Assembly (NCBI RefSeq): GCF_028606985.1
Contig: NZ_CP117416.1
Location: 4,713,001 to 4,777,000, forward strand
Length of the DNA stretch: 64,000 bases
Reading direction: 5' to 3'
Origin: Paenibacillus kyungheensis
Lineage (GTDB): Bacteria > Bacillota > Bacilli > Paenibacillales > Paenibacillaceae
The position numbers and the translations under genes are program-made. Below the pieces are notes generated by a model. It was not told the origin of the DNA. It made no database searches and saw nothing but the letters and a program-made list of their open reading frames with translations. Shown in pieces: positions 1-64,000 of this stretch (positions are counted from its first letter, which is position 1; every line of letters starts with the position of its first letter).

Positions 1-941
1 AGAAGTTGAAACGTTCTTATTCTATTTTACTGATGTACTTGATTGTCATTATTATTCTGGCGATTTTCTCTATTATCGGTTGGCCTACATTACGTGATCA
101 GGTGACAAGCTTTATCGAAAATGCACCTAGATTTACACAAAGTATTATTACGCAGATTCAGCTATTACAACAGAACCCAACCATTCAACAATATATTCCT
201 GCTGAAAACAATCAAGAAATGATTGCCAAATTAACTGAGTATTTAAATACAATCTTTGATTGGTTATCAGTTCATATTTCAAGCATGTTCTCCTTTATCT
301 CGAACTTTGTATTGGTTGTTGCTACTGTGCCTATCATGTTGTACTACTTGTTAAAAGATGACAAACGTTTATCTCCTCAATTGCTCAAACTTTTCCCTGC
401 TGGACACAAAGAAGATGGAAAAGCGATGCTAGATGAGATGGATGATTCACTAAGTAGCTTTATTGCAGGTCGAGTATTGGTTAACTTAGCACTATGCGTA
501 CTGCTTTATATTGGATTCTTGATTATCGATTTACCTTATTCGTTATTGCTTGTATTTTTAGCTTTCTTCCTCAACTTTATTCCTTATATCGGAGCTATTT
601 TATCAGCGGTTCCGGTAGCGATTGTAGGCTTAATTGAATCACCTGCAATGGGAATCTGGGCGATCGTGATCGTAATTATTGCACAAATGATCCAAAACAA
701 CTTGCTAGAGCCTATTATTTTCGGAAAACAATTGGATATCCATCCATTTACAATCGTCGTCCTGCTACTGGTCGGTGGCGATATGGGCGGTATTCTCGGC
801 ATGTTACTTGTGATTCCATTGTATATGGTAGTGAAGATCGGAATTGTGCATATCTACGGTATGTATTTGAAAGATAAAATGAATCATAATTTTGATGATC
901 ATCAGAACAAACCAAATAACGATTCTATTTTCAAATTATAA
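1..941 (+). CDS. AI-2E family transporter (5' partial)
   Basis: Multi-pass membrane protein of the AI-2E/YtvI-like transporter family. The frame is open to the window edge. It shows hydrophobic segments from the first visible residues, a central soluble stretch, then the family's C-terminal block of helices around FLNFIPYIGAILSAVPVAIVG and a final VGGDMGGILGMLLVIPLYM segment. About 311 codons are visible against roughly 350-390 for the family, so one N-terminal helix is probably missing upstream; the TTG at position 6 is unlikely to be the true start. The substrate is unknown; family members export autoinducer-2 or act in ion exchange. Confidence 0.8.
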   Translation, partial: KLKRSYSILLMYLIVIIILAIFSIIGWPTLRDQVTSFIENAPRFTQSIITQIQLLQQNPTIQQYIPAENNQEMIAKLTEYLNTIFDWLSVHISSMFSFISNFVLVVATVPIMLYYLLKDDKRLSPQLLKLFPAGHKEDGKAMLDEMDDSLSSFIAGRVLVNLALCVLLYIGFLIIDLPYSLLLVFLAFFLNFIPYIGAILSAVPVAIVGLIESPAMGIWAIVIVIIAQMIQNNLLEPIIFGKQLDIHPFTIVVLLLVGGDMGGILGMLLVIPLYMVVKIGIVHIYGMYLKDKMNHNFDDHQNKPNNDSIFKL

Positions 942-958
942 TAGTGTCTGTAACATCA

Positions 959-1000
959 AAAAAACGAGTTCCCTTGAGATCAGGGAGCTCGTTTTTTTTG
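959..1000 (+). terminator. Intrinsic terminator after the AI-2E transporter gene
   Basis: Inverted repeat ACGAGTTCCCT / AGGGAGCTCGT with one wobble pair, followed by eight T. It lies between convergent genes. Confidence 0.85.
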
Positions 1001-1028
1001 TATTTCCTACTATAATAAAGCGATTGTT

Positions 1029-1616
1029 TTATGCATTAAAAGCAGTAGTTACCTTCTCTTCAACCTGACGCAATACATTTTCAAGTTGAGCTTCATCTGC
1101 GTAAGGAGCACCACCAAAGATCAAATGCCCTACACTTTCAATACCTACAAATCCGAAAATACCAGTGGTAGATGTAATTTTTAGACCATCTGTCATACCC
1201 ACTTGATCGTAAATCTCGTTAGTCTGACCATGCGTATTAATAATTAATCCTTTTTTACCTGTAAGCAATTGAGCAACCCCTGTTTCTCCATATCCATAAG
1301 CAAATCCGTAAGCAAACACGCGATCTACATATCCTTTCAAAATAGCAGGCAAACCTGTCCACCAAATTGGATAAACAAACGTTATCGCTTCAGCCGCTGT
1401 AATGTATTCTTGCTCAGCTTTGATATCTGCTGGTGTATTGCCAGCTTTCATTGCTTCTGTATCTGCTTCTGTAAGTACAGGTTGAAAATTCAAGGCATAG
1501 AGGTCACGAACAACAACTTCATGTCCTTGAGATTCTAAAGTCTGTACCATTCTTTTCAAAATAGCTTGATTGGTTCCTTCTTGATGCGGATGAGCAAATA
1601 CGATTAGATGTTTCAT
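1029..1616 (-). CDS. NAD(P)H-dependent quinone reductase-like flavoprotein
   Basis: Flavodoxin-fold oxidoreductase of the NQO1/MdaB/KefF family, expected to bind FMN or FAD and reduce quinones with two electrons in the cytosol. Visible signs are the N-terminal KHLIVFAHPHQEGTNQAIL phosphate-binding strand and loop, and YPIWWTGLPAILKGYVDRVF, which is characteristic of the family. The start is set at the ATG at 1616, preceded by GAGGAGA; an in-frame ATG farther upstream lies inside that ribosome site. Length is 195 residues, normal for the family. It follows a MarR gene in the same direction and shares its operator, so it is probably induced by quinones or electrophiles. Confidence 0.85.
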   Translation of the reverse strand: MKHLIVFAHPHQEGTNQAILKRMVQTLESQGHEVVVRDLYALNFQPVLTEADTEAMKAGNTPADIKAEQEYITAAEAITFVYPIWWTGLPAILKGYVDRVFAYGFAYGYGETGVAQLLTGKKGLIINTHGQTNEIYDQVGMTDGLKITSTTGIFGFVGIESVGHLIFGGAPYADEAQLENVLRQVEEKVTTAFNA

Positions 1617-1638
1617 GAATAACATTCTCCTCATTTAG

Positions 1639-1684
1639 ATAGATATCTATATATTTTTATAAAAAAAGGCTCTCACTCACTCAA
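1639..1684 (-). promoter_or_regulatory. Promoter and MarR operator of the quinone reductase gene
   Basis: On the minus strand TTGAGT (1684-1679) and TATAAA (1661-1656) are spaced by 17 bases. The palindrome ATAGATATCTAT and its flank (18 bp, 1639-1656) touch the -10 box and are repeated exactly at 2120-2137 upstream of the marR gene. Confidence 0.6.
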
Positions 1685-2121
1685 AGCCCGGAATACACAC
1701 GTTCTAACAAATACTCAAATTGCTCTTGTTCCTGTTCATTCAGATGACCATAGACTTTTTGATTCACAGCTTCAGACACTTGATTAAAGATCGGCTCTAA
1801 CTCCCAACCTTTATCGGTTAAATGAATCATTGTGATCCGCTGATCGACTTCGTCTTTGCTCCGCTTAACATAACCAAGCTTCTCTAATTTGTTAACTAAT
1901 ACTGTAACCGTTGGTTGGGTACGATGTACTTTTTGTGCTAACGTATTAACAGATAATCCACATTTTTCACTATACAAAAAGCAAAGAATGTCTCCATGAG
2001 AAGGAACAACTTCTGTCACATTGTTCTTTTCTAACTCTGTGATAATCAATTTATTAACGTCATCACGTATCTTCGAGATAATGGAACACGCATTGTAATT
2101 TAGCATATTTTTATAATACAT
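1681..2121 (-). CDS. MarR family transcriptional regulator
   Basis: Winged-helix DNA-binding repressor of 146 residues, the usual MarR length. The wing and recognition region is visible in LAQKVHRTQPTVTVLVNKLEKLGYVKRSKDEVDQRITMIHLTDKG. Three cysteines (CSII near residue 12, LCFLYSEKC near 47-54) could serve as thiol sensors, as in quinone-responsive MarR proteins, but this is inference. The ATG at 2121 and a second ATG at 2106 both lack a Shine-Dalgarno sequence. The gene stands just upstream of the quinone reductase gene and carries the same operator, suggesting autorepression plus control of the reductase. Confidence 0.85.
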   Translation of the reverse strand: MYYKNMLNYNACSIISKIRDDVNKLIITELEKNNVTEVVPSHGDILCFLYSEKCGLSVNTLAQKVHRTQPTVTVLVNKLEKLGYVKRSKDEVDQRITMIHLTDKGWELEPIFNQVSEAVNQKVYGHLNEQEQEQFEYLLERVYSGL

Positions 2122-2149
2122 AGATATCTATATATTTGCAAGTATTATA
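2120..2149 (-). promoter_or_regulatory. marR promoter with overlapping palindromic operator
   Basis: A consensus TATAAT -10 lies at 2149-2144 on the minus strand. The 18-bp operator at 2120-2137 covers the expected transcription start and the start codon, a position that would block the polymerase when occupied. Confidence 0.6.
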
Positions 2150-2258
2150 TTTTTCTATTTTGGTAAAATGAATTATTATGAAGAAGGAGTGTAATATCCG
2201 TCAGACTGGGTAATAATACAGTAAATACTAAATTGCTAAGATGAGGGGTCGACTACAA

Positions 2259-2576
2259 ATGGATAACGAATCTACAAAATCAATTATTACAGGTGCAATC
2301 GCTGGAGCATTAATTGGTGCAGGAGCAGCACTTTTGTTCTCTACTCCACAAGGTGACAAAATCCGTACTCGTGTAGCAGAATTGACTGATCTTGTTGTTG
2401 AGAACGCTCCAATGTTGAACGAACGTGGACATGTTCTTGCTGAAAAAGGTCAAGAAGTTGTAGGTATGGTAAAAGAATCTCTTGATGGTGTGAAAGATTT
2501 GAAAGACGAAGCACAATCCGCTACTAAAGAAGTTAAAGGTGAAATTCAAGGATTTAAAGACTCACATAATAATTAA
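2259..2576 (+). CDS. YtxH domain-containing protein
   Basis: Small protein of 105 residues with one N-terminal glycine/alanine-rich membrane segment (SIITGAIAGALIGAGAALLFSTPQGDKIR), followed by a charged amphipathic, probably coiled-coil tail. This is the YtxH/gas-vesicle-like layout of general-stress proteins. The start is taken at the ATG at 2259, ten bases after GAGGGG; the upstream in-frame ATG at 2241 overlaps that site. It stands alone and is followed by a terminator. Its molecular function is unknown. Confidence 0.8.
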   Translation: MDNESTKSIITGAIAGALIGAGAALLFSTPQGDKIRTRVAELTDLVVENAPMLNERGHVLAEKGQEVVGMVKESLDGVKDLKDEAQSATKEVKGEIQGFKDSHNN

Positions 2577-2598
2577 TCGTACTTTATACATTTCTTCA

Positions 2599-2645
2599 AA
2601 GTAAAAGCTTTGCTGATATTCTGGCAAAGCTTTTACTTTTTTTAT
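2599..2645 (+). terminator. Intrinsic terminator after the ytxH-like gene
   Basis: A 15-bp perfect stem (2599-2613 with 2624-2638) around GTAAAAGCTTTGC, followed by a T run. It lies between convergent genes and could serve both. Confidence 0.9.
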
Positions 2646-2658
2646 TTTACTATTTTGA

Positions 2659-3555
2659 TCAAGAAAAAATATCTACAAGTTGTTCAATAAAAGATGTAGC
2701 ATATATTCCATCACGATCCAGATGAGGATCAAATACAGTAATTTCAAGCCCAACGACTTGAGGATGAGATACCAATGGTCGCAATAGCTGGATAAGTTCT
2801 ACATAATCTAACCCGTCCGTTTGTCTGCTATCTATCGCAGGCATAATCAGATCATTTAACACATCTACATCGAAATGAATAAAAAATCCTTCTAATTGTT
2901 GCTGTTCCACCATATCTAGAAACTGGTTCACGATATGTTCTATACCTGTCTTACGTAATGTAGGTAGATCCATATAACGAATAGCAGAATCCAATATAGG
3001 TTGAACATAAGAATCATCCAGTTCTCGATTACCTACACAAAATACATGCTCCTCAAGAACATAAGGTTTAAGATCATTTAGATTTGTTATGCGATCATCT
3101 CCTAGCCCCGTTACAATAGCTAAATCAAGACCTGCAACTGCTCCACCTGTATGAGAAGATGAAGTAGGTAAATAATCAGTATGTCCATCCAAAAAGAACA
3201 GTCCGTAAGTACCTTTCTGCTTTAATGCCATCATATTGCCAACCAAAATACTGCAATCTCCACCGATCATTAATTTAAATGTCTTTTCTTCAAGTGCTGT
3301 TGCTAATAGTTCTGCTTGTTGTAACGCATAATGAGCAACAGCTTCTATATTAAGGATGCCTGATACTGCATCTTTCTTTATCTCATAAGGCGGAGCTAGT
3401 AACGTGTATCTATTTTGTATCGGTAGTTGATCGTACAACCCATATGTTTTGAAATGTTCTGGCAATACATAAACACCTGGTTGTTCATCTTCTTCTTTCT
3501 TATTTAGACCCAAATTCGTAGGAAATTCAAAAACATCTATCGGATAAATAGGCAT
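2659..3555 (-). CDS. Arginase/ureohydrolase superfamily protein
   Basis: 298-residue protein of the arginase/agmatinase/formiminoglutamase fold. The metal-binding motifs are recognisable but altered: GGDCS where the family usually has GGDH, DGHTD (usually DAHxD), HFDVDVLND (usually SFDxDxxDP), and GLEITVFDP near the end. The first manganese-ligand histidine is therefore a cysteine, as in a known subgroup of arginase-like proteins of unsettled substrate. AAGGAG lies eight bases before the ATG. It is monocistronic, with no arginine or histidine pathway genes nearby, so the substrate cannot be inferred from context. Confidence 0.85.
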   Translation of the reverse strand: MPIYPIDVFEFPTNLGLNKKEEDEQPGVYVLPEHFKTYGLYDQLPIQNRYTLLAPPYEIKKDAVSGILNIEAVAHYALQQAELLATALEEKTFKLMIGGDCSILVGNMMALKQKGTYGLFFLDGHTDYLPTSSSHTGGAVAGLDLAIVTGLGDDRITNLNDLKPYVLEEHVFCVGNRELDDSYVQPILDSAIRYMDLPTLRKTGIEHIVNQFLDMVEQQQLEGFFIHFDVDVLNDLIMPAIDSRQTDGLDYVELIQLLRPLVSHPQVVGLEITVFDPHLDRDGIYATSFIEQLVDIFS

Positions 3556-3640
3556 ATGTTCTGCTCCTTCTGCTCATCATGAGTATAGATTGAATATCAT
3601 AGATCATTTATAAATGATTATGAGTCGATTTCTCTAGTTT

Positions 3641-3673
3641 AACAAACAAAACCCTTCTAATATACAGAAGGGG
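3641..3673 (-). terminator. Intrinsic terminator of the extended SDR gene
   Basis: On the minus strand the repeat CCCTTCT / AGAAGGG is followed by TTTTGTTTGTT. Confidence 0.75.
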
Positions 3674-3705
3674 AGTGAATGATATATGTTAAGTATTAGC
3701 CGTCA

Positions 3706-4533
3706 TTAACGAAAATAATGCCCTTGTTCTAAATCCTCAAGTAAGGAAGGATGTACCGGTTGCCAGCCCAACTGTTGTTGAGTGGATTGACTGGAGCGTG
3801 GAATATCTAAAGCTGCTAATGCTCCTAGAAAACCGAAGTGATCTTGTGCTTGATCCTGTGGGATGCTAACAACAGGTACATTCAGATGCTTACCGATTAC
3901 GGTAGCAATATCACGAAATACAATACCTTCGTCTGCGACCCCATCTAATCTTGAACCTGGTTCTGCTTTTGCTAAAGCAAGACAATATAAATGAGCAGCA
4001 TCTAAACGATGAACAGCAGGCCAGCGATTCATCCCTTCTTCTATATACGCTGCTACACCTTTTTCTTTAGCGATTGTAATTAATTTCGGGATAAAGCCAG
4101 TATCTCCTTCTCCATGTACAGACGGACAAAGTTCTATAATCGATGTACGCACTCCGCGCTGAGCTAACGATAATGCGACTTGCTCTGAAGCGACTCCGTT
4201 AAAATGAGCTGTCGTTATAAAAGGCTTATCCGAACCTTCCAGTACCGCTCCTATACTCTCTATCACTTGCAAATCAGTCGCAAGCGACCCTTCAAAATCC
4301 GCAAAATCGTGTTTGAATGCTAAATGAATAACACCGTCTGCTTGAGCAACACCTTGCTGAAGACTGGTAACGTTATCTATATCACCTCGATAAGCTTCTG
4401 CTCCTAGCTTTTGCAACCATTCAGCACTGTGATCTGAGCGAGCCAACCCTACTACGGTGTGACCGGAATCTATAAGTTCACGAACGACAGCAGAACCGAT
4501 ATAACCTGTTGCTCCTGTTACAAATACACGCAT
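3706..4533 (-). CDS. NAD(P)-binding SDR family protein (extended, epimerase-like)
   Basis: Extended short-chain dehydrogenase of about 275 residues. The N-terminal Rossmann motif TGATGYIGSAVVRELIDSGH binds the dinucleotide, and GDIDN and GVIHLAF follow as in NAD-dependent epimerases and the YwnB/YybO-like group. The classical YxxxK motif is not obvious (AHFNGVASEQVAL sits in the expected region), so it may be an atypical SDR. The ATG at 4533 is chosen because GGTGG lies nine bases upstream; the longer frame has no ribosome site. It lies downstream of another SDR gene with a 50-base gap and may be co-transcribed with it. Confidence 0.75.
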   Translation of the reverse strand: MRVFVTGATGYIGSAVVRELIDSGHTVVGLARSDHSAEWLQKLGAEAYRGDIDNVTSLQQGVAQADGVIHLAFKHDFADFEGSLATDLQVIESIGAVLEGSDKPFITTAHFNGVASEQVALSLAQRGVRTSIIELCPSVHGEGDTGFIPKLITIAKEKGVAAYIEEGMNRWPAVHRLDAAHLYCLALAKAEPGSRLDGVADEGIVFRDIATVIGKHLNVPVVSIPQDQAQDHFGFLGALAALDIPRSSQSTQQQLGWQPVHPSLLEDLEQGHYFR

Positions 4534-4583
4534 AATAAAAACCCACCTTATCATAGAAATGAATTTTTAAAAAAATTAGCTTA

Positions 4584-5333
4584 TTACCAGGCTACCATAC
4601 CGTTCTCATCTGAAAATGTACCTGTTGGGCCATCCGAACCAAGCATAGCAAGGCGGACTGCTTCCCGAGCGCCTTCTTCTACACTACGTGTACCAGCAAA
4701 GTTATTCAGAGCTGTCGAGATAAATCCAGGACAAGCAATATTGACTTTGATCGGAGTGGATTCTAACGCAAATGCAAACGCAAGTGTAATCGCATGAAGT
4801 GCAGATTTGGAAGAAGAATATGTTCCGAACATAGCACGATGAGGATTATCGGGATTAGAATTCCAAGTTAATGATCCGCCAGAGCTTCCTATATTCACGA
4901 TACGCCCTGCCGGAGATTGGTGTAGTAGCGGTAACATCGCTTGCGTAAGAGCAATCACACCGAATACATTCGTTTCAAAAACAACACGTATATCTTCCAT
5001 AGGAGCTACAGTTAATAGACCGGATTGCACACTTTCTGGAAAATCCCCATCGGATCTGCCTGCATGTGAAATACCTGCATTATTGATCAGTACATCCAGA
5101 CGACCATATTCTTGCTCAATATGTTGTGCTGCGGCTGTAATAGAATGTTGATCCGTTACATCCAGTTGTAGAGCATGAGCGCCTTCACCTATATCATTTA
5201 CAGCTAGCTTGCCGTTTTCTAAATGTCGTGATCCTACAAATACAGTAAATCCTTTGGCAACAAGATCTTTTGCAATCTGTAGACCTATGCCCTTATTCGC
5301 TCCACTAACCAAAGCAACCTGTTTGTTATCCAT
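4584..5333 (-). CDS. SDR family oxidoreductase (carbonyl reductase-like)
   Basis: Classical short-chain dehydrogenase of 249 residues. The cofactor motif is SGANKGIGLQIAKDL, followed by LDVLINNAGISHAG, and the catalytic set is S (NIGSSGGS) with YSSSK. The insertion between NNAG and the catalytic serine recalls plant-like carbonyl reductases. AAGGAG lies eight bases before the ATG. It is divergent from a MarR gene, and the shared intergenic region contains two palindromes, so it is very probably the repressor's target. Confidence 0.85.
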   Translation of the reverse strand: MDNKQVALVSGANKGIGLQIAKDLVAKGFTVFVGSRHLENGKLAVNDIGEGAHALQLDVTDQHSITAAAQHIEQEYGRLDVLINNAGISHAGRSDGDFPESVQSGLLTVAPMEDIRVVFETNVFGVIALTQAMLPLLHQSPAGRIVNIGSSGGSLTWNSNPDNPHRAMFGTYSSSKSALHAITLAFAFALESTPIKVNIACPGFISTALNNFAGTRSVEEGAREAVRLAMLGSDGPTGTFSDENGMVAW

Positions 5334-5368
5334 AATGATCTCCTTTGGAATAATAAATGTATTTTTCA

Positions 5369-5432
5369 GGTTGACACGTCAACCTAGATACAATCTAACA
5401 CGTTGAAGTTGACGTGTCAACCATGCTATTAT
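5369..5432. promoter_or_regulatory. Divergent control region with two MarR operators
   Basis: Two near-identical inverted repeats, GGTTGAC-AC-GTCAACC (5369-5384) and AGTTGAC-GT-GTCAACC (5407-5422), have centres 38 bp apart. The second is the first in opposite orientation apart from one end base. On the plus strand TTGAAG (5403-5408) and TATTAT (5427-5432) have an 18-base spacer; on the minus strand TTGACA (5420-5415) and TAGATT have 17. Each operator overlaps a promoter element. Confidence 0.7.
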
Positions 5433-5438
5433 ATGTTT

Positions 5439-5873
5439 ATGGATAATCATGAGATCAATCAAGAAGAAATGAAAATATGGCATATGTGGAAAGGTACATT
5501 CCATACGATTTTTGGTCGTATTGTCAAAGAAATGTCGGATCATACGGGATTATCAGAAAGCGATTTTGGCATATTGGATCGGTTGGTTCTTTTTGGAGAA
5601 GGAAAACTTCGTCAGCAGGAATTGGCAGACTATATGAATTGGGATAAAAGCCGACTTTCTCATCATCTCAAGCGTATGGAAAAGCGTGGATTGGTGATGC
5701 GTACTCCTTTAGATACCGATCGCGGAGTTCAGGTAGGGATTACATCGGAAGGTCAATCAGCTTTAGATAATGCTCGCCCTGTTATTTCTCAAGCGATGCG
5801 CAAACATTTTTTTGCACAATTGACTGAACAAGATATCGAATTAATTACCCGATTAGCAGAAAGAACCAAATAA
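5439..5873 (+). CDS. MarR family transcriptional regulator
   Basis: Winged-helix repressor of about 144 residues. The HTH and wing are visible in LRQQELADYMNWDKSRLSHHLKRMEKRGLVMRTPLDTDRGVQVGITSEG. The first plausible ATG codons (5433 and 5439) sit one to seven bases after the -10 box TATTAT, so the mRNA may be leaderless; no Shine-Dalgarno sequence is visible. A start at 5469 behind AAGAAGAA is the alternative. It is divergent from the SDR gene and overlaps its own operator, indicating autoregulation. Confidence 0.8.
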   Translation: MDNHEINQEEMKIWHMWKGTFHTIFGRIVKEMSDHTGLSESDFGILDRLVLFGEGKLRQQELADYMNWDKSRLSHHLKRMEKRGLVMRTPLDTDRGVQVGITSEGQSALDNARPVISQAMRKHFFAQLTEQDIELITRLAERTK

Positions 5874-5906
5874 CACTTGATGTAGTTCCAAAAAGTGTAG
5901 ATCAAA

Positions 5907-5956
5907 AAAAGAGCAAGCCAAAGCACATTCAACCAGCCGCTTTTGCTTGCTCTTTT
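5907..5956 (+). terminator. Terminator-like hairpin after marR
   Basis: AAAAGAGCAAGC (5907-5918) pairs with GCTTGCTCTTTT (5945-5956) over a 26-base loop. Confidence 0.65.
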
Positions 5957-6012
5957 GATGTTATGATTGATTTCGATGAGCGCTAAATAGAGCACACAGA
6001 AAGGACTATATG

Positions 6013-6693
6013 ATGAGTATTAATCCCAATATTGCTGAACTGGCTTCTTTGTTAGCCGAGCCTTCACGAGCTACTATTTTGACCAGTCTAATGGATGGAC
6101 GTTTTCATACTGCTAGTGAACTGGCATTGATGACAGGCATTACACCGCAGACTGCTAGTTTTCATTTGTCCAAATTAATCGAAGGTCAACTCATCACGTT
6201 TGAGAAGCATGGTCGACATCGTTATTATCAGTTAGCTAATACAGATATCGCTTCTATGTTAGAGTCATTTCTAACGATCTCTGCTCCGCCCAAAGTACGG
6301 TCGTTACGACAATCGACTCAAGTTCAACTATTGCGTGAAGCACGTACATGTTACGATCATTTAGCTGGCAAATTAGGTGTAGATCTAACCGATTCAATGC
6401 TAGCTAACCAGTACATCACTACAGGCGATACTGAATTTGTAATCACTGCTAAAGGGGAGACCTTTTTTACTCATTTCGGGATCGACTTACCTGTCCTCAA
6501 GCGCAAACGCCGTTCTTTTTCCCATGCTTGTCTGGATTGGAGTGAACGTCGACATCATTTAGGCGGCGCATTAGGGCAAGGGCTAATGAATCATTTGTTT
6601 GATATCGGCTGGATTGTACGAGTCCCTTCGATTCGAGCGGTTAAAGTGACTGAACTCGGAACAACCGGTCTGCACACTGTATTCGATCTTTGA
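6013..6693 (+). CDS. ArsR-type winged-helix regulator
   Basis: Regulator of 226 residues with an N-terminal ArsR HTH (LASLLAEPSRATILTSLMDGRFHTASELALMTGITPQTASFHLSKLIEGQLITFEKHGRHRYYQL) and a longer C-terminal domain of unknown ligand. No CxC metal site is present in the recognition helix, so it is not a classical arsenic sensor; a cysteine and several histidines occur in the C-terminal domain. Two adjacent ATG codons exist; the second (6013) is better spaced from AAGGA. It stands alone beside a minus-strand drug/metabolite exporter gene, which it might control. Confidence 0.8.
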   Translation: MSINPNIAELASLLAEPSRATILTSLMDGRFHTASELALMTGITPQTASFHLSKLIEGQLITFEKHGRHRYYQLANTDIASMLESFLTISAPPKVRSLRQSTQVQLLREARTCYDHLAGKLGVDLTDSMLANQYITTGDTEFVITAKGETFFTHFGIDLPVLKRKRRSFSHACLDWSERRHHLGGALGQGLMNHLFDIGWIVRVPSIRAVKVTELGTTGLHTVFDL

Positions 6694-6796
6694 ACATTGA
6701 TCATATAGCTGTACGTTTATCCTTTCCAGATGTTTATTTTTGATCTTCATGTATAGGAAATATTCACAACGTACCGTAATATGTCTGGATCGATTC

Positions 6797-7675
6797 TCAG
6801 GTGCTGATAGATTTCTTTTTAGACTGAAACTGTCGATTGACCAGATAAATTCCTACTATAATACATAATCCTCCTACAATACTGGAAATGTATAACGTTT
6901 CTCCAAGCAGTAACCAACCGGACAATACTCCGAAAAAAGGCGCTAAAAATAAAAATGAGCTCGTTTTCCCCGGATCACCATGTTGCAACACATAGTACCA
7001 GACAGCAAATTGAATAATAGAAGAAAAAATACTTAACCATAGCAAAATCAATATCGATTCATGGTTCCAGATAAAAAATGGTTCTTCTAAAGTCAGACTA
7101 AGTAATAATAAAATAATCCCTCCGCATAACATCTGATACGCAGATAATACCCATGTATCAAATAGCACACCCCATTTTTTCACTAACAAAGTAGCTGTCG
7201 CCCAGAATATCGCTGAACATAATCCCCATACGATACCTATTTTCCATTCTACCTGTGCGCCTACGGTGATAGAGACACCGATCACTCCTAATAACACACC
7301 GACCCACTGATACCATTTATAGCGTATCCCTGAAAAAATCGTCCCTAACACCACAACCAGTAATGGATTGGTAAATGTCAAAATCGACGATTCGCTTGCG
7401 GTAATCGTACGTAGACTGATAAAAATACATCCCATTACACCTGCTGTCTGTAAAGCGCCGATCACCCCTATTTTCACCCAATTCCGTTTTCCAGTTGGGC
7501 GTGGTCTCCGTAAAACAATTACCACTATTAACATTACGACTCCTGCCACTATAAAACGCAAAGCTGCCAAATATAATGGCGAAGCATACGTTAGCCCTAT
7601 TTTACCTACTGCAAAAGAAGAGCCCATCAAAAAAGTCGTTAACACAATCAACACTATAAACGTCCACTTCTTCAT
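6797..7675 (-). CDS. DMT superfamily transporter (EamA family)
   Basis: 292-residue integral membrane protein with about ten helices arranged as two EamA repeats. The N-terminal MGSSFAVGKIGLTYASPLYLAALRF and the central SAIFWATATLLVKKWG are typical of drug/metabolite exporters. GGGAGA precedes the ATG. It ends with a basic cytosolic tail (NRQFQSKKKSIST). The substrate cannot be told from sequence. It is convergent with the ArsR-type gene. Confidence 0.85.
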   Translation of the reverse strand: MKKWTFIVLIVLTTFLMGSSFAVGKIGLTYASPLYLAALRFIVAGVVMLIVVIVLRRPRPTGKRNWVKIGVIGALQTAGVMGCIFISLRTITASESSILTFTNPLLVVVLGTIFSGIRYKWYQWVGVLLGVIGVSITVGAQVEWKIGIVWGLCSAIFWATATLLVKKWGVLFDTWVLSAYQMLCGGIILLLLSLTLEEPFFIWNHESILILLWLSIFSSIIQFAVWYYVLQHGDPGKTSSFLFLAPFFGVLSGWLLLGETLYISSIVGGLCIIVGIYLVNRQFQSKKKSIST

Positions 7676-7779
7676 CTCAAATCTCCCTATTTTGTTCTTT
7701 TCACTTTGCTGTTCTGATTATAATCGCAAAATAGTTCAATACTGATCGAAGTATGGAATACAATATTTCGTATAATTTT

Positions 7780-7817
7780 AATACAGAGTTTACAAAACTC
7801 GGACTTACACCTAACAT
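7780..7817 (+). promoter_or_regulatory. pst promoter, possible PhoP-binding region
   Basis: TTTACA (7789-7794) and TAACAT (7812-7817) are spaced by 17 bases. Extra TTNACA-like units (AATACA at 7780, CTTACA at 7804) resemble PhoP half-sites, but the regular 11-base spacing of a classical Pho box is not clean. Confidence 0.4.
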
Positions 7818-7896
7818 TGCCCCCCTACAATAAGTGAGTAGTCAAAAATAAAACATAAACGTATGGTCCTTTAATTAGGGGGAGGAGATTTAAACG

Positions 7897-8826
7897 ATGT
7901 CTAGAAAACTGCCAATTTTATTATTTACACTGACGATGATTCTTGTACTTGCTGCTTGTGGTTCTAAAACAGGTACTACAGGGTCAGGGTCAACAACTGG
8001 TACTACAGGAGAAGCTTCCACAGGTACAGAACTTAGCGGGTCCGTGCTTGCTGTAGGATCGACTGCATTACAACCATTGGTTGATCAAGTCGCTCAGAAA
8101 TTCATGGCAGATTCAAAATATGCTAACATCTCCGTTCAAGTACAAGGCGGCGGTAGTGGTACAGGATTGACTCAAGTATCTGAAGGTCAAGCAAACATTG
8201 GTAACTCTGATGTATTTGCAGAAGAAAAATTAGATGCTGATAAAGCAAAAGAATTGGTTGATCATCAAGTAGCGGTTGTTGCGATTGCAACAGTAGCGAA
8301 CGAAGCAGCTGGTGTTACAAACTTAACAAAACAACAATTAATCGATATTTTCACTGGTAAAGTGAAAAACTGGAAAGATGTTGGCGGTAAAGATCAAGCA
8401 ATCGTTATCGTTAACCGTCCAAGCAGCTCAGGTACTCGTGCAACTTATGAGAAATTTGCTCTAGGACAAAAAGTAGAAGATTTGGCAGGTTCAATCCAAG
8501 AAGATTCTTCAGGAACAGTTAAGAAATTGGTAACTGAAACTCCAGGTGCTATTGGTTACTTGGCTCTTTCTTACCTTGATGATAGCCTTAAAGCGATTCA
8601 ATACGATGGTGTTGATGCTAACGTAGAGAACGTTGAAAGTGGTAAATACCCTGTCTGGGCTTATGAGCACATGTATACAAAAGGCGAGCCTGATGCAGCA
8701 ACAAAAGCTTTGCTTGATTACATGTTGACTGACGAAGTACAAAATGGTGATGTAAAAGATCTTGGGTATATCTCGATCTCTGGTATGCAAGTAAAACGTG
8801 ATGTTGATGGTAAGATCACGAAGTAA
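7897..8826 (+). CDS. pstS: Phosphate ABC transporter substrate-binding lipoprotein PstS
   Basis: Extracellular phosphate-binding lipoprotein of 309 residues. The signal peptide ends in the lipobox VLAAC (Cys21), followed by a Gly/Thr/Ser-rich linker. Phosphate-binding loops are visible: VGSTALQPL, QGGGSGTGLTQVSEGQANIGNSD and NRPSSSGTRATYEKF. GGGGGAGGAG precedes the ATG. It is first in the pstSCAB operon; a stem-loop region separates it from pstC, which would favour higher PstS levels. Expression is expected to rise under phosphate limitation. Confidence 0.97.
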   Translation: MSRKLPILLFTLTMILVLAACGSKTGTTGSGSTTGTTGEASTGTELSGSVLAVGSTALQPLVDQVAQKFMADSKYANISVQVQGGGSGTGLTQVSEGQANIGNSDVFAEEKLDADKAKELVDHQVAVVAIATVANEAAGVTNLTKQQLIDIFTGKVKNWKDVGGKDQAIVIVNRPSSSGTRATYEKFALGQKVEDLAGSIQEDSSGTVKKLVTETPGAIGYLALSYLDDSLKAIQYDGVDANVENVESGKYPVWAYEHMYTKGEPDAATKALLDYMLTDEVQNGDVKDLGYISISGMQVKRDVDGKITK

Positions 8827-8840
8827 TGAATAACCATACT

Positions 8841-8909
8841 GTGAAAAGAGGAAACTCACGTTTCCAAGGCAATAGCTGGAAGAGGCGGACTATCCGCCTC
8901 TCTTTTCAC
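8841..8909 (+). promoter_or_regulatory. pstS-pstC intercistronic RNA structure
   Basis: Nested repeats: GTGAAAAGAG (8841-8850) pairs with CTCTTTTCAC (8900-8909), enclosing GGAAAC-TCAC-GTTTCC and AGAGGCGGA-CTA-TCCGCCTCT. The outer and last inner stems compete for two bases. It probably stabilises the pstS message or attenuates read-through; the T run is too weak for a full terminator. Confidence 0.55.
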
Positions 8910-8973
8910 GTTTACTATAGCTCGAAAATTTCTAATCATTACCATTTAAGTTGAAGAAAAGAGGTTTTAACGT

Positions 8974-9900
8974 ATGGAGCAATCCAACACAACTCCAAGA
9001 GAAGCACGGAGGCGCGCCTGGCCTATGGAAAAGCATCGCGTAGAAGACTGGATCGGTAAAATTTACACGTCTATCTGTGTCGTATTTCTGATTGCTGTTA
9101 TTATATCGATTGTTTATTTTGTAACATCTAAAGGTGTGGCTACCTTTGCGGTCAATGGCGTAAGTCTAAAAGAATTTTTCTTAGGCACAAATTGGAATCC
9201 TCAAGCAGATACGCCTTCTTTTGGAGCATTACCGTTTATTACAGGTTCATTTATGGTTACTGTGCTTGCAGCATTAATCGCTAGCCCGTTGAGTATCTCG
9301 GCAGCTTTATTTATGACAGAGATTGTACCTAGCTTTGGTAAACGTATCCTTCAACCAGCGATTGAATTGCTATCAGGTATTCCTTCGGTGGTGTACGGAT
9401 TTATCGGTTTGAGTGTCATTGTACCGTTTCTACGTGAACATGTAGGCGGACAAGGAATTGGGATCGGCGCAGGAGCACTGGTATTGTCTATTATGATTTT
9501 GCCAACGATTACGAGTGTTGCTGCGGACGCTCTCGCTTCTCTTCCACGCGGATTACGTGAAGCTTCGTATGCGCTAGGTGCTACACGCTGGCAAACGATT
9601 TATCGTGTAGTGTTGCCAACAGTAATGCCTGCATTGTTAACAGGTATCGTACTGGGTATGGCTCGTGCTTTTGGTGAAGCATTGGCTGTACAGATGGTTA
9701 TTGGTAACTCGCCACATATCCCTACATCCTTACTGGAATCTGCTTCGACTCTTACCAGCGTAATCACATTGGGTATGGGTAACACAGCGATGGGATCTAT
9801 TCAGAATAATGCGTTGTGGAGTATGGCGCTTGTCTTGATGTTGATGACATTTGTCTTCGTCTTGATTATTCGTCTACTTGAAAGGAGAAACCGGTTATGA
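8974..9900 (+). CDS. pstC: Phosphate ABC transporter permease PstC
   Basis: Inner-membrane permease of 308 residues with six helices; the ABC-coupling EAA loop lies at LPRGLREASYALGATRWQTIYRVVLP. The family features LSGIPSVVYGFIGLSVIVPFLR and GEALAVQMVIGN are present. It overlaps pstA by four bases (ATGA), indicating translational coupling. With PstA it forms the phosphate channel energised by PstB. Confidence 0.97.
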   Translation: MEQSNTTPREARRRAWPMEKHRVEDWIGKIYTSICVVFLIAVIISIVYFVTSKGVATFAVNGVSLKEFFLGTNWNPQADTPSFGALPFITGSFMVTVLAALIASPLSISAALFMTEIVPSFGKRILQPAIELLSGIPSVVYGFIGLSVIVPFLREHVGGQGIGIGAGALVLSIMILPTITSVAADALASLPRGLREASYALGATRWQTIYRVVLPTVMPALLTGIVLGMARAFGEALAVQMVIGNSPHIPTSLLESASTLTSVITLGMGNTAMGSIQNNALWSMALVLMLMTFVFVLIIRLLERRNRL

Positions 9901-10826
9901 GCACAGTAAAAGTCAATCATAAAGCAAGAAAACGCGCGAAAGCCACTGATAAAGTGGCTACTGTGCTCATCGTTACTTTTGCAATGGCGATTGTAGCGAT
10001 TCTAATTGGTTTACTTGGATTTATTTTATTTCGTGGACTTGGACATATCAGTTGGAGCTTTTTAACAACGGTTCCGCAGACGATGCGAGCTGGCGGAGGA
10101 ATTGGGCCTCAGTTGTTTAACTCCTTATTCTTATTATTCTTAACGATGTTGATTACTGTTCCACTTGGTCTTGGAGCAGGTATCTATATGTCTGAATATG
10201 CCAAACCGGGTAAGTTAACTAACTTTATTCGCTTGGTCGTAGAAGTATTATCTTCTTTCCCTTCTATCGTTATCGGTTTGTTCGGTTTGTTGTTAATCGT
10301 AAATACATTTAATCTTGGATTCTCTTTACTATCCGGTGCACTTGCCTTGACGATCTTTAACTTACCGTTAATGGTACGGATTACCGAGCAAGCTTTTGCA
10401 GGTGTTCCCAAAGAGCAAAAAGAAGCAGGTCTTGCACTCGGTCTATCCAAGTGGAAAATCATCACTTCGATTATGCTACCGGTTGCTATTCCTTCTTTAA
10501 TTACAGGTACCATCTTGGCATCTGGTCGTGTATTTGGTGAAGCGGCAGCTCTATTATTTACAGCAGGTATGAGTACACCGCCACTTGATTTCTCGAACTG
10601 GAATCCACTGAGTCCACGTTCACCAATCAATCCTCTTCGTCCGGCTGAGACATTAGCGGTCTATATTTGGAAAGTAAACAGTGAAGGTATTGCTCCAGAT
10701 GCTACGCAGATTGCAGCAGGCGCTTCAGCTGTACTTGTAATTATGGTGTTAATCTTCAATCTATTAGCTCGTTTCTTAGGACGTACTCTTTATCGTTATA
10801 TGACCGCTTCAAGACGAATGAATTAA
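9897..10826 (+). CDS. pstA: Phosphate ABC transporter permease PstA
   Basis: 309-residue partner permease with six helices. The EAA loop is VPKEQKEAGLALGLSKWKIITSIMLP, and VEVLSSFPSIVIGLFGLLLIV and GRVFGEAAALLFTAG match PstA. The start codon overlaps the pstC stop. Basic residues at the N-terminus (KVNHKARKRAKATDK) place it in the cytosol. Confidence 0.97.
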   Translation: MSTVKVNHKARKRAKATDKVATVLIVTFAMAIVAILIGLLGFILFRGLGHISWSFLTTVPQTMRAGGGIGPQLFNSLFLLFLTMLITVPLGLGAGIYMSEYAKPGKLTNFIRLVVEVLSSFPSIVIGLFGLLLIVNTFNLGFSLLSGALALTIFNLPLMVRITEQAFAGVPKEQKEAGLALGLSKWKIITSIMLPVAIPSLITGTILASGRVFGEAAALLFTAGMSTPPLDFSNWNPLSPRSPINPLRPAETLAVYIWKVNSEGIAPDATQIAAGASAVLVIMVLIFNLLARFLGRTLYRYMTASRRMN

Positions 10827-10869
10827 TAGTTGATCTGCTTTTGGAGTGAATTTAAGGAGGAATTTCTCA

Positions 10870-11625
10870 ATGGCATTACCTTTTAGTACAGAAGATTTAA
10901 GCATCTATTATGGTGAGTATCAAGCCGTTAAAAATATAAGTATGTCTTTCCCGGCACAAAGTGTTACTGCACTGATCGGTCCTTCCGGTTGTGGTAAATC
11001 TACATTTCTTCGTTCTTTGAATCGGATGAATGATGAGATCGCGGGTTCTCGCACAACAGGACATATCTGGATGGATGGCATTGATCTGACTGCCTCTTCT
11101 ACAGATGTAATTAAGCTTCGTCAACGGATCGGTATGGTATGGCAACGTCCTAACCCATTTTTCAAATCGATCTATGAAAATATTGCGTTTGGCCCTCGTT
11201 ATTATGGAACCAAAAATCGCAAACAACTGGATGAAATTGTAGAGTCTAGCTTACGTAAAGCGGCACTCTGGGACGAAGTCAAAGATCGATTAAAAGAATC
11301 TGCTTTGTCTTTGTCCGGTGGACAGCAACAACGTCTATGTATAGCCCGTGCGTTATCAGTAACACCACAGATTTTGCTACTAGATGAACCCGCTTCTGCA
11401 CTTGATCCGGTGTCTACAGGTAAAGTCGAAGAATTGATCAGTGAACTGAAAGATGAACTACGCATCGTTATTGTTACCCACAACATGCAACAAGCAGCAC
11501 GAGTATCGAATTATACAGCATACTTCTATTTGGGTAAATTGATGGAACATGGTGAAACCGATACAATTTTCACCAATCCAACTCAACAATCAACTCAAGA
11601 TTATATTATGGGACGCTTCGGATGA
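10870..11625 (+). CDS. pstB: Phosphate ABC transporter ATP-binding protein PstB
   Basis: ATPase of 251 residues, the normal PstB length. Walker [11 protein letters not shown]-loop WQRPNPF, signature LSGGQQQRL, Walker [14 protein letters not shown] and the switch histidine VTHNMQ are all present. The ATG at 10870 is chosen because AAGGAGG lies ten bases upstream; the longer GTG frame would put the ribosome site inside the gene. No phoU follows. The terminator stem overlaps the stop codon. Confidence 0.97.
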
Positions 11626-11638
11626 AGCGTCTTTTTTA
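11612..11638 (+). terminator. Intrinsic terminator of pstSCAB
   Basis: GACGCTTC-GGAT-GAAGCGTC followed by TTTTTT; the stem includes the pstB stop codon. Confidence 0.9.
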
Positions 11639-11694
11639 TATTTATAACATGCAAAATAAACTTTTTTACGCTATTTCCAGTGGTTGATTATTCG

Positions 11695-11773
11695 TACAAA
11701 TGCTATAATGAATAATGACAGCTGAACCGGTGGATTGATGCGGTGTGAACGTCCCGAAAGGGGGTGACGCCGT
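11695..11773 (+). promoter_or_regulatory. Toxin-like promoter and Shine-Dalgarno-sequestering hairpin
   Basis: An extended -10 TGCTATAAT (11701-11709) predicts a transcript starting near 11716. Its leader folds: GCGGTGT (11740-11746) pairs with ACGCCGT (11767-11773), and an inner TCCC-GAAA-GGGG stem holds the strong ribosome site GGGGGTGA (11760-11767). This is the masked ribosome site typical of type I toxin messages. Confidence 0.55.
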
Positions 11774-11780
11774 ATCATTT

Positions 11781-11900
11781 CTGGAATGGATTTTTAAGAT
11801 ATTGAATGCCAGTGATAATGTGATCAGTATTCTGATTAGCTTATATACATCGTATTCGATCTCGAAAAAATCCAAAGACAAGAAAAACCACCGGGACTAG
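11781..11900 (+). CDS. Candidate type I toxin peptide (no canonical start codon)
   Basis: Short frame of 39 codons from a CTG, ending at TAG 11898-11900. It encodes one hydrophobic segment (ILNASDNVISILISLYTSY) followed by a basic tail SISKKSKDKKNHRD, the layout of small membrane toxins. A strong ribosome site lies 13 bases upstream, but there is no in-frame ATG, GTG or TTG before the hydrophobic part; an upstream TGA closes the frame. Either a non-AUG codon is used, or the start codon was lost (a 2-base loss from ATGTCA would give the present ATCA). The 3' end lies in a shared terminator opposed by an antisense transcript. Confidence 0.4.
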   Translation: MEWIFKILNASDNVISILISLYTSYSISKKSKDKKNHRD

Positions 11901-12020
11901 GTTAACGGCCTCTTTTCCGGTGGTTTTCTTGTAGCTATTTTATAGGATTTCATACCGTGGTCGCCCACTGACTGTCGTGTAACCTGTTATGATGTTGACG
12001 CATCATAACGGGTTATTTCT
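11880..12020 (-). ncRNA. Candidate antitoxin antisense RNA
   Basis: On the minus strand a region starts with a strong hairpin (AACCCGTTATGATG / CATCATAACAGGTT, 12014-12001 with 11994-11981) and ends at the bidirectional terminator at 11887-11924, about 130 bases in all, antisense to the 3' end of the toxin-like message. No clear promoter was confirmed. Confidence 0.4.
11887..11931. terminator. Bidirectional terminator shared by toxin-like mRNA and antisense RNA
   Basis: ACCACCGG (11887-11894) pairs with CCGGTGGT (11917-11924); T-rich runs follow on both strands (TTTTCTTG right, TTTTTCTTG left). Confidence 0.75.
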
Positions 12021-12318
12021 TTATGCCTACTTGTAGGCTTTGTGTAAAGCTATTATATCATATTGTACTGTGTACATTACAGTCTAATTTAGCAAAAAAA
12101 ATGATTTTTTAATAGTACAGCTTGTTTTTTCAGATAGATTAACGAATTATGATAGCGTTTTTAAGATTTCGAATACATCTAACTATATCGCCATTATATT
12201 CCTATACATACGAACAGAACCTTAAATGGCATGTAAGGAAAGTTTAAGGTAAATCGATAGTTACATCATACGCCTGTCCTTTATGCTTGAGCTATCTATT
12301 AAAGGACGGTGACTGATA
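12021..12318. other. AT-rich intergenic stretch
   Basis: No supported gene or structured element was seen here apart from the ribosome site GGACGGTGA just before the TraX-like start. Confidence 0.5.
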
Positions 12319-13131
12319 TTGTCTACACTAACACTTCATAAAGGAATTACACTCAATCATTTTCAACTTAAATGTCTAGGGATACTGTTGATGGTTTTTG
12401 ATCATGTGCATCAATTTTTTTATATCGATGGAATACCGATGTGGTTTACATGGTTGGGTCGCATTGTTGCGCCTATCTTTTTATTTTTAAGTGCAGAAGG
12501 ATTTCATTATACCCGTAATCGATTCAAATATTTATTGCATTTGTATATTGGTTTTGTAGGGATGAATATTGTGAGCCAAATACTACAAACTACATTTCCT
12601 TCAGATAATGTACTCATGAATAATATTTTTGGGACGTTATTTCTAGCTGTGCTTTATATGCTGTTTATTGATTATTTGGTGCAAAGTATTCGTCAACATC
12701 ACTGGTGGCGCATGTTAGGGGCTATCGGTCTGATGATTGTTCCTATTGTGTTGAGCTTTGCAATGATGAGCCTGTTATCGCAAGAACATATTCCATCATG
12801 GAGCTTGTATATCATGTATGTATTACCTACACCTATATTGGTTGAAGGTGGTTACTTATTTATTTTGCTCGGTATTATGTTCTATCTATTGCGCAAATAT
12901 CGTCTGGGGCAACTGATTGGTTTGATCTTATTTTCGCTAATGATTGGTGTATTATCCGGTTCTTCTCTACTTGATTTGGATACTAATTTTCAGTGGTTGA
13001 TGATTCTGGCTGTTATTCCTATCTGGTTATATAACGGGGAAAAAGGGCGTAGTATGAAATATTTCTTTTATCTATTCTATCCTGCTCATATTTATTTTCT
13101 TTATCTACTCGCTTATTGGATACAACAGTAA
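12319..13131 (+). CDS. TraX family membrane protein
   Basis: 270-residue polytopic membrane protein matching the TraX family: LNHFQLKCLGILLMVFDHVHQFF at the start, then WFTWLGRIVAPIFLFLSAEGFHYTRNR, which are the conserved TraX blocks. About eight hydrophobic segments are visible. TraX of F plasmids acetylates pilin; chromosomal Firmicute homologues have no proven role and probably acylate something at the membrane. The start is a TTG behind GGACGGTGA. No conjugation genes are nearby, so this is a stand-alone copy. Confidence 0.85.
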   Translation: MSTLTLHKGITLNHFQLKCLGILLMVFDHVHQFFYIDGIPMWFTWLGRIVAPIFLFLSAEGFHYTRNRFKYLLHLYIGFVGMNIVSQILQTTFPSDNVLMNNIFGTLFLAVLYMLFIDYLVQSIRQHHWWRMLGAIGLMIVPIVLSFAMMSLLSQEHIPSWSLYIMYVLPTPILVEGGYLFILLGIMFYLLRKYRLGQLIGLILFSLMIGVLSGSSLLDLDTNFQWLMILAVIPIWLYNGEKGRSMKYFFYLFYPAHIYFLYLLAYWIQQ

Positions 13132-13149
13132 CAAAAGTCGATACAAAAA

Positions 13150-13190
13150 ACAGATATCGTTCGTCTTATCAATACGAACGATATCTGTTA
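13150..13190 (+). terminator. Terminator-like hairpin after the TraX-like gene
   Basis: A perfect 15-bp stem (13150-13164 with 13174-13188) with a nine-base loop. The T run is short. Confidence 0.6.
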
Positions 13191-13255
13191 CATACAATTG
13201 CTTGTTTGTATAATCAACGAATAGTGTTGCTATTTATAACGTAGGAGATGATCTT

Positions 13256-13363
13256 ATGGCTGATCGCTTTATTTTTGCAGGTGTTATTATTGTAGTCGTT
13301 GTGATTGCACTTGTTGTGGTTGCTGAACTACCTATTTATCAATTTAATCATGAACCACGATAG
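13256..13363 (+). CDS. Small single-pass membrane peptide (35 residues)
   Basis: Unannotated-size gene: ATG behind TAGGAGATGATCTT, 35 codons. A short MADRF start leads into an almost pure Val/Ile/Ala helix (VIIVVVVIALVVVAE) and then a polar tail LPIYQFNHEPR. Ribosome site, helix length and tail are those of a real small membrane protein. Function is unknown; it stands between convergent units and no partner is evident. Confidence 0.6.
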   Translation: MADRFIFAGVIIVVVVIALVVVAELPIYQFNHEPR

Positions 13364-13410
13364 TTATTGTTGCATGGCTTTGTCTGCGTATAATGAACCT
13401 CTATTGCCGA

Positions 13411-16314
13411 TTATGATCCAAATTGAAATGTAGAGATTCGCACCCCTTTAGCAAGCTTGAGATAGACATCATGCTTCCCTGTAACCCCTGTGATGGCTGT
13501 TTGCTCTGTGCTCCAGCTTTGATCACCTGATGCAGTGTTAAGCACTATAGCGCCTACACTGGCTTGATCTACTTGATCCAATACAATCTCGATCTTCGCT
13601 TGATCTTCTGTAGTAGCGATACGAGCCTCAAAATGCTCTACTCCTGTACCAAATTCTACATCTTGGAATAGTATCCATGCCCCGTCTGTGATAGCTTCTA
13701 CGACAGCGCCACCTTCTTTGGATTCACCAAGCCATACTTGATGATAGTTATCATAATTTTCAGCTCGTGTGCTCACCGTTAGGTCACGCGCAGGAATAAC
13801 TTCTCCATTGACTTTGATACCGATATGCTGAGTAATATCTGCTGAAGAATGTCCAATCATCAAAGTATACGTGCCCGACTCCACACAATATTGATCACGT
13901 GTGACATCCCAGAATGCTAATTCTTTCACAGGTATTGTAAAATGTACGGTCTGTGATGCTCCTGCTGCTACATGAATACGGCGGAACGCTTGTAATGTTT
14001 TGAGCGGACGCTTTACACGAGAATGATCAGCACGAGTATACAATTGCACTACTTCTTCGCTATCGATCTCACCGATATTAGCGACATGTACAGATAATTC
14101 GATTACTTCATCTGCTTCTAATTCAGACGAGATTACTTGAATATTACTGTATTGGAAATTCCCATACGTTAGACCATGACCGAAAGGATACAACACATCG
14201 CCTTCAAAATACTGATACGTTCTACCTGTACGAATAATATCGTAATCTCGAATATCACTTAGCTGTTCTTCAGAACGATACCATGTCATATTCAGACGAC
14301 CTGCTGGAGCATAATCTCCATATAATACATCAGCTACTGCATTGCCTAACTCTTGCCCTACATGAGAAAGATAAATAATCGCAGGAATATGTTCTTCCAC
14401 CCACTCCATCGCAAATGGATAACTTCCGACAACCACTACCACTGTGTTCGGATTCACTTTGTATACTTCTTGTACCATTTGAAGTTGAGATGCTGCTAAT
14501 TCTAAGCTAGGACGATCGATTTCTTCTTTTCCGTTAATTAAAGGGTTATTCCCTACAAATACAATAGCAGTATCTGCTGATTGAGCGGCAGCGATGACTT
14601 GCTCTAACCCATTTTCTATCACTTTTTTCTCAAAAGAAGACTGCTCATCGATCGCTTCTGATGATTCTGTCACTGTTAATTGACCGGAAGTTGGATCTAC
14701 CGAAACGATTTTGCCATTCCATGTGGTGATGGTCGTTTTACCATTTGCTTGAGGTTGAAGTCCAAAAACTTCTTTTACAAACCAACCATACGCTTCATCA
14801 GCAGATGCGGTTACGATCGCTTGCTCATCATTAGTTGTCCAATATTTCTGCTCTGGAGAACGTAACGTATAACTGCCGAATCCCCAGTCAGACAATTCAA
14901 ATACATGCTGCTCTGTAGTGGATTCACTCGATGCGCTCAGTATCCCTGTAATAGGTTTATTGAGATTCAATTCATTCGGATTGACTGATTTTTCTGGCTG
15001 ACTGCCTGCTTCTGTTACTGGATCAGGTTGGATCGACAATGGCGCTCCTGTTGCTGTAGAAGTCAATGTAATCCGATCATTACCATCTTGATATACTACT
15101 TTTCCAGCCGTTTTACCTTGAATTCCTTCTACCGCTGTAACTGCATAAGGCAAAGTACCTGAATACCAATCTCGATATACTACATTACCAAGTTCTCCGA
15201 TTATAGCTACTTTTCCAGTAGTCGTTTTGGATAATGGTAAAGTCTGATTGTCATTTTTGAGCAATACTATTGATTTACGTGAAGCTTCTAGTGATAGCGC
15301 TTGAGCTTCTGGAGTCATCATCGCTTCTTCACCGATATGAGCATATGGATTCAGTTCCGCAGGATCGAATTCCCCTAATAGAAAGCGAACACGAAACGTA
15401 TTGAATAAAGCCCCATCAATATCTTCAAATGTGAGCTGACCATTAGCCAAAGCTTCACGCAAAGCTGTTTTGGATAATTCTGCATCATCGGTGATACTGT
15501 CTATTCCAGCTTTGACAGACTCTGCAACACCTGGTGTATGAGAATCGTAATAATGATGATCATTCATAATTCCCATAACATCGCCTGCATCGCTAACGAT
15601 AAATCCATCCATTCCCCATTCGCCTTTGACGACTTCATTTACCAGCGGATGAAGAATAGCTGGCGTGCCATTGATCGAATTATATGCGGTCATCATCGAC
15701 TTGGCTCCGCCTTCTACAAAAGGCTGTTCAAACGCTTTTAAATAATATTCACGCATATTCCGCGGATCAATACTCGATGAACCACTACCACGTTCTACTT
15801 CATTATTGTTACCAAGAAAATGTTTTAATGTCGCTACTGCTTTGAGGTATGTAGGATGATCGCCTTGAATCCCTTGCACAAGATGACTGGTCAACTCACC
15901 GGTCAATTTGGGATCTTCACCATATGCTTCTTCGTTACGTCCCCAACGTGGATCACGTTCCATATCTACTGTAGGCGCCCATAAAGTTAACCCATTCACT
16001 TCTGGATTACGTTTGTACACTACCCGAGCTTCATCTGAAATGACATTACCGATTTTTTTCATCAAGTCAGCATCCCACGTACAAGCCAAGCCTGTCGGTT
16101 GCGGGAAAAAAGTAGCTTCGCCTAGCCATGCTATGCCATGTGCCGCTTCTGTACCATGCTTATATCCTGCCAGTCCCAGACGCTCAACAGCAGGCTGATA
16201 CTGCAACATGGATTCGATCTTTTCTTCCTCTGTTAAATGCGATACCAAATCCTTTACACGAGTGTCTATATCTACGGTATGATCCTGAAATACGTATTTT
16301 TGAGTTTGTTCCAT
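13411..16314 (-). CDS. Glycoside hydrolase family 3 beta-glucosidase/xylosidase
   Basis: 967-residue GH3 enzyme that should remove terminal beta-linked sugars from oligosaccharides. Domain order: (beta/alpha)8 barrel (about 15-320) with KHF and the nucleophile in FIVSDAGD (Asp242); the alpha/beta sandwich domain from about 345, interrupted by an insertion around residues 450-560 that looks like a beta-rich lectin or fascin-like module; an FnIII-like domain (ELSVHVANIGEIDSEEVVQLYTR); and a C-terminal CBM6/36-like module (about 840-967). No signal peptide, so it is probably cytosolic. AAAGGAGA lies eight bases before the ATG. Monocistronic. Confidence 0.92.
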   Translation of the reverse strand: MEQTQKYVFQDHTVDIDTRVKDLVSHLTEEEKIESMLQYQPAVERLGLAGYKHGTEAAHGIAWLGEATFFPQPTGLACTWDADLMKKIGNVISDEARVVYKRNPEVNGLTLWAPTVDMERDPRWGRNEEAYGEDPKLTGELTSHLVQGIQGDHPTYLKAVATLKHFLGNNNEVERGSGSSSIDPRNMREYYLKAFEQPFVEGGAKSMMTAYNSINGTPAILHPLVNEVVKGEWGMDGFIVSDAGDVMGIMNDHHYYDSHTPGVAESVKAGIDSITDDAELSKTALREALANGQLTFEDIDGALFNTFRVRFLLGEFDPAELNPYAHIGEEAMMTPEAQALSLEASRKSIVLLKNDNQTLPLSKTTTGKVAIIGELGNVVYRDWYSGTLPYAVTAVEGIQGKTAGKVVYQDGNDRITLTSTATGAPLSIQPDPVTEAGSQPEKSVNPNELNLNKPITGILSASSESTTEQHVFELSDWGFGSYTLRSPEQKYWTTNDEQAIVTASADEAYGWFVKEVFGLQPQANGKTTITTWNGKIVSVDPTSGQLTVTESSEAIDEQSSFEKKVIENGLEQVIAAAQSADTAIVFVGNNPLINGKEEIDRPSLELAASQLQMVQEVYKVNPNTVVVVVGSYPFAMEWVEEHIPAIIYLSHVGQELGNAVADVLYGDYAPAGRLNMTWYRSEEQLSDIRDYDIIRTGRTYQYFEGDVLYPFGHGLTYGNFQYSNIQVISSELEADEVIELSVHVANIGEIDSEEVVQLYTRADHSRVKRPLKTLQAFRRIHVAAGASQTVHFTIPVKELAFWDVTRDQYCVESGTYTLMIGHSSADITQHIGIKVNGEVIPARDLTVSTRAENYDNYHQVWLGESKEGGAVVEAITDGAWILFQDVEFGTGVEHFEARIATTEDQAKIEIVLDQVDQASVGAIVLNTASGDQSWSTEQTAITGVTGKHDVYLKLAKGVRISTFQFGS

Positions 16315-16496
16315 ATTGTTATATCTCCTTTAAGTTTATCGTTATTTTATAGATATGTAGAAGGTTATCGTTCTATCCACTTCTCTTACGCTTTATACCT
16401 CATTGTTATATTAAAACAATACATATTCAAAAGAAAGCCCTTACATACTAAATCACCCATCACTAATTAGCGTAATAATTAGTGATCAGAATAAAC

Positions 16497-16536
16497 AAAA
16501 AAGAACAGTCTCCCCTGTAAAGGAACACTGTTCTTG
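16497..16536 (-). terminator. Intrinsic terminator at the end of the Ter cluster
   Basis: On the minus strand AAGAACAGT and ACTGTTCTT flank a 17-base loop, followed by TTTTTTG. Confidence 0.85.
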
Positions 16537-16548
16537 ATAGTATTATTT

Positions 16549-17700
16549 TTATTTTAATAAATCGGCTAATGGATCGCGTGAAGGTGAAGAGCTTGGTGCC
16601 GATGATGGCGCAGAACCAGTTGTAGAACCTGTAATTGATGCGATTGGATCATTCTTTGCATCTGCACTATCTAATCCAAGACGCTTGGTCATCATATCGT
16701 TGATACCGGATAATTTTACAGTGTAGTCTTTACAACTAGCGATAATATCGCGGTTCGATTGTTCCGAGTTATCCAGGGCAGACATCAGATCATTGATTGC
16801 TTGATTAACTGATTCCAGAGACATCGTTGGCTTTTTGAGCAATTCTGCGGAACGTTCACTGTTTACTTTCAGCATTTCTGCATTGCGTTTAAATTGATCT
16901 TCGATTGTCTGATTTACACTTTCAACAGCATTTGCTACACGTTCTTGATCTTCTATAGCAAGTGCAATCATCGCTGAAATTTTGATTAAGTTCGCTGCTT
17001 TGTAAACAGAGTCGTTGACTGAATCGATCAACTTATCATTCGTATCATTGACGATATCAGTTGCCGCGATTGCTTGATTAAACAGCATAATATTTTCAGT
17101 CATTGATTGAATACGGGTGACCACTTTACGTAGACCACGTTCTAAGTATACTTTTCGGGGCGCATTCTCAGGCTTCTGAATTTCTTTTTCAAATAAATCT
17201 TTCAGCTTGTTGCCCATTTCGATCTTATATTGGAGTTGATAAATTTCTTCTAATGAATTGCGTTTGAGTGTACGCATACTAATCATATTTTCTTCGAGAT
17301 TGTCTTTCCCATCACGAAGCCCGATCACGATCGCATCGACATTTGTTTTGACAGATTGATATTTGTAGACATAATTTTTGATCGGTGATTTGCGTAACAA
17401 TTTACCGAATAGGCCTACATTTTTACTTTGTTGTAATTCTTCACACTCATTACGAAGCGATAGGATTAGGTTAGACACTTCTTTGGATTTGCCACTCATA
17501 AGATCATTCACCGGACGGTCTAGCATCTGTAGCGTCTGTCCTGCGCGCTCTTGTGTCTGCATCCCAAGCTTACCGACTTCGTCCATCAGTGTATCTAACT
17601 GCATCTGATCTGCTTGCGATACCCGCTGAATGATCATCGATGCTTCTTGCATCACTTTGTGTTCATCTTCTTTTTTTAACGTAATAGGTTGACTTGCCAT
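16549..17700 (-). CDS. TelA/YaaN-family toxic anion resistance protein
   Basis: 383-residue cytosolic, largely alpha-helical protein of the TelA family (toxic anion resistance). Recognisable parts are LDRPVNDLMSGKSKEVSNLILSLRNECEELQ, NAPRKVYLERGLRKVVTRIQSMTENIMLFNQAIAATDIVNDTND and the Ser/Pro-rich tail ending DPLADLLK. It often accompanies Ter proteins and confers tellurite or antibiotic tolerance by an unknown mechanism. The start at 17700 sits behind AAGGAGG; the frame runs upstream without a better site. It is last in the cluster, 64 bases after the XpaC-like gene, matching the xpaC-yaaN order of Bacillus subtilis. Confidence 0.9.
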   Translation of the reverse strand: MASQPITLKKEDEHKVMQEASMIIQRVSQADQMQLDTLMDEVGKLGMQTQERAGQTLQMLDRPVNDLMSGKSKEVSNLILSLRNECEELQQSKNVGLFGKLLRKSPIKNYVYKYQSVKTNVDAIVIGLRDGKDNLEENMISMRTLKRNSLEEIYQLQYKIEMGNKLKDLFEKEIQKPENAPRKVYLERGLRKVVTRIQSMTENIMLFNQAIAATDIVNDTNDKLIDSVNDSVYKAANLIKISAMIALAIEDQERVANAVESVNQTIEDQFKRNAEMLKVNSERSAELLKKPTMSLESVNQAINDLMSALDNSEQSNRDIIASCKDYTVKLSGINDMMTKRLGLDSADAKNDPIASITGSTTGSAPSSAPSSSPSRDPLADLLK

Positions 17701-17764
17701 AAGTTCTTCCTCCTTATTATCAATAAACATCTTCTTCATACTGAAATAGATATTGTACCGTCAA

Positions 17765-18472
17765 TCAGGAGTAGCGTTGGTGAAGAAGTTCTGCTCTTGT
17801 CTGTAGCTCCATCAAGTCTTTATGTTCAATCGTTTTGACGATATGAGTAATCCGGCTATCTACATCTTTGATCCCATCCAACAGTACACGTCTATTTTTG
17901 GATTTGGCTTCGCCACTCAGTCTTAGAAATGGATTGATAATACTATTCAAATCTTTGAGCACAAGACGCTTCACCGTATGATTGATCTCATCGTTATGAA
18001 GCTCGCCTAACATCGGCAATACCCGTTGTAATCGCAAAAACAAAGAACAGGACTTTTCAACAATCTCGTTATCCAGATTATTCTTTTGTCCTTCAGAGAT
18101 AACCATATCTTCCAATACAGCCAAATACTCAAGCACAGGCTGGAAAATAGGAGGTACAGCTTCTTGTTCTACAACAGGAGCAGGACTAGATGAAGAAAGA
18201 CGATTGACAGGACGATCTTCGGTAAGGGTAGACGCAAGAGGTCGATCGGTTGCCATTGATTCTTGGATATGAACAGGTTCTGCCAGTGGTTTGTCTAGAT
18301 TAGCGGTAGGATTGCTGCTGAGCTTCGCCCAGACCACACCAGATAACGTCCCCACCACCGGGAAGATCAATGTAATATAATCTTCTGTAAACCAAAATCC
18401 TGCTAATATGCCTGCCAGATATCCTACGATACCACCTACAGTCGATTTTCCAAACGTTTTCCAAAACGTCAT
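17765..18472 (-). CDS. XpaC-like membrane protein upstream of telA
   Basis: 235 residues. The N-terminus holds two hydrophobic segments (TVGGIVGYLAGILAGFWF and ITLIFPVVGTLSGVVWA), then a Pro/Ser-rich linker (about 55-105), then an alpha-helical domain with LDNEIVEKSCSLFLRLQRVLPMLGELHNDEINHTVKRLVLKDL. The helical domain and the position just before telA recall XpaC (5-bromo-4-chloroindolyl phosphate hydrolysis family), but the similarity is judged by eye only. It probably anchors or partners the TelA protein at the membrane. The ribosome site (AGGCAGG) is weak. Confidence 0.6.
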   Translation of the reverse strand: MTFWKTFGKSTVGGIVGYLAGILAGFWFTEDYITLIFPVVGTLSGVVWAKLSSNPTANLDKPLAEPVHIQESMATDRPLASTLTEDRPVNRLSSSSPAPVVEQEAVPPIFQPVLEYLAVLEDMVISEGQKNNLDNEIVEKSCSLFLRLQRVLPMLGELHNDEINHTVKRLVLKDLNSIINPFLRLSGEAKSKNRRVLLDGIKDVDSRITHIVKTIEHKDLMELQTRAELLHQRYS

Positions 18473-18535
18473 TACGGTTCGCCTGCCTTTCGTCTAAAAT
18501 CATACTACTCTATTCTAATAACATACGATCTATGA

Positions 18536-19576
18536 TCAGGATTGTTCCAATTTACGAATCAATACCGGCTGTTCTACATAGCTTGCCAGAATACCAAACT
18601 CTGGATTTTGCTTTTCTACGGGATATCCTAATGCTAATTTTACAGCGAGGTAAGGGAAATCGACACCACTGAGACAAGAAATATGCAATCCGCCAGACAT
18701 GCGAGGATTAATCTCTAATACTTTCGGAGTATCACCTTGATATTTCAGTTGTAAATTATAATTATACGGAATCTTATAGAACTGCGCCACTTCCTCCGCC
18801 AGCTTAATCAATTCCGGTACATTCTCAAGTAAACGGGCACGTCCACCATCGGCTTTGCGACGAGGAACTGCTGCTAACAATTCTCCGGTCGGTGAAGCCA
18901 GACAATCAATACTATATTCATGCCCTTCTAGTACTTCCATAACCATAAGCTCGGGGAAAGACTCAACTGACGACAAGATCTGAACCGTCTGCTCATACGA
19001 AATATTTACATTAGGTACATCCAACAATTCTTGCAAAGCATTATAATTCGATTGGATCACCCGAAATCCAAGTCCACCTTCAGAGCGGGTCGGCTTAAAG
19101 CATACCCCTAATCCTTTGCTCATCAGATCATGATACGCTTGCTTGAATTGTTCGACATTGTGCACCAGATGATATTCAGGTACAACCATCAGACCATTTT
19201 GCTCAACCGAACGGTAAAAGTTTCCTTTATCTTCGATAACATCAAGCAATTCTAGATTGGTACAAGCAACGACTTTAACTCCGATCGCTTCAAAAGAATG
19301 AATCGCTCGTACAATATTGATCATGCGCCAGCGTGGAACAAATACATCGATCTTATGACGCTTACAGAAATCTAGACAGTACGCCACATACTCATCACCC
19401 GGCAATGCCGGTTCAATCTCGGTGTAATCACATGCTTGAAACGAAACATGTTCAGCATCCCGATGTGTACCATAGATTTCAAATTCCAGTCCATCTGGGT
19501 TATGACGAATATTGTTCATATAATGATATCCGACAGCAAACCAACGATTGAACCAGACACGTACCTTATGACTCAT
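18536..19576 (-). CDS. ATP-grasp ligase of the Ter biosynthetic module
   Basis: 346-residue ATP-grasp enzyme, expected to activate a carboxylate with ATP and join it to an amine or thiol. Typical parts: GVCFKPTRSEGGLGFRVI (lysine and glycine-rich loop), ELMVMEVLEGHEYSIDCLA (adenine and acidic loop) and PKVLEINPRMSGGLHIS (magnesium-binding ExNPR motif). It overlaps the HAD gene by 11 bases, so the two are co-translated. ATP-grasp, HAD, two PRTases and a CitE-like enzyme are the gene set predicted in Ter-cluster comparative genomics to make a nucleoside-like metabolite. Confidence 0.88.
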   Translation of the reverse strand: MSHKVRVWFNRWFAVGYHYMNNIRHNPDGLEFEIYGTHRDAEHVSFQACDYTEIEPALPGDEYVAYCLDFCKRHKIDVFVPRWRMINIVRAIHSFEAIGVKVVACTNLELLDVIEDKGNFYRSVEQNGLMVVPEYHLVHNVEQFKQAYHDLMSKGLGVCFKPTRSEGGLGFRVIQSNYNALQELLDVPNVNISYEQTVQILSSVESFPELMVMEVLEGHEYSIDCLASPTGELLAAVPRRKADGGRARLLENVPELIKLAEEVAQFYKIPYNYNLQLKYQGDTPKVLEINPRMSGGLHISCLSGVDFPYLAVKLALGYPVEKQNPEFGILASYVEQPVLIRKLEQS

Positions 19577-20396
19577 AGCTGACTTTCCCTTCTTGATCTA
19601 ACGTAGCTACCACATATTGCAGAATCTCATCTGCTGCCAAAATACCAGAAGTTGATGTAAACGAATAATGACGCAGTGCAGGTTCTGCTATCGATTCACG
19701 ATACAGTTCACCATGTGCTGGTGCAATCGAATAGTCTGCTACATCAAGCAATCCACGATCCAAAATCGAATCGCCAGATGCGATCACTTTTGAAGCGCCT
19801 ACTCTTTGTTTCACTTCTGCTATTGCTCGATTTTTACTAACTGGAAAAGGAACCAGATACACTTTGCGACCTTGAACCGACATGCCCCACCCTAACGCTT
19901 CTAATTGCGGTTGAAGAGCAAGTACTGTATCCAGTGGCATCAATTCACGATCCACTACAATCGAATAAAATGTACTTTCCCAGAAATGTTCAGCAACGAT
20001 CCAGCTTGGATCAGATACCGTATGAAATAACGCTAATGCTTCTGCCGCAGGAGCTGACTTGGTATACACATCCGCCAAAATCTGCTTGTGCCACTCTTCA
20101 TCCACTACACCGTCAACTAAAATATTCGCTCCATTACTGGTGATTGCGTATTGGGGAATGACTTTATTTTGAAAAATATGAATACGCGCATATTGATCCA
20201 GTGTACGGGTCGTTACCGGGACAAACGTAATCTGCTCAGCCACTTGTTGTAACTGTTGCAGTGTAGCTATCGAAATATAAGAAATAATACGTTCTTTATA
20301 CGTTTCCGCAGGTTGCATCACCGATAGATCGATATCCATTCCCATCGAACGTACAGAATAAATTAACGTCTGATCCAGATCACTCGCATAGATCAT
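19566..20396 (-). CDS. HAD-superfamily phosphatase of the Ter biosynthetic module
   Basis: 276-residue HAD hydrolase with a Cof/sucrose-phosphatase-like cap. Motif I is SDLDQTLIY (nucleophile Asp6), motif II VPVTTRT, motif III the lysine in VSKNRAIAEV, and motif IV IASGDSILDRGLL. It would dephosphorylate a small sugar- or nucleotide-like intermediate. It overlaps both neighbours: 11 bases with the ATP-grasp gene downstream and 4 bases (ATGA) with the StiP-like gene upstream. Confidence 0.9.
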   Translation of the reverse strand: MIYASDLDQTLIYSVRSMGMDIDLSVMQPAETYKERIISYISIATLQQLQQVAEQITFVPVTTRTLDQYARIHIFQNKVIPQYAITSNGANILVDGVVDEEWHKQILADVYTKSAPAAEALALFHTVSDPSWIVAEHFWESTFYSIVVDRELMPLDTVLALQPQLEALGWGMSVQGRKVYLVPFPVSKNRAIAEVKQRVGASKVIASGDSILDRGLLDVADYSIAPAHGELYRESIAEPALRHYSFTSTSGILAADEILQYVVATLDQEGKVSYES

Positions 20397-21544
20397 TCGC
20401 TCTCCCCCTGCCTCGGCTTAATAATGCCACAGCAAGAATACGTTAGATTGTGATAGACTTCTACAGGAACACCGCGATCTTGAGCCAATAGCAAGATATG
20501 ACGTAGATTCGGATTGTCTTCACGATCCACAAGAATTTTCCAGGGTACACGACGTAACAAGACACGTGTCGTCTCGCCTACACCTGGTTTGACTAGATTG
20601 ATATCTTCAATCCCATAATGATCTTGAATCGAACGAATATCAGCTAGCCCTTGCCAGCTTATCGCTACAGGAGAATCTAATAACTCTTGTGCTTGCTGTT
20701 TGGCTTGTTCCGCAATCGCCGGGAAATACGAAGATACCTGATCGACAAATACATTGGATAGATCACTGTCCAACCATTCTTTATAGAATTTGGCTCCATG
20801 AAAATCATGCTCACCGATTAGATCATCACGCAACACCGTTCTACTCATCAATCCAGATACTGTCGAATTTAGACAAGCACTTGGAATCAAAAAGTCTTCA
20901 CGTGTTCCATAAGTGTCCGAGCAGAATCCAGGATCAGCTAATACTGCTAGATCATCATTTAGACGAATACCGTAATCTTTTTCAAATTGATCACAAGCTT
21001 GAATCAATACCTGACGGATCGCACCTTTACCTGTCCATCCATCGACAAATTGTAATTCTTGCTCTACACCATGTTGTTGGAAAATGTATCTCAGTGCATT
21101 TTCGTCGATCCCTTTGCCACGAATAATCGAGATACTATAATGTGGCACATCTAATCCATATTGTTGCATCAAGTAACGCTTCATCAGAATTCCAATCGGC
21201 GTACCTGCTCTAGCCAGTGAAGCCAGTACCAAGTTCTTGCCACGCTTATGCAAAATCAGTTCACTCACTACACCTGCTGCCAGAGCCACTTTTTCAGCGG
21301 ATTCTGCCAGAGTTTCGTGAAATAACTGAATATATTCAGGAGTCGGTTGGTATTCTACAGGCAACATTTCAGAATAATGCGTTCCCGTCTGGATCGCTTC
21401 TTCACGTTCTTCTGTGCCGCGCTCTAGATTCACATTGCTCAAATCTTTCAGTAGAAAAATCACATCAGATGGACTGTAGCTTCCAAGAGGTTCTGGATGT
21501 GGTAAGGGGAATGCTAGCAATTGCTCTTGTTTATGTTGATTCAT
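20393..21544 (-). CDS. StiP-type protein: PRTase domain with C-terminal PELOTA-like domain
   Basis: 383 residues. The N-terminal two-thirds match the PRTase_1/StiP family of Ter clusters (named cysteine protease StiP in some databases): LVLASLARAGTPIGILMKRYL, HYSISIIRGKGIDENALRYI and the PRPP-loop-like ELQFVDGWTGKGAIRQVL. The last about 90 residues (DINLVKPGVGETTRVLLRRVPWKILVDREDNPNLRHILLLAQDRGVPVEVYHNLTYSCCGIIKP) fit the PELOTA-like RNA-binding module. Neighbouring genes overlap at both ends. Predicted role: phosphoribosyl transfer or hydrolysis in synthesis of the Ter metabolite; unproven. Confidence 0.85.
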   Translation of the reverse strand: MNQHKQEQLLAFPLPHPEPLGSYSPSDVIFLLKDLSNVNLERGTEEREEAIQTGTHYSEMLPVEYQPTPEYIQLFHETLAESAEKVALAAGVVSELILHKRGKNLVLASLARAGTPIGILMKRYLMQQYGLDVPHYSISIIRGKGIDENALRYIFQQHGVEQELQFVDGWTGKGAIRQVLIQACDQFEKDYGIRLNDDLAVLADPGFCSDTYGTREDFLIPSACLNSTVSGLMSRTVLRDDLIGEHDFHGAKFYKEWLDSDLSNVFVDQVSSYFPAIAEQAKQQAQELLDSPVAISWQGLADIRSIQDHYGIEDINLVKPGVGETTRVLLRRVPWKILVDREDNPNLRHILLLAQDRGVPVEVYHNLTYSCCGIIKPRQGESE

Positions 21545-22967
21545 GTTCTATCCCTTTCTCTTGCACCATTTGAGGACCACAGATTACGATATGAATCTGC
21601 TGGAACAGCTTGGAGCGCAATACATCGATTAATGGTTGGATACGTTCTTGAGGGACATCACGTTCTAGAAACACAAAGACATCATCATAATGACCTTCCG
21701 GAATGTTATATACAAAGTTAGTCACACTACTATCTTCGGGAGAAGGGAAGGTATCTCCTGTCTGAATACTATAATGCGGCATATGCGAACGGTAAATCGG
21801 GCTACGAGTGGTTGAATGAAACTTGATTCCATCGCCCATTTCACTACTGATTCGCATCGGAATATACATAAATTCTTCAGTACCCAGACACAATGTGTGC
21901 TGACCGGTTCTATGCTTACTTAGTAATTGTGCCGCTTTTTCGATACTAAAGTTATTAGATAGATTGTCATGTGCCCCGATACCGAATCGACCTGTACCTG
22001 TCATCAATGAAGCTTGATTCTGATGACCATATCCATCGATAGAAGCGTATCCTTCTTGCTGTGCAAATAGATGATCCAGATAGATTGTATCTACAGGAAT
22101 ATCTGCTAATTGCTCATGCAATGTCATCGGATCATGCGTAAGACTGGGTTGTCCATGAACCGTAATCTGACCTTTGATCAGAGATAGTACTGTAATCGTT
22201 ATATTTAATTCTTGTTCCAAATCTGCAAACCGCTGTACATGAGCGTCTTCTCGCCAATCGAGTAATGAAGCAACATAATACGTATCACGCGGATATTGAG
22301 CATGAATTTCACGAATAATATTAAGAGCTGTTTTGCCAGTTGTGATCTCATCGTCTACCAGAATAATAGGATCATTGCCTGTGATCATACCTTCCGATTG
22401 AGCATAACAACGATGAGCTGTAGCATGGGAATGTTCTTCTTCAAATGTAATCACCGAGGATAGACCGGCTATATCATGCCGTGTCGTATGTACATATTGA
22501 GCTCCCCGATCAAATACTTGATACATACTATGACCTAATGCTGTCGCGGTCTCGGCAAACCCGATAAACGATACAGGCACAGGTAAAACAAGCTTCAGAT
22601 TCATCAATTCATGATAGGCTTCTGCCAAGCCTTCACCCGATGACATCGCTTGTAAAATGCGAGGAAGTAACGCTGTGATCTTCGGATCAGATTGTTCACG
22701 CATATCATTGTAAAGTAATAATGACAATACTGCTCCACTCAACAATGACAAATAAGGATCAACCGCCAGATGTTTGCCCAGTACTTTGCTGACAAATAAA
22801 AACGAGCGCTTGGGATTAATACGTGCCGCCATCGTAAATAAGTGATCTAATTCTAATTGAAAAGGATTTTGCTGCACTTCTACGTTTACTGTTAAATCTT
22901 CCAAAATCTTATACGTATATACGTTGTTCTTGTTCTGAGAGAAGAGAGATGAAATGTTGTTGTTCAT
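21531..22967 (-). CDS. PRTase with C-terminal TRSP domain (Ter module)
   Basis: 478 residues. The phosphoribosyltransferase core includes SFIGFAETATALGHSMYQVF and the PRPP-binding motif DPIILVDDEITTGKTALNII. The C-terminal part (GTGRFGIGAHDNLSNNFSIEKAAQLLSKHR, then CLGTEEFMYIPMRISSEMGDGIKFHSTTRSPI) is the TRSP domain found almost only in Ter clusters. The ATG at 22967 sits behind GGGGTG; an alternative ATG is at 22979. The 5' end lies 59 bases inside the preceding CitE-like gene and the 3' end overlaps the StiP-like gene by 14, so the whole module is translationally coupled. Confidence 0.88.
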   Translation of the reverse strand: MNNNISSLFSQNKNNVYTYKILEDLTVNVEVQQNPFQLELDHLFTMAARINPKRSFLFVSKVLGKHLAVDPYLSLLSGAVLSLLLYNDMREQSDPKITALLPRILQAMSSGEGLAEAYHELMNLKLVLPVPVSFIGFAETATALGHSMYQVFDRGAQYVHTTRHDIAGLSSVITFEEEHSHATAHRCYAQSEGMITGNDPIILVDDEITTGKTALNIIREIHAQYPRDTYYVASLLDWREDAHVQRFADLEQELNITITVLSLIKGQITVHGQPSLTHDPMTLHEQLADIPVDTIYLDHLFAQQEGYASIDGYGHQNQASLMTGTGRFGIGAHDNLSNNFSIEKAAQLLSKHRTGQHTLCLGTEEFMYIPMRISSEMGDGIKFHSTTRSPIYRSHMPHYSIQTGDTFPSPEDSSVTNFVYNIPEGHYDDVFVFLERDVPQERIQPLIDVLRSKLFQQIHIVICGPQMVQEKGIEHEST

Positions 22968-24117
22968 GTAGCACCCCATAAATTTGTGATCTTGCTATAA
23001 TTTTTTGCGCCCAATTTAAATGAGGTTTGATTTCATTCATTTTGTTAGCGTAGCCACTTTTAAATACACCAAGTTCGCCATTGTTGTTACGAATAATACT
23101 TTCCGCATCTTCAAATTCTTCGCGAGTTACGGTATACAATGATTGTACCAGACCGATATGTGTAGGATGAATAATCGTTTTGCCCACAATCCCGTTTTCT
23201 TTATCCATAATCACTTCACGAATCAAGCCATCCACATGACGGTTAATATATTCTTTGCGTAATTTACGTCCATCATCACCCAATGCTTCTTCAAAAGGAG
23301 ACTGACGCAACATCGGTTTGAGTACCCGTTCTCCATTAGCAAAGTATTCCCATACCGGCCCTGAGATCACATATGGTGAATCCATACGACCGAATAAGTT
23401 AATAATATCAGACATACAGTCCCGAATAGGCGCAATATCGTAAATCGTCATATCAGGACTACGGCGTAATCCAAATAGACTTGAAAAATCAGTCGCTCCA
23501 ATACGCACATTCAATACATACGATTTGTACGTATCCAATATTTTTTTGATCGCTAACAGATGTTCTACACGAGTTTCACGGTAGATCACAGCAGCCGTTT
23601 CAAGTATAGGTAATCCGTATAAGATAGGAGCATTCAGATCTTTCTCCTGATTATAACGTGCAATCGCTTGGAAATACTGTAATCCCTGCTCTGGATCGAA
23701 TTTGGGTAGCATAAAGCCTGTAATCAATATCATCATTTCGCCTAACTGATCAATCATTCGCTCCAACTGCCCGATACTGCGTACACGAATAAATAACAGT
23801 GGTAACTGATCCCGGTGCACTTGTTCTTGTTGTAATTGAACATACAATTGGGTCAGTTGTTGGATTAATGATGCTTCAGCCATCTCTACCTGCTGATCTC
23901 CAACTGCATCTTCCAGATCCAATACCCATGAAGTTAATCCTTGATGTCGTTCTGTCAAAATATCTCTAGCAATCGTGGGACGTGTAGCAGGACAATAGAG
24001 TGCTGCGCCTACGGCATACGCCAATAGTTCCTGTTGGGAAGAGTTATTGTAATGAATCGGTGCCGAATAGAACAATTCTTGTTCTTCTTCAAGCGATAAA
24101 TAGTTAAAGTAACGCAT
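22909..24117 (-). CDS. HpcH/CitE-like aldolase or lyase of the Ter module
   Basis: 402-residue TIM-barrel protein of the HpcH/HpaI and CitE family. Metal and substrate motifs: TSWVLDLEDAVGD, LFIRVRS, GFMLPKFD, LNVRIGATDFSSLFGLRR and IVGKTIIHPTHI. Such enzymes cleave or form C-C bonds of acyl-CoA or oxo-acid substrates with magnesium. The ATG at 24117 is set by AAAGGAGGAG. It opens the biosynthetic sub-operon, downstream of terC and its terminator. Its product presumably feeds the PRTase, HAD and ATP-grasp steps. Confidence 0.87.
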   Translation of the reverse strand: MRYFNYLSLEEEQELFYSAPIHYNNSSQQELLAYAVGAALYCPATRPTIARDILTERHQGLTSWVLDLEDAVGDQQVEMAEASLIQQLTQLYVQLQQEQVHRDQLPLLFIRVRSIGQLERMIDQLGEMMILITGFMLPKFDPEQGLQYFQAIARYNQEKDLNAPILYGLPILETAAVIYRETRVEHLLAIKKILDTYKSYVLNVRIGATDFSSLFGLRRSPDMTIYDIAPIRDCMSDIINLFGRMDSPYVISGPVWEYFANGERVLKPMLRQSPFEEALGDDGRKLRKEYINRHVDGLIREVIMDKENGIVGKTIIHPTHIGLVQSLYTVTREEFEDAESIIRNNNGELGVFKSGYANKMNEIKPHLNWAQKIIARSQIYGVLHEQQHFISLLSEQEQRIYV

Positions 24118-24171
24118 AAGTCTCCTCCTTTGATGCACCGAAACTTTGGCTTGCAAGCCGCCGTATAATAA

Positions 24172-24208
24172 ATAAATCCCTCCTATTGTGCAGGCAGGAG
24201 GGATCATC
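24172..24208 (-). terminator. Terminator between terC and the biosynthetic sub-operon
   Basis: On the minus strand ATCCCTCCT and AGGAGGGAT are followed by TTATTTATT. The T run is imperfect, so some read-through into the CitE-like gene is likely. Confidence 0.7.
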
Positions 24209-24233
24209 CAATCTGTTGTAGCAGCAATTCTGA

Positions 24234-24965
24234 TTAAGACTGTTCTTTTTTACGACGAATCGAACTAATGACCATCGTTCCTACAAACACCACAATAAGA
24301 ATTGCAAAAAACAACACTTGAGAAATTTCAAAACCAAATGCGCCGACAATCATTTTCACTGCAATAATCGCAATTAAAATAAATGCTGTTTTCTCTAGTT
24401 CAGGGAACTTATTAATCAGTTTCAAGAACAATTGAGCTACGCCACGCATCATCAAAATCCCAATAATACCACCCAGGAATAATACCCAGACTTCGTTACT
24501 GATACCAAAAGCCGCTACAACGCTATCAATACTGAAAGCAATATCCATCATTTCAACCATTAATACGGTTTTCCAGAAAGACATTGGCTTGTTCTGTACT
24601 TCGTCTTCGTCTCCGCCTTTGAATAATCCTTTGTACGCAATATAGAACAGATACAATCCGCCAATGACTTTGACTGCTGTAAATGTAACCAGATACGTTC
24701 CAAGACCAATCGCCAGAAAGCGGAAAAGATAAGCTCCAAGAATACCGTAGAACAAAGCCTTTTTCTGCTGTTTCGGTGGCAAATGTCTGACCATAACGGC
24801 TAACACAAGCGCATTGTCAGCGGACAATAATCCTTCTAATAGTACAAGACTTGCAATAACTCCCCAGCTCACTGGATCGGATAGAGTTGCAGCAATCTCA
24901 CTCCATGAGAAGAAGTGACCGTAGTTATCAGCAATACTTTGAAAAAAATTACTGAACCAGTCCAT
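24234..24965 (-). CDS. terC: TerC family integral membrane protein
   Basis: 243-residue protein with about seven helices. The two family motifs with membrane-embedded aspartates are LLEGLLSADNALVLAVMVRHLP and MVEMMDIAFSIDSVVAAFGIS. TerC-family proteins export or handle metal ions such as manganese, or help metallate exoenzymes. The ATG at 24965 lies behind GGAGGACGATGT. A charged cytosolic loop (FKGGDEDEVQNKP) and a basic tail fix the topology. Its place between the TerD-TerA fusion and the CitE-like gene is typical of Ter clusters. Confidence 0.92.
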   Translation of the reverse strand: MDWFSNFFQSIADNYGHFFSWSEIAATLSDPVSWGVIASLVLLEGLLSADNALVLAVMVRHLPPKQQKKALFYGILGAYLFRFLAIGLGTYLVTFTAVKVIGGLYLFYIAYKGLFKGGDEDEVQNKPMSFWKTVLMVEMMDIAFSIDSVVAAFGISNEVWVLFLGGIIGILMMRGVAQLFLKLINKFPELEKTAFILIAIIAVKMIVGAFGFEISQVLFFAILIVVFVGTMVISSIRRKKEQS

Positions 24966-25100
24966 ACATCGTCCTCCATATACACTTCGTGTGTTAAGCG
25001 TGATGTCCACATTCTAATTATTTTAGAGGGGTATCAACACTTATAATACCGAGTTTTGTAAATTCTGTGTATGTTCAAGATCACCATATGCATCGGTAGC

Positions 25101-26429
25101 CTAATCTTTGCTACCGGCTTTCCAGCGCATGCCCCAATTGAAAGCACGATCCATATCGGAATGACCTTTGAAATACTGAACCAACTTTTCGATACTAAAT
25201 GTTTCATTACCCACATTTTGGATCATTGCAATCGCGCACATCGGACTACGATTATCAGCTTCATCCAAACGCACGATAATATCAGGTCCATTTTGTTGCG
25301 AAATGGTTACTACACCATCCGCATCCGTCCAACGTGTAATGCCTTCGTAAATAAAAGAAAAGACCAGAATACGCTTGATCTCAGATATTTTGTTACCGTT
25401 AATCCGCATATTTTCGCCACCTGCGACAGCACCGGTACGATCATCACCGTCTAGTGCAACAAACGGCCAACTTGTCAAAGAACCAAATGAATTACCCAGT
25501 GCCTGAACAACACCTTTATCACCATCTTGTAATTCATACAGACAACCTAGATCCAGATCGACTCCTGAACTACGTTTAAATAATCCTTTTTTCTCCTGAC
25601 GATTCCAGTTCAGATTAATCAATAGTTCACCTAGTGAACCGCCTGATTTTTTCTGAAGATTGATCACATCGCCTTTTTTCTTCAACTCAATCTTGGATAG
25701 ATTTAAGTTCACTGAAGGCGTAGGAGCCGGTGTTGGCACTGGAGGAGCAGGAGGTGGAGTCGATGGACGGTTGAGATTCATCGGCTTCGCAGGGGTTGGT
25801 GCAGGCGTTGGCGGCGGTGTTGGTATTGGAGCAGGCTTAGGAGGTACTGGCGGCGCTGGTGTCGGTGTTGGCGCTGGTGTATCTTCTACTTCTACTCCAT
25901 AACTACCACATAATTCTTTGAGTCCACCAAAATAACCTGCCCCGACCGCAGCAAATTTCCATTCTGTCTGATAACGGTACAATTCCCCTACTACAATCGC
26001 AGTTTCTGATGAAAATTTAGAATCCAGATCATAACGGAAAATCTCTGCACCTGTAGCTTCATTTGCACAGCGTAAGTATGTGCGGTTCACCTGACTAAAA
26101 TTTTCTGTCGGCTTCTCGCTATTGTAAATCGTAAGCGTGATCGCAATTTTTTGAATATCTTGCGGAATTGCGCCTACATTCACTTTGAATTGACGGGCAT
26201 CGCTACCTGTCGCATTTTCAATATAAGTAATAAAAGCATTACCTGGATTACCATAAAAAATAAGATCGTTATCGCTTTTTACTTTTCCATTTTGCTGTAG
26301 TAAAAAAGCAGAAGTGTCTAATTCTAAAGAAGCTGGTGCTTCCCATCCCAGTGAAATAATGAGTTGTTGAAGCCCTGGCGTTGTTTTGGTTACGTCTGTT
26401 TTTTGCCCTTTCACAATAGCTACACTCAT
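25101..26429 (-). CDS. TerD-TerA fusion protein with proline-rich linker
   Basis: 442 residues in three parts. Residues 1-180 are a TerD domain (KGQKTDVTKTTPGLQQLIISLGWE ... AAVGAGYFGGLKELCGSYGV). Its calcium-binding region is degenerate: the other copies read [15 protein letters not shown], while here it is NATGSDARQF. Residues 185-245 are a low-complexity Pro/Ala/Thr linker (PTPTPAPPVPPKP-like). Residues 250-442 are a TerA-like second domain with ALDGDDRTGAVAGGENM. It may be a scaffold whose first domain has lost ion binding. The ribosome site is weak (ACGGGG). It is preceded by a terminator after the last terD. Confidence 0.85.
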   Translation of the reverse strand: MSVAIVKGQKTDVTKTTPGLQQLIISLGWEAPASLELDTSAFLLQQNGKVKSDNDLIFYGNPGNAFITYIENATGSDARQFKVNVGAIPQDIQKIAITLTIYNSEKPTENFSQVNRTYLRCANEATGAEIFRYDLDSKFSSETAIVVGELYRYQTEWKFAAVGAGYFGGLKELCGSYGVEVEDTPAPTPTPAPPVPPKPAPIPTPPPTPAPTPAKPMNLNRPSTPPPAPPVPTPAPTPSVNLNLSKIELKKKGDVINLQKKSGGSLGELLINLNWNRQEKKGLFKRSSGVDLDLGCLYELQDGDKGVVQALGNSFGSLTSWPFVALDGDDRTGAVAGGENMRINGNKISEIKRILVFSFIYEGITRWTDADGVVTISQQNGPDIIVRLDEADNRSPMCAIAMIQNVGNETFSIEKLVQYFKGHSDMDRAFNWGMRWKAGSKD

Positions 26430-26511
26430 AATTAATTAACCCCGTAATGTATGACGTAAAAGATCCACTGTTCTTCTCTATTTTAGCATTAAATCCCAAC
26501 GACAAGTGAAA

Positions 26512-26542
26512 AAAAATAGGGCAGGAAACCCACCCTATTCAT
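26512..26542 (-). terminator. Terminator after the third terD gene
   Basis: On the minus strand AATAGGG pairs with CCCTATT, followed by TTTTTTTT; it separates the terD genes from the TerD-TerA fusion gene. Confidence 0.8.
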
Positions 26543-26583
26543 GTATAGTTCATGCTTTTGCCTTATTTGATATCACTGTAAAA

Positions 26584-27162
26584 TTATACAGGTAAGCCGT
26601 AGTTCTGACACAATGCAGCTAACCCACCTGAGAATCCACTACCGATCGCCTGGAACTTCCAATCCGTGCCTTGACGGTAAAATTCACAGAATACGACTGC
26701 TGTTTCGGTAGAGAACTCTTCGCCTAGATCGAAGCGCAAAATTTCACTGCTATTATCTTCATTTACTACACGTACAAAAGCAGCACTTACCTGTCCAAAA
26801 TTCTGTCCACGTGCGTCTGCATCATGGATTGTTACTGTGATACCTATACGTGAAATGCTAGCAGGAACTTTGCTGAAATCGACAACGATCTGCTCGTCAT
26901 CTCCATCGCCTTCACCTGTACGATTATCTCCAGTATGCGTCACCGCGCCATTATATGTGGTCAGATTGTTGTAAAATACAAAATCTGCTTCTGTTTTGGC
27001 TTTGCCATCTTCATGCAATAAAAATGCAGAAGCATCCAAGTCAAAATCACTACCACCGCTGTATTTATTAGTATCCCAGCCTAGACCTACCACAACTCGT
27101 GTTAATCCCGGGTTTGTTTTCGTGAGGTCGATACGTTGCCCCTTGGATAAATTAATCGTCAT
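26584..27162 (-). CDS. terD: TerD family protein (third copy)
   Basis: 192-residue calcium-binding beta-sandwich stress protein. The full TerD pattern is present: [66 protein letters not shown], and [38 protein letters not shown]. The aspartates of DNRTG...GDGDDE bind calcium in this family. The ATG at 27162 is set by AAGGAG; the longer frame lacks support. Cytosolic, thought to assemble near membranes during stress. Confidence 0.95.
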
Positions 27163-27250
27163 CCTCTGTTCACTCCTTACCATCACTATATTTTGGTGAT
27201 ACCTATAACACTGAAACAAAACGGAGCTATGCGCTCCGCTTTGTTTACCA

Positions 27251-27440
27251 CTTATTGTAAGATATTTTACTTTGCAAAAATCATTTTCTTATTGAACCTT
27301 GTCGCGTTTATGTTGCCAAACGCTTATTGTAAGATATTTTGCTTTGCAAAAATCATTTTTTTATTGAAACTTGTCGCACTTATAATGCCAAGTGTTTGGT
27401 CGCGTTTATGTTGCTAAACGCTAATGCCAAATGCTTATTG
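27251..27440. repeat. Tandem 72-bp direct repeat between terD genes
   Basis: Two imperfect copies with a 72-base period begin at 27251 and 27323 (both start CTTATTGTAAGATATTTT), and the last third recurs at 27399-27421 (TCGCGTTTATGTTGC). Short units related to GCCAAACGC are repeated further. It holds no open frame of note. It lies in the gap between the second and third terD genes. Confidence 0.8.
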
Positions 27441-28010
27441 CAAGCCGTAGTCGCGTGTCAAACCTGCAAGACCATCTTTGTAACCATTACCGATCGCGTT
27501 AAATTTCCACTCAGCGCCATGACGGTACAATTCGCCTACAACTACACCTGCTTCGATAGAGAAATCTTCTCCTAGATCGAAACGGATCAATTCTTCGTTG
27601 TTATCATCGTTTACGATACGAACGTAAGCGTTAGATACTTGACCGAAGTTTTGGTTACGAGCTGCTGCTTCATAGATTGTAATTGTAAATGCAATTTTGT
27701 CTACATCAGCAGGTACGTTAGGGATGTCTACTTTGATTTGCTCATCGTCGCCATCGCCTGCGCCTGTACGGTTGTCGCCTGTATGTACGACAGAACCATT
27801 TTCATTTTGAGGATTGTTGAAGAAAATAAAGTTTTTTTCGCTAGCTACTTTACCTTCAGCATTCGCGCAAAATACAGATACGTCCAAATCGAACTCTCCG
27901 CCGCCATCATATTTATTTGTATCCCAGCCTAGACCTACTGTGATTTTAGATAATCCTGGATTACTTTTCGTCAAATCTACTTTTTGTCCTTTAGATAAGT
28001 TAATTCCCAT
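27435..28010 (-). CDS. terD: TerD family protein (second copy)
   Basis: 191-residue TerD protein, close to the third copy but more conventional: [92 protein letters not shown], and a terminal [19 protein letters not shown]. All calcium-site aspartates are kept. The ATG at 28010 follows AAGGAA. Likely co-transcribed with terB and the first terD. Confidence 0.95.
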
Positions 28011-28100
28011 GTTCAATTCCTTCTTTCCATGTGTATGATTTGAGTTGCTGAATAACGTATAATTGACTCTTTTTCATTGTTAGAAGATAACGCTTACCGA

Positions 28101-28700
28101 TTATGAATATTGGCGAGCCAAAATATCGATATGCGCAGCCTGTTTTCCTTGACCAATTGCGTTAAATTTCCATTCTGATCCATTACGGTAGATTTCACCT
28201 GTAATCAATGCCGTCATACCGGAATAATCATCTGTTAGATTAAAGCGAACCAATTCCTGTTGATTCTGTCCATTTACAATACGAATGTATGCAGACGAAA
28301 TCATACCGAAATCTTGTTTGCGTTGTTCTGCTTGATAAATATTAACCACAACGAGCACTTTATGCACATCAGCAGGTACTTTAGAAAGATCGATATGGAT
28401 TTGCTCATCGTCTCCTGCACCTTCGCCTGTGAGGTTATCCCCGCTGTGTTTGACAGAACCGCAACCACTAGTCAAGTTATGAAAGCAGACCAAATTTGTA
28501 GCTTTGGTCAATTTATCATTTGCGTCCAAAAGAATCGCTGAAGCATCACAGTCGATATCTGCTTTGGCTTTTTTCATACCGAAGAATCCTTTAGATTGTG
28601 TCTCCGCGGGATCCCAACCCAAACCAACCACCAGTTGATTCAGACCGCTATTGCCTTTGGTTAAATCAATTTTTTGACCTTTGACTAAGCTGATACTCAT
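28101..28700 (-). CDS. terD: TerD family protein (first copy)
   Basis: 199-residue TerD protein with an eight-residue basic insertion (SKGFFGMKKAKAD) after the first strand pair, as in the TerE/YceC-like branch. The core motifs remain: KGQKIDLTKGNSGLNQLVVGLGWD, DIDCDASAILL, SVKHSGDNLTGEGAGDDEQIHIDLSKVP. The second aspartate cluster reads GAGDDE rather than GDGDDE. AAAGGAGG lies upstream, with a slightly long spacer. It is directly downstream of terB. Confidence 0.93.
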   Translation of the reverse strand: MSISLVKGQKIDLTKGNSGLNQLVVGLGWDPAETQSKGFFGMKKAKADIDCDASAILLDANDKLTKATNLVCFHNLTSGCGSVKHSGDNLTGEGAGDDEQIHIDLSKVPADVHKVLVVVNIYQAEQRKQDFGMISSAYIRIVNGQNQQELVRFNLTDDYSGMTALITGEIYRNGSEWKFNAIGQGKQAAHIDILARQYS

Positions 28701-28798
28701 AAAATGATATGACCTCCTTTGTAATACTGATATGTAATACTGTTATTACCGGAGAATCGTTTCAACTTTTTTTAAAATTGTCTTTATTCTTACCCGAA

Positions 28799-29245
28799 TT
28801 ACAGTCCAAACTCGGAAGCATTCAAGCCCAATACAGTAGCAATCTCACGCACAACTGCTTGCTCTTGAGGATCAAAATCACCATCTGCTGAACCGATTGC
28901 ACTACATACGCCGATCAACAATCGACCTTCTTCTGGTTTGCTTTTGAATTTGCTGATCGCTTTAAGCGCTTCTTGCTTACCGATGATCGCGTCAAATTCA
29001 AAATTTTCTACATAATGATTAAAGCGAGCGATAACCAGACTCATATCAAACACTTTTAATTGTTCATTACGTCCGATATAACCTGCCATTTTTTGCTTCT
29101 CATCTGCACTGATATTTCCATCTGCTGCCGCTACAAGAGCACAACCTGCTACGATCGCTTCTAAAAAGTCCTTATTTTTGAACTTTTTCATCTGATCATT
29201 CAAGTTGTTTTTCGTACTGTTTAACCATGATTTGAATGCACTCAT
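28799..29245 (-). CDS. terB: TerB family tellurite resistance protein
   Basis: 148-residue all-helical TerB protein. Two acidic helix-start motifs, ALVAAADGNISADEKQKM and AIGSADGDFDPQEQAVVREIA, are the conserved metal-binding sites of the family. The ATG at 29245 lies behind AGGAGGTGA; a GTG inside that ribosome site would give three extra residues and is less likely. It is first in the Ter operon and is thought to link TerC at the membrane with cytosolic TerD proteins. Confidence 0.94.
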   Translation of the reverse strand: MSAFKSWLNSTKNNLNDQMKKFKNKDFLEAIVAGCALVAAADGNISADEKQKMAGYIGRNEQLKVFDMSLVIARFNHYVENFEFDAIIGKQEALKAISKFKSKPEEGRLLIGVCSAIGSADGDFDPQEQAVVREIATVLGLNASEFGL

Positions 29246-29336
29246 ATCGATCACCTCCTATTTATCATAAACCAATTTGAAGCAGACCTCTAGTTTTGCA
29301 AATATACAGAGAGTACAGAGCTTTCTCTATGCCTAT

Positions 29337-29365
29337 ATTTTCCCACAAGTTATCAAAAAAACCAA
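29337..29365 (-). promoter_or_regulatory. Possible stress-sigma (SigB-like) promoter of the Ter operon
   Basis: On the minus strand GTTTTT and GGGAAA are 12 bases apart, resembling the general-stress consensus GTTTAA-N12-14-GGGWAW. No better vegetative promoter was found upstream of terB. Weak evidence. Confidence 0.25.
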
Positions 29366-29450
29366 ATTTCCCTTTTGAGTTTGCAGGTCGATCTCAGTAG
29401 AAAAATACTCTCTCCTCTCATAATAAGCTACAGTGCACATACTGAAACAA

Positions 29451-29600
29451 AAAGCACCTCAATCCCGAGTTTTTCCGAGACAAAGGTGCTATCTGTAATC
29501 ATTCATATGGATCGTTCCTAATCTTTACGGTGCACAGTTCTACGTGGGGCGCATAACCGGGCAGAGTAACAGGTTAACGTGCTACTCTTGCCCCTGATTA
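29451..29600 (-). ncRNA. Candidate structured small RNA
   Basis: On the minus strand an extended -10 (TGTCATAAT near 29605) predicts a transcript that begins with a hairpin (GGGCAAGAGTA / TACTCTGCCC, one bulge) and ends near 29451 in a terminator (AGCACCT ... AGGTGCT, then TTTTTG). Length is about 150 bases. The arrangement and a shared GGTTA...CCAC...CACCGT-like segment resemble the antisense RNA near 12.0 kb. No toxin frame was found opposite it. Confidence 0.4.
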
Positions 29601-29689
29601 TGACACATGTTTGTAAAACAGCGATTTTTGCTTTTTTGTAAACAACGATTTATTTTAAATCTATTTGAAGATATCACATATCCAAGCGA

Positions 29690-29923
29690 TTAATGAGTAG
29701 GATGATTAGAATTGGTGGCATTGAAGGTATCGCCAAAAAAGTAACTGGAAATCATATCACCAACAGTCAGTACAACCACTGCGATAACAGCAGATGCTAC
29801 AGCTTCATACACACTTACATGAATACCATACATCCACACCAAAAAGATAATCATCGCCGGGATTAGATTCCAAATCATTTTCTTTTTGACACAATCCGTA
29901 AACACGATACTGACTCTGTTCAT
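29690..29923 (-). CDS. Small membrane protein, possibly DUF2512-like
   Basis: 77 residues with two hydrophobic helices (IWNLIPAMIIFLVWMYGIHVSV and AVASAVIAVVVLTVGDMISSYFF) and a polar tail. The helix pair ending in a GD motif recalls the N-terminal half of the YndM/DUF2512 family, but it is too short for that family and the match is uncertain. GGAGG lies eight bases before the ATG, so translation is well supported. Function is not known. Confidence 0.65.
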   Translation of the reverse strand: MNRVSIVFTDCVKKKMIWNLIPAMIIFLVWMYGIHVSVYEAVASAVIAVVVLTVGDMISSYFFGDTFNATNSNHPTH

Positions 29924-30052
29924 TCATAAGCCTCCATATTAGAGATATAAAATAACAACCTATAGAATATAACACAAAAATATCCAATATAAACCATTTT
30001 CGCGATGTTTTTTTGGGAATATTTTGAAATTATAATAAATGATCAATAAACG

Positions 30053-30095
30053 CCAGAAAAGAGCGTGATCTGTAGGCGATCATGCTCTTTTCTGG
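30053..30095. other. Orphan perfect stem-loop
   Basis: An 18-bp perfect stem (CCAGAAAAGAGCRTGATC arms at 30053-30070 and 30078-30095) with a seven-base loop. Neither side has a strong T run and no recognised gene ends here on either strand. Confidence 0.7.
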
Positions 30096-30120
30096 TCTTC
30101 TCTATTCATTTAGGGAATGT

Positions 30121-30504
30121 TGGGTGTTCTATGATATAAACTAATTTACTACTTATGTGGTATGTTGCTAAAGAATTCTTCGGACTCACTACGTTTACTT
30201 GCTAGAGTGTTTCTATTTATTTCCATATTTCTATAGGACAGCTATTTACATCTACAAGCTACTTTACTATTGGGTATTACTATAAAGCTTATAAGCTATT
30301 GGTATATAGGATTGTAGTGAGATCCTGCCAGCCAACATTTGTACTTCTACGTGTCCGTTTATATGACAGTAGTGAAGTAACTTGTATCTTTATTATTACA
30401 GGAGTTTTCAAAAAACGGATTCTTTTATTTTGTAATCACAACCTTTTTTTGTAATACGTGAGTGTTTACTCCCAAATTGTATAGGTCAATAGAACCCTTA
30501 TACT
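30121..30504. other. AT-rich intergenic region before the receptor array
   Basis: No supported gene. It contains AAGTAACTT (30375-30383), an extra copy of one arm of the inverted repeat located further downstream, and several short palindromes such as TATAAGCTTATA-like sequence near 30280. Confidence 0.5.
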
Positions 30505-30553
30505 AAGTTACTAAAAAAGCTACTCTGACATTTTAAGTAACTTATAGAATAAT
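30505..30553 (+). promoter_or_regulatory. Putative promoter and inverted repeat of the first receptor gene
   Basis: CTGACA (30525-30530) and AATAAT (30548-30553) have a 17-base spacer. Arms AAGTTACT (30505-30512) and AGTAACTT (30536-30543) form an inverted repeat around the -35 box, a possible binding site for a receptor. Confidence 0.4.
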
Positions 30554-30616
30554 AAAAACTATCATTTTCTGGAATCGTATAAGGAATATTGTATTTTTCG
30601 GAGGTGCTTACCGTTT

Positions 30617-31942
30617 ATGAGCACACTGGATACAGTCCGCTCTCATATTGAGCAAGAACTGCAACGCAGACAAATCAATTTAACACAGTTTGAAAAGATA
30701 TCTGGTATTAATCGTGGAGTACTCAGTGCAACGCTCAACAGCAATCCACCTCGATCGATATCGATCAACCAGCTAGATCGTATGGCTGCCGCTCTCGATC
30801 GACCGGAAGGCTGGTTATATGAACAATATATAGAAGAATGTTTTGCAAGCAGCAAAGTCAACTGGCGACGTATTCGTGCTTTATTTCTGCGCTGTATTGA
30901 ATTAGATCGAAACGTTTTGATTGAATACACATTAAATTTGCTGATGGAAGATTATCGGTATGTCCCTCATGTGTTTGATTTAGCAGAAGAATTGGTGCTT
31001 AACGGTCAATTGGAACAAAGTGTTCCTTTCTATACCTGTGTGATCGAAAACGAACGTCAGCAACATGCAGAGCGTCTAGCGATCAGCCAATACCGGCTAT
31101 TTCGTGCTCAATTGAGTGAAGATATAGAACGTAACAAATCAGCAGTAACTTTGTTCTATCCTTATCGTGATCGCATCCCTGATCATTTGCGATTAGATGC
31201 TTTATTACAAATGGCAAATGTATATTACACCGTACAGGAATGGGATCTGATGGAACAAGTAACAGATGAAATGAGCGTATTGGTTCATCGGGTGTACGAG
31301 GAAGAATGCAAAAAAATGGATCGGCAAGGTGCGGATTATGTCCCCCTGTCAACCGAAAGACATTTGGTCTGGTATTACGGACAAAGTTACTTAATAAAAT
31401 CCATTTTTTTCGAATATACAGGTAAATATAAAGAAGGCTTAAAGTACATTGATGGTTATAAAGATTTGAGTTGGTTCAAATCCCTGAATGAAGTTGGACA
31501 TCTTGAAGTTCATAAATTAAAAATAGCAGCTGAAGCCAATCTATATAATTTACAGCTAATGCTTGGCAATACAGAATGCTTAGAAAATTATATTACTTTT
31601 TTAAAAGAAAATCCGTTTGAACAATTACCTAGTTTATTAACTATTTTAAAAGCCGCTAATATTAATCATTTTTGTATCGATTCTGTTCTTAATACATTTA
31701 TAGCTCATCCTGATAATAATATTAAATTTGAAATTGGCTATTACAAAAATAGCATTACTTTTAATACAATGCTGACTGATTTTTACTACCAATTAGCCAT
31801 TTATCAAGCTAAAAGAGGCTATCCTCTGGAAGAATTTAAAAATACATTGAATACATTTGATATGTCATTACGTAGATACAATATGAGTCGTACTATGGAC
31901 TATACGTCTTTGATACAGCATTTTATTCGTTCAATGCCTTAA
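30617..31942 (+). CDS. aloR: AloR-like peptide receptor (HTH plus TPR), first of array
   Basis: 441-residue intracellular regulator of the RRNPP type. Residues about 7-60 form an XRE-like HTH (LTQFEKISGINRGVLSATLNSNPPRSISINQLDRMAAAL); then NWRRIRALFLRCIELDRN begins a long helical, TPR-like peptide-binding region that runs to the end (YYQLAIYQAKRG, then DYTSLIQHFIRSMP). GGAGGTG lies ten bases upstream. It is followed after 24 bases by a paralogue and has no pro-peptide gene of its own. It should bind a re-imported signal peptide and control transcription. Confidence 0.85.
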   Translation: MSTLDTVRSHIEQELQRRQINLTQFEKISGINRGVLSATLNSNPPRSISINQLDRMAAALDRPEGWLYEQYIEECFASSKVNWRRIRALFLRCIELDRNVLIEYTLNLLMEDYRYVPHVFDLAEELVLNGQLEQSVPFYTCVIENERQQHAERLAISQYRLFRAQLSEDIERNKSAVTLFYPYRDRIPDHLRLDALLQMANVYYTVQEWDLMEQVTDEMSVLVHRVYEEECKKMDRQGADYVPLSTERHLVWYYGQSYLIKSIFFEYTGKYKEGLKYIDGYKDLSWFKSLNEVGHLEVHKLKIAAEANLYNLQLMLGNTECLENYITFLKENPFEQLPSLLTILKAANINHFCIDSVLNTFIAHPDNNIKFEIGYYKNSITFNTMLTDFYYQLAIYQAKRGYPLEEFKNTLNTFDMSLRRYNMSRTMDYTSLIQHFIRSMP

Positions 31943-31966
31943 TACAACAGTCAAGAGGTGATCTGT

Positions 31967-33262
31967 ATGGACAACCGAATAGCCTTATGTACGGAGTTAG
32001 AAAATGAGATTTCTAAGCAAGGTTATTCTCTTAGTCGTTTCAGTCAAATCTCTGGAATCAATCGTGGCATTTTAAGTGCCACTTTGAACGGAAATCCTCC
32101 CAAACCTATGTCAATTAATCAACTAGATACGATGACCACTGCTCTGGGGAAGCCAGAAGGTTGGCTATATGAACGGTTTGCAGAACAATGCTTTGACGAA
32201 CAAGGTAAAACCAATTGGCGTCGTGTTAGAGCGCTTCTTCTGCGTTGTATTGAACTAAATCGAAACGTTTTGATTGAGCGTATTTTATGTTTGTTGCTTG
32301 AAGATATATCGTACTTAAATCAAGTGTTTGAACTGGCGGAAGAACTAATTGCAGACAATCCGAGTGAGAGTGTTATGCAGTTGTATGAATGCGTGGTGAG
32401 TAATGAACGCAATTACCAAGCAGAACGGCTTGCGATCAGTCATTATCGCATTTTCCGCTATGCGATTAAGCGAGATATTAAGCAAAATTTTATAGCCGCT
32501 GTCACTTTCCAACCTTTTTGCGAGCGTTTGCCTCAAGATATACAGTTAGATGCTTGGTTAAATCTTTCTAATATCTATTATGCTGTTCAGGAATGGAAAT
32601 TAGTTAATAACTGTGGAAACCAGCTCATCTCTATTACTGAAAATATTTATTCTCAACAAAAACATAAAGATATAACTAGTGAACGTCCATTCGTGAAATA
32701 TGTTGGACAAGCTTACCTTTGTAAAGCAATTTTTCATCAAAAGAATGGAAATTATGATAAAGCAATAATTTATACCCAAAAATATTCAGACCTAGAATGG
32801 CTATCTGATCTAGAAGTAGAAGATAAAAAAGAAATAGAAAAATTTAAAATATTTGCTAAAGGTAATCTTTACGGTATTGAATTATATAGAGGTAATTTCA
32901 ATGTACTTAAAGAATATGCCAAATTTCTAGAAGTACATCCACATGAAACTATGGCAGGATTGCTTAATATTTTAACTACAGCAAATCAATATAATGTATG
33001 TATAGACTATGTTTTAAAAAAATTCAGACCTTTTATACTAAAAAATTTATACAACGATACGTATATCAAAAGATTTATTGTAGATAATCAATATACAAAT
33101 CTTTGTTACCAGCTTGCACTATATCAATCTAAAAGAAGTAATCATTCTAAAGATTTAAAAAGTACCCTTTTACTTTTTGAGAAGGCTGTTCAGAAATGTA
33201 ATATTAGTCTGACCTTAGACTATACCTCTTTACTTCAAAATGTCATTCGTTCCATGCCTTAA
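31967..33262 (+). CDS. aloR: AloR-like peptide receptor, second of array
   Basis: 431 residues. The HTH is nearly identical to its neighbours (SLSRFSQISGINRGILSATLNGNPPKPMSINQLDTMTTAL), with GWLYERFAEQCF and NWRRVRALLLRCIELNRNVLIERIL following. The C-terminal TPR-like half is much more diverged and visibly AT-rich. The ATG at 31967 is set by GAGGTGA; an upstream in-frame GTG lies in that site. Closely linked to the preceding and following receptors, so probably one transcript. No pro-peptide frame is found at its 3' end. Confidence 0.83.
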   Translation: MDNRIALCTELENEISKQGYSLSRFSQISGINRGILSATLNGNPPKPMSINQLDTMTTALGKPEGWLYERFAEQCFDEQGKTNWRRVRALLLRCIELNRNVLIERILCLLLEDISYLNQVFELAEELIADNPSESVMQLYECVVSNERNYQAERLAISHYRIFRYAIKRDIKQNFIAAVTFQPFCERLPQDIQLDAWLNLSNIYYAVQEWKLVNNCGNQLISITENIYSQQKHKDITSERPFVKYVGQAYLCKAIFHQKNGNYDKAIIYTQKYSDLEWLSDLEVEDKKEIEKFKIFAKGNLYGIELYRGNFNVLKEYAKFLEVHPHETMAGLLNILTTANQYNVCIDYVLKKFRPFILKNLYNDTYIKRFIVDNQYTNLCYQLALYQSKRSNHSKDLKSTLLLFEKAVQKCNISLTLDYTSLLQNVIRSMP

Positions 33263-33288
33263 AAATACCCTACATCGAGGTGATCTGC

Positions 33289-34650
33289 ATGAAACATCGA
33301 ATAACCCTAATTACTGAACTAGAGTCCGAAATGCATAAGCAGGGTTATTCGCTTAGTCATTTTAGTAAAGTTTCTGGAATCAATCGGGGGATTTTGAGTG
33401 CTACATTGAACGGAAATCCTCCCAAACTCATGTCTATTACTCAATTGGATACTATGGTTAAAGCTCTTGGCAAACCTGAAAGCTGGCTATATGAATTATT
33501 TATAGAACAGTGCTTCTCAGAAGAAAACAAAGCCAATTGGCGACGTGTTCGTGCGCTGTTGCTTCGTTGCATAGAACTTAATCGTGATGATCTTATTGGC
33601 GATATTTTAAATTTGCTGATGGAAGATCCTATTCATGTCGCTCATGTATTTAATCTAGCAGAAGAATTAGTGGAGCAAAACCAAGCGATTGTCGCTATGC
33701 CTTTTTATGAATGCGTTATTGAAAATGAACGTAATTATCATTCTGAGCGATTAGCCATCAGTCATTATCGACTATTTAGAGCCAGGATTAGTCCAATTAT
33801 TGAGAATAATCTTAGACTTGCGATGGTATTTCATCCTTTCCGTAATCGCTTACCCGATCATTTTCGGCTGGAAGCCCTATTAGAATTAGCTAATATCTAT
33901 TACACGGTGCAGGACTGGAATATGGTTATAGCCTGTTCAGACGAACTGAATATATTATCTAATATCATTTATAAACAAGACTGTAAAAGAAGAAAAAAGA
34001 AAATAGCTGTGTCGACACCTAGCTTCACAAGACCTCTTGTTACTTATTATGCTCAAAGTCATCTGATGAAATTTGTAGCCTTAGAACATATGGAAAAGTA
34101 CGATGAAGCTCGCCCTTATTTAAAAGAGTTCTCGGATTTAAGTTGGTTTGAAGGTCTAGATGATCTAGGAAAAGAACATGTCGAAAAATTTAAAATCTAT
34201 GCGTTGTTTAATGAATTGAATTTAGAATTGTTAACTGGACATACAGACAAATTGGTAGATTATTTTGAATTATTAAAAACTCATCCCGGCGAAGCGTTAC
34301 CAAGCTTGCTGATTATTTCAAAAGCAGCCAACAAATATGATATGAAGATTGACCATATTCTTACGTATTTTGACGATATTATTTATCCGAACGATATTTT
34401 GGATTATATTCACCAAGCTAGATTTCTACGAGACCACTATAAAAATATTCCTATTGGAATTAGTCGTTATATTAATATTTACTATCAATTGGCTCTTTAT
34501 CAATGTAATCGTAACGTCTATGATGAAAAGCTCGAAAAAATTCTATTGGCTTTGGAAACATCTGTAGAGAAATACAATCGTGGACGTATTATGGATTGTC
34601 TGGAGTTATTTAAAAAGTTACGCGAGATGCCTAGAGAACATAAAGACTAA
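33289..34650 (+). CDS. aloR: AloR-like peptide receptor, third of array
   Basis: 453 residues, HTH SLSHFSKVSGINRGILSATLNGNPPKLMSITQLDTMVKAL, linker SWLYELFIEQCF, then helical repeats. The C-terminus shares with the fourth copy the block YYQLALYQCNRNVYDEKLEKILLALE ... RIMDCLELFKKLR, which replaces the MDYTSLIQHFIRSMP end of the first two copies. So the array contains two C-terminal types. The ATG at 33289 follows GAGGTGA, 26 bases after the previous stop. No adjacent pro-peptide was seen. Confidence 0.83.
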   Translation: MKHRITLITELESEMHKQGYSLSHFSKVSGINRGILSATLNGNPPKLMSITQLDTMVKALGKPESWLYELFIEQCFSEENKANWRRVRALLLRCIELNRDDLIGDILNLLMEDPIHVAHVFNLAEELVEQNQAIVAMPFYECVIENERNYHSERLAISHYRLFRARISPIIENNLRLAMVFHPFRNRLPDHFRLEALLELANIYYTVQDWNMVIACSDELNILSNIIYKQDCKRRKKKIAVSTPSFTRPLVTYYAQSHLMKFVALEHMEKYDEARPYLKEFSDLSWFEGLDDLGKEHVEKFKIYALFNELNLELLTGHTDKLVDYFELLKTHPGEALPSLLIISKAANKYDMKIDHILTYFDDIIYPNDILDYIHQARFLRDHYKNIPIGISRYINIYYQLALYQCNRNVYDEKLEKILLALETSVEKYNRGRIMDCLELFKKLREMPREHKD

Positions 34651-34711
34651 TCGACACATCATGCTAACTATTTAACTTCATATGGCTCACACATAAACAG
34701 AGGTGAAATCG

Positions 34712-36040
34712 ATGAATCATCGAATAACTGTACGGGATGAATTAGAAAAAGAGATTACTGTTCAAGGACATTCTCTTAGCCATTTTAGCAAGATATCAGG
34801 GATCAATCGGGGGATATTAAGCGCTACGTTGAACGGTAACCCTCCTAAGCCAATATCAATCAAACAGTTAGATCAAATGACTCATGCTTTAGGAAAAAAA
34901 GAAGGCTGGTTGTACGAGCAATTCATGAATGAATGTTTCGAGGATGGTAAAGCCAATTGGCGACGTGTTCGGTCTTTGCTAGTTCGTTGCGTAGAGTTGG
35001 GAAATCAACTATTAATTGCACAAACCCTACATCTTTTAATGGAAGACATTTCATATCTTACAAACATATTTGAATTTGCAGAAGATTTAACTCAAGAAGG
35101 AAAAACATTATCTGCGCTATCCTTTTACCAATGTATTATAGAACATGAACGACAATCGTATAGTGAAAGAATGGCGATTAGTCATTATCGTATATTTAGA
35201 CAATCAATTAATAAAGATATTGAGAATAATTTACTTTTGGCTATACAATTTAGTCCTTATCGTGACAAGCTTCCTCTAGCTTTGACAATAGATGCGCTAT
35301 TACAACTTATTATTATTTGTTACGGTACTCAAGATTGGATACTAGGTGAACAATATGCTGATGAATTAATTTATTTAATCCAAATCACAATCGAACAACA
35401 AAAAAAGAAAAATACTTTCAACTCTTTAGATACTCCACTTACTTTAGTCTATTATTATGCTCATTCGTATTCTATGAAATTTGTTGCCAAAGAGTATACA
35501 GCAAAATATGATGAAGCCCTTCTATGTATAGATAAATTTGCTGATTTAAGTTGGTTTCCAGGGCTAGATGAAGCAGGTCTTCATGAAGTAGAGCGATTTA
35601 AGCTGTTCGCTATTTTCAATAGACATAATATTGAATTATTACAAGGAGACTTCTCAAGATTAGATCAATATATTGAGTTGACGGAGCAACATCCTAAGGA
35701 AATGCTAGCAAGCTTGCATATGGCACTCAAAGCCGCAAATATGCATAATTATGATGTTGATTTGGTCATTAATAAATTTAGCAATATTATTTATCCAGAT
35801 GATTTGATTCAATATATTAATGAACATACTGAATATACAGAACAGACAGGAGTTAGTCGTTATATTAATCTTTATTACCAACTAGCACTTTATCAATGCA
35901 ATAAAGGAACGTATGACGATAAGCTTGAAAAGATTCTGCTAGCCTTAGAATCGACTGTAACCAAATATAATAAAAGTCGAATATTAGATTGTCTTGAACT
36001 ATTTAAAAAGCTTCGACTGATTTCTAAAAATGGAAACTGA
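34712..36040 (+). CDS. aloR: AloR-like peptide receptor, fourth of array
   Basis: 442 residues with the conserved HTH (SLSHFSKISGINRGILSATLNGNPPKPISIKQLDQMTHAL), GWLYEQFMNECFEDGKANWRRVRSLLVRCVELGN, and a C-terminus closely related to the third copy (YYQLALYQCNKGTYDDKLEKILLALE). The ATG at 34712 is set by GAGGTGA. A terminator follows at 36051-36095, so copies one to four form one unit separate from the fifth. A short frame overlapping its stop codon has no signal sequence and is not a pro-peptide. Confidence 0.83.
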   Translation: MNHRITVRDELEKEITVQGHSLSHFSKISGINRGILSATLNGNPPKPISIKQLDQMTHALGKKEGWLYEQFMNECFEDGKANWRRVRSLLVRCVELGNQLLIAQTLHLLMEDISYLTNIFEFAEDLTQEGKTLSALSFYQCIIEHERQSYSERMAISHYRIFRQSINKDIENNLLLAIQFSPYRDKLPLALTIDALLQLIIICYGTQDWILGEQYADELIYLIQITIEQQKKKNTFNSLDTPLTLVYYYAHSYSMKFVAKEYTAKYDEALLCIDKFADLSWFPGLDEAGLHEVERFKLFAIFNRHNIELLQGDFSRLDQYIELTEQHPKEMLASLHMALKAANMHNYDVDLVINKFSNIIYPDDLIQYINEHTEYTEQTGVSRYINLYYQLALYQCNKGTYDDKLEKILLALESTVTKYNKSRILDCLELFKKLRLISKNGN

Positions 36041-36050
36041 GTACCCAATA

Positions 36051-36096
36051 AGGCATAGAAACCATAACTTCCCTTGTATGGTAACTATGTCTTTTG
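36051..36096 (+). terminator. Terminator after the fourth receptor gene
   Basis: GGCATAG-AA-ACCATA pairs with TATGGT-AA-CTATGTC across a ten-base loop, then TTTTG. Confidence 0.7.
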
Positions 36097-36131
36097 TGAT
36101 TCCTAAATTTTGAAGATTTGATTAAAAGTAA

Positions 36132-36161
36132 TTGACCCCTGTTCAAAGCGTAATGTATAAT
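36132..36161 (+). promoter_or_regulatory. Promoter of the fifth receptor and peptide genes
   Basis: TTGACC (36132-36137) and an extended -10 TGTATAAT (TATAAT 36156-36161) are spaced by 18 bases; strong vegetative-type promoter. Confidence 0.7.
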
Positions 36162-36237
36162 GTAATAAATTTGAATTTCATGGGCTTACTGGGGCGCAAC
36201 AACGGGAAACTTTCAACATAAAGGGGTGTGTTCGGTT

Positions 36238-37650
36238 ATGATTACCAACACCACAACCATACGGCTTGAGATTGAAAAAGGAATTCGACAAAAAGGACAT
36301 TCATTAAGCAGCTTCGGTAAACAGGCTGGAATCAACCGCGGGATCATCAGCGGAATCTTAAATGGTAATCCTCCAAAATCGATTTCTATTCGGCAGTTAG
36401 ACTTAATGGCAGAAGCTTTGGGTCATGCAGAAGGCTGGATGTATGAGTATTATGTGGACGAATGTTTTATTAATGAAAAAGCAGACTGGCGTCGGATAAA
36501 GGCATTTTTATTACGCTGTACAGAGATTGGTCGGTACGATTGTATTCAAGAAGTTCTTGATCGTCTGATGGAGGATTTGAATAATACAATATCGATCTTT
36601 GGATTGGCAGAGGAACTATATGCTGAAGGTAAGGTACAAGAGTCGTTGCCCTTTTATGAATGTGTAATTGAGAACGAAAAGCATCAACATTCTGAGCGAC
36701 TAGCTATTGCACATTATCGTGTTTTTAGAGCTTCCATTGGTGACAATACGGAGAAAAACTTTAGAGCGGCTATACGCTTTGAAACATTTCGTGATCGACT
36801 ACCCGAGAATTTTATGCTTGATGGTCTTTTAGCATTATCAAATATTTACTATGTGCTACAAGATTGGAATATAGTGGAAAAATGCGCTGATGAGTTAATA
36901 TCTATTATACAAACTATTTACAAAAATGAAGAAAAGAAAATGGAAGAGAGTAATAATTATACTGCTTTGGATACAGAGAGACCCTTAGTATTTTATTACG
37001 GGCAATCTTATCTTATTAAAGGAGTAGCATTAGAACACAAAGGCAAGTATGAAGAATCTAAAACTTATATTCATAAATATATGGATTTAAGTTGGTTTAA
37101 AGGATTAGATGATGCTGGACAAGAAGAAATTAAAAGGTTATCTCATTATGCAACTGCTAATATGTACTTAGTTGAAGTATTAATGGGAAATACAGATGTA
37201 TTACCTGCTTATGTGAATTTCTTAGAAAAACATCCTGCTGAAATCTTACCGGCAATGTTCATTATTTTAAAAGCTGCTAATATGCATGGATTTGATGTAG
37301 ATAATCTTCTGGTTAAATTTGAATCTTTTTTGGAATATGATGAGTCTTCAGAAAACCATTATAGTAAAGTAGCTGTCATTAATAGATATGTCAATTTTCA
37401 TTATCAATTAGCTATCTATTCCGCTAAAAAGAACTTGTATAGTGATTGCATTAGTAATCTATTGAAAAGTTTAAATTTAGCAATCAAAATATCAAGTAAA
37501 AATAAAATTTTAGATGTCATAGCCTTTATAGAACAAATTAAAACTTTTGCATCAGAGACTCAGTTATTTGAGTACGAGTCCCTTTTAAAAGGAGTTGGTA
37601 CAGATGAAAAAATCTATGATTTTGCTAACTTTATTTCTAGGGCTAATTAA
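36238..37650 (+). CDS. aloR: AloR-like peptide receptor linked to two pro-peptide genes
   Basis: 470 residues. The HTH (SLSSFGKQAGINRGIISGILNGNPPKSISIRQLDLMAEAL) has diverged from the other four; GWMYEYYVDECF and NWRR-like DWRRIKAFLLRCTEIGR follow. It has its own promoter. The C-terminus is about 25 residues longer (IEQIKTFASETQLFEYESLLKGVGTDEKIYDFANFISRAN), and its last 47 bases overlap the first pro-peptide gene in another frame. The ATG at 36238 follows GGGGTG. Linkage to two secreted pro-peptides marks it as the receptor of a peptide quorum-sensing pair like AloR/AloP of Paenibacillus polymyxa. Confidence 0.87.
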   Translation: MITNTTTIRLEIEKGIRQKGHSLSSFGKQAGINRGIISGILNGNPPKSISIRQLDLMAEALGHAEGWMYEYYVDECFINEKADWRRIKAFLLRCTEIGRYDCIQEVLDRLMEDLNNTISIFGLAEELYAEGKVQESLPFYECVIENEKHQHSERLAIAHYRVFRASIGDNTEKNFRAAIRFETFRDRLPENFMLDGLLALSNIYYVLQDWNIVEKCADELISIIQTIYKNEEKKMEESNNYTALDTERPLVFYYGQSYLIKGVALEHKGKYEESKTYIHKYMDLSWFKGLDDAGQEEIKRLSHYATANMYLVEVLMGNTDVLPAYVNFLEKHPAEILPAMFIILKAANMHGFDVDNLLVKFESFLEYDESSENHYSKVAVINRYVNFHYQLAIYSAKKNLYSDCISNLLKSLNLAIKISSKNKILDVIAFIEQIKTFASETQLFEYESLLKGVGTDEKIYDFANFISRAN

Positions 37651-37723
37651 TATTGCTTCCCCACTTTCAGATGTGCGAATGCCTATCCAAGTTTTAGAAC
37701 ACGGAATAGGTATAAAAAAATAA
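37604..37723 (+). CDS. aloP: AloP-like secreted pro-peptide 1 (39 residues)
   Basis: Tiny gene: ATG ten bases after AAAGGAG, overlapping the receptor's 3' end by 47 bases in another frame. MKKS plus a hydrophobic core (MILLTLFLGLINIASP) is an export signal; the mature part ends VLEHGIGIKK. The core LEHGIG matches LEHGMG of the next gene, and HG-G endings are, as I recall, typical of Alo signal peptides. It carries an extra IKK after the shared core, so processing may need trimming, or it may be a diverged or decoy copy. Confidence 0.75.
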   Translation: MKKSMILLTLFLGLINIASPLSDVRMPIQVLEHGIGIKK

Positions 37724-37746
37724 TTATTTTAAAGGAGAACTTATTA

Positions 37747-37860
37747 ATGAAAAAACTTCTATTTACACTTACTTTATGCTTGAGTCTATCTGGTCTTATC
37801 TTTACTTCTTTGCCTGCTTCTACTGGTTCAATTACAACCTTAGAACATGGAATGGGTTAA
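37747..37860 (+). CDS. aloP: AloP-like secreted pro-peptide 2 (37 residues)
   Basis: ATG nine bases after AAAGGAG, 37 codons, ending directly in TAA and followed by a terminator. MKKLL with a hydrophobic core (FTLTLCLSLSGLIFTSLPA) is a clear Sec signal with an Ala/Ser cleavage region; the remainder STGSITTLEHGMG holds the probable signal peptide at the extreme C-terminus. Expected path: export, proteolytic release of about six residues, re-import by an oligopeptide permease and binding to the TPR domain of the adjacent receptor. Confidence 0.82.
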   Translation: MKKLLFTLTLCLSLSGLIFTSLPASTGSITTLEHGMG

Positions 37861-37871
37861 TAAAGAATAAA

Positions 37872-37903
37872 AAAACAACCTCTTTAAAGAGGTTGTTTTT
37901 TTT
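37872..37903 (+). terminator. Intrinsic terminator of the receptor-peptide operon
   Basis: AACAACCTCTT / AAGAGGTTGTT with a short loop and TTTTTTTT; it also lies opposite the end of the convergent ABC-F gene. Confidence 0.9.
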
Positions 37904-39818
37904 ATAATTCCATCCAGTTTTTATAATATTGTTCTAACTTTTTCTCAATTTCGCTCTCTTTTATGTTGATTATCCTCAATTCTTTTTCATTTTGATAATA
38001 CTCTAATAAAGCTTTTCGCTTGATTTCCTCTAATTCATTCTCTAATTTAAGAATATCTTCCTCTAATTGATCTTTTACATTTATTAGTTCTATATTTTGA
38101 ATCACTTTTGAAATTCGACTATTGCGTTTATTCTCGTTAGAGGATGTTTTAATTTCCTGATTTGATAATAGGAAATTATTAATTTTCTTCTCCTTCCACT
38201 CTCTCCAATCCTCATAATTCCCCATATTCACACTCAACATCCCACCATCCAGACTCCAAATCTGCCCTGCTATCCGATTAATAAAGTATCGATCATGTGA
38301 TACAGTCAGTATCGTTCCTGGAAATTCTTCTAATGCTTCTTCCAGTGCTTCTCTGGCGGAAATGTCCAGATGGTTGGTCGGTTCATCCAGAATCAGCAGA
38401 TTCGGGCGTTCGTGCATAAGGATCGCTAGGCGGAGACGACTCCATTCGCCACCGGATAGACCAGAGACTTTTTTGAATACGTCTGATCCGTAAAATAAGA
38501 ACTTCGCTAACTGTCCTCTCGCTTCGCCTTCTTCCATCTTCGCTGCCAGCTTGAACCATTGTAGTACCGTTTCTCCCAGATCTGGTGGAGCGGCTTCTTG
38601 TGCCAGATAGCCTACTTCGGTACGTGAACCTAGCGTGAGTGTGCCACTGTCGATCGGTTCTTGTTGTAAGATCATGCGCAATAAGGTTGTTTTTCCTGCT
38701 CCATTGCCACCAATAATCGCTGCATTTTCTCCATAACGTAATAGCGCAGAGGCTTGATCTAGCAGTACTTTCTCTCCATACCGCTTATCCACCTGATCCA
38801 GAACCAATACACGATCTCCCGAACGATCTTTTTGCTTCAAATCCAGCTCCATCTGTGCGCGATCCATAATCGGACGTTTGACTTTTTCCATCCGATCTAA
38901 TGCTTTCTGCATTGAAGCGGCTTTGCGGTGGAACGATGGGTTAGGCGGATTGGAGCGATTACCCCACTCGATTAGACGTTTGATTGATTCTTTAATCCGC
39001 TTAATCTCTTTTTGTTGGTCTTTGTAATCTTCGAATTGTCTGACCAGACGACGCTGTTTCTCGTCTCGATACGCAGAATAGCTCATCGGGTAAGTGGTGG
39101 CTTCTCCGTCCTCTAGTTCTACAATCTGATGGACGACTTTATCCAAAAAGTAACGGTCATGCGAAATCACGATCACTGTCGCTGGCGATTGACTGATAAA
39201 TTGCTCCAACCAGACCACTGCATCCATATCCAGATGGTTGGTCGGTTCATCTAATAATAAGATATCTGGATCGGTCAGCAACAATCTTGCCAGACCGACT
39301 TTGGTCTTTTCTCCACCGGACAATCCTTCGAACAAGCGATCATAATGTTCAGCAGGAATCCCTAGTCCACTAGCAATTCGATCGATTGTAGCAGACATTT
39401 CATAACCACCACCACGCTCGAATGTATCCAGTGCTTCCCCATACTGCTGAAGCACACGTTGCATCTGGTTCTCATCCAGATGTTCGTCTGCCATCTGTAT
39501 ACTTAACTGCTCCATTCGTTCTTGTAATTGGGTCAAATGGGCAAAGCTTTCTTGCAACACTTCCAAAATCGTAATATGTGGATCATATACAGGCATCTGT
39601 TGTAAATACCCGACTCTGGAACCTTTTTGAATATGAACTTCGCCTTGAAACGGTTTGTCTTGACCGGATAAAATACGGAATAATGTGGTTTTGCCTGCTC
39701 CATTCATTCCGATTAACCCGACTTTGGCTCCACTATGAATTTCAAAAGTAACTTCGGTTAATACATGCTCGGCACCATAATATTGTTGAACCTGCTGACA
39801 GGCGATCATAATAGACAT
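37902..39818 (-). CDS. ABC-F family ATPase (ribosomal protection type)
   Basis: 638 residues, no membrane segments, two ABC domains: Walker A GMNGAGKTT and GGNGAGKTT, signatures LSGGEKTK and LSGGEWSRL, Walker B ILLLDEPTNHLD and LLILDEPTNHLD. The inter-domain linker (about 240-320, with KRLIEWGNRSNPPNPSFHRKAASMQKALDRMEKVKRP) is long, as in proteins that remove antibiotics from the ribosome, and a charged coiled coil forms the C-terminus. The ATG at 39818 is set by GAGGAGA; the frame continues upstream through a terminator hairpin and is not translated as such. A leader ORF and attenuator precede it, suggesting drug-inducible expression. Confidence 0.9.
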   Translation of the reverse strand: MSIMIACQQVQQYYGAEHVLTEVTFEIHSGAKVGLIGMNGAGKTTLFRILSGQDKPFQGEVHIQKGSRVGYLQQMPVYDPHITILEVLQESFAHLTQLQERMEQLSIQMADEHLDENQMQRVLQQYGEALDTFERGGGYEMSATIDRIASGLGIPAEHYDRLFEGLSGGEKTKVGLARLLLTDPDILLLDEPTNHLDMDAVVWLEQFISQSPATVIVISHDRYFLDKVVHQIVELEDGEATTYPMSYSAYRDEKQRRLVRQFEDYKDQQKEIKRIKESIKRLIEWGNRSNPPNPSFHRKAASMQKALDRMEKVKRPIMDRAQMELDLKQKDRSGDRVLVLDQVDKRYGEKVLLDQASALLRYGENAAIIGGNGAGKTTLLRMILQQEPIDSGTLTLGSRTEVGYLAQEAAPPDLGETVLQWFKLAAKMEEGEARGQLAKFLFYGSDVFKKVSGLSGGEWSRLRLAILMHERPNLLILDEPTNHLDISAREALEEALEEFPGTILTVSHDRYFINRIAGQIWSLDGGMLSVNMGNYEDWREWKEKKINNFLLSNQEIKTSSNENKRNSRISKVIQNIELINVKDQLEEDILKLENELEEIKRKALLEYYQNEKELRIINIKESEIEKKLEQYYKNWMEL

Positions 39819-39899
39819 ATTGTTCATTCTCCTCTGAGTGTATAAAGTAGAGGGAAATGCGCTTCTGCCTTGCGATCTCATCTGTGTGCGTAGTATAAA

Positions 39900-39935
39900 A
39901 AAGCACAAAAAAGCCGCAGGGAAATGTCCCTGCGA
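39900..39935 (-). terminator. Attenuator-type terminator upstream of the ABC-F gene
   Basis: On the minus strand CGCAGGGA-CATT-TCCCTGCG is followed by TTTTTTGTGCTTTTTT, about 80 bases before the ABC-F start. It lies inside the leader and would stop transcription before the gene unless an alternative fold forms. Confidence 0.8.
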
Positions 39936-40083
39936 CTTCTCTGTTTTTGCTTGCATCAGAGCAGACGCTTTATATGCCAGCAGGTATAGAGTGTTACATG
40001 TGGCTTGCTAAGAAGTACGAATTGACTGATCGGAATAGCTTTCCGTTGCACCGATTCATCGTAGCTTCGTTTCTTGTACAAGC

Positions 40084-40248
40084 TTACACTCTGTATCCGT
40101 CTGGAGATAAAGGCAGGAGCGGCATTTCGCCATAATAAAGATATTCATTTTTGGACAGACTTCTCCCGTTGTCGCCAAATGAATGAACAATACTACAGCT
40201 ACCAAGCGGTCTGCGCTCAAGCGTAATTGATAATGGGAAATACAACAT
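40084..40248 (-). CDS. Leader ORF of the ABC-F gene (54 residues)
   Basis: ATG at 40248 stands six bases after a perfect ribosome site AAGGAGGTGA (40264-40255). It encodes MLYFPLSITLERRPLGSCS ... LLPLSPDGYRV, with no signal peptide or membrane helix. The stop is at 40084, about 150 bases before the terminator hairpin. Its strength of initiation and position fit a regulatory leader peptide whose translation senses stalled ribosomes, as for other ABC-F resistance genes. It could instead be an independent small protein. Confidence 0.6.
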   Translation of the reverse strand: MLYFPLSITLERRPLGSCSIVHSFGDNGRSLSKNEYLYYGEMPLLPLSPDGYRV

Positions 40249-40402
40249 CCTGCCTCACCTCCTTCTCCATTTCAAGTCATTGAATCTTCCTGCTTCTATC
40301 CCGTAGATTACAGGTTCAACAGACTCGGGTATAATTAATATATTTTTAACATAAATAGGTAGTTGATAGCAAGATATTTTTTAGAAACGGATGTGAATAC
40401 GT

Positions 40403-40864
40403 ATGAATACCGTTACTCTTTCTTCTGTACTATTAGAGCTATTCAATGGACAGCACTTACAGTCCAAACAGCAATTAGCAATGCCCCTTCTTACTGTTAA
40501 TGAAGATGGTTATCCGCATCAGGCAATGGTTAGTGTAGGGGAAGTGATTGCTACAGATAGCAACCATCTCCGCTTAGCTCTCTGGGAAGGCACAACAACA
40601 ACTGGCAATATTATACGTACAGGTCAAGCATTATTAACGTTAGTCTGGCAAGGTGTATCGTATGCTTTGCGCTTATCGCTTACACCTTTGCCAGCTTTAC
40701 CTGAAGCTACATATGCTAGAGCACGATTTGTAGCTACAATCGAACATATTCGTGAAGATACTGCCAAATACGCCACTCTTACTTCCGGGATCACTATTGA
40801 GCTTCATCAAGCAGAGAACGTATTGGAACGCTGGCAACACACATTACAGGAATTACTCCAATAA
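40403..40864 (+). CDS. Pyridoxamine 5'-phosphate oxidase-like FMN-binding protein
   Basis: 153 residues, split-barrel fold judged from LQSKQQLAMPLLTVNEDGYPHQAMVSVGEVIATDSNHLRLALWEGTTTTGNIIRTGQALLTLVWQG, a pattern of PNPOx-like flavin reductases. The C-terminal part is less typical. Such proteins bind FMN, F420 or haem and take part in small redox reactions. GGATGTGA lies six bases before the ATG and TATAAT occurs at 40330-40335. It is divergent from the ABC-F unit. Confidence 0.7.
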   Translation: MNTVTLSSVLLELFNGQHLQSKQQLAMPLLTVNEDGYPHQAMVSVGEVIATDSNHLRLALWEGTTTTGNIIRTGQALLTLVWQGVSYALRLSLTPLPALPEATYARARFVATIEHIREDTAKYATLTSGITIELHQAENVLERWQHTLQELLQ

Positions 40865-40919
40865 TTGCGATAATTATACTGATCCTAATTGCATGCAAAT
40901 GCAGGTTACGATGTATAAT

Positions 40920-41579
40920 TTATGATTTGGTATTCATCACGATGTCCATCAAGTCTTTATTATTAAATGCATCGTAGCTCACTTTCCATGTATCTGCGGA
41001 CGGTTGTAATTGTAATTCGCCTTCAACAGGAATACTTGGTTCTCCATTCGCAAAAGCGATCTTCATCGTATAAGAAAGTTGCAGAACTCCTTGTTTCGTT
41101 TGGGGTTCTTTTTTGTGTATTTCTAGATCTTGAGGGCTTAATGTACTTTGCTTTGTAACAGCTAACTGCATAGGTAGAGTGAGCAGTCTTGAAGTAGTCT
41201 GAGATTGTAATTGTGTTTCTGTAAGATAAGGCTCGTTTTTCTTCATTGCTAGTTTTAACATTTCTTCTGGTGAAGTATTCTGCTTGTATTCCTCGCCTAC
41301 GGTATATTGATCTTTTTTGTACTTAGAAGCGAATTGGATCCCTTGCTCTACTTGCTCTTCTGTGAATGTAGCTGTATCTGCTGTGGAACTTGTTGAGGTG
41401 CTATTTGTATTGTTATTGCTAGTATTGTCGGTGGTCTGTGTAGTGGCAGTTACAGGTTGTTCACTGGTTGCTGGTGCAGCAGAATTACTTTGTTGGCACC
41501 CTGTCATCATAGCTAATAATAAAGCGATACTTCCTAGTACAACTACGCGTGATGGTCTACTTTTCATTACTTTGGTCAT
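40920..41579 (-). CDS. Hypothetical lipoprotein
   Basis: 219 residues. The signal peptide ends in the lipobox AMMTGC (Cys28), followed by an Asn/Thr/Ser-rich spacer (about 29-70) and a soluble domain with repeated Gln and Lys residues (EQVEQGIQFASKYKKDQYTVGEEYKQNTSPEEMLKLAMKKNEPYL, LQPSADTWKVSYDAFNN). The C-terminal part recalls small stress or sporulation lipoproteins, but no family is recognised. AAGGAGAG precedes the ATG. Convergent with the PNPOx-like gene. Confidence 0.75.
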   Translation of the reverse strand: MTKVMKSRPSRVVVLGSIALLLAMMTGCQQSNSAAPATSEQPVTATTQTTDNTSNNNTNSTSTSSTADTATFTEEQVEQGIQFASKYKKDQYTVGEEYKQNTSPEEMLKLAMKKNEPYLTETQLQSQTTSRLLTLPMQLAVTKQSTLSPQDLEIHKKEPQTKQGVLQLSYTMKIAFANGEPSIPVEGELQLQPSADTWKVSYDAFNNKDLMDIVMNTKS

Positions 41580-41756
41580 ATGTATCTCTCCTTTATAGTT
41601 GATGAAGTGTTCTATTTTACCATGAAATTCCTGCTATACATAATATCACCTATAACCAGGCGCTTAGCGTCATCCATACGGTGGTAATAATAAAAATGGA
41701 AAACCATTGATTACAAATTACTGAGTTCTGACTACAGAATCGGACGGAGGACAACG

Positions 41757-43325
41757 ATGCAAGAACCATCTCATGAAGAAACAACTCCAAATCCATCACC
41801 TCAAAATCTACCTGAATACCCATCTTCCTTATGGCGAGCTACTGTGGACTTGCCTACTTTTCCTGCTTTACAAGGAGAATTAGATACAGAGATCGTAGTC
41901 GTGGGAGCAGGCATCACAGGTATTACAGCCGCTTATTTACTGGCGCAAGAAGGCAAAAAAGTAGTGTTAATAGAAAGTGGAAAAGTGCTAGACGGAACAA
42001 CAGGCTATACAACAGCAAAAGTGAGTTCACAGCATGGCATGATCTATGATGAACTAATCAGCAATTTTAGCGAAGAAGAAGCTATTCTTTATTACGAAGG
42101 TGCACAAGAAGCGCTCCATTACATGCGTCGTCTGGTGGAAGAACATAATATCGATTGCGATTGGCAACAAGAGACATCTTATATCTATGTAGAATCAGAT
42201 GATTCCACATTCAAAAAGTTAGAAAAAGAAATGGACGCTTATCGCAAGCTAGGTATTCCTGGTGAATGGGTCGATTCATTACCGATTCCACTCACTGTTA
42301 AAGGTGCTATTGCTTTACCGGATCAAGCGCGTTTCCATCCGCTTCAATACCTTGTATTCTTGTTACAACAATTTCTATTGCTTGGCGGTACTGTCTATGA
42401 AGATACGATTATTGAAGAAGTGGAATCAGGAGATCGTCCCCGTCTATTGATACAAGATCAGTCATACGGGATTACCTGTGACAAAGTGGTATCTGCTTCT
42501 CATTATCCAGTCACCGATCAGAATGGTTTTTACTTTGCTCGTCTGCATGCAGAACGTTCGTATACATTAGCAGTACGTGCCGAGACGACTTTTGCAGGTG
42601 GAATGTATCTAAGTGTGGATGAACCGAAGCATTCTCTACGTTCGGCTACAATCGATGGACAAGAGATGCTGATCGTTGGTGGAAATGGTCATAAAACAGG
42701 GCAAGAAGATGAAACGATTACGCATTATGAAGGGTTGGAGGAATTTGTAGGGATGCTACTCGGGATCAAAGAAATTCCGTATCGCTGGTCTGCTCAAGAT
42801 CTATTTTCGCTCGATAATATCCCTTGTATTGGTTATATCACTGAAGATGAGCCTAATATTCTGGTAGGTACAGCCTTTGCTAAATGGGGCATGACTTCTG
42901 GTACACTTGCTGCTCATATGATGACTGATATGATTATGGGTCGAGATAACCGATACGCAGAACTATTTAATCCTTCTCGCAAACAACCGCTTTTGACAAA
43001 AATCAAAACAGCTGTTGTGCAAAATGCGAATGTCGCTAAAGAAATGATTACCGGTAAGTTAGACTTTAACCGTCGCAAAGCCGATGATCTGGACAATGAT
43101 GAAGGTGGAGTGATCTGGCATCATGGCAAGCGTACAGGTGCTTATCGTGATCCAGAGGGTGCACTGCATATGGTCGATACAACCTGTACCCATATGGGCT
43201 GTGAAGTCGGTTGGAATGAAGCTGAACGTTCATGGGATTGCCCTTGTCATGGTGCACGCTTTGCTTATGATGGCGAAGTGATCGAAGGCCCGGCAACCAA
43301 AGCTTTGAAAAAAGTAAATCGGTAA
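41757..43325 (+). CDS. FAD-dependent oxidoreductase with C-terminal Rieske domain
   Basis: 522 residues. The N-terminal DAO-type domain has the dinucleotide motif IVVVGAGITGITAAYLLAQEGKKVVLIES and AARFHPL-like substrate parts. The C-terminal about 90 residues are a Rieske [2Fe-2S] module with CTHMGC (Cys/His pair) and CPCHGARF (Cys/His pair). This is the YhfW-type architecture; electrons would pass between flavin and the iron-sulfur cluster, with an unknown amine or amino-acid substrate. GGAGG lies seven bases before the ATG. Monocistronic, followed by a terminator. Confidence 0.9.
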   Translation: MQEPSHEETTPNPSPQNLPEYPSSLWRATVDLPTFPALQGELDTEIVVVGAGITGITAAYLLAQEGKKVVLIESGKVLDGTTGYTTAKVSSQHGMIYDELISNFSEEEAILYYEGAQEALHYMRRLVEEHNIDCDWQQETSYIYVESDDSTFKKLEKEMDAYRKLGIPGEWVDSLPIPLTVKGAIALPDQARFHPLQYLVFLLQQFLLLGGTVYEDTIIEEVESGDRPRLLIQDQSYGITCDKVVSASHYPVTDQNGFYFARLHAERSYTLAVRAETTFAGGMYLSVDEPKHSLRSATIDGQEMLIVGGNGHKTGQEDETITHYEGLEEFVGMLLGIKEIPYRWSAQDLFSLDNIPCIGYITEDEPNILVGTAFAKWGMTSGTLAAHMMTDMIMGRDNRYAELFNPSRKQPLLTKIKTAVVQNANVAKEMITGKLDFNRRKADDLDNDEGGVIWHHGKRTGAYRDPEGALHMVDTTCTHMGCEVGWNEAERSWDCPCHGARFAYDGEVIEGPATKALKKVNR

Positions 43326-43373
43326 TCTATATTCATTTAGGCAATGATATACGATCAGTGTTGTGAAATAGAC

Positions 43374-43408
43374 AAAAAACCTCAACCTTTATCGGTGAGG
43401 TTTTTTGG
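43374..43408 (+). terminator. Intrinsic terminator after the Rieske oxidoreductase gene
   Basis: AAAAAACCTCA / TGAGGTTTTTT with an 11-base loop; A- and T-rich flanks allow function on both strands. Confidence 0.88.
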
Positions 43409-43506
43409 TATATTTTGGTATAGTCATCAGCTTGAAGTCTGGCTAAGTCACAGGAACAAACATAGCATATGCTATTGATTAGTCAGGCTGACATATTACG
43501 TATCTA

Positions 43507-43848
43507 TTATTTAGAAGTCGAAAAATAATCTTTTTCTTCTTCGATCCATTCCATATGAACACGTTGAATAATCGAGATAATCGCTCGAAGTAACGTATTG
43601 GCATTACCGATAATAAACATGATTGTTCCTGTTTTCGTTTCGCTAGTAAAAAAGAAATAACTCCCTGTCAAAAAGCAAAGTGTTGTAAAAATATCGTTCA
43701 ATAGTCGAAATAATTCATACCGATTATTGGTAAAAATACGTCGATGTGTTAGATCAACAACAAGACTGGTTTCATCTGGTTTACGTATACGCATACGACG
43801 TGATTTTCGTGGTAGATTTTTCTTTCTGGCTGTATCACGTTTTCGCAT
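43507..43848 (-). CDS. YrhK-like domain protein
   Basis: 113 residues. A very basic N-terminus (MRKRDTARKKNLPRKSRRMRIRKP) precedes a two-helix segment NNRYELFRLLNDIFTTLCFLTGSYFFFTSETKTGTIMFIIGNANTLLRAIISI typical of the YrhK family. Membrane location is likely, with the basic end in the cytosol. GGAGGGTG precedes the ATG. Function is unknown. Confidence 0.75.
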   Translation of the reverse strand: MRKRDTARKKNLPRKSRRMRIRKPDETSLVVDLTHRRIFTNNRYELFRLLNDIFTTLCFLTGSYFFFTSETKTGTIMFIIGNANTLLRAIISIIQRVHMEWIEEEKDYFSTSK

Positions 43849-44099
43849 TCAATCACCCTCCTTTTTTGGTATTACCCTCCATAAAGTAGCGTAAACTTCC
43901 AAAATAGAAAATGGATGTGATCAAAAAGCGACATCTATAAGATCATACTAAGTATACGATATATAAAATTCATACTATTTTTATAGGAATTATAAAATTA
44001 ACATTGAATATTACATAAGATCATGCGAAAATAGGTAAAATTGAGAATGAATAACACCTCTGATTCGACAGCCTCTATTCACCTATTCTATTTGATTAA

Positions 44100-45936
<1,837 letters not shown>

Positions 45937-46051
45937 AAATGCACCTCCTAATTTGTATTGATTGTAACAAAAAAAGATAAACAAGTACACATGTTCGTGT
46001 CACTAATTTATCTTTTTACTATTGCGTATTGGTAGTTCTTTGAGCACAAGT

Positions 46052-46513
46052 TCATGCGATATTTCCTGTCTGATGAGCGGTTAACGCATCATAATAGGCT
46101 TCAAGCGAACGGTCTAGAATCGTCTGGAAAATAAAAGGTTCTACTTCTGGTAATAAATCACGTGCATATTCCCAGGCATTTTCTTCGATCCGTAGAGAAA
46201 TACGGGCAGATTGCAAAGAATCTGAACACCGCTCCAGTTCATCCGCAAGCATCTCTAACATAGGATCATGCGCATGACCTAATTCGTGAGCAAATATAAT
46301 TTGAAAATACTGTTCAATATACTGTAATGATCCAAATAATTCAGTGCACTGCTCTTCGATCTCATGAATATATAAAGTAATCGTACGGCTGTTCATTCCG
46401 AACTTGCCACCTACCGAACGATCTCCTGGAAAATGTTCTTGGGTCAGAACATGTACATTACTATGCGCGCGCTGTAACAACTTTTCGATCACAAGCTCAT
46501 GGTATAGATTCAA
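46052..46513 (-). CDS. HExxH zinc metallopeptidase-like protein
   Basis: 153 residues, predicted cytosolic. FQIIFAHELGHAHD (residues 76-80 HELGH) is a gluzincin-type zinc site; a downstream glutamate (LADELE near 92 or EENAWEYA) could be the third ligand. The remainder is helical and matches no family I recognise, although short single-domain ImmA/IrrE-like peptidases have this size. The TTG at 46513 is chosen because AAGGG lies seven bases upstream; a GTG at 46528 is the alternative. It stands alone with no HTH partner gene. Confidence 0.65.
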   Translation of the reverse strand: MNLYHELVIEKLLQRAHSNVHVLTQEHFPGDRSVGGKFGMNSRTITLYIHEIEEQCTELFGSLQYIEQYFQIIFAHELGHAHDPMLEMLADELERCSDSLQSARISLRIEENAWEYARDLLPEVEPFIFQTILDRSLEAYYDALTAHQTGNIA

Positions 46514-46697
46514 AAGGCATCCCTTCACTTTCTAGGAATTAAATTCCACAATATATCAGTATATAGGAGTTGTCGGAATTTGTAACTGATTTTATTACAT
46601 TTTCTCAAAAGTAATCTGTTTCATTTTGCCCGTATGGCTGTAGAAGAGTATAATAAGTACGCAATCTATCATACGATTACTTGGGAGGATTTCATCT

Positions 46698-47417
46698 ATG
46701 GATATTCATCATAAAACAGCTATTATCACAGGAGCAGGTAAAGGAATCGGTAAAGCGATTGCTGAAGCTCTTGCAAAAGAAGGCGTGCAATTAGGATTAC
46801 TAGCACGTACAGCTTCGGATTTAGAAAAGGTAAAAGCAGAACTCACTTCGACTTACGATATTCAAGTATTTACAGCAACCGCAGATATCGGTAACTCGGA
46901 AGAAGCACGCCAAGCTGTAGCTTCTCTTGCAGCTTCTTTGGGACGTGTAGATATTCTGATTAATAATGCAGGTATCGGTAGCTTTGGCAAAATGGTTGAT
47001 ATGGACCCGGCAGAATGGGAAAACATTCTACGCGTCAATCTAATGGGTACATATTATGTCACTCATGAATTGTTGCCTGCTATGATCGAACAACAAAGTG
47101 GAGATATTATCAATATCGCTTCTACTGCGGGTGAACGTGGATTCGCTACAGGTTCAGCTTATTGCGCTTCTAAATTTGCTGTACTTGGTATGACAGAATC
47201 GTTGATGCAAGAAGTACGCAAATTCAATATTCGTGTAACTGCTTTAACACCAAGTACAGTAAACACACCACTTGCTGTCAATGCAGGTCTACCGATCGGT
47301 GACGAAGATCGAATGATGCAACCGGAAGACTTAGCTGAATTGGTTGTAGCTGCTCTTAAATTACCTTCTCGTGTATTGCTGAAAAGTGCAGGTCTGTGGA
47401 CGAATAATCCGCAATAA
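46698..47417 (+). CDS. SDR family oxidoreductase (3-ketoacyl reductase-like)
   Basis: 239-residue classical SDR: cofactor loop TGAGKGIGKAIAEALAKEG, VDILINNAGIGSFG, catalytic Ser in NIASTAGERG and YCASK. Length and motif spacing match FabG-like or YvrD/YjdA-like reductases. Cytosolic, NADP(H)-preferring by the arginine after strand two (LLARTAS). GGGAGG precedes the ATG; a terminator follows. No fatty-acid genes are nearby, so its substrate is unknown. Confidence 0.88.
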   Translation: MDIHHKTAIITGAGKGIGKAIAEALAKEGVQLGLLARTASDLEKVKAELTSTYDIQVFTATADIGNSEEARQAVASLAASLGRVDILINNAGIGSFGKMVDMDPAEWENILRVNLMGTYYVTHELLPAMIEQQSGDIINIASTAGERGFATGSAYCASKFAVLGMTESLMQEVRKFNIRVTALTPSTVNTPLAVNAGLPIGDEDRMMQPEDLAELVVAALKLPSRVLLKSAGLWTNNPQ

Positions 47418-47463
47418 CTTGCATTTTGCTAGGTAGAATTGAATAAAATATATTTTATAAAAT

Positions 47464-47493
47464 AAAGCCTTGGATATATTCAAGGCTTTTTCT
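47464..47493 (+). terminator. Intrinsic terminator after the SDR gene
   Basis: AAAGCCTTG-GATATATT-CAAGGCTTT followed by T. Confidence 0.85.
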
Positions 47494-47558
47494 TATATTG
47501 CGCTGATAAAGGGTATATATAATAGACAGAGGTATACCTTGCATAAGGAGTGAAGAGT

Positions 47559-48143
47559 ATGAGATCAATATGTGTATTTGCAGGTTCAGGTACAGGATAC
47601 AATAGTGATTATTTGCAGTACGCATCATTGTTGGGTCAACGTATTGCTGAACATCAGATTCATTTAATTTATGGAGGTTCCCGATTGGGATTGATGGGCG
47701 CTATCGCAGATGCCGCTTTACAAGCCGGAGGCAAAGTCACTGGAATTATGCCTGCTGGCTTGCTACATAGCGAAAGAGGGCATCAAGGATTAAGCGAATT
47801 GATTCGAGTCGATAGTATGCATGAACGCAAAGCAATGATGCAAGAAATGGCAGATGCTTTTATCGCTTTACCCGGCGGACTCGGTACACTGGAAGAATTA
47901 TTTGAAGTATTGTGCTGGTCACAGATTGGGATTCATCATAAGCCGTTAGGATTGTATAATGTGAATCATTATTATGAACCACTATTACAGTTGATTCAAC
48001 ATACAGTACATGAAGGATTTTCAGGCACTTCTTCGTTGAGCCGTCTAGTCTATTCTGACGATGCTGATACATTGTTAGAACAAGTAAGTCATGATATGCC
48101 AATCACGTCTGATCTACGCTGGGATCCTTCCGCCTGGACATAA
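47559..48143 (+). CDS. LOG family protein (TIGR00730-type phosphoribohydrolase)
   Basis: 194 residues of the LOG/YvdD family, which releases free bases from nucleoside 5'-monophosphates, including cytokinin-type adenines. Diagnostic motifs: CVFAGSGTGYNSDY, LIYGGSRLGLMGAIADAAL, MHERKAMM and PGGLGTLEELFE. The ATG at 47559 is set by AAGGAG; the upstream GTG lies directly behind the site. Rhizosphere bacteria can make cytokinins with this enzyme, but a housekeeping nucleotide role is equally possible. Confidence 0.9.
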   Translation: MRSICVFAGSGTGYNSDYLQYASLLGQRIAEHQIHLIYGGSRLGLMGAIADAALQAGGKVTGIMPAGLLHSERGHQGLSELIRVDSMHERKAMMQEMADAFIALPGGLGTLEELFEVLCWSQIGIHHKPLGLYNVNHYYEPLLQLIQHTVHEGFSGTSSLSRLVYSDDADTLLEQVSHDMPITSDLRWDPSAWT

Positions 48144-48164
48144 CTAGCCTAAGAGTACATTATC

Positions 48165-48212
48165 ATAGCCGCCAAAAAAGGGAGACGATAATATGTCTTT
48201 TTTGGCGGCTAT
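48165..48212. terminator. Long hairpin between convergent genes
   Basis: ATAGCCGCCAAAAAAG pairs with CTTTTTTGGCGGCTAT over a 16-base loop; the internal A/T stretch can act as a T run in both directions. Confidence 0.6.
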
Positions 48213-48233
48213 TGGTTGTGTCTCTATATTGCA

Positions 48234-49772
48234 CTACTCTGAATGTTCTAGTAGGTAATAGTATATTAAGCACATCTGATATACAAACTGTTCATGAGGA
48301 TCATTGAGATCGAATCCGGTAATATCGCGAATACGTTCTAACCGATATTTGACAGAGTTGCGATGAATAGATAATTGACGGGCCGTTTCGATTAAGCTAC
48401 TTCTACTTTCAAGATAGAAAAAAAGAGTACGTAATAAATCAGTCGTATGTTCTTCATCGTACTGTTTGAGCTTACCGAGCTTACGGTCGAACAATAGACC
48501 AAATCCTTTTTCATCCATTGTGCCACGTAGTAAATGATACACTTCGATATCTTTATAAGCAGTCAATGCTGTCTCTCCACTTAATCTACGTGAAATTGTC
48601 AGTGCATTACGTGCTTCACTAAATCCTTCATGAATATCCCACAACGCTTTGGGTCGACCAATCCCCGAGCGATAGCCTGCTAATTTCCCTTCCTGATCAT
48701 TTAACCAGGATAATACAATTGTTGCCCACGGAATCGAAGACTGTCCTGCATCAATAGCTGGAGTAGCTTTTACTTGAGGGGTAGGTAAAAACAAAATGGC
48801 TCGATTGCTACGAAATTCAATATGAGGACGAATATTATATTTTGCTGCTTCTTGGTATAGTAACCTTGTCATCCATTCTTCATCCGGGGCTACACTGCCT
48901 TCAATAACGGCTACTTCCCATAAATGCAAAGGGTTCATGCCTAATTGCTGTCCACGTTGTTCTACTTCATGACGGGGTGGCGCAGGCGGAGTCATCAATT
49001 CATCTATAAAATTGCCACGTAATCGATTTTCAGTGTCTTCGATAATTTTATTACGCATCAATTCAAGAGCTAATACCAATCGTGCTTGTTCGATACCTAC
49101 TTCTTCCATCGCATTCCATTGTTCTTTATCGATTAATAAATAAGCTACACTTCGCTGATCGATATTGATATTACGACGTACAGGATAACGTGCCTGACGA
49201 AAATCCCAACCGATTGGAGAGGAGACAATCAACGTTTCGCTATGATCAATAATAGCTACTGGTGCTTTTAACAAACCTGCTACATGATCACTTACCGCTT
49301 GAATACCGATATTTTCAAGAACCATCGCTGTTAATGTGCGATAAGTTTCATCTGATCGTTGTCGTAACTTTTCCTGTCGATATAATGTCTGTTCTATAGC
49401 GGCATAAGTGATATCCATATATGAAATATGTTCGGGTAACGAGATGATTGGTAATTCATATAAGTCACTTTGTAATATCGCTTCTGCGAGGATAGGTTGT
49501 ATCTTCTGTGCAGATCTGATCATCAATCCTACAGCTTCACTTGTATGCAGTTGCTCTATCATATGGATCAGCACTTCAGGCTGTTGTTGAATAGGATATA
49601 CATCGATAAAGATCAATGTTCCTTTGGGATAACCTTTTATAGTATAAGGCTGTTCGAGCATATCGATTTGCTTTACGAATCGCTCTAGGCCTTTGGCTCC
49701 ACTGATCACTTGCGCCTCTTGCAATAAAGGCATATTTAATAACTCTTTTATAGTTAGTTCTACTGATCTCAT
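48234..49772 (-). CDS. PucR family transcriptional regulator
   Basis: 512 residues. Domains: N-terminal PucR domain (TIKELLNMPLLQEAQVISGAKGLERFVKQIDMLEQP), a central GGDEF-like or CdaR-type sensory part, and the C-terminal PucR HTH (SSLIETARQLSIHRNSVKYRLERIRDITGFDLNDPHEQFV). It probably senses a small metabolite in the cytosol and acts as activator or repressor. The ATG at 49772 is set by GGTGAG; an earlier in-frame ATG lacks a site. A perfect palindrome covers its promoter. It is followed upstream by an ABC importer in the same orientation. Confidence 0.9.
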   Translation of the reverse strand: MRSVELTIKELLNMPLLQEAQVISGAKGLERFVKQIDMLEQPYTIKGYPKGTLIFIDVYPIQQQPEVLIHMIEQLHTSEAVGLMIRSAQKIQPILAEAILQSDLYELPIISLPEHISYMDITYAAIEQTLYRQEKLRQRSDETYRTLTAMVLENIGIQAVSDHVAGLLKAPVAIIDHSETLIVSSPIGWDFRQARYPVRRNINIDQRSVAYLLIDKEQWNAMEEVGIEQARLVLALELMRNKIIEDTENRLRGNFIDELMTPPAPPRHEVEQRGQQLGMNPLHLWEVAVIEGSVAPDEEWMTRLLYQEAAKYNIRPHIEFRSNRAILFLPTPQVKATPAIDAGQSSIPWATIVLSWLNDQEGKLAGYRSGIGRPKALWDIHEGFSEARNALTISRRLSGETALTAYKDIEVYHLLRGTMDEKGFGLLFDRKLGKLKQYDEEHTTDLLRTLFFYLESRSSLIETARQLSIHRNSVKYRLERIRDITGFDLNDPHEQFVYQMCLIYYYLLEHSE

Positions 49773-49788
49773 TTTGCTCACCGCCGTA

Positions 49789-49840
49789 TTTATCATGGTT
49801 GCTATTCTGTGCATTTTCAATATAGGGGGCTATATTGTAC
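49789..49840 (-). promoter_or_regulatory. PucR-gene promoter with perfect palindrome
   Basis: The arms CAATATAG and CTATATTG flank GGGG (49818-49837), a perfect inverted repeat. On the minus strand it overlaps the -35-like TTGAAA, which has a 17-base spacer to CATGAT. Likely autoregulatory operator. Confidence 0.55.
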
Positions 49841-49867
49841 TTTCTATTATAAGATATTATCTCACAT

Positions 49868-49916
49868 AAAAAAGCGCACCCTTGTCTAAAATAGATAAGG
49901 ATCACGCTTTTGAGCA
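49868..49916 (-). terminator. Terminator after the sugar ABC permease genes
   Basis: On the minus strand an imperfect stem AAAGCG...CCTTaTCTA / TAGAcAAGG...CGCTTT is followed by TTTAT. Confidence 0.65.
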
Positions 49917-49936
49917 ATATGATGATATGTTATCAT

Positions 49937-50812
49937 TTATCCTTTGGTACCAGCAGTCAAATTCATACCTTCAATAAAGTAACGTTGAAAAACAAAAAAC
50001 AATACGATAACAGGCAATAATACTAGAACAGAACCTGCCATCAAATAATTCCACTGTGTCTGTACACTGCCTCGAAAAGATTGCAGACCAATTTGTAAAG
50101 TATATAACGATTCATCATTCACATACAAAAGTGGCCCCAAAAAGTCATTCCATGCTCCATTAAAGGAAAGAATAGCTATCGTTGCCAGTGCTGGCTTGGA
50201 TAATGGAATAATCACTCTAAGCCATGTATAAAAATGACTAGCTCCGTCGATCTTTGCTGCTTCACTCAGTTCTCGAGGAATACTTAAATAAAATTGACGT
50301 AACATAAAAATATAAAAAGCACTGCCTAAAAACTGAGGAATAATTAACGGATAGTACGTCCCTACAAGATGCAATTTGGAAAACATCACATACTGCGGAA
50401 TTAATGTTACAAACCCTGGAATCATCATCGTTGCCAGCAGAATCGAAAACCATACTTTTTTACCTCGAAAACGAATACGTGCGAATCCGTAAGCGACAAA
50501 TGAATTCACGATCACATTTCCTGTGACTGCAAAAAAAGAAAGCAACAATGTATTTAACGTATACTGTGTAAATGGAGCCGCTACCCATGTACGAATATAA
50601 TTATCAATATGAAATGTTTGCGGAATAAAAGTAGGTGGGTACTGTGCTATTTCTTGCATCGACTTTAGAGAGGTTGCTATCATCCACCAAAGCGGCAACA
50701 AAAATAATATACTTCCTAGCGCTAACACGATAAAAATAACAATTTGGCGCAAAGATACCCGTTTTTTTCGATAATCTGTCTGTTGCCCTGAATAATATAG
50801 GGAACTACCCAT
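49937..50812 (-). CDS. Carbohydrate ABC transporter permease (MalG type)
   Basis: 291 residues, six helices. The N-terminal LRQIVIFIVLALGSILFLLPLWWMIATSLKS and the EAA loop IPRELSEAAKIDGASHFYTWLRVIIPLSKPALATIAI are typical of CUT1 permeases. It overlaps the upstream permease by one base (TAATG), which indicates tight coupling. No ATPase gene is in the operon, usual for CUT1 importers that share an MsmX-like ATPase. Confidence 0.93.
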   Translation of the reverse strand: MGSSLYYSGQQTDYRKKRVSLRQIVIFIVLALGSILFLLPLWWMIATSLKSMQEIAQYPPTFIPQTFHIDNYIRTWVAAPFTQYTLNTLLLSFFAVTGNVIVNSFVAYGFARIRFRGKKVWFSILLATMMIPGFVTLIPQYVMFSKLHLVGTYYPLIIPQFLGSAFYIFMLRQFYLSIPRELSEAAKIDGASHFYTWLRVIIPLSKPALATIAILSFNGAWNDFLGPLLYVNDESLYTLQIGLQSFRGSVQTQWNYLMAGSVLVLLPVIVLFFVFQRYFIEGMNLTAGTKG

Positions 50813-51744
50813 TATTGATCCTCTCCTTCATAGTACACCCAACGTTTGGATAGCTTCATATTGATTAATGTCAGCACCAGAACAATAGCAAATAGTACCC
50901 ATGCCATTCCCATAGCATAGCCCATATCAAATACGGTGAACGCTTTGTGCCACATGTGCAAATTATAAAAAAGTAGTGAATTCATCGATCCACCACTACC
51001 GTTCTCAGTCATTACATATCCTTCCTGGAACACTTGAAATCCACCAATAAAGCTCGTAATTACATCAAAGAAAATAACCGGCGAAATCATAGGCAGTGTA
51101 ATATGCCAGAAGCGACGAAATACAGAGGCTCCGTCTAACTTGGCAGCCTCATATAGCTGTGCAGGCACCCCTTGTAAGCTGGCTAAATATAACAACATTC
51201 CGCCGCCGACTGCCCACATTTTCATCATAATAATAGCAGGCTTGGTCCACATCGGATCACTTAACCATGCAGGGCCTGAGATTCCAATCCATGATAACAA
51301 TGTATTGATTAATCCACTGGTCGGGCTAAGCAATTGCATCCAGAGAAAATAGACACCTACCCCTGAAAGCACAGCCGGCAAATAATAAATAGTCCGAAAA
51401 AAACGCATCCCTACTACTTTTTCGTTCAATAACAAAGCAAGCAAAATAGAACCTATCGTCGTTAAAGGAACCATCCAGACGACATAATACAATGTATTAC
51501 TCAAAGACCTCCAAAATAAAGGATCATCTGTAAACATGCGTCTATAATTATCAAGCCCGATAAAATCCATACGTGATGTTACATCATAATTGGTAAAACT
51601 GGCATACAGAGAAAAGAGCATAGGAAACAAAGTAATCCCAAATAATCCAATTAACCATGGAAGAATAAATAGATATCCTTGTCGTTCTTCCTGACGTGCT
51701 AATTTAGATATTTTCGGACGTTTTTGCCCGATCATTGCTTTCAT
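50812..51744 (-). CDS. Carbohydrate ABC transporter permease (MalF type)
   Basis: 310 residues, six helices. Typical CUT1 parts: GYLFILPWLIGLFGITLFPMLFSLYASFTNYD at the start, FRTIYYLPAVLSGVGVYFLWMQLL, and the EAA loop VPAQLYEAAKLDGASVFRRFWHITLPMISPV. AAAGGGGG precedes the ATG. Separated from the binding-protein gene by a stem-loop at 51772-51811 that may lower permease levels relative to the binding protein. Confidence 0.93.
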   Translation of the reverse strand: MKAMIGQKRPKISKLARQEERQGYLFILPWLIGLFGITLFPMLFSLYASFTNYDVTSRMDFIGLDNYRRMFTDDPLFWRSLSNTLYYVVWMVPLTTIGSILLALLLNEKVVGMRFFRTIYYLPAVLSGVGVYFLWMQLLSPTSGLINTLLSWIGISGPAWLSDPMWTKPAIIMMKMWAVGGGMLLYLASLQGVPAQLYEAAKLDGASVFRRFWHITLPMISPVIFFDVITSFIGGFQVFQEGYVMTENGSGGSMNSLLFYNLHMWHKAFTVFDMGYAMGMAWVLFAIVLVLTLINMKLSKRWVYYEGEDQ

Positions 51745-51771
51745 AATTAACCCCCTTTGATACAGTACAAA

Positions 51772-51815
51772 GCGAGAGCCAAAAACGGATCAGCTCCGAC
51801 TCAGCTCTCGCCTCT
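51772..51815 (-). promoter_or_regulatory. Stem-loop between binding-protein and permease genes
   Basis: GCGAGAGC (51772-51779) pairs with GCTCTCGC (51804-51811); weak T run TTTG on the minus strand. Probable partial terminator or message stabiliser. Confidence 0.55.
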
Positions 51816-51852
51816 AACTGGAATAACACAGACTATAATGACTAGTGGATTA

Positions 51853-53154
51853 TTATTTATTTTGTGCCATCAAACTTTGAATATCTTGCTGTGCAGCGGC
51901 TAGTGCTTGTTCAGGTGTTTCTTGACCTAGAAATACAGCATCCATATGCGGATTAATCAGATTTTTATAATCAGGAGCACTGAGCGGAATCGGAAACAGC
52001 TTGGTGCTCTCTAAATTTTGAACAGACGCTTTATAGACTGGATTTTGATTAGCTTCTTTATCCTTAGCGGCTTCTATATTAGCCACATTATCGAAGTTCT
52101 CCATCGCCCAATATTTTTGAGCGTCTACTCCGGTTAAATATTTCATAAATTCCCATGCTTCAGCAGGGTGCTTAGCTCCACGAGGAATCTCGACCACGAA
52201 TCCGCCACCTGTACTCCAATGACCTGAACCACTTTCCCGTTCTGGAATAGGAGCTACACCAAAGTCCATATCTTTGCCAAACTCTTCAAGTTGAGTATTG
52301 TATGTGCCTGTCTGAATATACATAGCGACTTTACCTGAAATAAAAGCATCACTTTGTCCGTTACCAAATTCTGCTTTCATAGCATCTACTGTCTGGCGAC
52401 CCAAGCGATCTTGCCAGGAAAGTAACCATTTCAATGTGGCTGCTTTGCCAGGTGTGTTAATAGTAGTCTGGTCGTTGGCATCAAAATAACCGTTGCCATT
52501 ATCTCCATTCATCAACCAGCTATCTACACCAAAATCACCCCAAAGTGGATAAAATCCTACTTGTTCGTAGGTCTGTCCACTTTTTTTGTCTAACTTTTTG
52601 GCATATTCCTCTAATTCAGCCCATGTTTGCGGTGGATCATTAGGATCAAGCCCTGCTTCTTTGAAAGCCGTTTTGTTGTAGTACAACATACGGGTATCGG
52701 TGTTAAAAGGTAATGCATATGCTTCATTGTTATATAGTACATTTTCCCATAATTCTGGATAAAAGGTGTCGGCAATATTGTCTTTTTGCAAATAAGGAGT
52801 AAGATTGGTATTTTGATTTTTGCTGGCGCGAAGATTTACATTAGCGTAATCATTAATAATAACATCAGCAGGATTTCCAGCTGCTACAGCCGCTAGATTT
52901 TTGGTCCAGATATCACCAAAAGGAAGGTATGTATGCTTGACGATGATTCGATCCTGCGAAGCATTAAAATCATTAATGATTTTTTCGATAATCGGACGAC
53001 GTGTCTCTGAACCCCAAAATGTCCAAAAATCGATTTCTACTTTTCCATCTGCTCTGGGTTCAGATGAATCAGATCGTGGTGTACAGGCAGTTAGCAACAG
53101 CAAAAGAATCATAGGGATAATCCATATCATACGGATTGAAAACTTATAATGCAT
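51853..53154 (-). CDS. Extracellular solute-binding lipoprotein (sugar ABC importer)
   Basis: 433 residues, solute-binding protein family 1. The signal peptide ends in LLLTAC (Cys24). Family signs: VEIDFWTFWGSETRRPIIEKIINDFNASQDRIIVKHTYLPFGDIWTKNLAAVAAGNPADVIINDYANV, ALPFNTDTRMLYYNK and GHWSTGGGFVVEIPRGAKHPAEAWEFMKYLT. It should capture an oligosaccharide outside the cell. AAGGAGG precedes the ATG. First gene of the importer operon. Confidence 0.94.
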   Translation of the reverse strand: MHYKFSIRMIWIIPMILLLLLTACTPRSDSSEPRADGKVEIDFWTFWGSETRRPIIEKIINDFNASQDRIIVKHTYLPFGDIWTKNLAAVAAGNPADVIINDYANVNLRASKNQNTNLTPYLQKDNIADTFYPELWENVLYNNEAYALPFNTDTRMLYYNKTAFKEAGLDPNDPPQTWAELEEYAKKLDKKSGQTYEQVGFYPLWGDFGVDSWLMNGDNGNGYFDANDQTTINTPGKAATLKWLLSWQDRLGRQTVDAMKAEFGNGQSDAFISGKVAMYIQTGTYNTQLEEFGKDMDFGVAPIPERESGSGHWSTGGGFVVEIPRGAKHPAEAWEFMKYLTGVDAQKYWAMENFDNVANIEAAKDKEANQNPVYKASVQNLESTKLFPIPLSAPDYKNLINPHMDAVFLGQETPEQALAAAQQDIQSLMAQNK

Positions 53155-53248
53155 TAACCAATTCCTCCTTATTTATAAATAAAGATTATAAAATCTCTTT
53201 TATTACAATAAACGACAAAACATCGCTTTGAATCCATTTATGACAATA

Positions 53249-53297
53249 AAAAAAGAGCCATATCTCTTTTTATAAATCTAAGAGATATGGCTCTTGT
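53249..53297 (-). terminator. Intrinsic terminator of the M29-like peptidase gene
   Basis: On the minus strand AGAGCCATATCTCTT pairs with AAGAGATATGGCTCT, followed by TTTTTTTATTG. Confidence 0.9.
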
Positions 53298-53305
53298 GAG
53301 ATAAG

Positions 53306-54253
53306 TTATTGTAACAGTTCGCCAGCACGCATAATCAGTACATCATCTAGATATACATCTGGCTTTTGAACAACAGCATCAATATGTACTCCTGCGGCAA
53401 CTGTTCCACCAAATGTATTATTACTACCAAAAGCTACATGGATAGTGCCATATACTTTTTCATCTTCTAATACGATTCCTGTAATACGTGCTTTGTCGTT
53501 AGTACCAATTCCGAACTCGCCTAGTATGCGTCCATCTCCATCCCCTAGCATGAGCAACAATTCAGCGCCTGTATCCCCTTCTGCCGCTACCAGACGACCT
53601 TCACTAATATTAAGCAATAATGGAGAATCTAAAGCACCTATTCCAGCGATAGAACCATCAATTACGATCTGCCCTTGAGCTGTTCCTTCCATTGGAGCAA
53701 TATAAGCTTCACCAGAAGGTAAATTACCTGATTCTCCAGGATTGAGATACAATCCAGTGCTCGGTACACCTTCACGTTCTTCTATCGAAAAGGATAGGCT
53801 ATATCCTTCTTTTTCTATCCGTACGGTTGATGCTTTTGTAAGTAAAGCAGTCACATGTTCTGTTAATTCTTTGACTTTAGAATACTCTGCTGTAATCGCA
53901 CCATGGGTAAACATATCTTCTGTAATGCCCGGCATCGTTGCTACACGTGTACCTGCCGCAGCCGCTTGTTTGCGTGCAGCTGTATGCGTTAACGAATAGC
54001 GTGTCACACAGATCGCTACAGAAGCATTCATCATCGCTGTAGCGATAGAGGCTGGTGGTTCTTCTCCTGATTTGCTACGTTCTTGCATCACCATCAACAT
54101 GGACTCTGCGCCTAAGCGCTTGCCTGCTTCATATAGAGATTCAGCAAGATGTTTACGACTATCGTCTGCTACAACGACCAGTGATTCGCCTGCTTTTAGT
54201 CCAAGACAATCGATCAATACATTTTTGCTAATTTCAATACGTTCTTCACTCAT
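53306..54253 (-). CDS. M29-like aminopeptidase family protein
   Basis: 315 residues, resembling the thermophilic aminopeptidase (M29) fold also used by 2,5-dihydroxypyridine dioxygenases. Candidate metal ligands in order: the glutamates of SGEAYIAPMEGTAQG, LGEFGIGTN, the histidine of TIHVAFGSN, and VHIDAVV (His-Asp), matching the spacing of the M29 site. It is shorter than the 370-410 residues of classical M29 enzymes, so the substrate could be non-peptide. The ATG at 54253 follows AAAGGGTGG. It precedes the sugar importer in the same direction but has its own terminator. Confidence 0.75.
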   Translation of the reverse strand: MSEERIEISKNVLIDCLGLKAGESLVVVADDSRKHLAESLYEAGKRLGAESMLMVMQERSKSGEEPPASIATAMMNASVAICVTRYSLTHTAARKQAAAAGTRVATMPGITEDMFTHGAITAEYSKVKELTEHVTALLTKASTVRIEKEGYSLSFSIEEREGVPSTGLYLNPGESGNLPSGEAYIAPMEGTAQGQIVIDGSIAGIGALDSPLLLNISEGRLVAAEGDTGAELLLMLGDGDGRILGEFGIGTNDKARITGIVLEDEKVYGTIHVAFGSNNTFGGTVAAGVHIDAVVQKPDVYLDDVLIMRAGELLQ

Positions 54254-54423
54254 CCCTATATCCACCCTTTGATTACTAGATTATAAATAAGATCATTCAC
54301 TTGCTGTATGTATTATATTGTTCCACAACTCTGTCTAAAATACCAATCAGATGTGTACGATATCTATCCTTTTCAAGGTATACTATAGGTGCAAATGATA
54401 CATAAGAGAGTGGGGGAATCTGA

Positions 54424-54972
54424 ATGAAGCAAGCGTTACTTATTATTGATATGCAAGAAATCTTTTTCGATCTGCCTGAAAATGCGCTCTATCAGCGTGA
54501 TCAATTAACCGAAAAGGTCAACCAACTGATCGCTCAAGCTCGCGCCGTCAATTGTCCGGTGATCTTTATTCAACATACCAGTTATACCCCGGGTGAAGAG
54601 TTATATGTCGATACACCTGAATGGGAAATACATCATAAGATTAATCGTCAGGCAGAAGATCCTATTTTCCGCAAAACCAAATGGGATGCTTTTTACGAGA
54701 CAGATTTATTGGCATGGCTACAAGATAATCAGATAGAACAGATTGTTTTTGCCGGTGCACAGACTGAATTTTGTATCGATACTTCATTACGTGCGGCATA
54801 CAGTCTAGGGTATCAATCCAATATTGTTATCCAAAACGGGACAAGTACACTGGATAGTCAGGTACTACGTGCAGATCAGATTATTGCTCACCATGAGAAC
54901 ATCTGGAATGGGCGCTTTGCTACTGTGCAATCGGTAAAAGATGTATTATTTCAACCGATGATGAGTAGCTAA
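54424..54972 (+). CDS. Isochorismatase-family cysteine hydrolase
   Basis: 182 residues. Catalytic triad of the family: Asp9 in LLIIDMQEIFF, the lysine in FRKTKWDAFYETDL, and the cysteine in GAQTEFCIDTSLRAAYSLGY. Such enzymes hydrolyse amides such as nicotinamide, N-carbamoyl compounds or, with water, vinyl ethers; the substrate is unclear. GGGGGAA precedes the ATG. Monocistronic, divergent from the M29-like gene. Confidence 0.9.
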   Translation: MKQALLIIDMQEIFFDLPENALYQRDQLTEKVNQLIAQARAVNCPVIFIQHTSYTPGEELYVDTPEWEIHHKINRQAEDPIFRKTKWDAFYETDLLAWLQDNQIEQIVFAGAQTEFCIDTSLRAAYSLGYQSNIVIQNGTSTLDSQVLRADQIIAHHENIWNGRFATVQSVKDVLFQPMMSS

Positions 54973-55215
54973 TTAGCAGATATGTGAGTTTGTCGTTTAT
55001 CCTTTTCATTTACCAATAAAAAAGGGCTTTACTATACGCTATTGATGTAATCTATTCTTTATTTCTAGGAAATATTTGTATTTTCTAAAAAGTGAAGAGT
55101 AGATTTTTTTGTTTAATGTAACTTTATCTAACAATTAATGATTTATTTATTGAGCTATTTCATTATTATTGGTAATATACTTATCATATAAAGTAAATTA
55201 ATAGGGGGTTATGAT

Positions 55216-56079
55216 TTGAAAAAGACTCATTTTTTACCTTTTATCGCATTGATTATGGTTATTATGTTATCTGCTTGTGGTACACCACCTGCGAAAGATC
55301 CTGTACCTGCGGCTTCAACCGATGCAGGTACAGCCTCAACCACTACAGGTGATGAGACAATCAAAGTCGCTACAGACGCTTCATATGCTCCTATGGAATT
55401 TATGGATTTGGATAAAGTATCAGGATTTGATATTGATTTTCTAGCGGCTGTTATGGCAGAAGCTGGCTTGAAATACGAGGTTACTAATATTGGATGGGAC
55501 ACGTTATTGGAAAGTGTTAAACAAGGTACCGAGTACAAAGCAGGGATCTCTGCTGTCTCGATCACCGATGAACGTAAAGAAACTTATTCGTTCTCTATCC
55601 CTTATTTTGAATCCACTAATATGATTATGGTTAAAGAAGGAAGCTCGATCAAAAGTGCAACTGACCTGAAAGACAAAACAGTTGCTGTGCAAAACGGAAC
55701 AACTGCAGACATTCTGATGTCCAAAATTATGGGACAAAACAGTACTAATCTTAAAAAATTCGATAGTAATACGTTAGCTCTGCTCGAACTGGATAATGGT
55801 GGTGCAGATGCAGTAGTCGCAGATATTGCCGTAGTGCGCGAATATATCAAAAACAATCCAAATAACAAATTAGTCGGCATTACCGATAATACTAATTTCA
55901 ATTCAGAATACTATGGACTGATCTATCCTAAAGACAGCGATCTTAAAGCCAAAATCGATCCTGCTATTCAAACTGTGATCGACAATGGAAAATATGCTGA
56001 AATCTATCAAAAATGGTTCGGTACAGCGCCTGATCTCACTAATTTAAAAGCCGAAATCACCAAAGCAGGCACATCTTAA
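55216..56079 (+). CDS. Amino-acid ABC transporter substrate-binding lipoprotein
   Basis: 287 residues, solute-binding family 3. The lipobox is MLSAC (Cys21), then a short Ala/Thr linker. Ligand-binding motifs: KVATDASYAPMEFMDLDKVSGFDIDFLAAVMAEAGLKYEVTNIGWDTLLESVKQG, VQNGTTADILM and GGADAVVADIAVV. The start is TTG behind AGGGGGTT. A polar amino acid is the likely ligand. A hairpin separates it from the permease gene. Confidence 0.93.
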   Translation: MKKTHFLPFIALIMVIMLSACGTPPAKDPVPAASTDAGTASTTTGDETIKVATDASYAPMEFMDLDKVSGFDIDFLAAVMAEAGLKYEVTNIGWDTLLESVKQGTEYKAGISAVSITDERKETYSFSIPYFESTNMIMVKEGSSIKSATDLKDKTVAVQNGTTADILMSKIMGQNSTNLKKFDSNTLALLELDNGGADAVVADIAVVREYIKNNPNNKLVGITDNTNFNSEYYGLIYPKDSDLKAKIDPAIQTVIDNGKYAEIYQKWFGTAPDLTNLKAEITKAGTS

Positions 56080-56125
56080 TTCTGCTGCGTCTAGCCATAT
56101 TCGCTTAGTCCATGTATCACTCTAC

Positions 56126-56168
56126 AAAGAAAGTATGCGTTATACAGCAATCACGCATACTTTCTTTG
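56126..56168 (+). promoter_or_regulatory. Stem-loop between binding-protein and permease genes
   Basis: AAAGAAAGTATGCGT (56126-56140) pairs perfectly with ACGCATACTTTCTTT (56153-56167). It lies just before the permease ribosome site and probably adjusts the ratio of binding protein to permease. Confidence 0.65.
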
Positions 56169-56203
56169 GTATAAAAACCTTTTTGAATAGGAAGGGACTC
56201 TTC

Positions 56204-56857
56204 ATGACAGACTTTAGATTCGATATTATTGCTTACTATCTCCCGATCTTATTAAAAGGCACTTTATTAACGATTGGTATTTCATTTGCAGGGATTATTT
56301 TCGGTTCGATACTTGGGCTGATTATGGGATTTGGACGTATGTCCTCCAAAGCGTACTTTCAATTACCGACAGCGTGTTATATCAACTTTTTCCGCGGAAC
56401 GCCGTTGCTCGTGCAAGTACTTATGGTGCATTTTGGATTGATTCCATTGCTGTTAGACCGAAGCGATCCGATTCTAGCCGCTATCGTAGCATTAACCCTT
56501 AATTCAGCCGCGTACACGGCCGAGATTTTTCGTGCCGGTATTCAATCGGTAGACAAAGGGCAGACTGAAGCGGCGTTATCTTTAGGGATGACACGCCGCC
56601 AGACGATGCGTTATATTATTTTGCCTCAAGCGATCAAGCGAATGATTCCTGCATTTGGTAATGAATTTATTGTATTGATTAAAGACTCTTCCTTAGTCGC
56701 TATTATTGCGGCTCCTGAACTCATGTACTATGCCAACAGCATGCGTGGACAATATATGCGTGTATGGGAACCCTATATCACCGCTTCAATCATCTACTTT
56801 ATTCTTACCTATTCGTTAAGTAAATTATTGAATTGGTTCGAAAAGAGAATCAATTAG
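56204..56857 (+). CDS. Amino-acid ABC transporter permease
   Basis: 217 residues, His/Glu/Gln/Arg-type permease with about five helices. LPILLKGTLLTIGISFAGIIFGSILGL, YINFFRGTPLLVQVLMVHFGL and the EAA loop ALSLGMTRRQTMRYIILPQAIKRMIPAFGNEFIVLIKDSSLVAII are diagnostic. The ATG at 56204 follows AAGGGA; an earlier in-frame ATG runs through the intergenic hairpin. No ATP-binding gene follows, which is unusual for this class. Confidence 0.93.
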   Translation: MTDFRFDIIAYYLPILLKGTLLTIGISFAGIIFGSILGLIMGFGRMSSKAYFQLPTACYINFFRGTPLLVQVLMVHFGLIPLLLDRSDPILAAIVALTLNSAAYTAEIFRAGIQSVDKGQTEAALSLGMTRRQTMRYIILPQAIKRMIPAFGNEFIVLIKDSSLVAIIAAPELMYYANSMRGQYMRVWEPYITASIIYFILTYSLSKLLNWFEKRIN

Positions 56858-56858
56858 T

Positions 56859-57053
56859 CTACGCTGAATGACTAATCAGTATATAGGCTGCGAATAAAAC
56901 AATATAAGATGCAAAAGAAACGGCCATCATTTTTACAGGTTTACGAGTTAAATCGAGTACTCCTTTTATGCCGGTATTCAAAAATATACTGATTAATATG
57001 CCTAAAGTTGTTGCTAATGCCAACATCGCCATACAGAACAAAATTGCTTCCAT
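56859..57053 (-). CDS. Small two-helix membrane protein
   Basis: 64 residues: helix one MEAILFCMAMLALATTLGILISIFL, a basic loop (NTGIKGVLDLTRKPVK), helix two MMAVSFASYIVLFAAYILI. GGGAGG lies upstream of the ATG, so expression is likely. Not recognised as a family member. It ends one base after the stop codon of the convergent permease gene. Confidence 0.65.
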   Translation of the reverse strand: MEAILFCMAMLALATTLGILISIFLNTGIKGVLDLTRKPVKMMAVSFASYIVLFAAYILISHSA

Positions 57054-57175
57054 GTTTAGTCCTCCCTATCTATTTTGTATTCATATCGTAATAATTTCAT
57101 CTTAATAGGTAGAGTTTAAAAAACAGCTTCTTTTGGTTTAAATTTGGTTTAAATATTCCAAAGCTATTCAAATCA

Positions 57176-57211
57176 AAAAGTCGTAAAATCATTAAGATTT
57201 TACGACTTTTG
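57176..57211 (-). terminator. Intrinsic terminator of the two-component operon
   Basis: AAAAGTCGTAAAATC pairs with GATTTTACGACTTTT over a five-base loop; T-rich on the minus side. Confidence 0.85.
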
Positions 57212-57237
57212 TTATATGTATCATATTTTATATTCAT

Positions 57238-58572
57238 TTATTTAGTAATCATAATCACTGTTCCTTGTTCGTTACTGTTCATCGTATACCATAAATTCAT
57301 TTGCTTACACATCATCTCAATAATAGAAAGCCCTATTCCTGCGCCTTTATGATCTGATACACTATCCAATCCAGAACCATGATCTTGGATTCTAATTCCA
57401 GCATTCAGACCTTGTGGATACGTTTCTACTGAAATGTATTTTCCTACAGAAGCATGACGCAAAATGTTTTGAAAAATATTATCTAAAATTCGTTTAAACC
57501 ATAATTCATCAATCTCCCATATAAGCGGATGCTCCAAAAGAATATTAATTTCAAAATGTTCTTTTTCAAACAAAGGATACCATGATGTAAGAGATGAACG
57601 AATAACTTTGACAACATCTGTCGATTGTATATGGATTGGTAATTTACCTGCAGCTAGTAAAGAAAATGAAGATAAGTTGTCGATTAATTCACCCATATGC
57701 GTGATTTTATCGTTAATGATCTGGACAGAATGACTTCCCTTTTCGCTTAATGATTCATGATCTAATATAAACGCATGACTACGAATAACGGTTAATGGAG
57801 TTCTTAGATCATGAGACAGATCAGCAACTAATTTTTTGCGAAGTTCTGTTTCTTCTTGTTCTTTATATTTACTTTGTTTAAGCTTATTTACCATCTGATT
57901 AAAAGAATGTTCTACTTGCCCTATTTCATCTTCATGACGAACCTTCATGATATTAGGAATACCATCTTGATCCACTTTCTGCATATGATCTTGCAGGCGA
58001 ACCAATCGTTTTTGAATTTTGGAAAAGAAGATCCAAGAATTAAAAAGAAAAAGTAAACAGATACATAGAAAGCCAAGAAACCAAAATGGAGCATACTTTT
58101 TGCGCATAATCTCCCATTGAGATCCTACGATAGAATAAGGCGTTTCGAGAAAGCCATATCCTTGATTCTGGCTTCCTTTGATATATCCACTAATGACAAG
58201 ATTTTGTTGACTCGCTTTTTGAGTCCACTCTGTAACTTCACTAACATTAAGTGGAGACTTAGGAAGTATTGTTGCTTTGGCAGACATATATAATACTTCG
58301 CCATCATCACTAATCCAGACCATATTAGAGTGTTTATATTGCTGATTATTTTGAAAATCTGTTAAAATCTCAGCATCTGATTGTCCACTCCAGCGATTCG
58401 CATCTTGTCGCCATACCGTTTCTAACTTTTCTTTTTCATAATAAATATGATTCTGCTGATCGATAATGTACGTCAACGTAACATAATAAACAAAATTAAC
58501 AATAATAAAAGCTAAAGGAAAAAACAACACAGACACAATAATATTTATTACATATTTAGTCGATAACTTCAT
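57238..58572 (-). CDS. Sensor histidine kinase
   Basis: 444 residues. Two helices (about 8-30 and 158-180) enclose an extracellular sensor of about 125 residues; then HAMP, HisKA with the phospho-accepting histidine in LVADLSHDLRTPLTVIRSHAFIL, N-box DNIFQNILRHA, and the ATP lid motifs IRIQDHGSGLD and GAGIGLSIIEMM. Overlaps the response-regulator gene by four bases (ATGA). The signal is unknown; a potassium channel gene lies upstream in the same orientation but beyond a terminator. Confidence 0.92.
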   Translation of the reverse strand: MKLSTKYVINIIVSVLFFPLAFIIVNFVYYVTLTYIIDQQNHIYYEKEKLETVWRQDANRWSGQSDAEILTDFQNNQQYKHSNMVWISDDGEVLYMSAKATILPKSPLNVSEVTEWTQKASQQNLVISGYIKGSQNQGYGFLETPYSIVGSQWEIMRKKYAPFWFLGFLCICLLFLFNSWIFFSKIQKRLVRLQDHMQKVDQDGIPNIMKVRHEDEIGQVEHSFNQMVNKLKQSKYKEQEETELRKKLVADLSHDLRTPLTVIRSHAFILDHESLSEKGSHSVQIINDKITHMGELIDNLSSFSLLAAGKLPIHIQSTDVVKVIRSSLTSWYPLFEKEHFEINILLEHPLIWEIDELWFKRILDNIFQNILRHASVGKYISVETYPQGLNAGIRIQDHGSGLDSVSDHKGAGIGLSIIEMMCKQMNLWYTMNSNEQGTVIMITK

Positions 58573-59240
58573 TGCTTGATCCTATAACCTATTCCACGAA
58601 TCGTTTCCAAAATAATAGGTTTGTTGGGGTTTTCCTCTATTTTTTGACGCAAATATCTGATATGTACCATCAATGTTTTATCCCCTTCCATATAATGTTG
58701 ATTCCAGATATTTTCGTAGATCTGTTCTTTAGTCAAAATTTGATTAGGATGATTTAATAAAAGGATAAAGATTTTAAATTGCTTATCTGTTAAAAAGATT
58801 TCTTCTGCTGTATATCGATTAATAATTCTTTTTTCTTGTAAATGGATCTGCAAATGATGTAATACAAGTTCGTGCATAGGGTGTTTATTGAATCGTCTTA
58901 ACAGCACTTCGATACGTGCTATTAATTCTTCGGGATGAAATGGTTTGGTTATATAGTCATCTGCAAACTCTAATCCTTTTAACTTATCTTCCATTGCTGT
59001 ACGCGCTGTTAAAAGCAGAATTGGAATGTCTATATGCATTTCCTTGATTCGTTGCCCTACAGTAAAGCCATCTAATCCTGGCATCATAACATCTAAGATT
59101 ACGATATCTTTTGCTTCAATATGTTGCTCATACTGGTAGGATGAAGTAAGCCATATTACTCTATGCCCTTTTTGTTCTAATATGTCATAAACAAATTCGC
59201 CAATTTCTTGATCATCTTCAATATACAAAATATTGCTCAT
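58569..59240 (-). CDS. OmpR-family response regulator
   Basis: 223 residues. Receiver domain with the acidic pair IEDD, phospho-acceptor Asp in DIVILDVMMPGLDG, the conserved threonine in LLLTART and lysine in DYITKPF. C-terminal winged helix with EEIFLTDKQFKIFILLLNHPNQILTKEQIYENIW and the end IRGIGYRI. The ATG at 59240 is preceded by AGGTGG; a GTG is within that site. It works with the overlapping histidine kinase. Confidence 0.95.
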   Translation of the reverse strand: MSNILYIEDDQEIGEFVYDILEQKGHRVIWLTSSYQYEQHIEAKDIVILDVMMPGLDGFTVGQRIKEMHIDIPILLLTARTAMEDKLKGLEFADDYITKPFHPEELIARIEVLLRRFNKHPMHELVLHHLQIHLQEKRIINRYTAEEIFLTDKQFKIFILLLNHPNQILTKEQIYENIWNQHYMEGDKTLMVHIRYLRQKIEENPNKPIILETIRGIGYRIKQ

Positions 59241-59283
59241 GACTGCTTTCACCACCTGCCCATAAATTGTAATTCAAGTCAAA

Positions 59284-59346
59284 AAAAGCTTATACCAAAA
59301 AAGTTTTAGTTGCAAATACATGCAAATTTCTTTTCGATATAAGCTT
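59284..59346 (-). terminator. Terminator after the KtrB-like gene
   Basis: AAGCTTATA pairs with TATAAGCTT around a 43-base loop; TTTTTTT follows on the minus strand. Confidence 0.6.
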
Positions 59347-59365
59347 ATTATGATAAATCTATCTG

Positions 59366-60715
59366 TTAACCAATCAGTACCTTTTCTTCCGGGTAACTGA
59401 ACTTGGCTTCTTTGTTTTTCTGTGCAAGTGCATAGGCTAGAGCCAGTGGGCCCAGACGACCGATATACATCGTAATAATAATAAGGATTTTGCCCGCAGG
59501 TGTGAGATGAGGGGTTAAGCCCATCGACGAACCTACTGTACCAAACGCAGAAACAGTTTCATAAAAAATGCTTAGAAATTGAGCGCCTGTTCCACTTTCC
59601 GTCAGTGTCAGTAAAATGGTCATCGTAAACACAATCCCAAGCGAGATCATAATAACAGCCAGTGCGCGAAATGCGGTATCAAAGCTAATTCTGCGATGGA
59701 ACGCACGAATCTCACTACGACCACGTACCACACTGTATAGAGCCAGCATTAGAATCGCAAATGTATTCGTTTTGATCCCACCACCGGTTGAACCGCTGGC
59801 AGCTCCAATAAACATTAAAATAATAAATACAAATTGTGTTGCCGCCATCAGACCACCGATATCGACAGTATTATAACCGGATGAACGGGGCATAACACCC
59901 TGAAATAGCGATGCCCATATTTTCTCAGTTATACTCAAATGTCCAAGTGTAGCTGGATTTCCCCACTCTACTACAAGGACAAATAATACACCGAACACTG
60001 TCGCTATCGCTGAAGTCATCAGTACCAATTTCGTATTTAACGAGAACCGACGCCATCTGCGCTTTTGCAATATATCGGTCACGACAATAAATCCAAGTCC
60101 ACCGATTACAAATAGTGAAATAACGACCGTATTGACTACCGGATCACCAACATGGCTGGACAAGCTATCTGGAGACAACGAGAACCCTGCATTATTAAAA
60201 GAAGATATGGCGTAAAAAGCACCTTGATACAGAGCAGGTGCCCAACCCATCGTCGGTCCCCAATGTAGCGTCAATGTGATCATTGCCACAAATTCCAGTA
60301 CAAAAGCGATTAGGAAGATGTTAAGTGACAATTTCACTAATCCCTGTGTGGAAAAAGCATTAGTCGCTTGCTGAATCATTAAGCGATGCTTGAGTCCAAT
60401 CTGCTTGCCCAGTAATACAGCAAACAGCACCCCGAATGTCATAAATCCAAGTCCACCAATCTGGATCAGAACCATAATGACCAGCTCACCAAATAGTGAA
60501 AAGCTCGCTCCAGTATCAATAACTGCAAGCCCTGTCACACAGACAGCCGAAGTCGAAGTAAAAAAAGCATTCAGTAATCCTACACTGTGGCCATTTGTAC
60601 CGGCTATCGGGAGACTCAATAGTATCGTCCCGATCAATATCATCCCTGCAAATCCCAGTGGAATCAAACGTGCCGGATGCACAAATCCCTTCATATGCCT
60701 TGCCATTTTATTCAA
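59366..60715 (-). CDS. TrkH/KtrB-family potassium uptake protein
   Basis: 449-residue channel-like subunit with four repeated pore motifs; the selectivity-filter glycines appear in AVCVTGLAVIDTG, ISSFNNAGFSL, SGSTGGGIKTNTF and FGTVGSSMGL. It should take up K+ together with a KtrA-type RCK protein, which is not encoded nearby. The TTG at 60715 is chosen because AAGGA lies eight bases upstream; an ATG three codons later would be too far. It follows nos with 18 bases between, so the two may be co-transcribed. Confidence 0.92.
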   Translation of the reverse strand: MNKMARHMKGFVHPARLIPLGFAGMILIGTILLSLPIAGTNGHSVGLLNAFFTSTSAVCVTGLAVIDTGASFSLFGELVIMVLIQIGGLGFMTFGVLFAVLLGKQIGLKHRLMIQQATNAFSTQGLVKLSLNIFLIAFVLEFVAMITLTLHWGPTMGWAPALYQGAFYAISSFNNAGFSLSPDSLSSHVGDPVVNTVVISLFVIGGLGFIVVTDILQKRRWRRFSLNTKLVLMTSAIATVFGVLFVLVVEWGNPATLGHLSITEKIWASLFQGVMPRSSGYNTVDIGGLMAATQFVFIILMFIGAASGSTGGGIKTNTFAILMLALYSVVRGRSEIRAFHRRISFDTAFRALAVIMISLGIVFTMTILLTLTESGTGAQFLSIFYETVSAFGTVGSSMGLTPHLTPAGKILIIITMYIGRLGPLALAYALAQKNKEAKFSYPEEKVLIG

Positions 60716-60733
60716 AATAATATTCCTTTCGTG

Positions 60734-61864
60734 TTAATGAAACGGACAGCCTCCTTGCGAAACAGAAGCTTTCGGTTCATATGCTTTATCCTGATAAAAG
60801 AAATTAGGGGTTACTACCCGATTATCATACGATTGATGAAAAATATGCGTAGTCGCAGGTGACATCGGCGGAACCAGCCATGTCCAGTTGCCTGTTACTG
60901 CTCGTCCTGCTTCCGCTTCCCGTTGTTCAAAACGCTGAAATTGTGAAGCTGCTGTATGATGATCTACTATACTCACACCTGCTTCTTTGAACGAATGCAA
61001 TACGGCCAAATTCAGTTCAACTAATGCACGATCTTTCCATAATGTCGCTTTACTGCTGGTATCGAGTCCCATGATTTTTGCCATTTGTGGTAACAAGTTA
61101 TACCGATGTTCGTCTGCAAAGTTACGTGCACCAATCTCTGTACCCATATACCAGCCGTTAAAAGGTGCTGCTGTGTAATGGATACCGCCAATCGTTAAGC
61201 GCATTTCAGATACGATGGGAACAGCGTACCACTTTAATTCCAATTCTGTAAATCCCGGAAAATCTGGATGGATCATCGGCACTTCCATTACATCTGCTTG
61301 CGGAATCTCAAACCAACGTGGAGTCCCATTGTGTTCACTAATCACTAAAGGAAGAACATCAAACGAAGTTCCTGCTCCTGTCCAACCTAACTTTTCACAA
61401 AATTGCGTAAAATCAAGTGAAGCGGGATCACCAATAATCCCCTTCTCTGTCTGATAACCTGCATAACGAATCAATTGATGATTCCAAATTCTCATCTCCG
61501 ATCCGTCGATCGCACGTGGTCTAAAAATAGTGATCGTTGGACGAACTTTACCTCCATTTGTAGCATATCGGATATGCTCAAGTAAAGAGTCTGCAATCTG
61601 CTCTGTCCCTTGAATATGGCGCTCATCACGCACTTGTAGATTATCCCAAAATAAGCGTCCAATACAGCGATTACTATTGCGCCACGCCATTTTGGCTCCA
61701 TGTTCTAATTCTTCAAATGTATGTTCATAGCTTCCATTGTTTTGAATATCATGCTCTACCTGTTGCAAGCGTGCTTCTAGCTCATCTTCACTTTTGCCAA
61801 GTTCTTGATAACATTGACGCAAAAATAATGTTGCTTCCTGCATTAACGGATGTGTAACGGCCAT
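60734..61864 (-). CDS. nos: Nitric oxide synthase oxygenase
   Basis: 376 residues, the bacterial oxygenase-only form. The haem-ligand cysteine is in [13 protein letters not shown] (Cys67), and substrate and pterin-site parts include [22 protein letters not shown] and [19 protein letters not shown]. The reaction is oxidation of L-arginine to citrulline and NO, with electrons from a separate flavodoxin or reductase; none is adjacent. NO from such enzymes protects from oxidative stress and some antibiotics. The ATG at 61864 follows GAGGTGG. Confidence 0.97.
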
Positions 61865-61916
61865 ATATTCCACCTCATTTTATCTTATCCATTAGAATCC
61901 ACTTCTACCACAATAT

Positions 61917-61949
61917 AAAAACAGGCGACGCTCTGGTGGGAGCCCGCCT
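61917..61949 (-). terminator. Terminator-like hairpin in the nos leader
   Basis: On the minus strand CAGGCG ... CGCCTG with an inner CTC/GAG pair is followed by TTTTTAT, about 55 bases before the nos start. A TATAAT lies about 60 bases upstream of it. It could be an attenuator of nos. Confidence 0.6.
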
Positions 61950-62228
61950 GATTGGTCTGCTTATCGTTATTAGGATTGTCCATATTATACGTTACAAAAC
62001 AGTGCTTCGGCAGTGTTATGATACAATTGTCACAGAACGTGCACATCCTTGCTGTATAAGGGCTGAGAGACTTTCCATATCGTTCCATAAATAGAGGGCA
62101 CACTCTAAAATACGCATCAATATTGCATTTGGATGACTACATTATATAATCCATTTTATTGTTTCAAAGGAACGCTATGATCGACTTCCGTCCATACTCA
62201 GCACTTTACTTTCTATCTTATCGACAAC
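61950..62228. other. Intergenic region between nos and dps
   Basis: Apart from a TATAAT on the minus strand near 61985, no supported gene or site was seen. A 72-codon frame here was judged non-coding. Confidence 0.5.
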
Positions 62229-62262
62229 AAAAGCCCTCCAGATGATACTCTGAAGGGCTTTA
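62229..62262 (-). terminator. Intrinsic terminator of dps
   Basis: AAAGCCCTtCAGA pairs with TCTGgAGGGCTTT on the minus strand, followed by TGTTG; A/T-rich flanks. Confidence 0.75.
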
Positions 62263-62321
62263 CTATGAATAACTCATATGAACAAGATTGCTTGGATAGC
62301 TATTAGCTAGAAAATGTAATC

Positions 62322-62804
62322 TTAGCGACCAAGATAAGCGTTCAACATCCATGCTGCTTTTTCAATTTCACCACGAATACCGATCAATAGATCAGCTGTT
62401 GGTTGGTCACTGACTTGCTCTGCAAGAACAATCGTTTCTGTTAACTCTGTAGATACGGTTGCAATATCTTCTACAAGTGAACTTACCATTTGATTTGCTT
62501 GCTCTGTACCTGTTGCTTCAAGCAATGTAGACAATTCCAATTGCTCACGAAGTGTAGCTACAGGTTGACCACCGATTGCGAGTAAACGCTCAGCAATATC
62601 GTCCATATACACAGTAGCTTGATCGTACAATTCTTCGAATTTAGCATGTAGTGTAAAGAAGTTTTCACCTTTGACGTACCAGTGGAAATTGTGAAGTTTG
62701 GTATAAAGCAAAGACCAGTTCGCAATTTGAACATTCAAAGCGTTATATAATGCAGTTGTTTGTGTAGTCTCAGTTGTAGTAGAAGTGTTTTGTAGAGATG
62801 TCAT
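62322..62804 (-). CDS. dps: Dps/ferritin-like DNA-protection protein
   Basis: 160 residues. The ferroxidase-site pattern of Dps is visible: LLYTKLHNFHWYVKGENFFTLHAKFEELYDQATVYMDDIAERLLAIGGQP. The N-terminal about 18 residues are a Ser/Thr/Gln-rich tail. The protein should form a 12-mer that oxidises and stores iron with H2O2. AGAGGAA precedes the ATG. A PerR-like box overlaps its promoter, consistent with peroxide control. Confidence 0.95.
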   Translation of the reverse strand: MTSLQNTSTTTETTQTTALYNALNVQIANWSLLYTKLHNFHWYVKGENFFTLHAKFEELYDQATVYMDDIAERLLAIGGQPVATLREQLELSTLLEATGTEQANQMVSSLVEDIATVSTELTETIVLAEQVSDQPTADLLIGIRGEIEKAAWMLNAYLGR

Positions 62805-62838
62805 AGATAATTCCTCTTTTCGTTTTGTATTTTTAAAT

Positions 62839-62853
62839 TTAGACTTATTCTAA
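62839..62853 (-). promoter_or_regulatory. PerR/Fur-like box upstream of dps
   Basis: On the minus strand TTAGAATAAGTCTAA resembles the Per box TTATAATNATTATAA (11 of 14 defined positions) and overlaps a -10-like TAGAAT. Confidence 0.5.
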
Positions 62854-63160
62854 TTCCTGAATTAATCATAACAGATAGACTACCATTTGGCTAGTGTTAT
62901 CTGCAAAAAATATTTTTTCGTATCGACAAATTGTGAGTTAATATTTTACTTCTTCTCCCTATTACCTACCAAGCAAACGCTTACTTTATTCATAACCTTT
63001 ACATCTCTAGTTCTTTTCGTTCAGTTTTCTTTATATTGTCTTGAGGAGCAGAAATAACATAGGCTATCTAGCAAATTGACGGAGTGCTGTCTTATCTCAT
63101 ACTATGGAGTAAGCGTAAATTGCATTTATAACTATGCTCACATTAAAAGGAGGTCCATTC
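62854..63160. other. Divergent intergenic region between dps and uppP
   Basis: Holds the dps promoter area and, at 63146-63154, the strong uppP ribosome site AAAGGAGGT. Nothing else supported was seen. Confidence 0.5.
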
Positions 63161-63997
63161 GTGGATATTATTTCAGCGATTATTATGGGTATTATTGAAG
63201 GCTTGACTGAGTTCTTGCCTGTATCCAGTACCGGGCATATGATTTTGACCAGTTATCTACTGGGACTCGATCAGAATGCAGAACAGGTCAAAACGTTTGA
63301 AATTGTGGTACAGCTAGGAGCCGTACTTGCTGTGGTTGTATTGTACTGGCGTAAGTTTATTGATATTTTGATGACGATTCCTGATCTATTTAACGGGCGG
63401 CTCAAAAGTAAAAATGGAATAGCTCCTCAACGTCGTTTGAACATTTTGCATATTATTTTGGCAATGTTACCGGCGGTTGTGGTTGGACTGGTGTTGCATG
63501 ACTTCATTAAAGAACATCTTTTTGGGCCTATGACGGTAGTCTACAGCCTTGTTGTCGGTGGTTTGCTGATGATCTATGCCGAATGGCGTAAAGGTCGCTC
63601 AGCGGGTAATATGACGGTTGATGATATTACATACAAGCAGGCGTTTGGTGTAGGATTGTTCCAGTGTCTTGCTCTATGGCCAGGATTCTCTCGTTCAGGT
63701 TCTACGATCTCTGGTGGACTGTTACTTGGAATATCCCATACAGCCGCTGCTGAATTTACATTCCTTGTGTCTGTACCTGTTATGTTTGGAGCGACAGGAC
63801 TGGATCTTGTCAAAAGTGCTCAGTATCTAAGTATGGATGACTTTGGATTTTTTGCTGCTGGATTTATCGCTGCTTTCCTTGTAGCTCTTGTAGCAATCAA
63901 AACATTCTTAAATCTGCTTAAACGTCTTCCATTGTATGTATTTGCGTACTATCGTTTTGCACTTGCTATTATTTTCTTTATTTTGCTTACTCGCTAA
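63161..63997 (+). CDS. uppP: Undecaprenyl-diphosphatase UppP (BacA type)
   Basis: 278-residue membrane enzyme that dephosphorylates undecaprenyl diphosphate to recycle the cell-wall lipid carrier; it also gives bacitracin tolerance. Family motifs: [19 protein letters not shown] and [30 protein letters not shown] (PGxSRSxxT phosphatase-like loop). The GTG at 63161 is set by AAAGGAGGT six bases upstream; the longer ATG frame would put that site inside the gene. Eight helices. The gene ends three bases before the window end. Confidence 0.95.
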
Positions 63998-64000
63998 ACG

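Follow-up and report, generated by a model that had tools for sequence, protein, structure and literature searches.

Two putative AloP-type propeptide genes behind one AloR-type receptor in Paenibacillus kyungheensis and P. nuruki

The closest described system is Alo13 of Paenibacillus polymyxa, whose mature peptide is the six-residue SHGRGG (Voichek et al. 2020, PMC7425212). AloP13 reduces the transcription of spo0E, and cross-regulation among Alo systems was reported in the same work (PMC7425212). Going by the gene names used in that paper, one Alo system of P. polymyxa has two propeptide genes, aloP10-alpha and aloP10-beta (PMC7425212). For the Rap receptors, two neighboring propeptide genes were reported for 71 proteins, with the two mature peptides differing, at one position, in 58 of the 71 cases (PMC9765709), and several active peptides were shown to arise from propeptides in which the pheromone is repeated (Phr3T/Phr105; PMC11343458).

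The locus described here was found in a 64-kb window of the P. kyungheensis genome (the whole stretch of DNA that was analyzed, numbered from its first nucleotide) and consists of a receptor gene, R5, followed by two short ORFs, ORF1 and ORF2. It resembles the Rap two-propeptide cases and Phr3T/Phr105 in that the pheromone is doubled for one RRNPP receptor, and it resembles aloP10-alpha/aloP10-beta, as these are named, in having two propeptide genes for one Alo receptor. The Rap cases differ from it both in receptor family and in peptide sequence.

The receptor and its relation to Alo13

R5 (36226..37650, plus strand) was called as an ORF of 474 codons, starting at a GTG at 36226 or an ATG at 36238, and is an AloR-type RRNPP protein with a Cro/C1-type HTH and a TPR superhelix. 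As in AloR, the HTH is at the N terminus and is accompanied by a TPR domain; this was read from the AF2 model, which is all-helical with a pLDDT of 88, and from TPR matches, the Pfam matches to HTH_3 and TPR_2 in the profile search being weak and below the curated cut-off. The best structural alignments of the model were to NprR with NprX, NprR apo, and RapI, at a Z of about 16, a level nearly reached by unrelated TPR proteins, and values of 13-16 do not single out one kind of TPR protein. A sequence search of solved structures with R5 found no RRNPP receptor, and the RRNPP likeness among solved structures came from the fold comparison only.

Homology to AloR was found in the polymyxa-type genomes G299, G304, and G306, where the best matches to R5, receptors that carry AloP13, were 46-47% identical over nearly the full length. 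Directly behind these matches lies a peptide ending in TVSSHGRGG, followed by a spo0E-like ORF, and the synthetic AloP13 propeptide of PMC7425212 is found within the G304 peptide without a single difference. In a tree of 68 receptors, R5 grouped with six orthologues of the same genus (support 100/99) and not with the AloR13 rows; the deeper forks were weak. As R5 falls in a different clade from AloR13 in this tree, the unit is assigned to the Alo systems but not to Alo13 itself. The two systems share an HTH-TPR receptor, a short propeptide gene that overlaps the receptor gene and has a signal-like start, an [H/N]GxG core, and tandem peptide-less AloR paralogy upstream. They differ in that Alo13 has one peptide and a spo0E-like target directly downstream, whereas the R5 unit has two peptides and no spo0E-like gene in that position. 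The R5 unit is followed by a convergent gene for an ABC-F ATPase (37902-39956), and no target gene was found adjoining the unit.

Among the R5 orthologues, identity was 88-98% over residues 1-200 and 36-66% beyond, with a sharp step near residue 200. An unchanging DNA site combined with a drifting peptide specificity would produce such a step; the DNA-binding half appears to be held constant and the peptide-binding half to be changing.

The two propeptide ORFs and their conservation

Translation of ORF1 (37604..37723, plus strand, 39 amino acids, ending LEHGIGIKK) gives MKKSMILLTLFLGLINIASPLSDVRMPIQVLEHGIGIKK, and that of ORF2 (37747..37860, plus strand, 37 amino acids, ending TTLEHGMG), the extra copy, gives MKKLLFTLTLCLSLSGLIFTSLPASTGSITTLEHGMG; both start with ATG. 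The initial annotation had proposed these as propeptide genes of 39 and 37 codons following a receptor gene, and much of its description agreed with the data. An AAAGGAG-type ribosome site precedes each (aaaaggag and aaaggag, respectively), and the first gene starts inside R5 in another frame (37604, with the R5 stop at 37648-37650). The proposed export signals correspond to predicted, signal-like hydrophobic N termini in both ORFs, judged from a hydropathy scan with maxima of 2.6-2.9 for the 39-residue ORF1 and 2.2-2.4 for the 37-residue ORF2. The shared ending LEHGIG or LEHGMG was found for ORF2 but not for ORF1, which reads LEHGIG-IKK. The added claim that standard callers would miss genes of this size is open to doubt, since common gene callers accept genes of 90 nt.

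Both ORFs have the features by which an AloP is recognized, being ORFs of 32-50 amino acids downstream of or overlapping the receptor gene, with a hydrophobic N-terminal helix. The AloP reading is further supported by the other-frame overlap and by the C-terminal [H/N]GxG core, which on comparison with related genomes was shared with AloP13 and many other AloPs; the ends LEHGIGY, VLEHGMGF, and GLEHGGGY were observed behind AloR homologues of other genera. The two ORFs are also related to each other, as judged from their alignment (z about 6.5). No NCBIfam or Pfam family names either propeptide, and matches to frog skin peptides and lipoprotein sites were rejected as weak signal-sequence resemblance below the cut-off.

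When the peptides were aligned on AloP13 and on the other ends, the six-residue register fell on EHGIGI (then KK) in ORF1 and on EHGMG in ORF2. In this register, the ORF1 hexapeptide would be EHGIGI rather than LEHGIG, and ORF2 ends one residue short of it; alternatively, the ORF2 peptide can be read as LEHGMG.

That one or both ORFs might be chance open frames without a product was considered, as short ORFs are commonplace and part of the conservation of ORF1 is borrowed from R5 through the overlap. Against this, only ORF1 and ORF2 have an HGxG end among the 14 ORFs with a ribosome site and a hydrophobic start on both strands of the window, and an HGxG-ended ORF of this type arose in none of 5,000 dinucleotide shuffles of 37601-37900. 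Together with the family-wide occurrence of the motif at the same place behind AloR homologues and the substitution pattern described below, these data make the chance reading scarcely credible.

In P. nuruki (genome G010, locus L048), both propeptide ORFs are present behind a receptor that is 97% identical to R5. Between the two species, ORF2 has 7 synonymous and 3 amino acid changes (pS 0.25, pN 0.04; Fisher p=0.002), and all of its changes are nonsynonymous when reread in the other two frames. ORF1 as a whole, with 4 synonymous and 7 amino acid changes, was not significant (p=0.27), owing to a rapidly changing middle, while its last 12 codons, IKK included, have 2 synonymous changes and no amino acid change. 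When the tails beyond the R5 end were pooled (the last 12 codons of ORF1 and the last 18 of ORF2), 6 synonymous changes and no amino acid change were counted (p about 1e-4), and both tails therefore look selected as protein, in what is one pairwise comparison since two species only carry the pair.

Origin of the second propeptide and doubling elsewhere

Five more distant orthologous loci in the genus (P. wulumuqiensis, G002, G008, P. dauci, and P. hunanensis) have receptors 62-72% identical to R5 and one peptide ORF each; ORF2 is absent at all five of these loci. The same convergent ABC-F gene adjoins all five, and the single peptide ORF overlaps the receptor gene with a start offset the same or nearly the same as that of ORF1. 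Among these single peptides, those of P. wulumuqiensis and G002 aligned best with ORF1 (z about 9). Because these more distant orthologues have one peptide ORF, ORF2 was probably gained in the lineage of P. kyungheensis and P. nuruki, and probably by duplication; alternatively, it may have been imported from a different AloP, or the other species may have lost it.

In the one-peptide orthologues, the HGxG core is followed by one residue and then a stop (GF-stop, GG-stop, or GA-stop), whereas ORF1 at the same place reads G-I-K-K-stop. The IKK tail could have arisen from a single stop codon change, AAA for TAA, and looks like the trace of a lost stop, the end of propeptide 2 being clean. It may be that only propeptide 2 is active and that propeptide 1 is the decaying original, replaced by its duplicate. 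The lack of an excess of synonymous change over the whole of ORF1 fits such decay. However, its last 12 codons encode the same residues in P. nuruki although the DNA has two synonymous differences there, and residues after the core also occur in other AloPs, such as SHGLGGWALSSPEPSA. We regard loss of function in propeptide 1 as unlikely, though a serious possibility.

A pair of separate propeptide ORFs, both having AloP-type ends, was found at 3 of about 200 AloR 3' ends, namely, in this genome, in P. nuruki, and behind one G304 receptor (L176). The view that two peptides per receptor are less usual is consistent with this count, and the arrangement itself was already known from aloP10-alpha/beta (PMC7425212) and Rap (PMC9765709). 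The G304 peptides end in YDQHGGA and FATHGGA, unlike ORF1 and ORF2, and are probably the pair named aloP10-alpha/aloP10-beta. Because a close relative of the second G304 peptide has its own receptor in G306, receptor loss rather than peptide duplication is suggested for this pair. The ORF1/ORF2 pair is a lineage-specific doubling of a kind already on record in the Alo family.

Cores were also observed twice within one AloP-type propeptide (GHGNG, SNGSGG, and NNHGAN) at L085 (G295), L098 (G013), L101 (G006), L102 (G014), L146 (G306), and L168 (G299). The G295 propeptide contains the repeat GHGNGNYSTYGHGNGH, and SNGSGG occurs twice inside one propeptide in G006, G013, and G014.

Transcription unit, upstream receptors, and proposed signaling

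A candidate sigma-A-like promoter of the R5-propeptide unit, TTGACC-18-TATAAT, is located at 36132..36161 on the plus strand and agrees with the consensus at 11 of 12 positions, although shuffled sequence contains as many promoter-like sites in total as the region does. Promoter and leader (36132-36237; ACTGGGGCGCAACA..ACGGGAAACTTT..AAAGGGGTGTGTTCGG) are near-identical at seven orthologous loci, one per species, and the DNA further upstream is not. The conserved leader, defined as 36170-36237, was considered as a known riboswitch, a candidate rejected as no Rfam match was found in 30000-39000. Its motif gives no readable regulon because it occurs once in the whole genome. A terminator-like hairpin at 37869..37902 (plus strand; -17.3 kcal/mol, z -5.7), reported on the minus strand by the pattern scan, is placed to close the unit and is common to the convergent ABC-F gene.

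Directly upstream of R5 are four tandem AloR paralogues (30617-31942, 31967-33262, 33289-34650, and 34712-36040, plus strand), recovered in an own-genome search at 40-45% identity. They form a clade separate from R5 in the receptor tree, and a short-ORF scan found no recognizable peptide ORF behind any of them. The array is spaced closely, as if one operon, and P. nuruki, P. wulumuqiensis, and P. dauci have comparable runs of peptide-less receptors upstream. The P. kyungheensis genome contains one more AloR-type gene, the sixth (L006, G000:C1:303883-305286), with a single TGA in the region of alignment; its peptide ORF ends in PLIHGTDY. Upstream of the array, proteins resembling TerD stress proteins of the tellurite-resistance type, as judged by eye from the sequence, are encoded one after another at 26584-28700 on the minus strand.

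We consider it probable that the locus is an AloR-AloP quorum-sensing unit with a doubled propeptide gene, whose products would be exported, processed, reimported, and bound by R5. In the proposed sequence of events, the promoter near 36132 would give rise to a single mRNA for R5 and both propeptides, and the propeptides would be exported through their signal-like N termini and cleaved outside the cell to C-terminal peptides of about six residues on EHG(I/M)G. These would be taken up again by an oligopeptide permease and, inside the cell, would bind the TPR half of R5 and change the DNA binding of the HTH. Both peptides would act on the same receptor, the pair mainly increasing the signal dose, or one serving as backup to the other.

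The peptides might instead have separate receptors, one addressing R5 and the second at least one of the upstream paralogues. The four tandem receptors without a peptide gene and the cross-regulation on record (PMC7425212) would fit this arrangement. Apart from the tail, however, the cores of ORF1 and ORF2 differ at a single residue, and since peptide-less paralogues also occur upstream in one-peptide relatives, a second peptide is not needed for these to exist; a division of the peptides between receptors is accordingly judged improbable. A more speculative extension of the doubled AloR-AloP unit, to which we give rather little weight, is that a change of code is under way: the original peptide, having lost its stop, would now carry a tail, a second copy almost identical in its core would have become fixed next to it, and R5 would read both, with the four neighboring receptors possibly listening in and the DNA-binding half almost unchanged across species.

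The locus adds a clear case of pheromone gene doubling in the Alo family, with two sister species having two peptides and five relatives having one, in which dose, redundancy, or a change of specificity would be testable with a few synthetic peptides. The near-fixed DNA-binding half and the fast-changing peptide-binding half of the receptor may also make the system useful for studying the joint change of signal and receptor.
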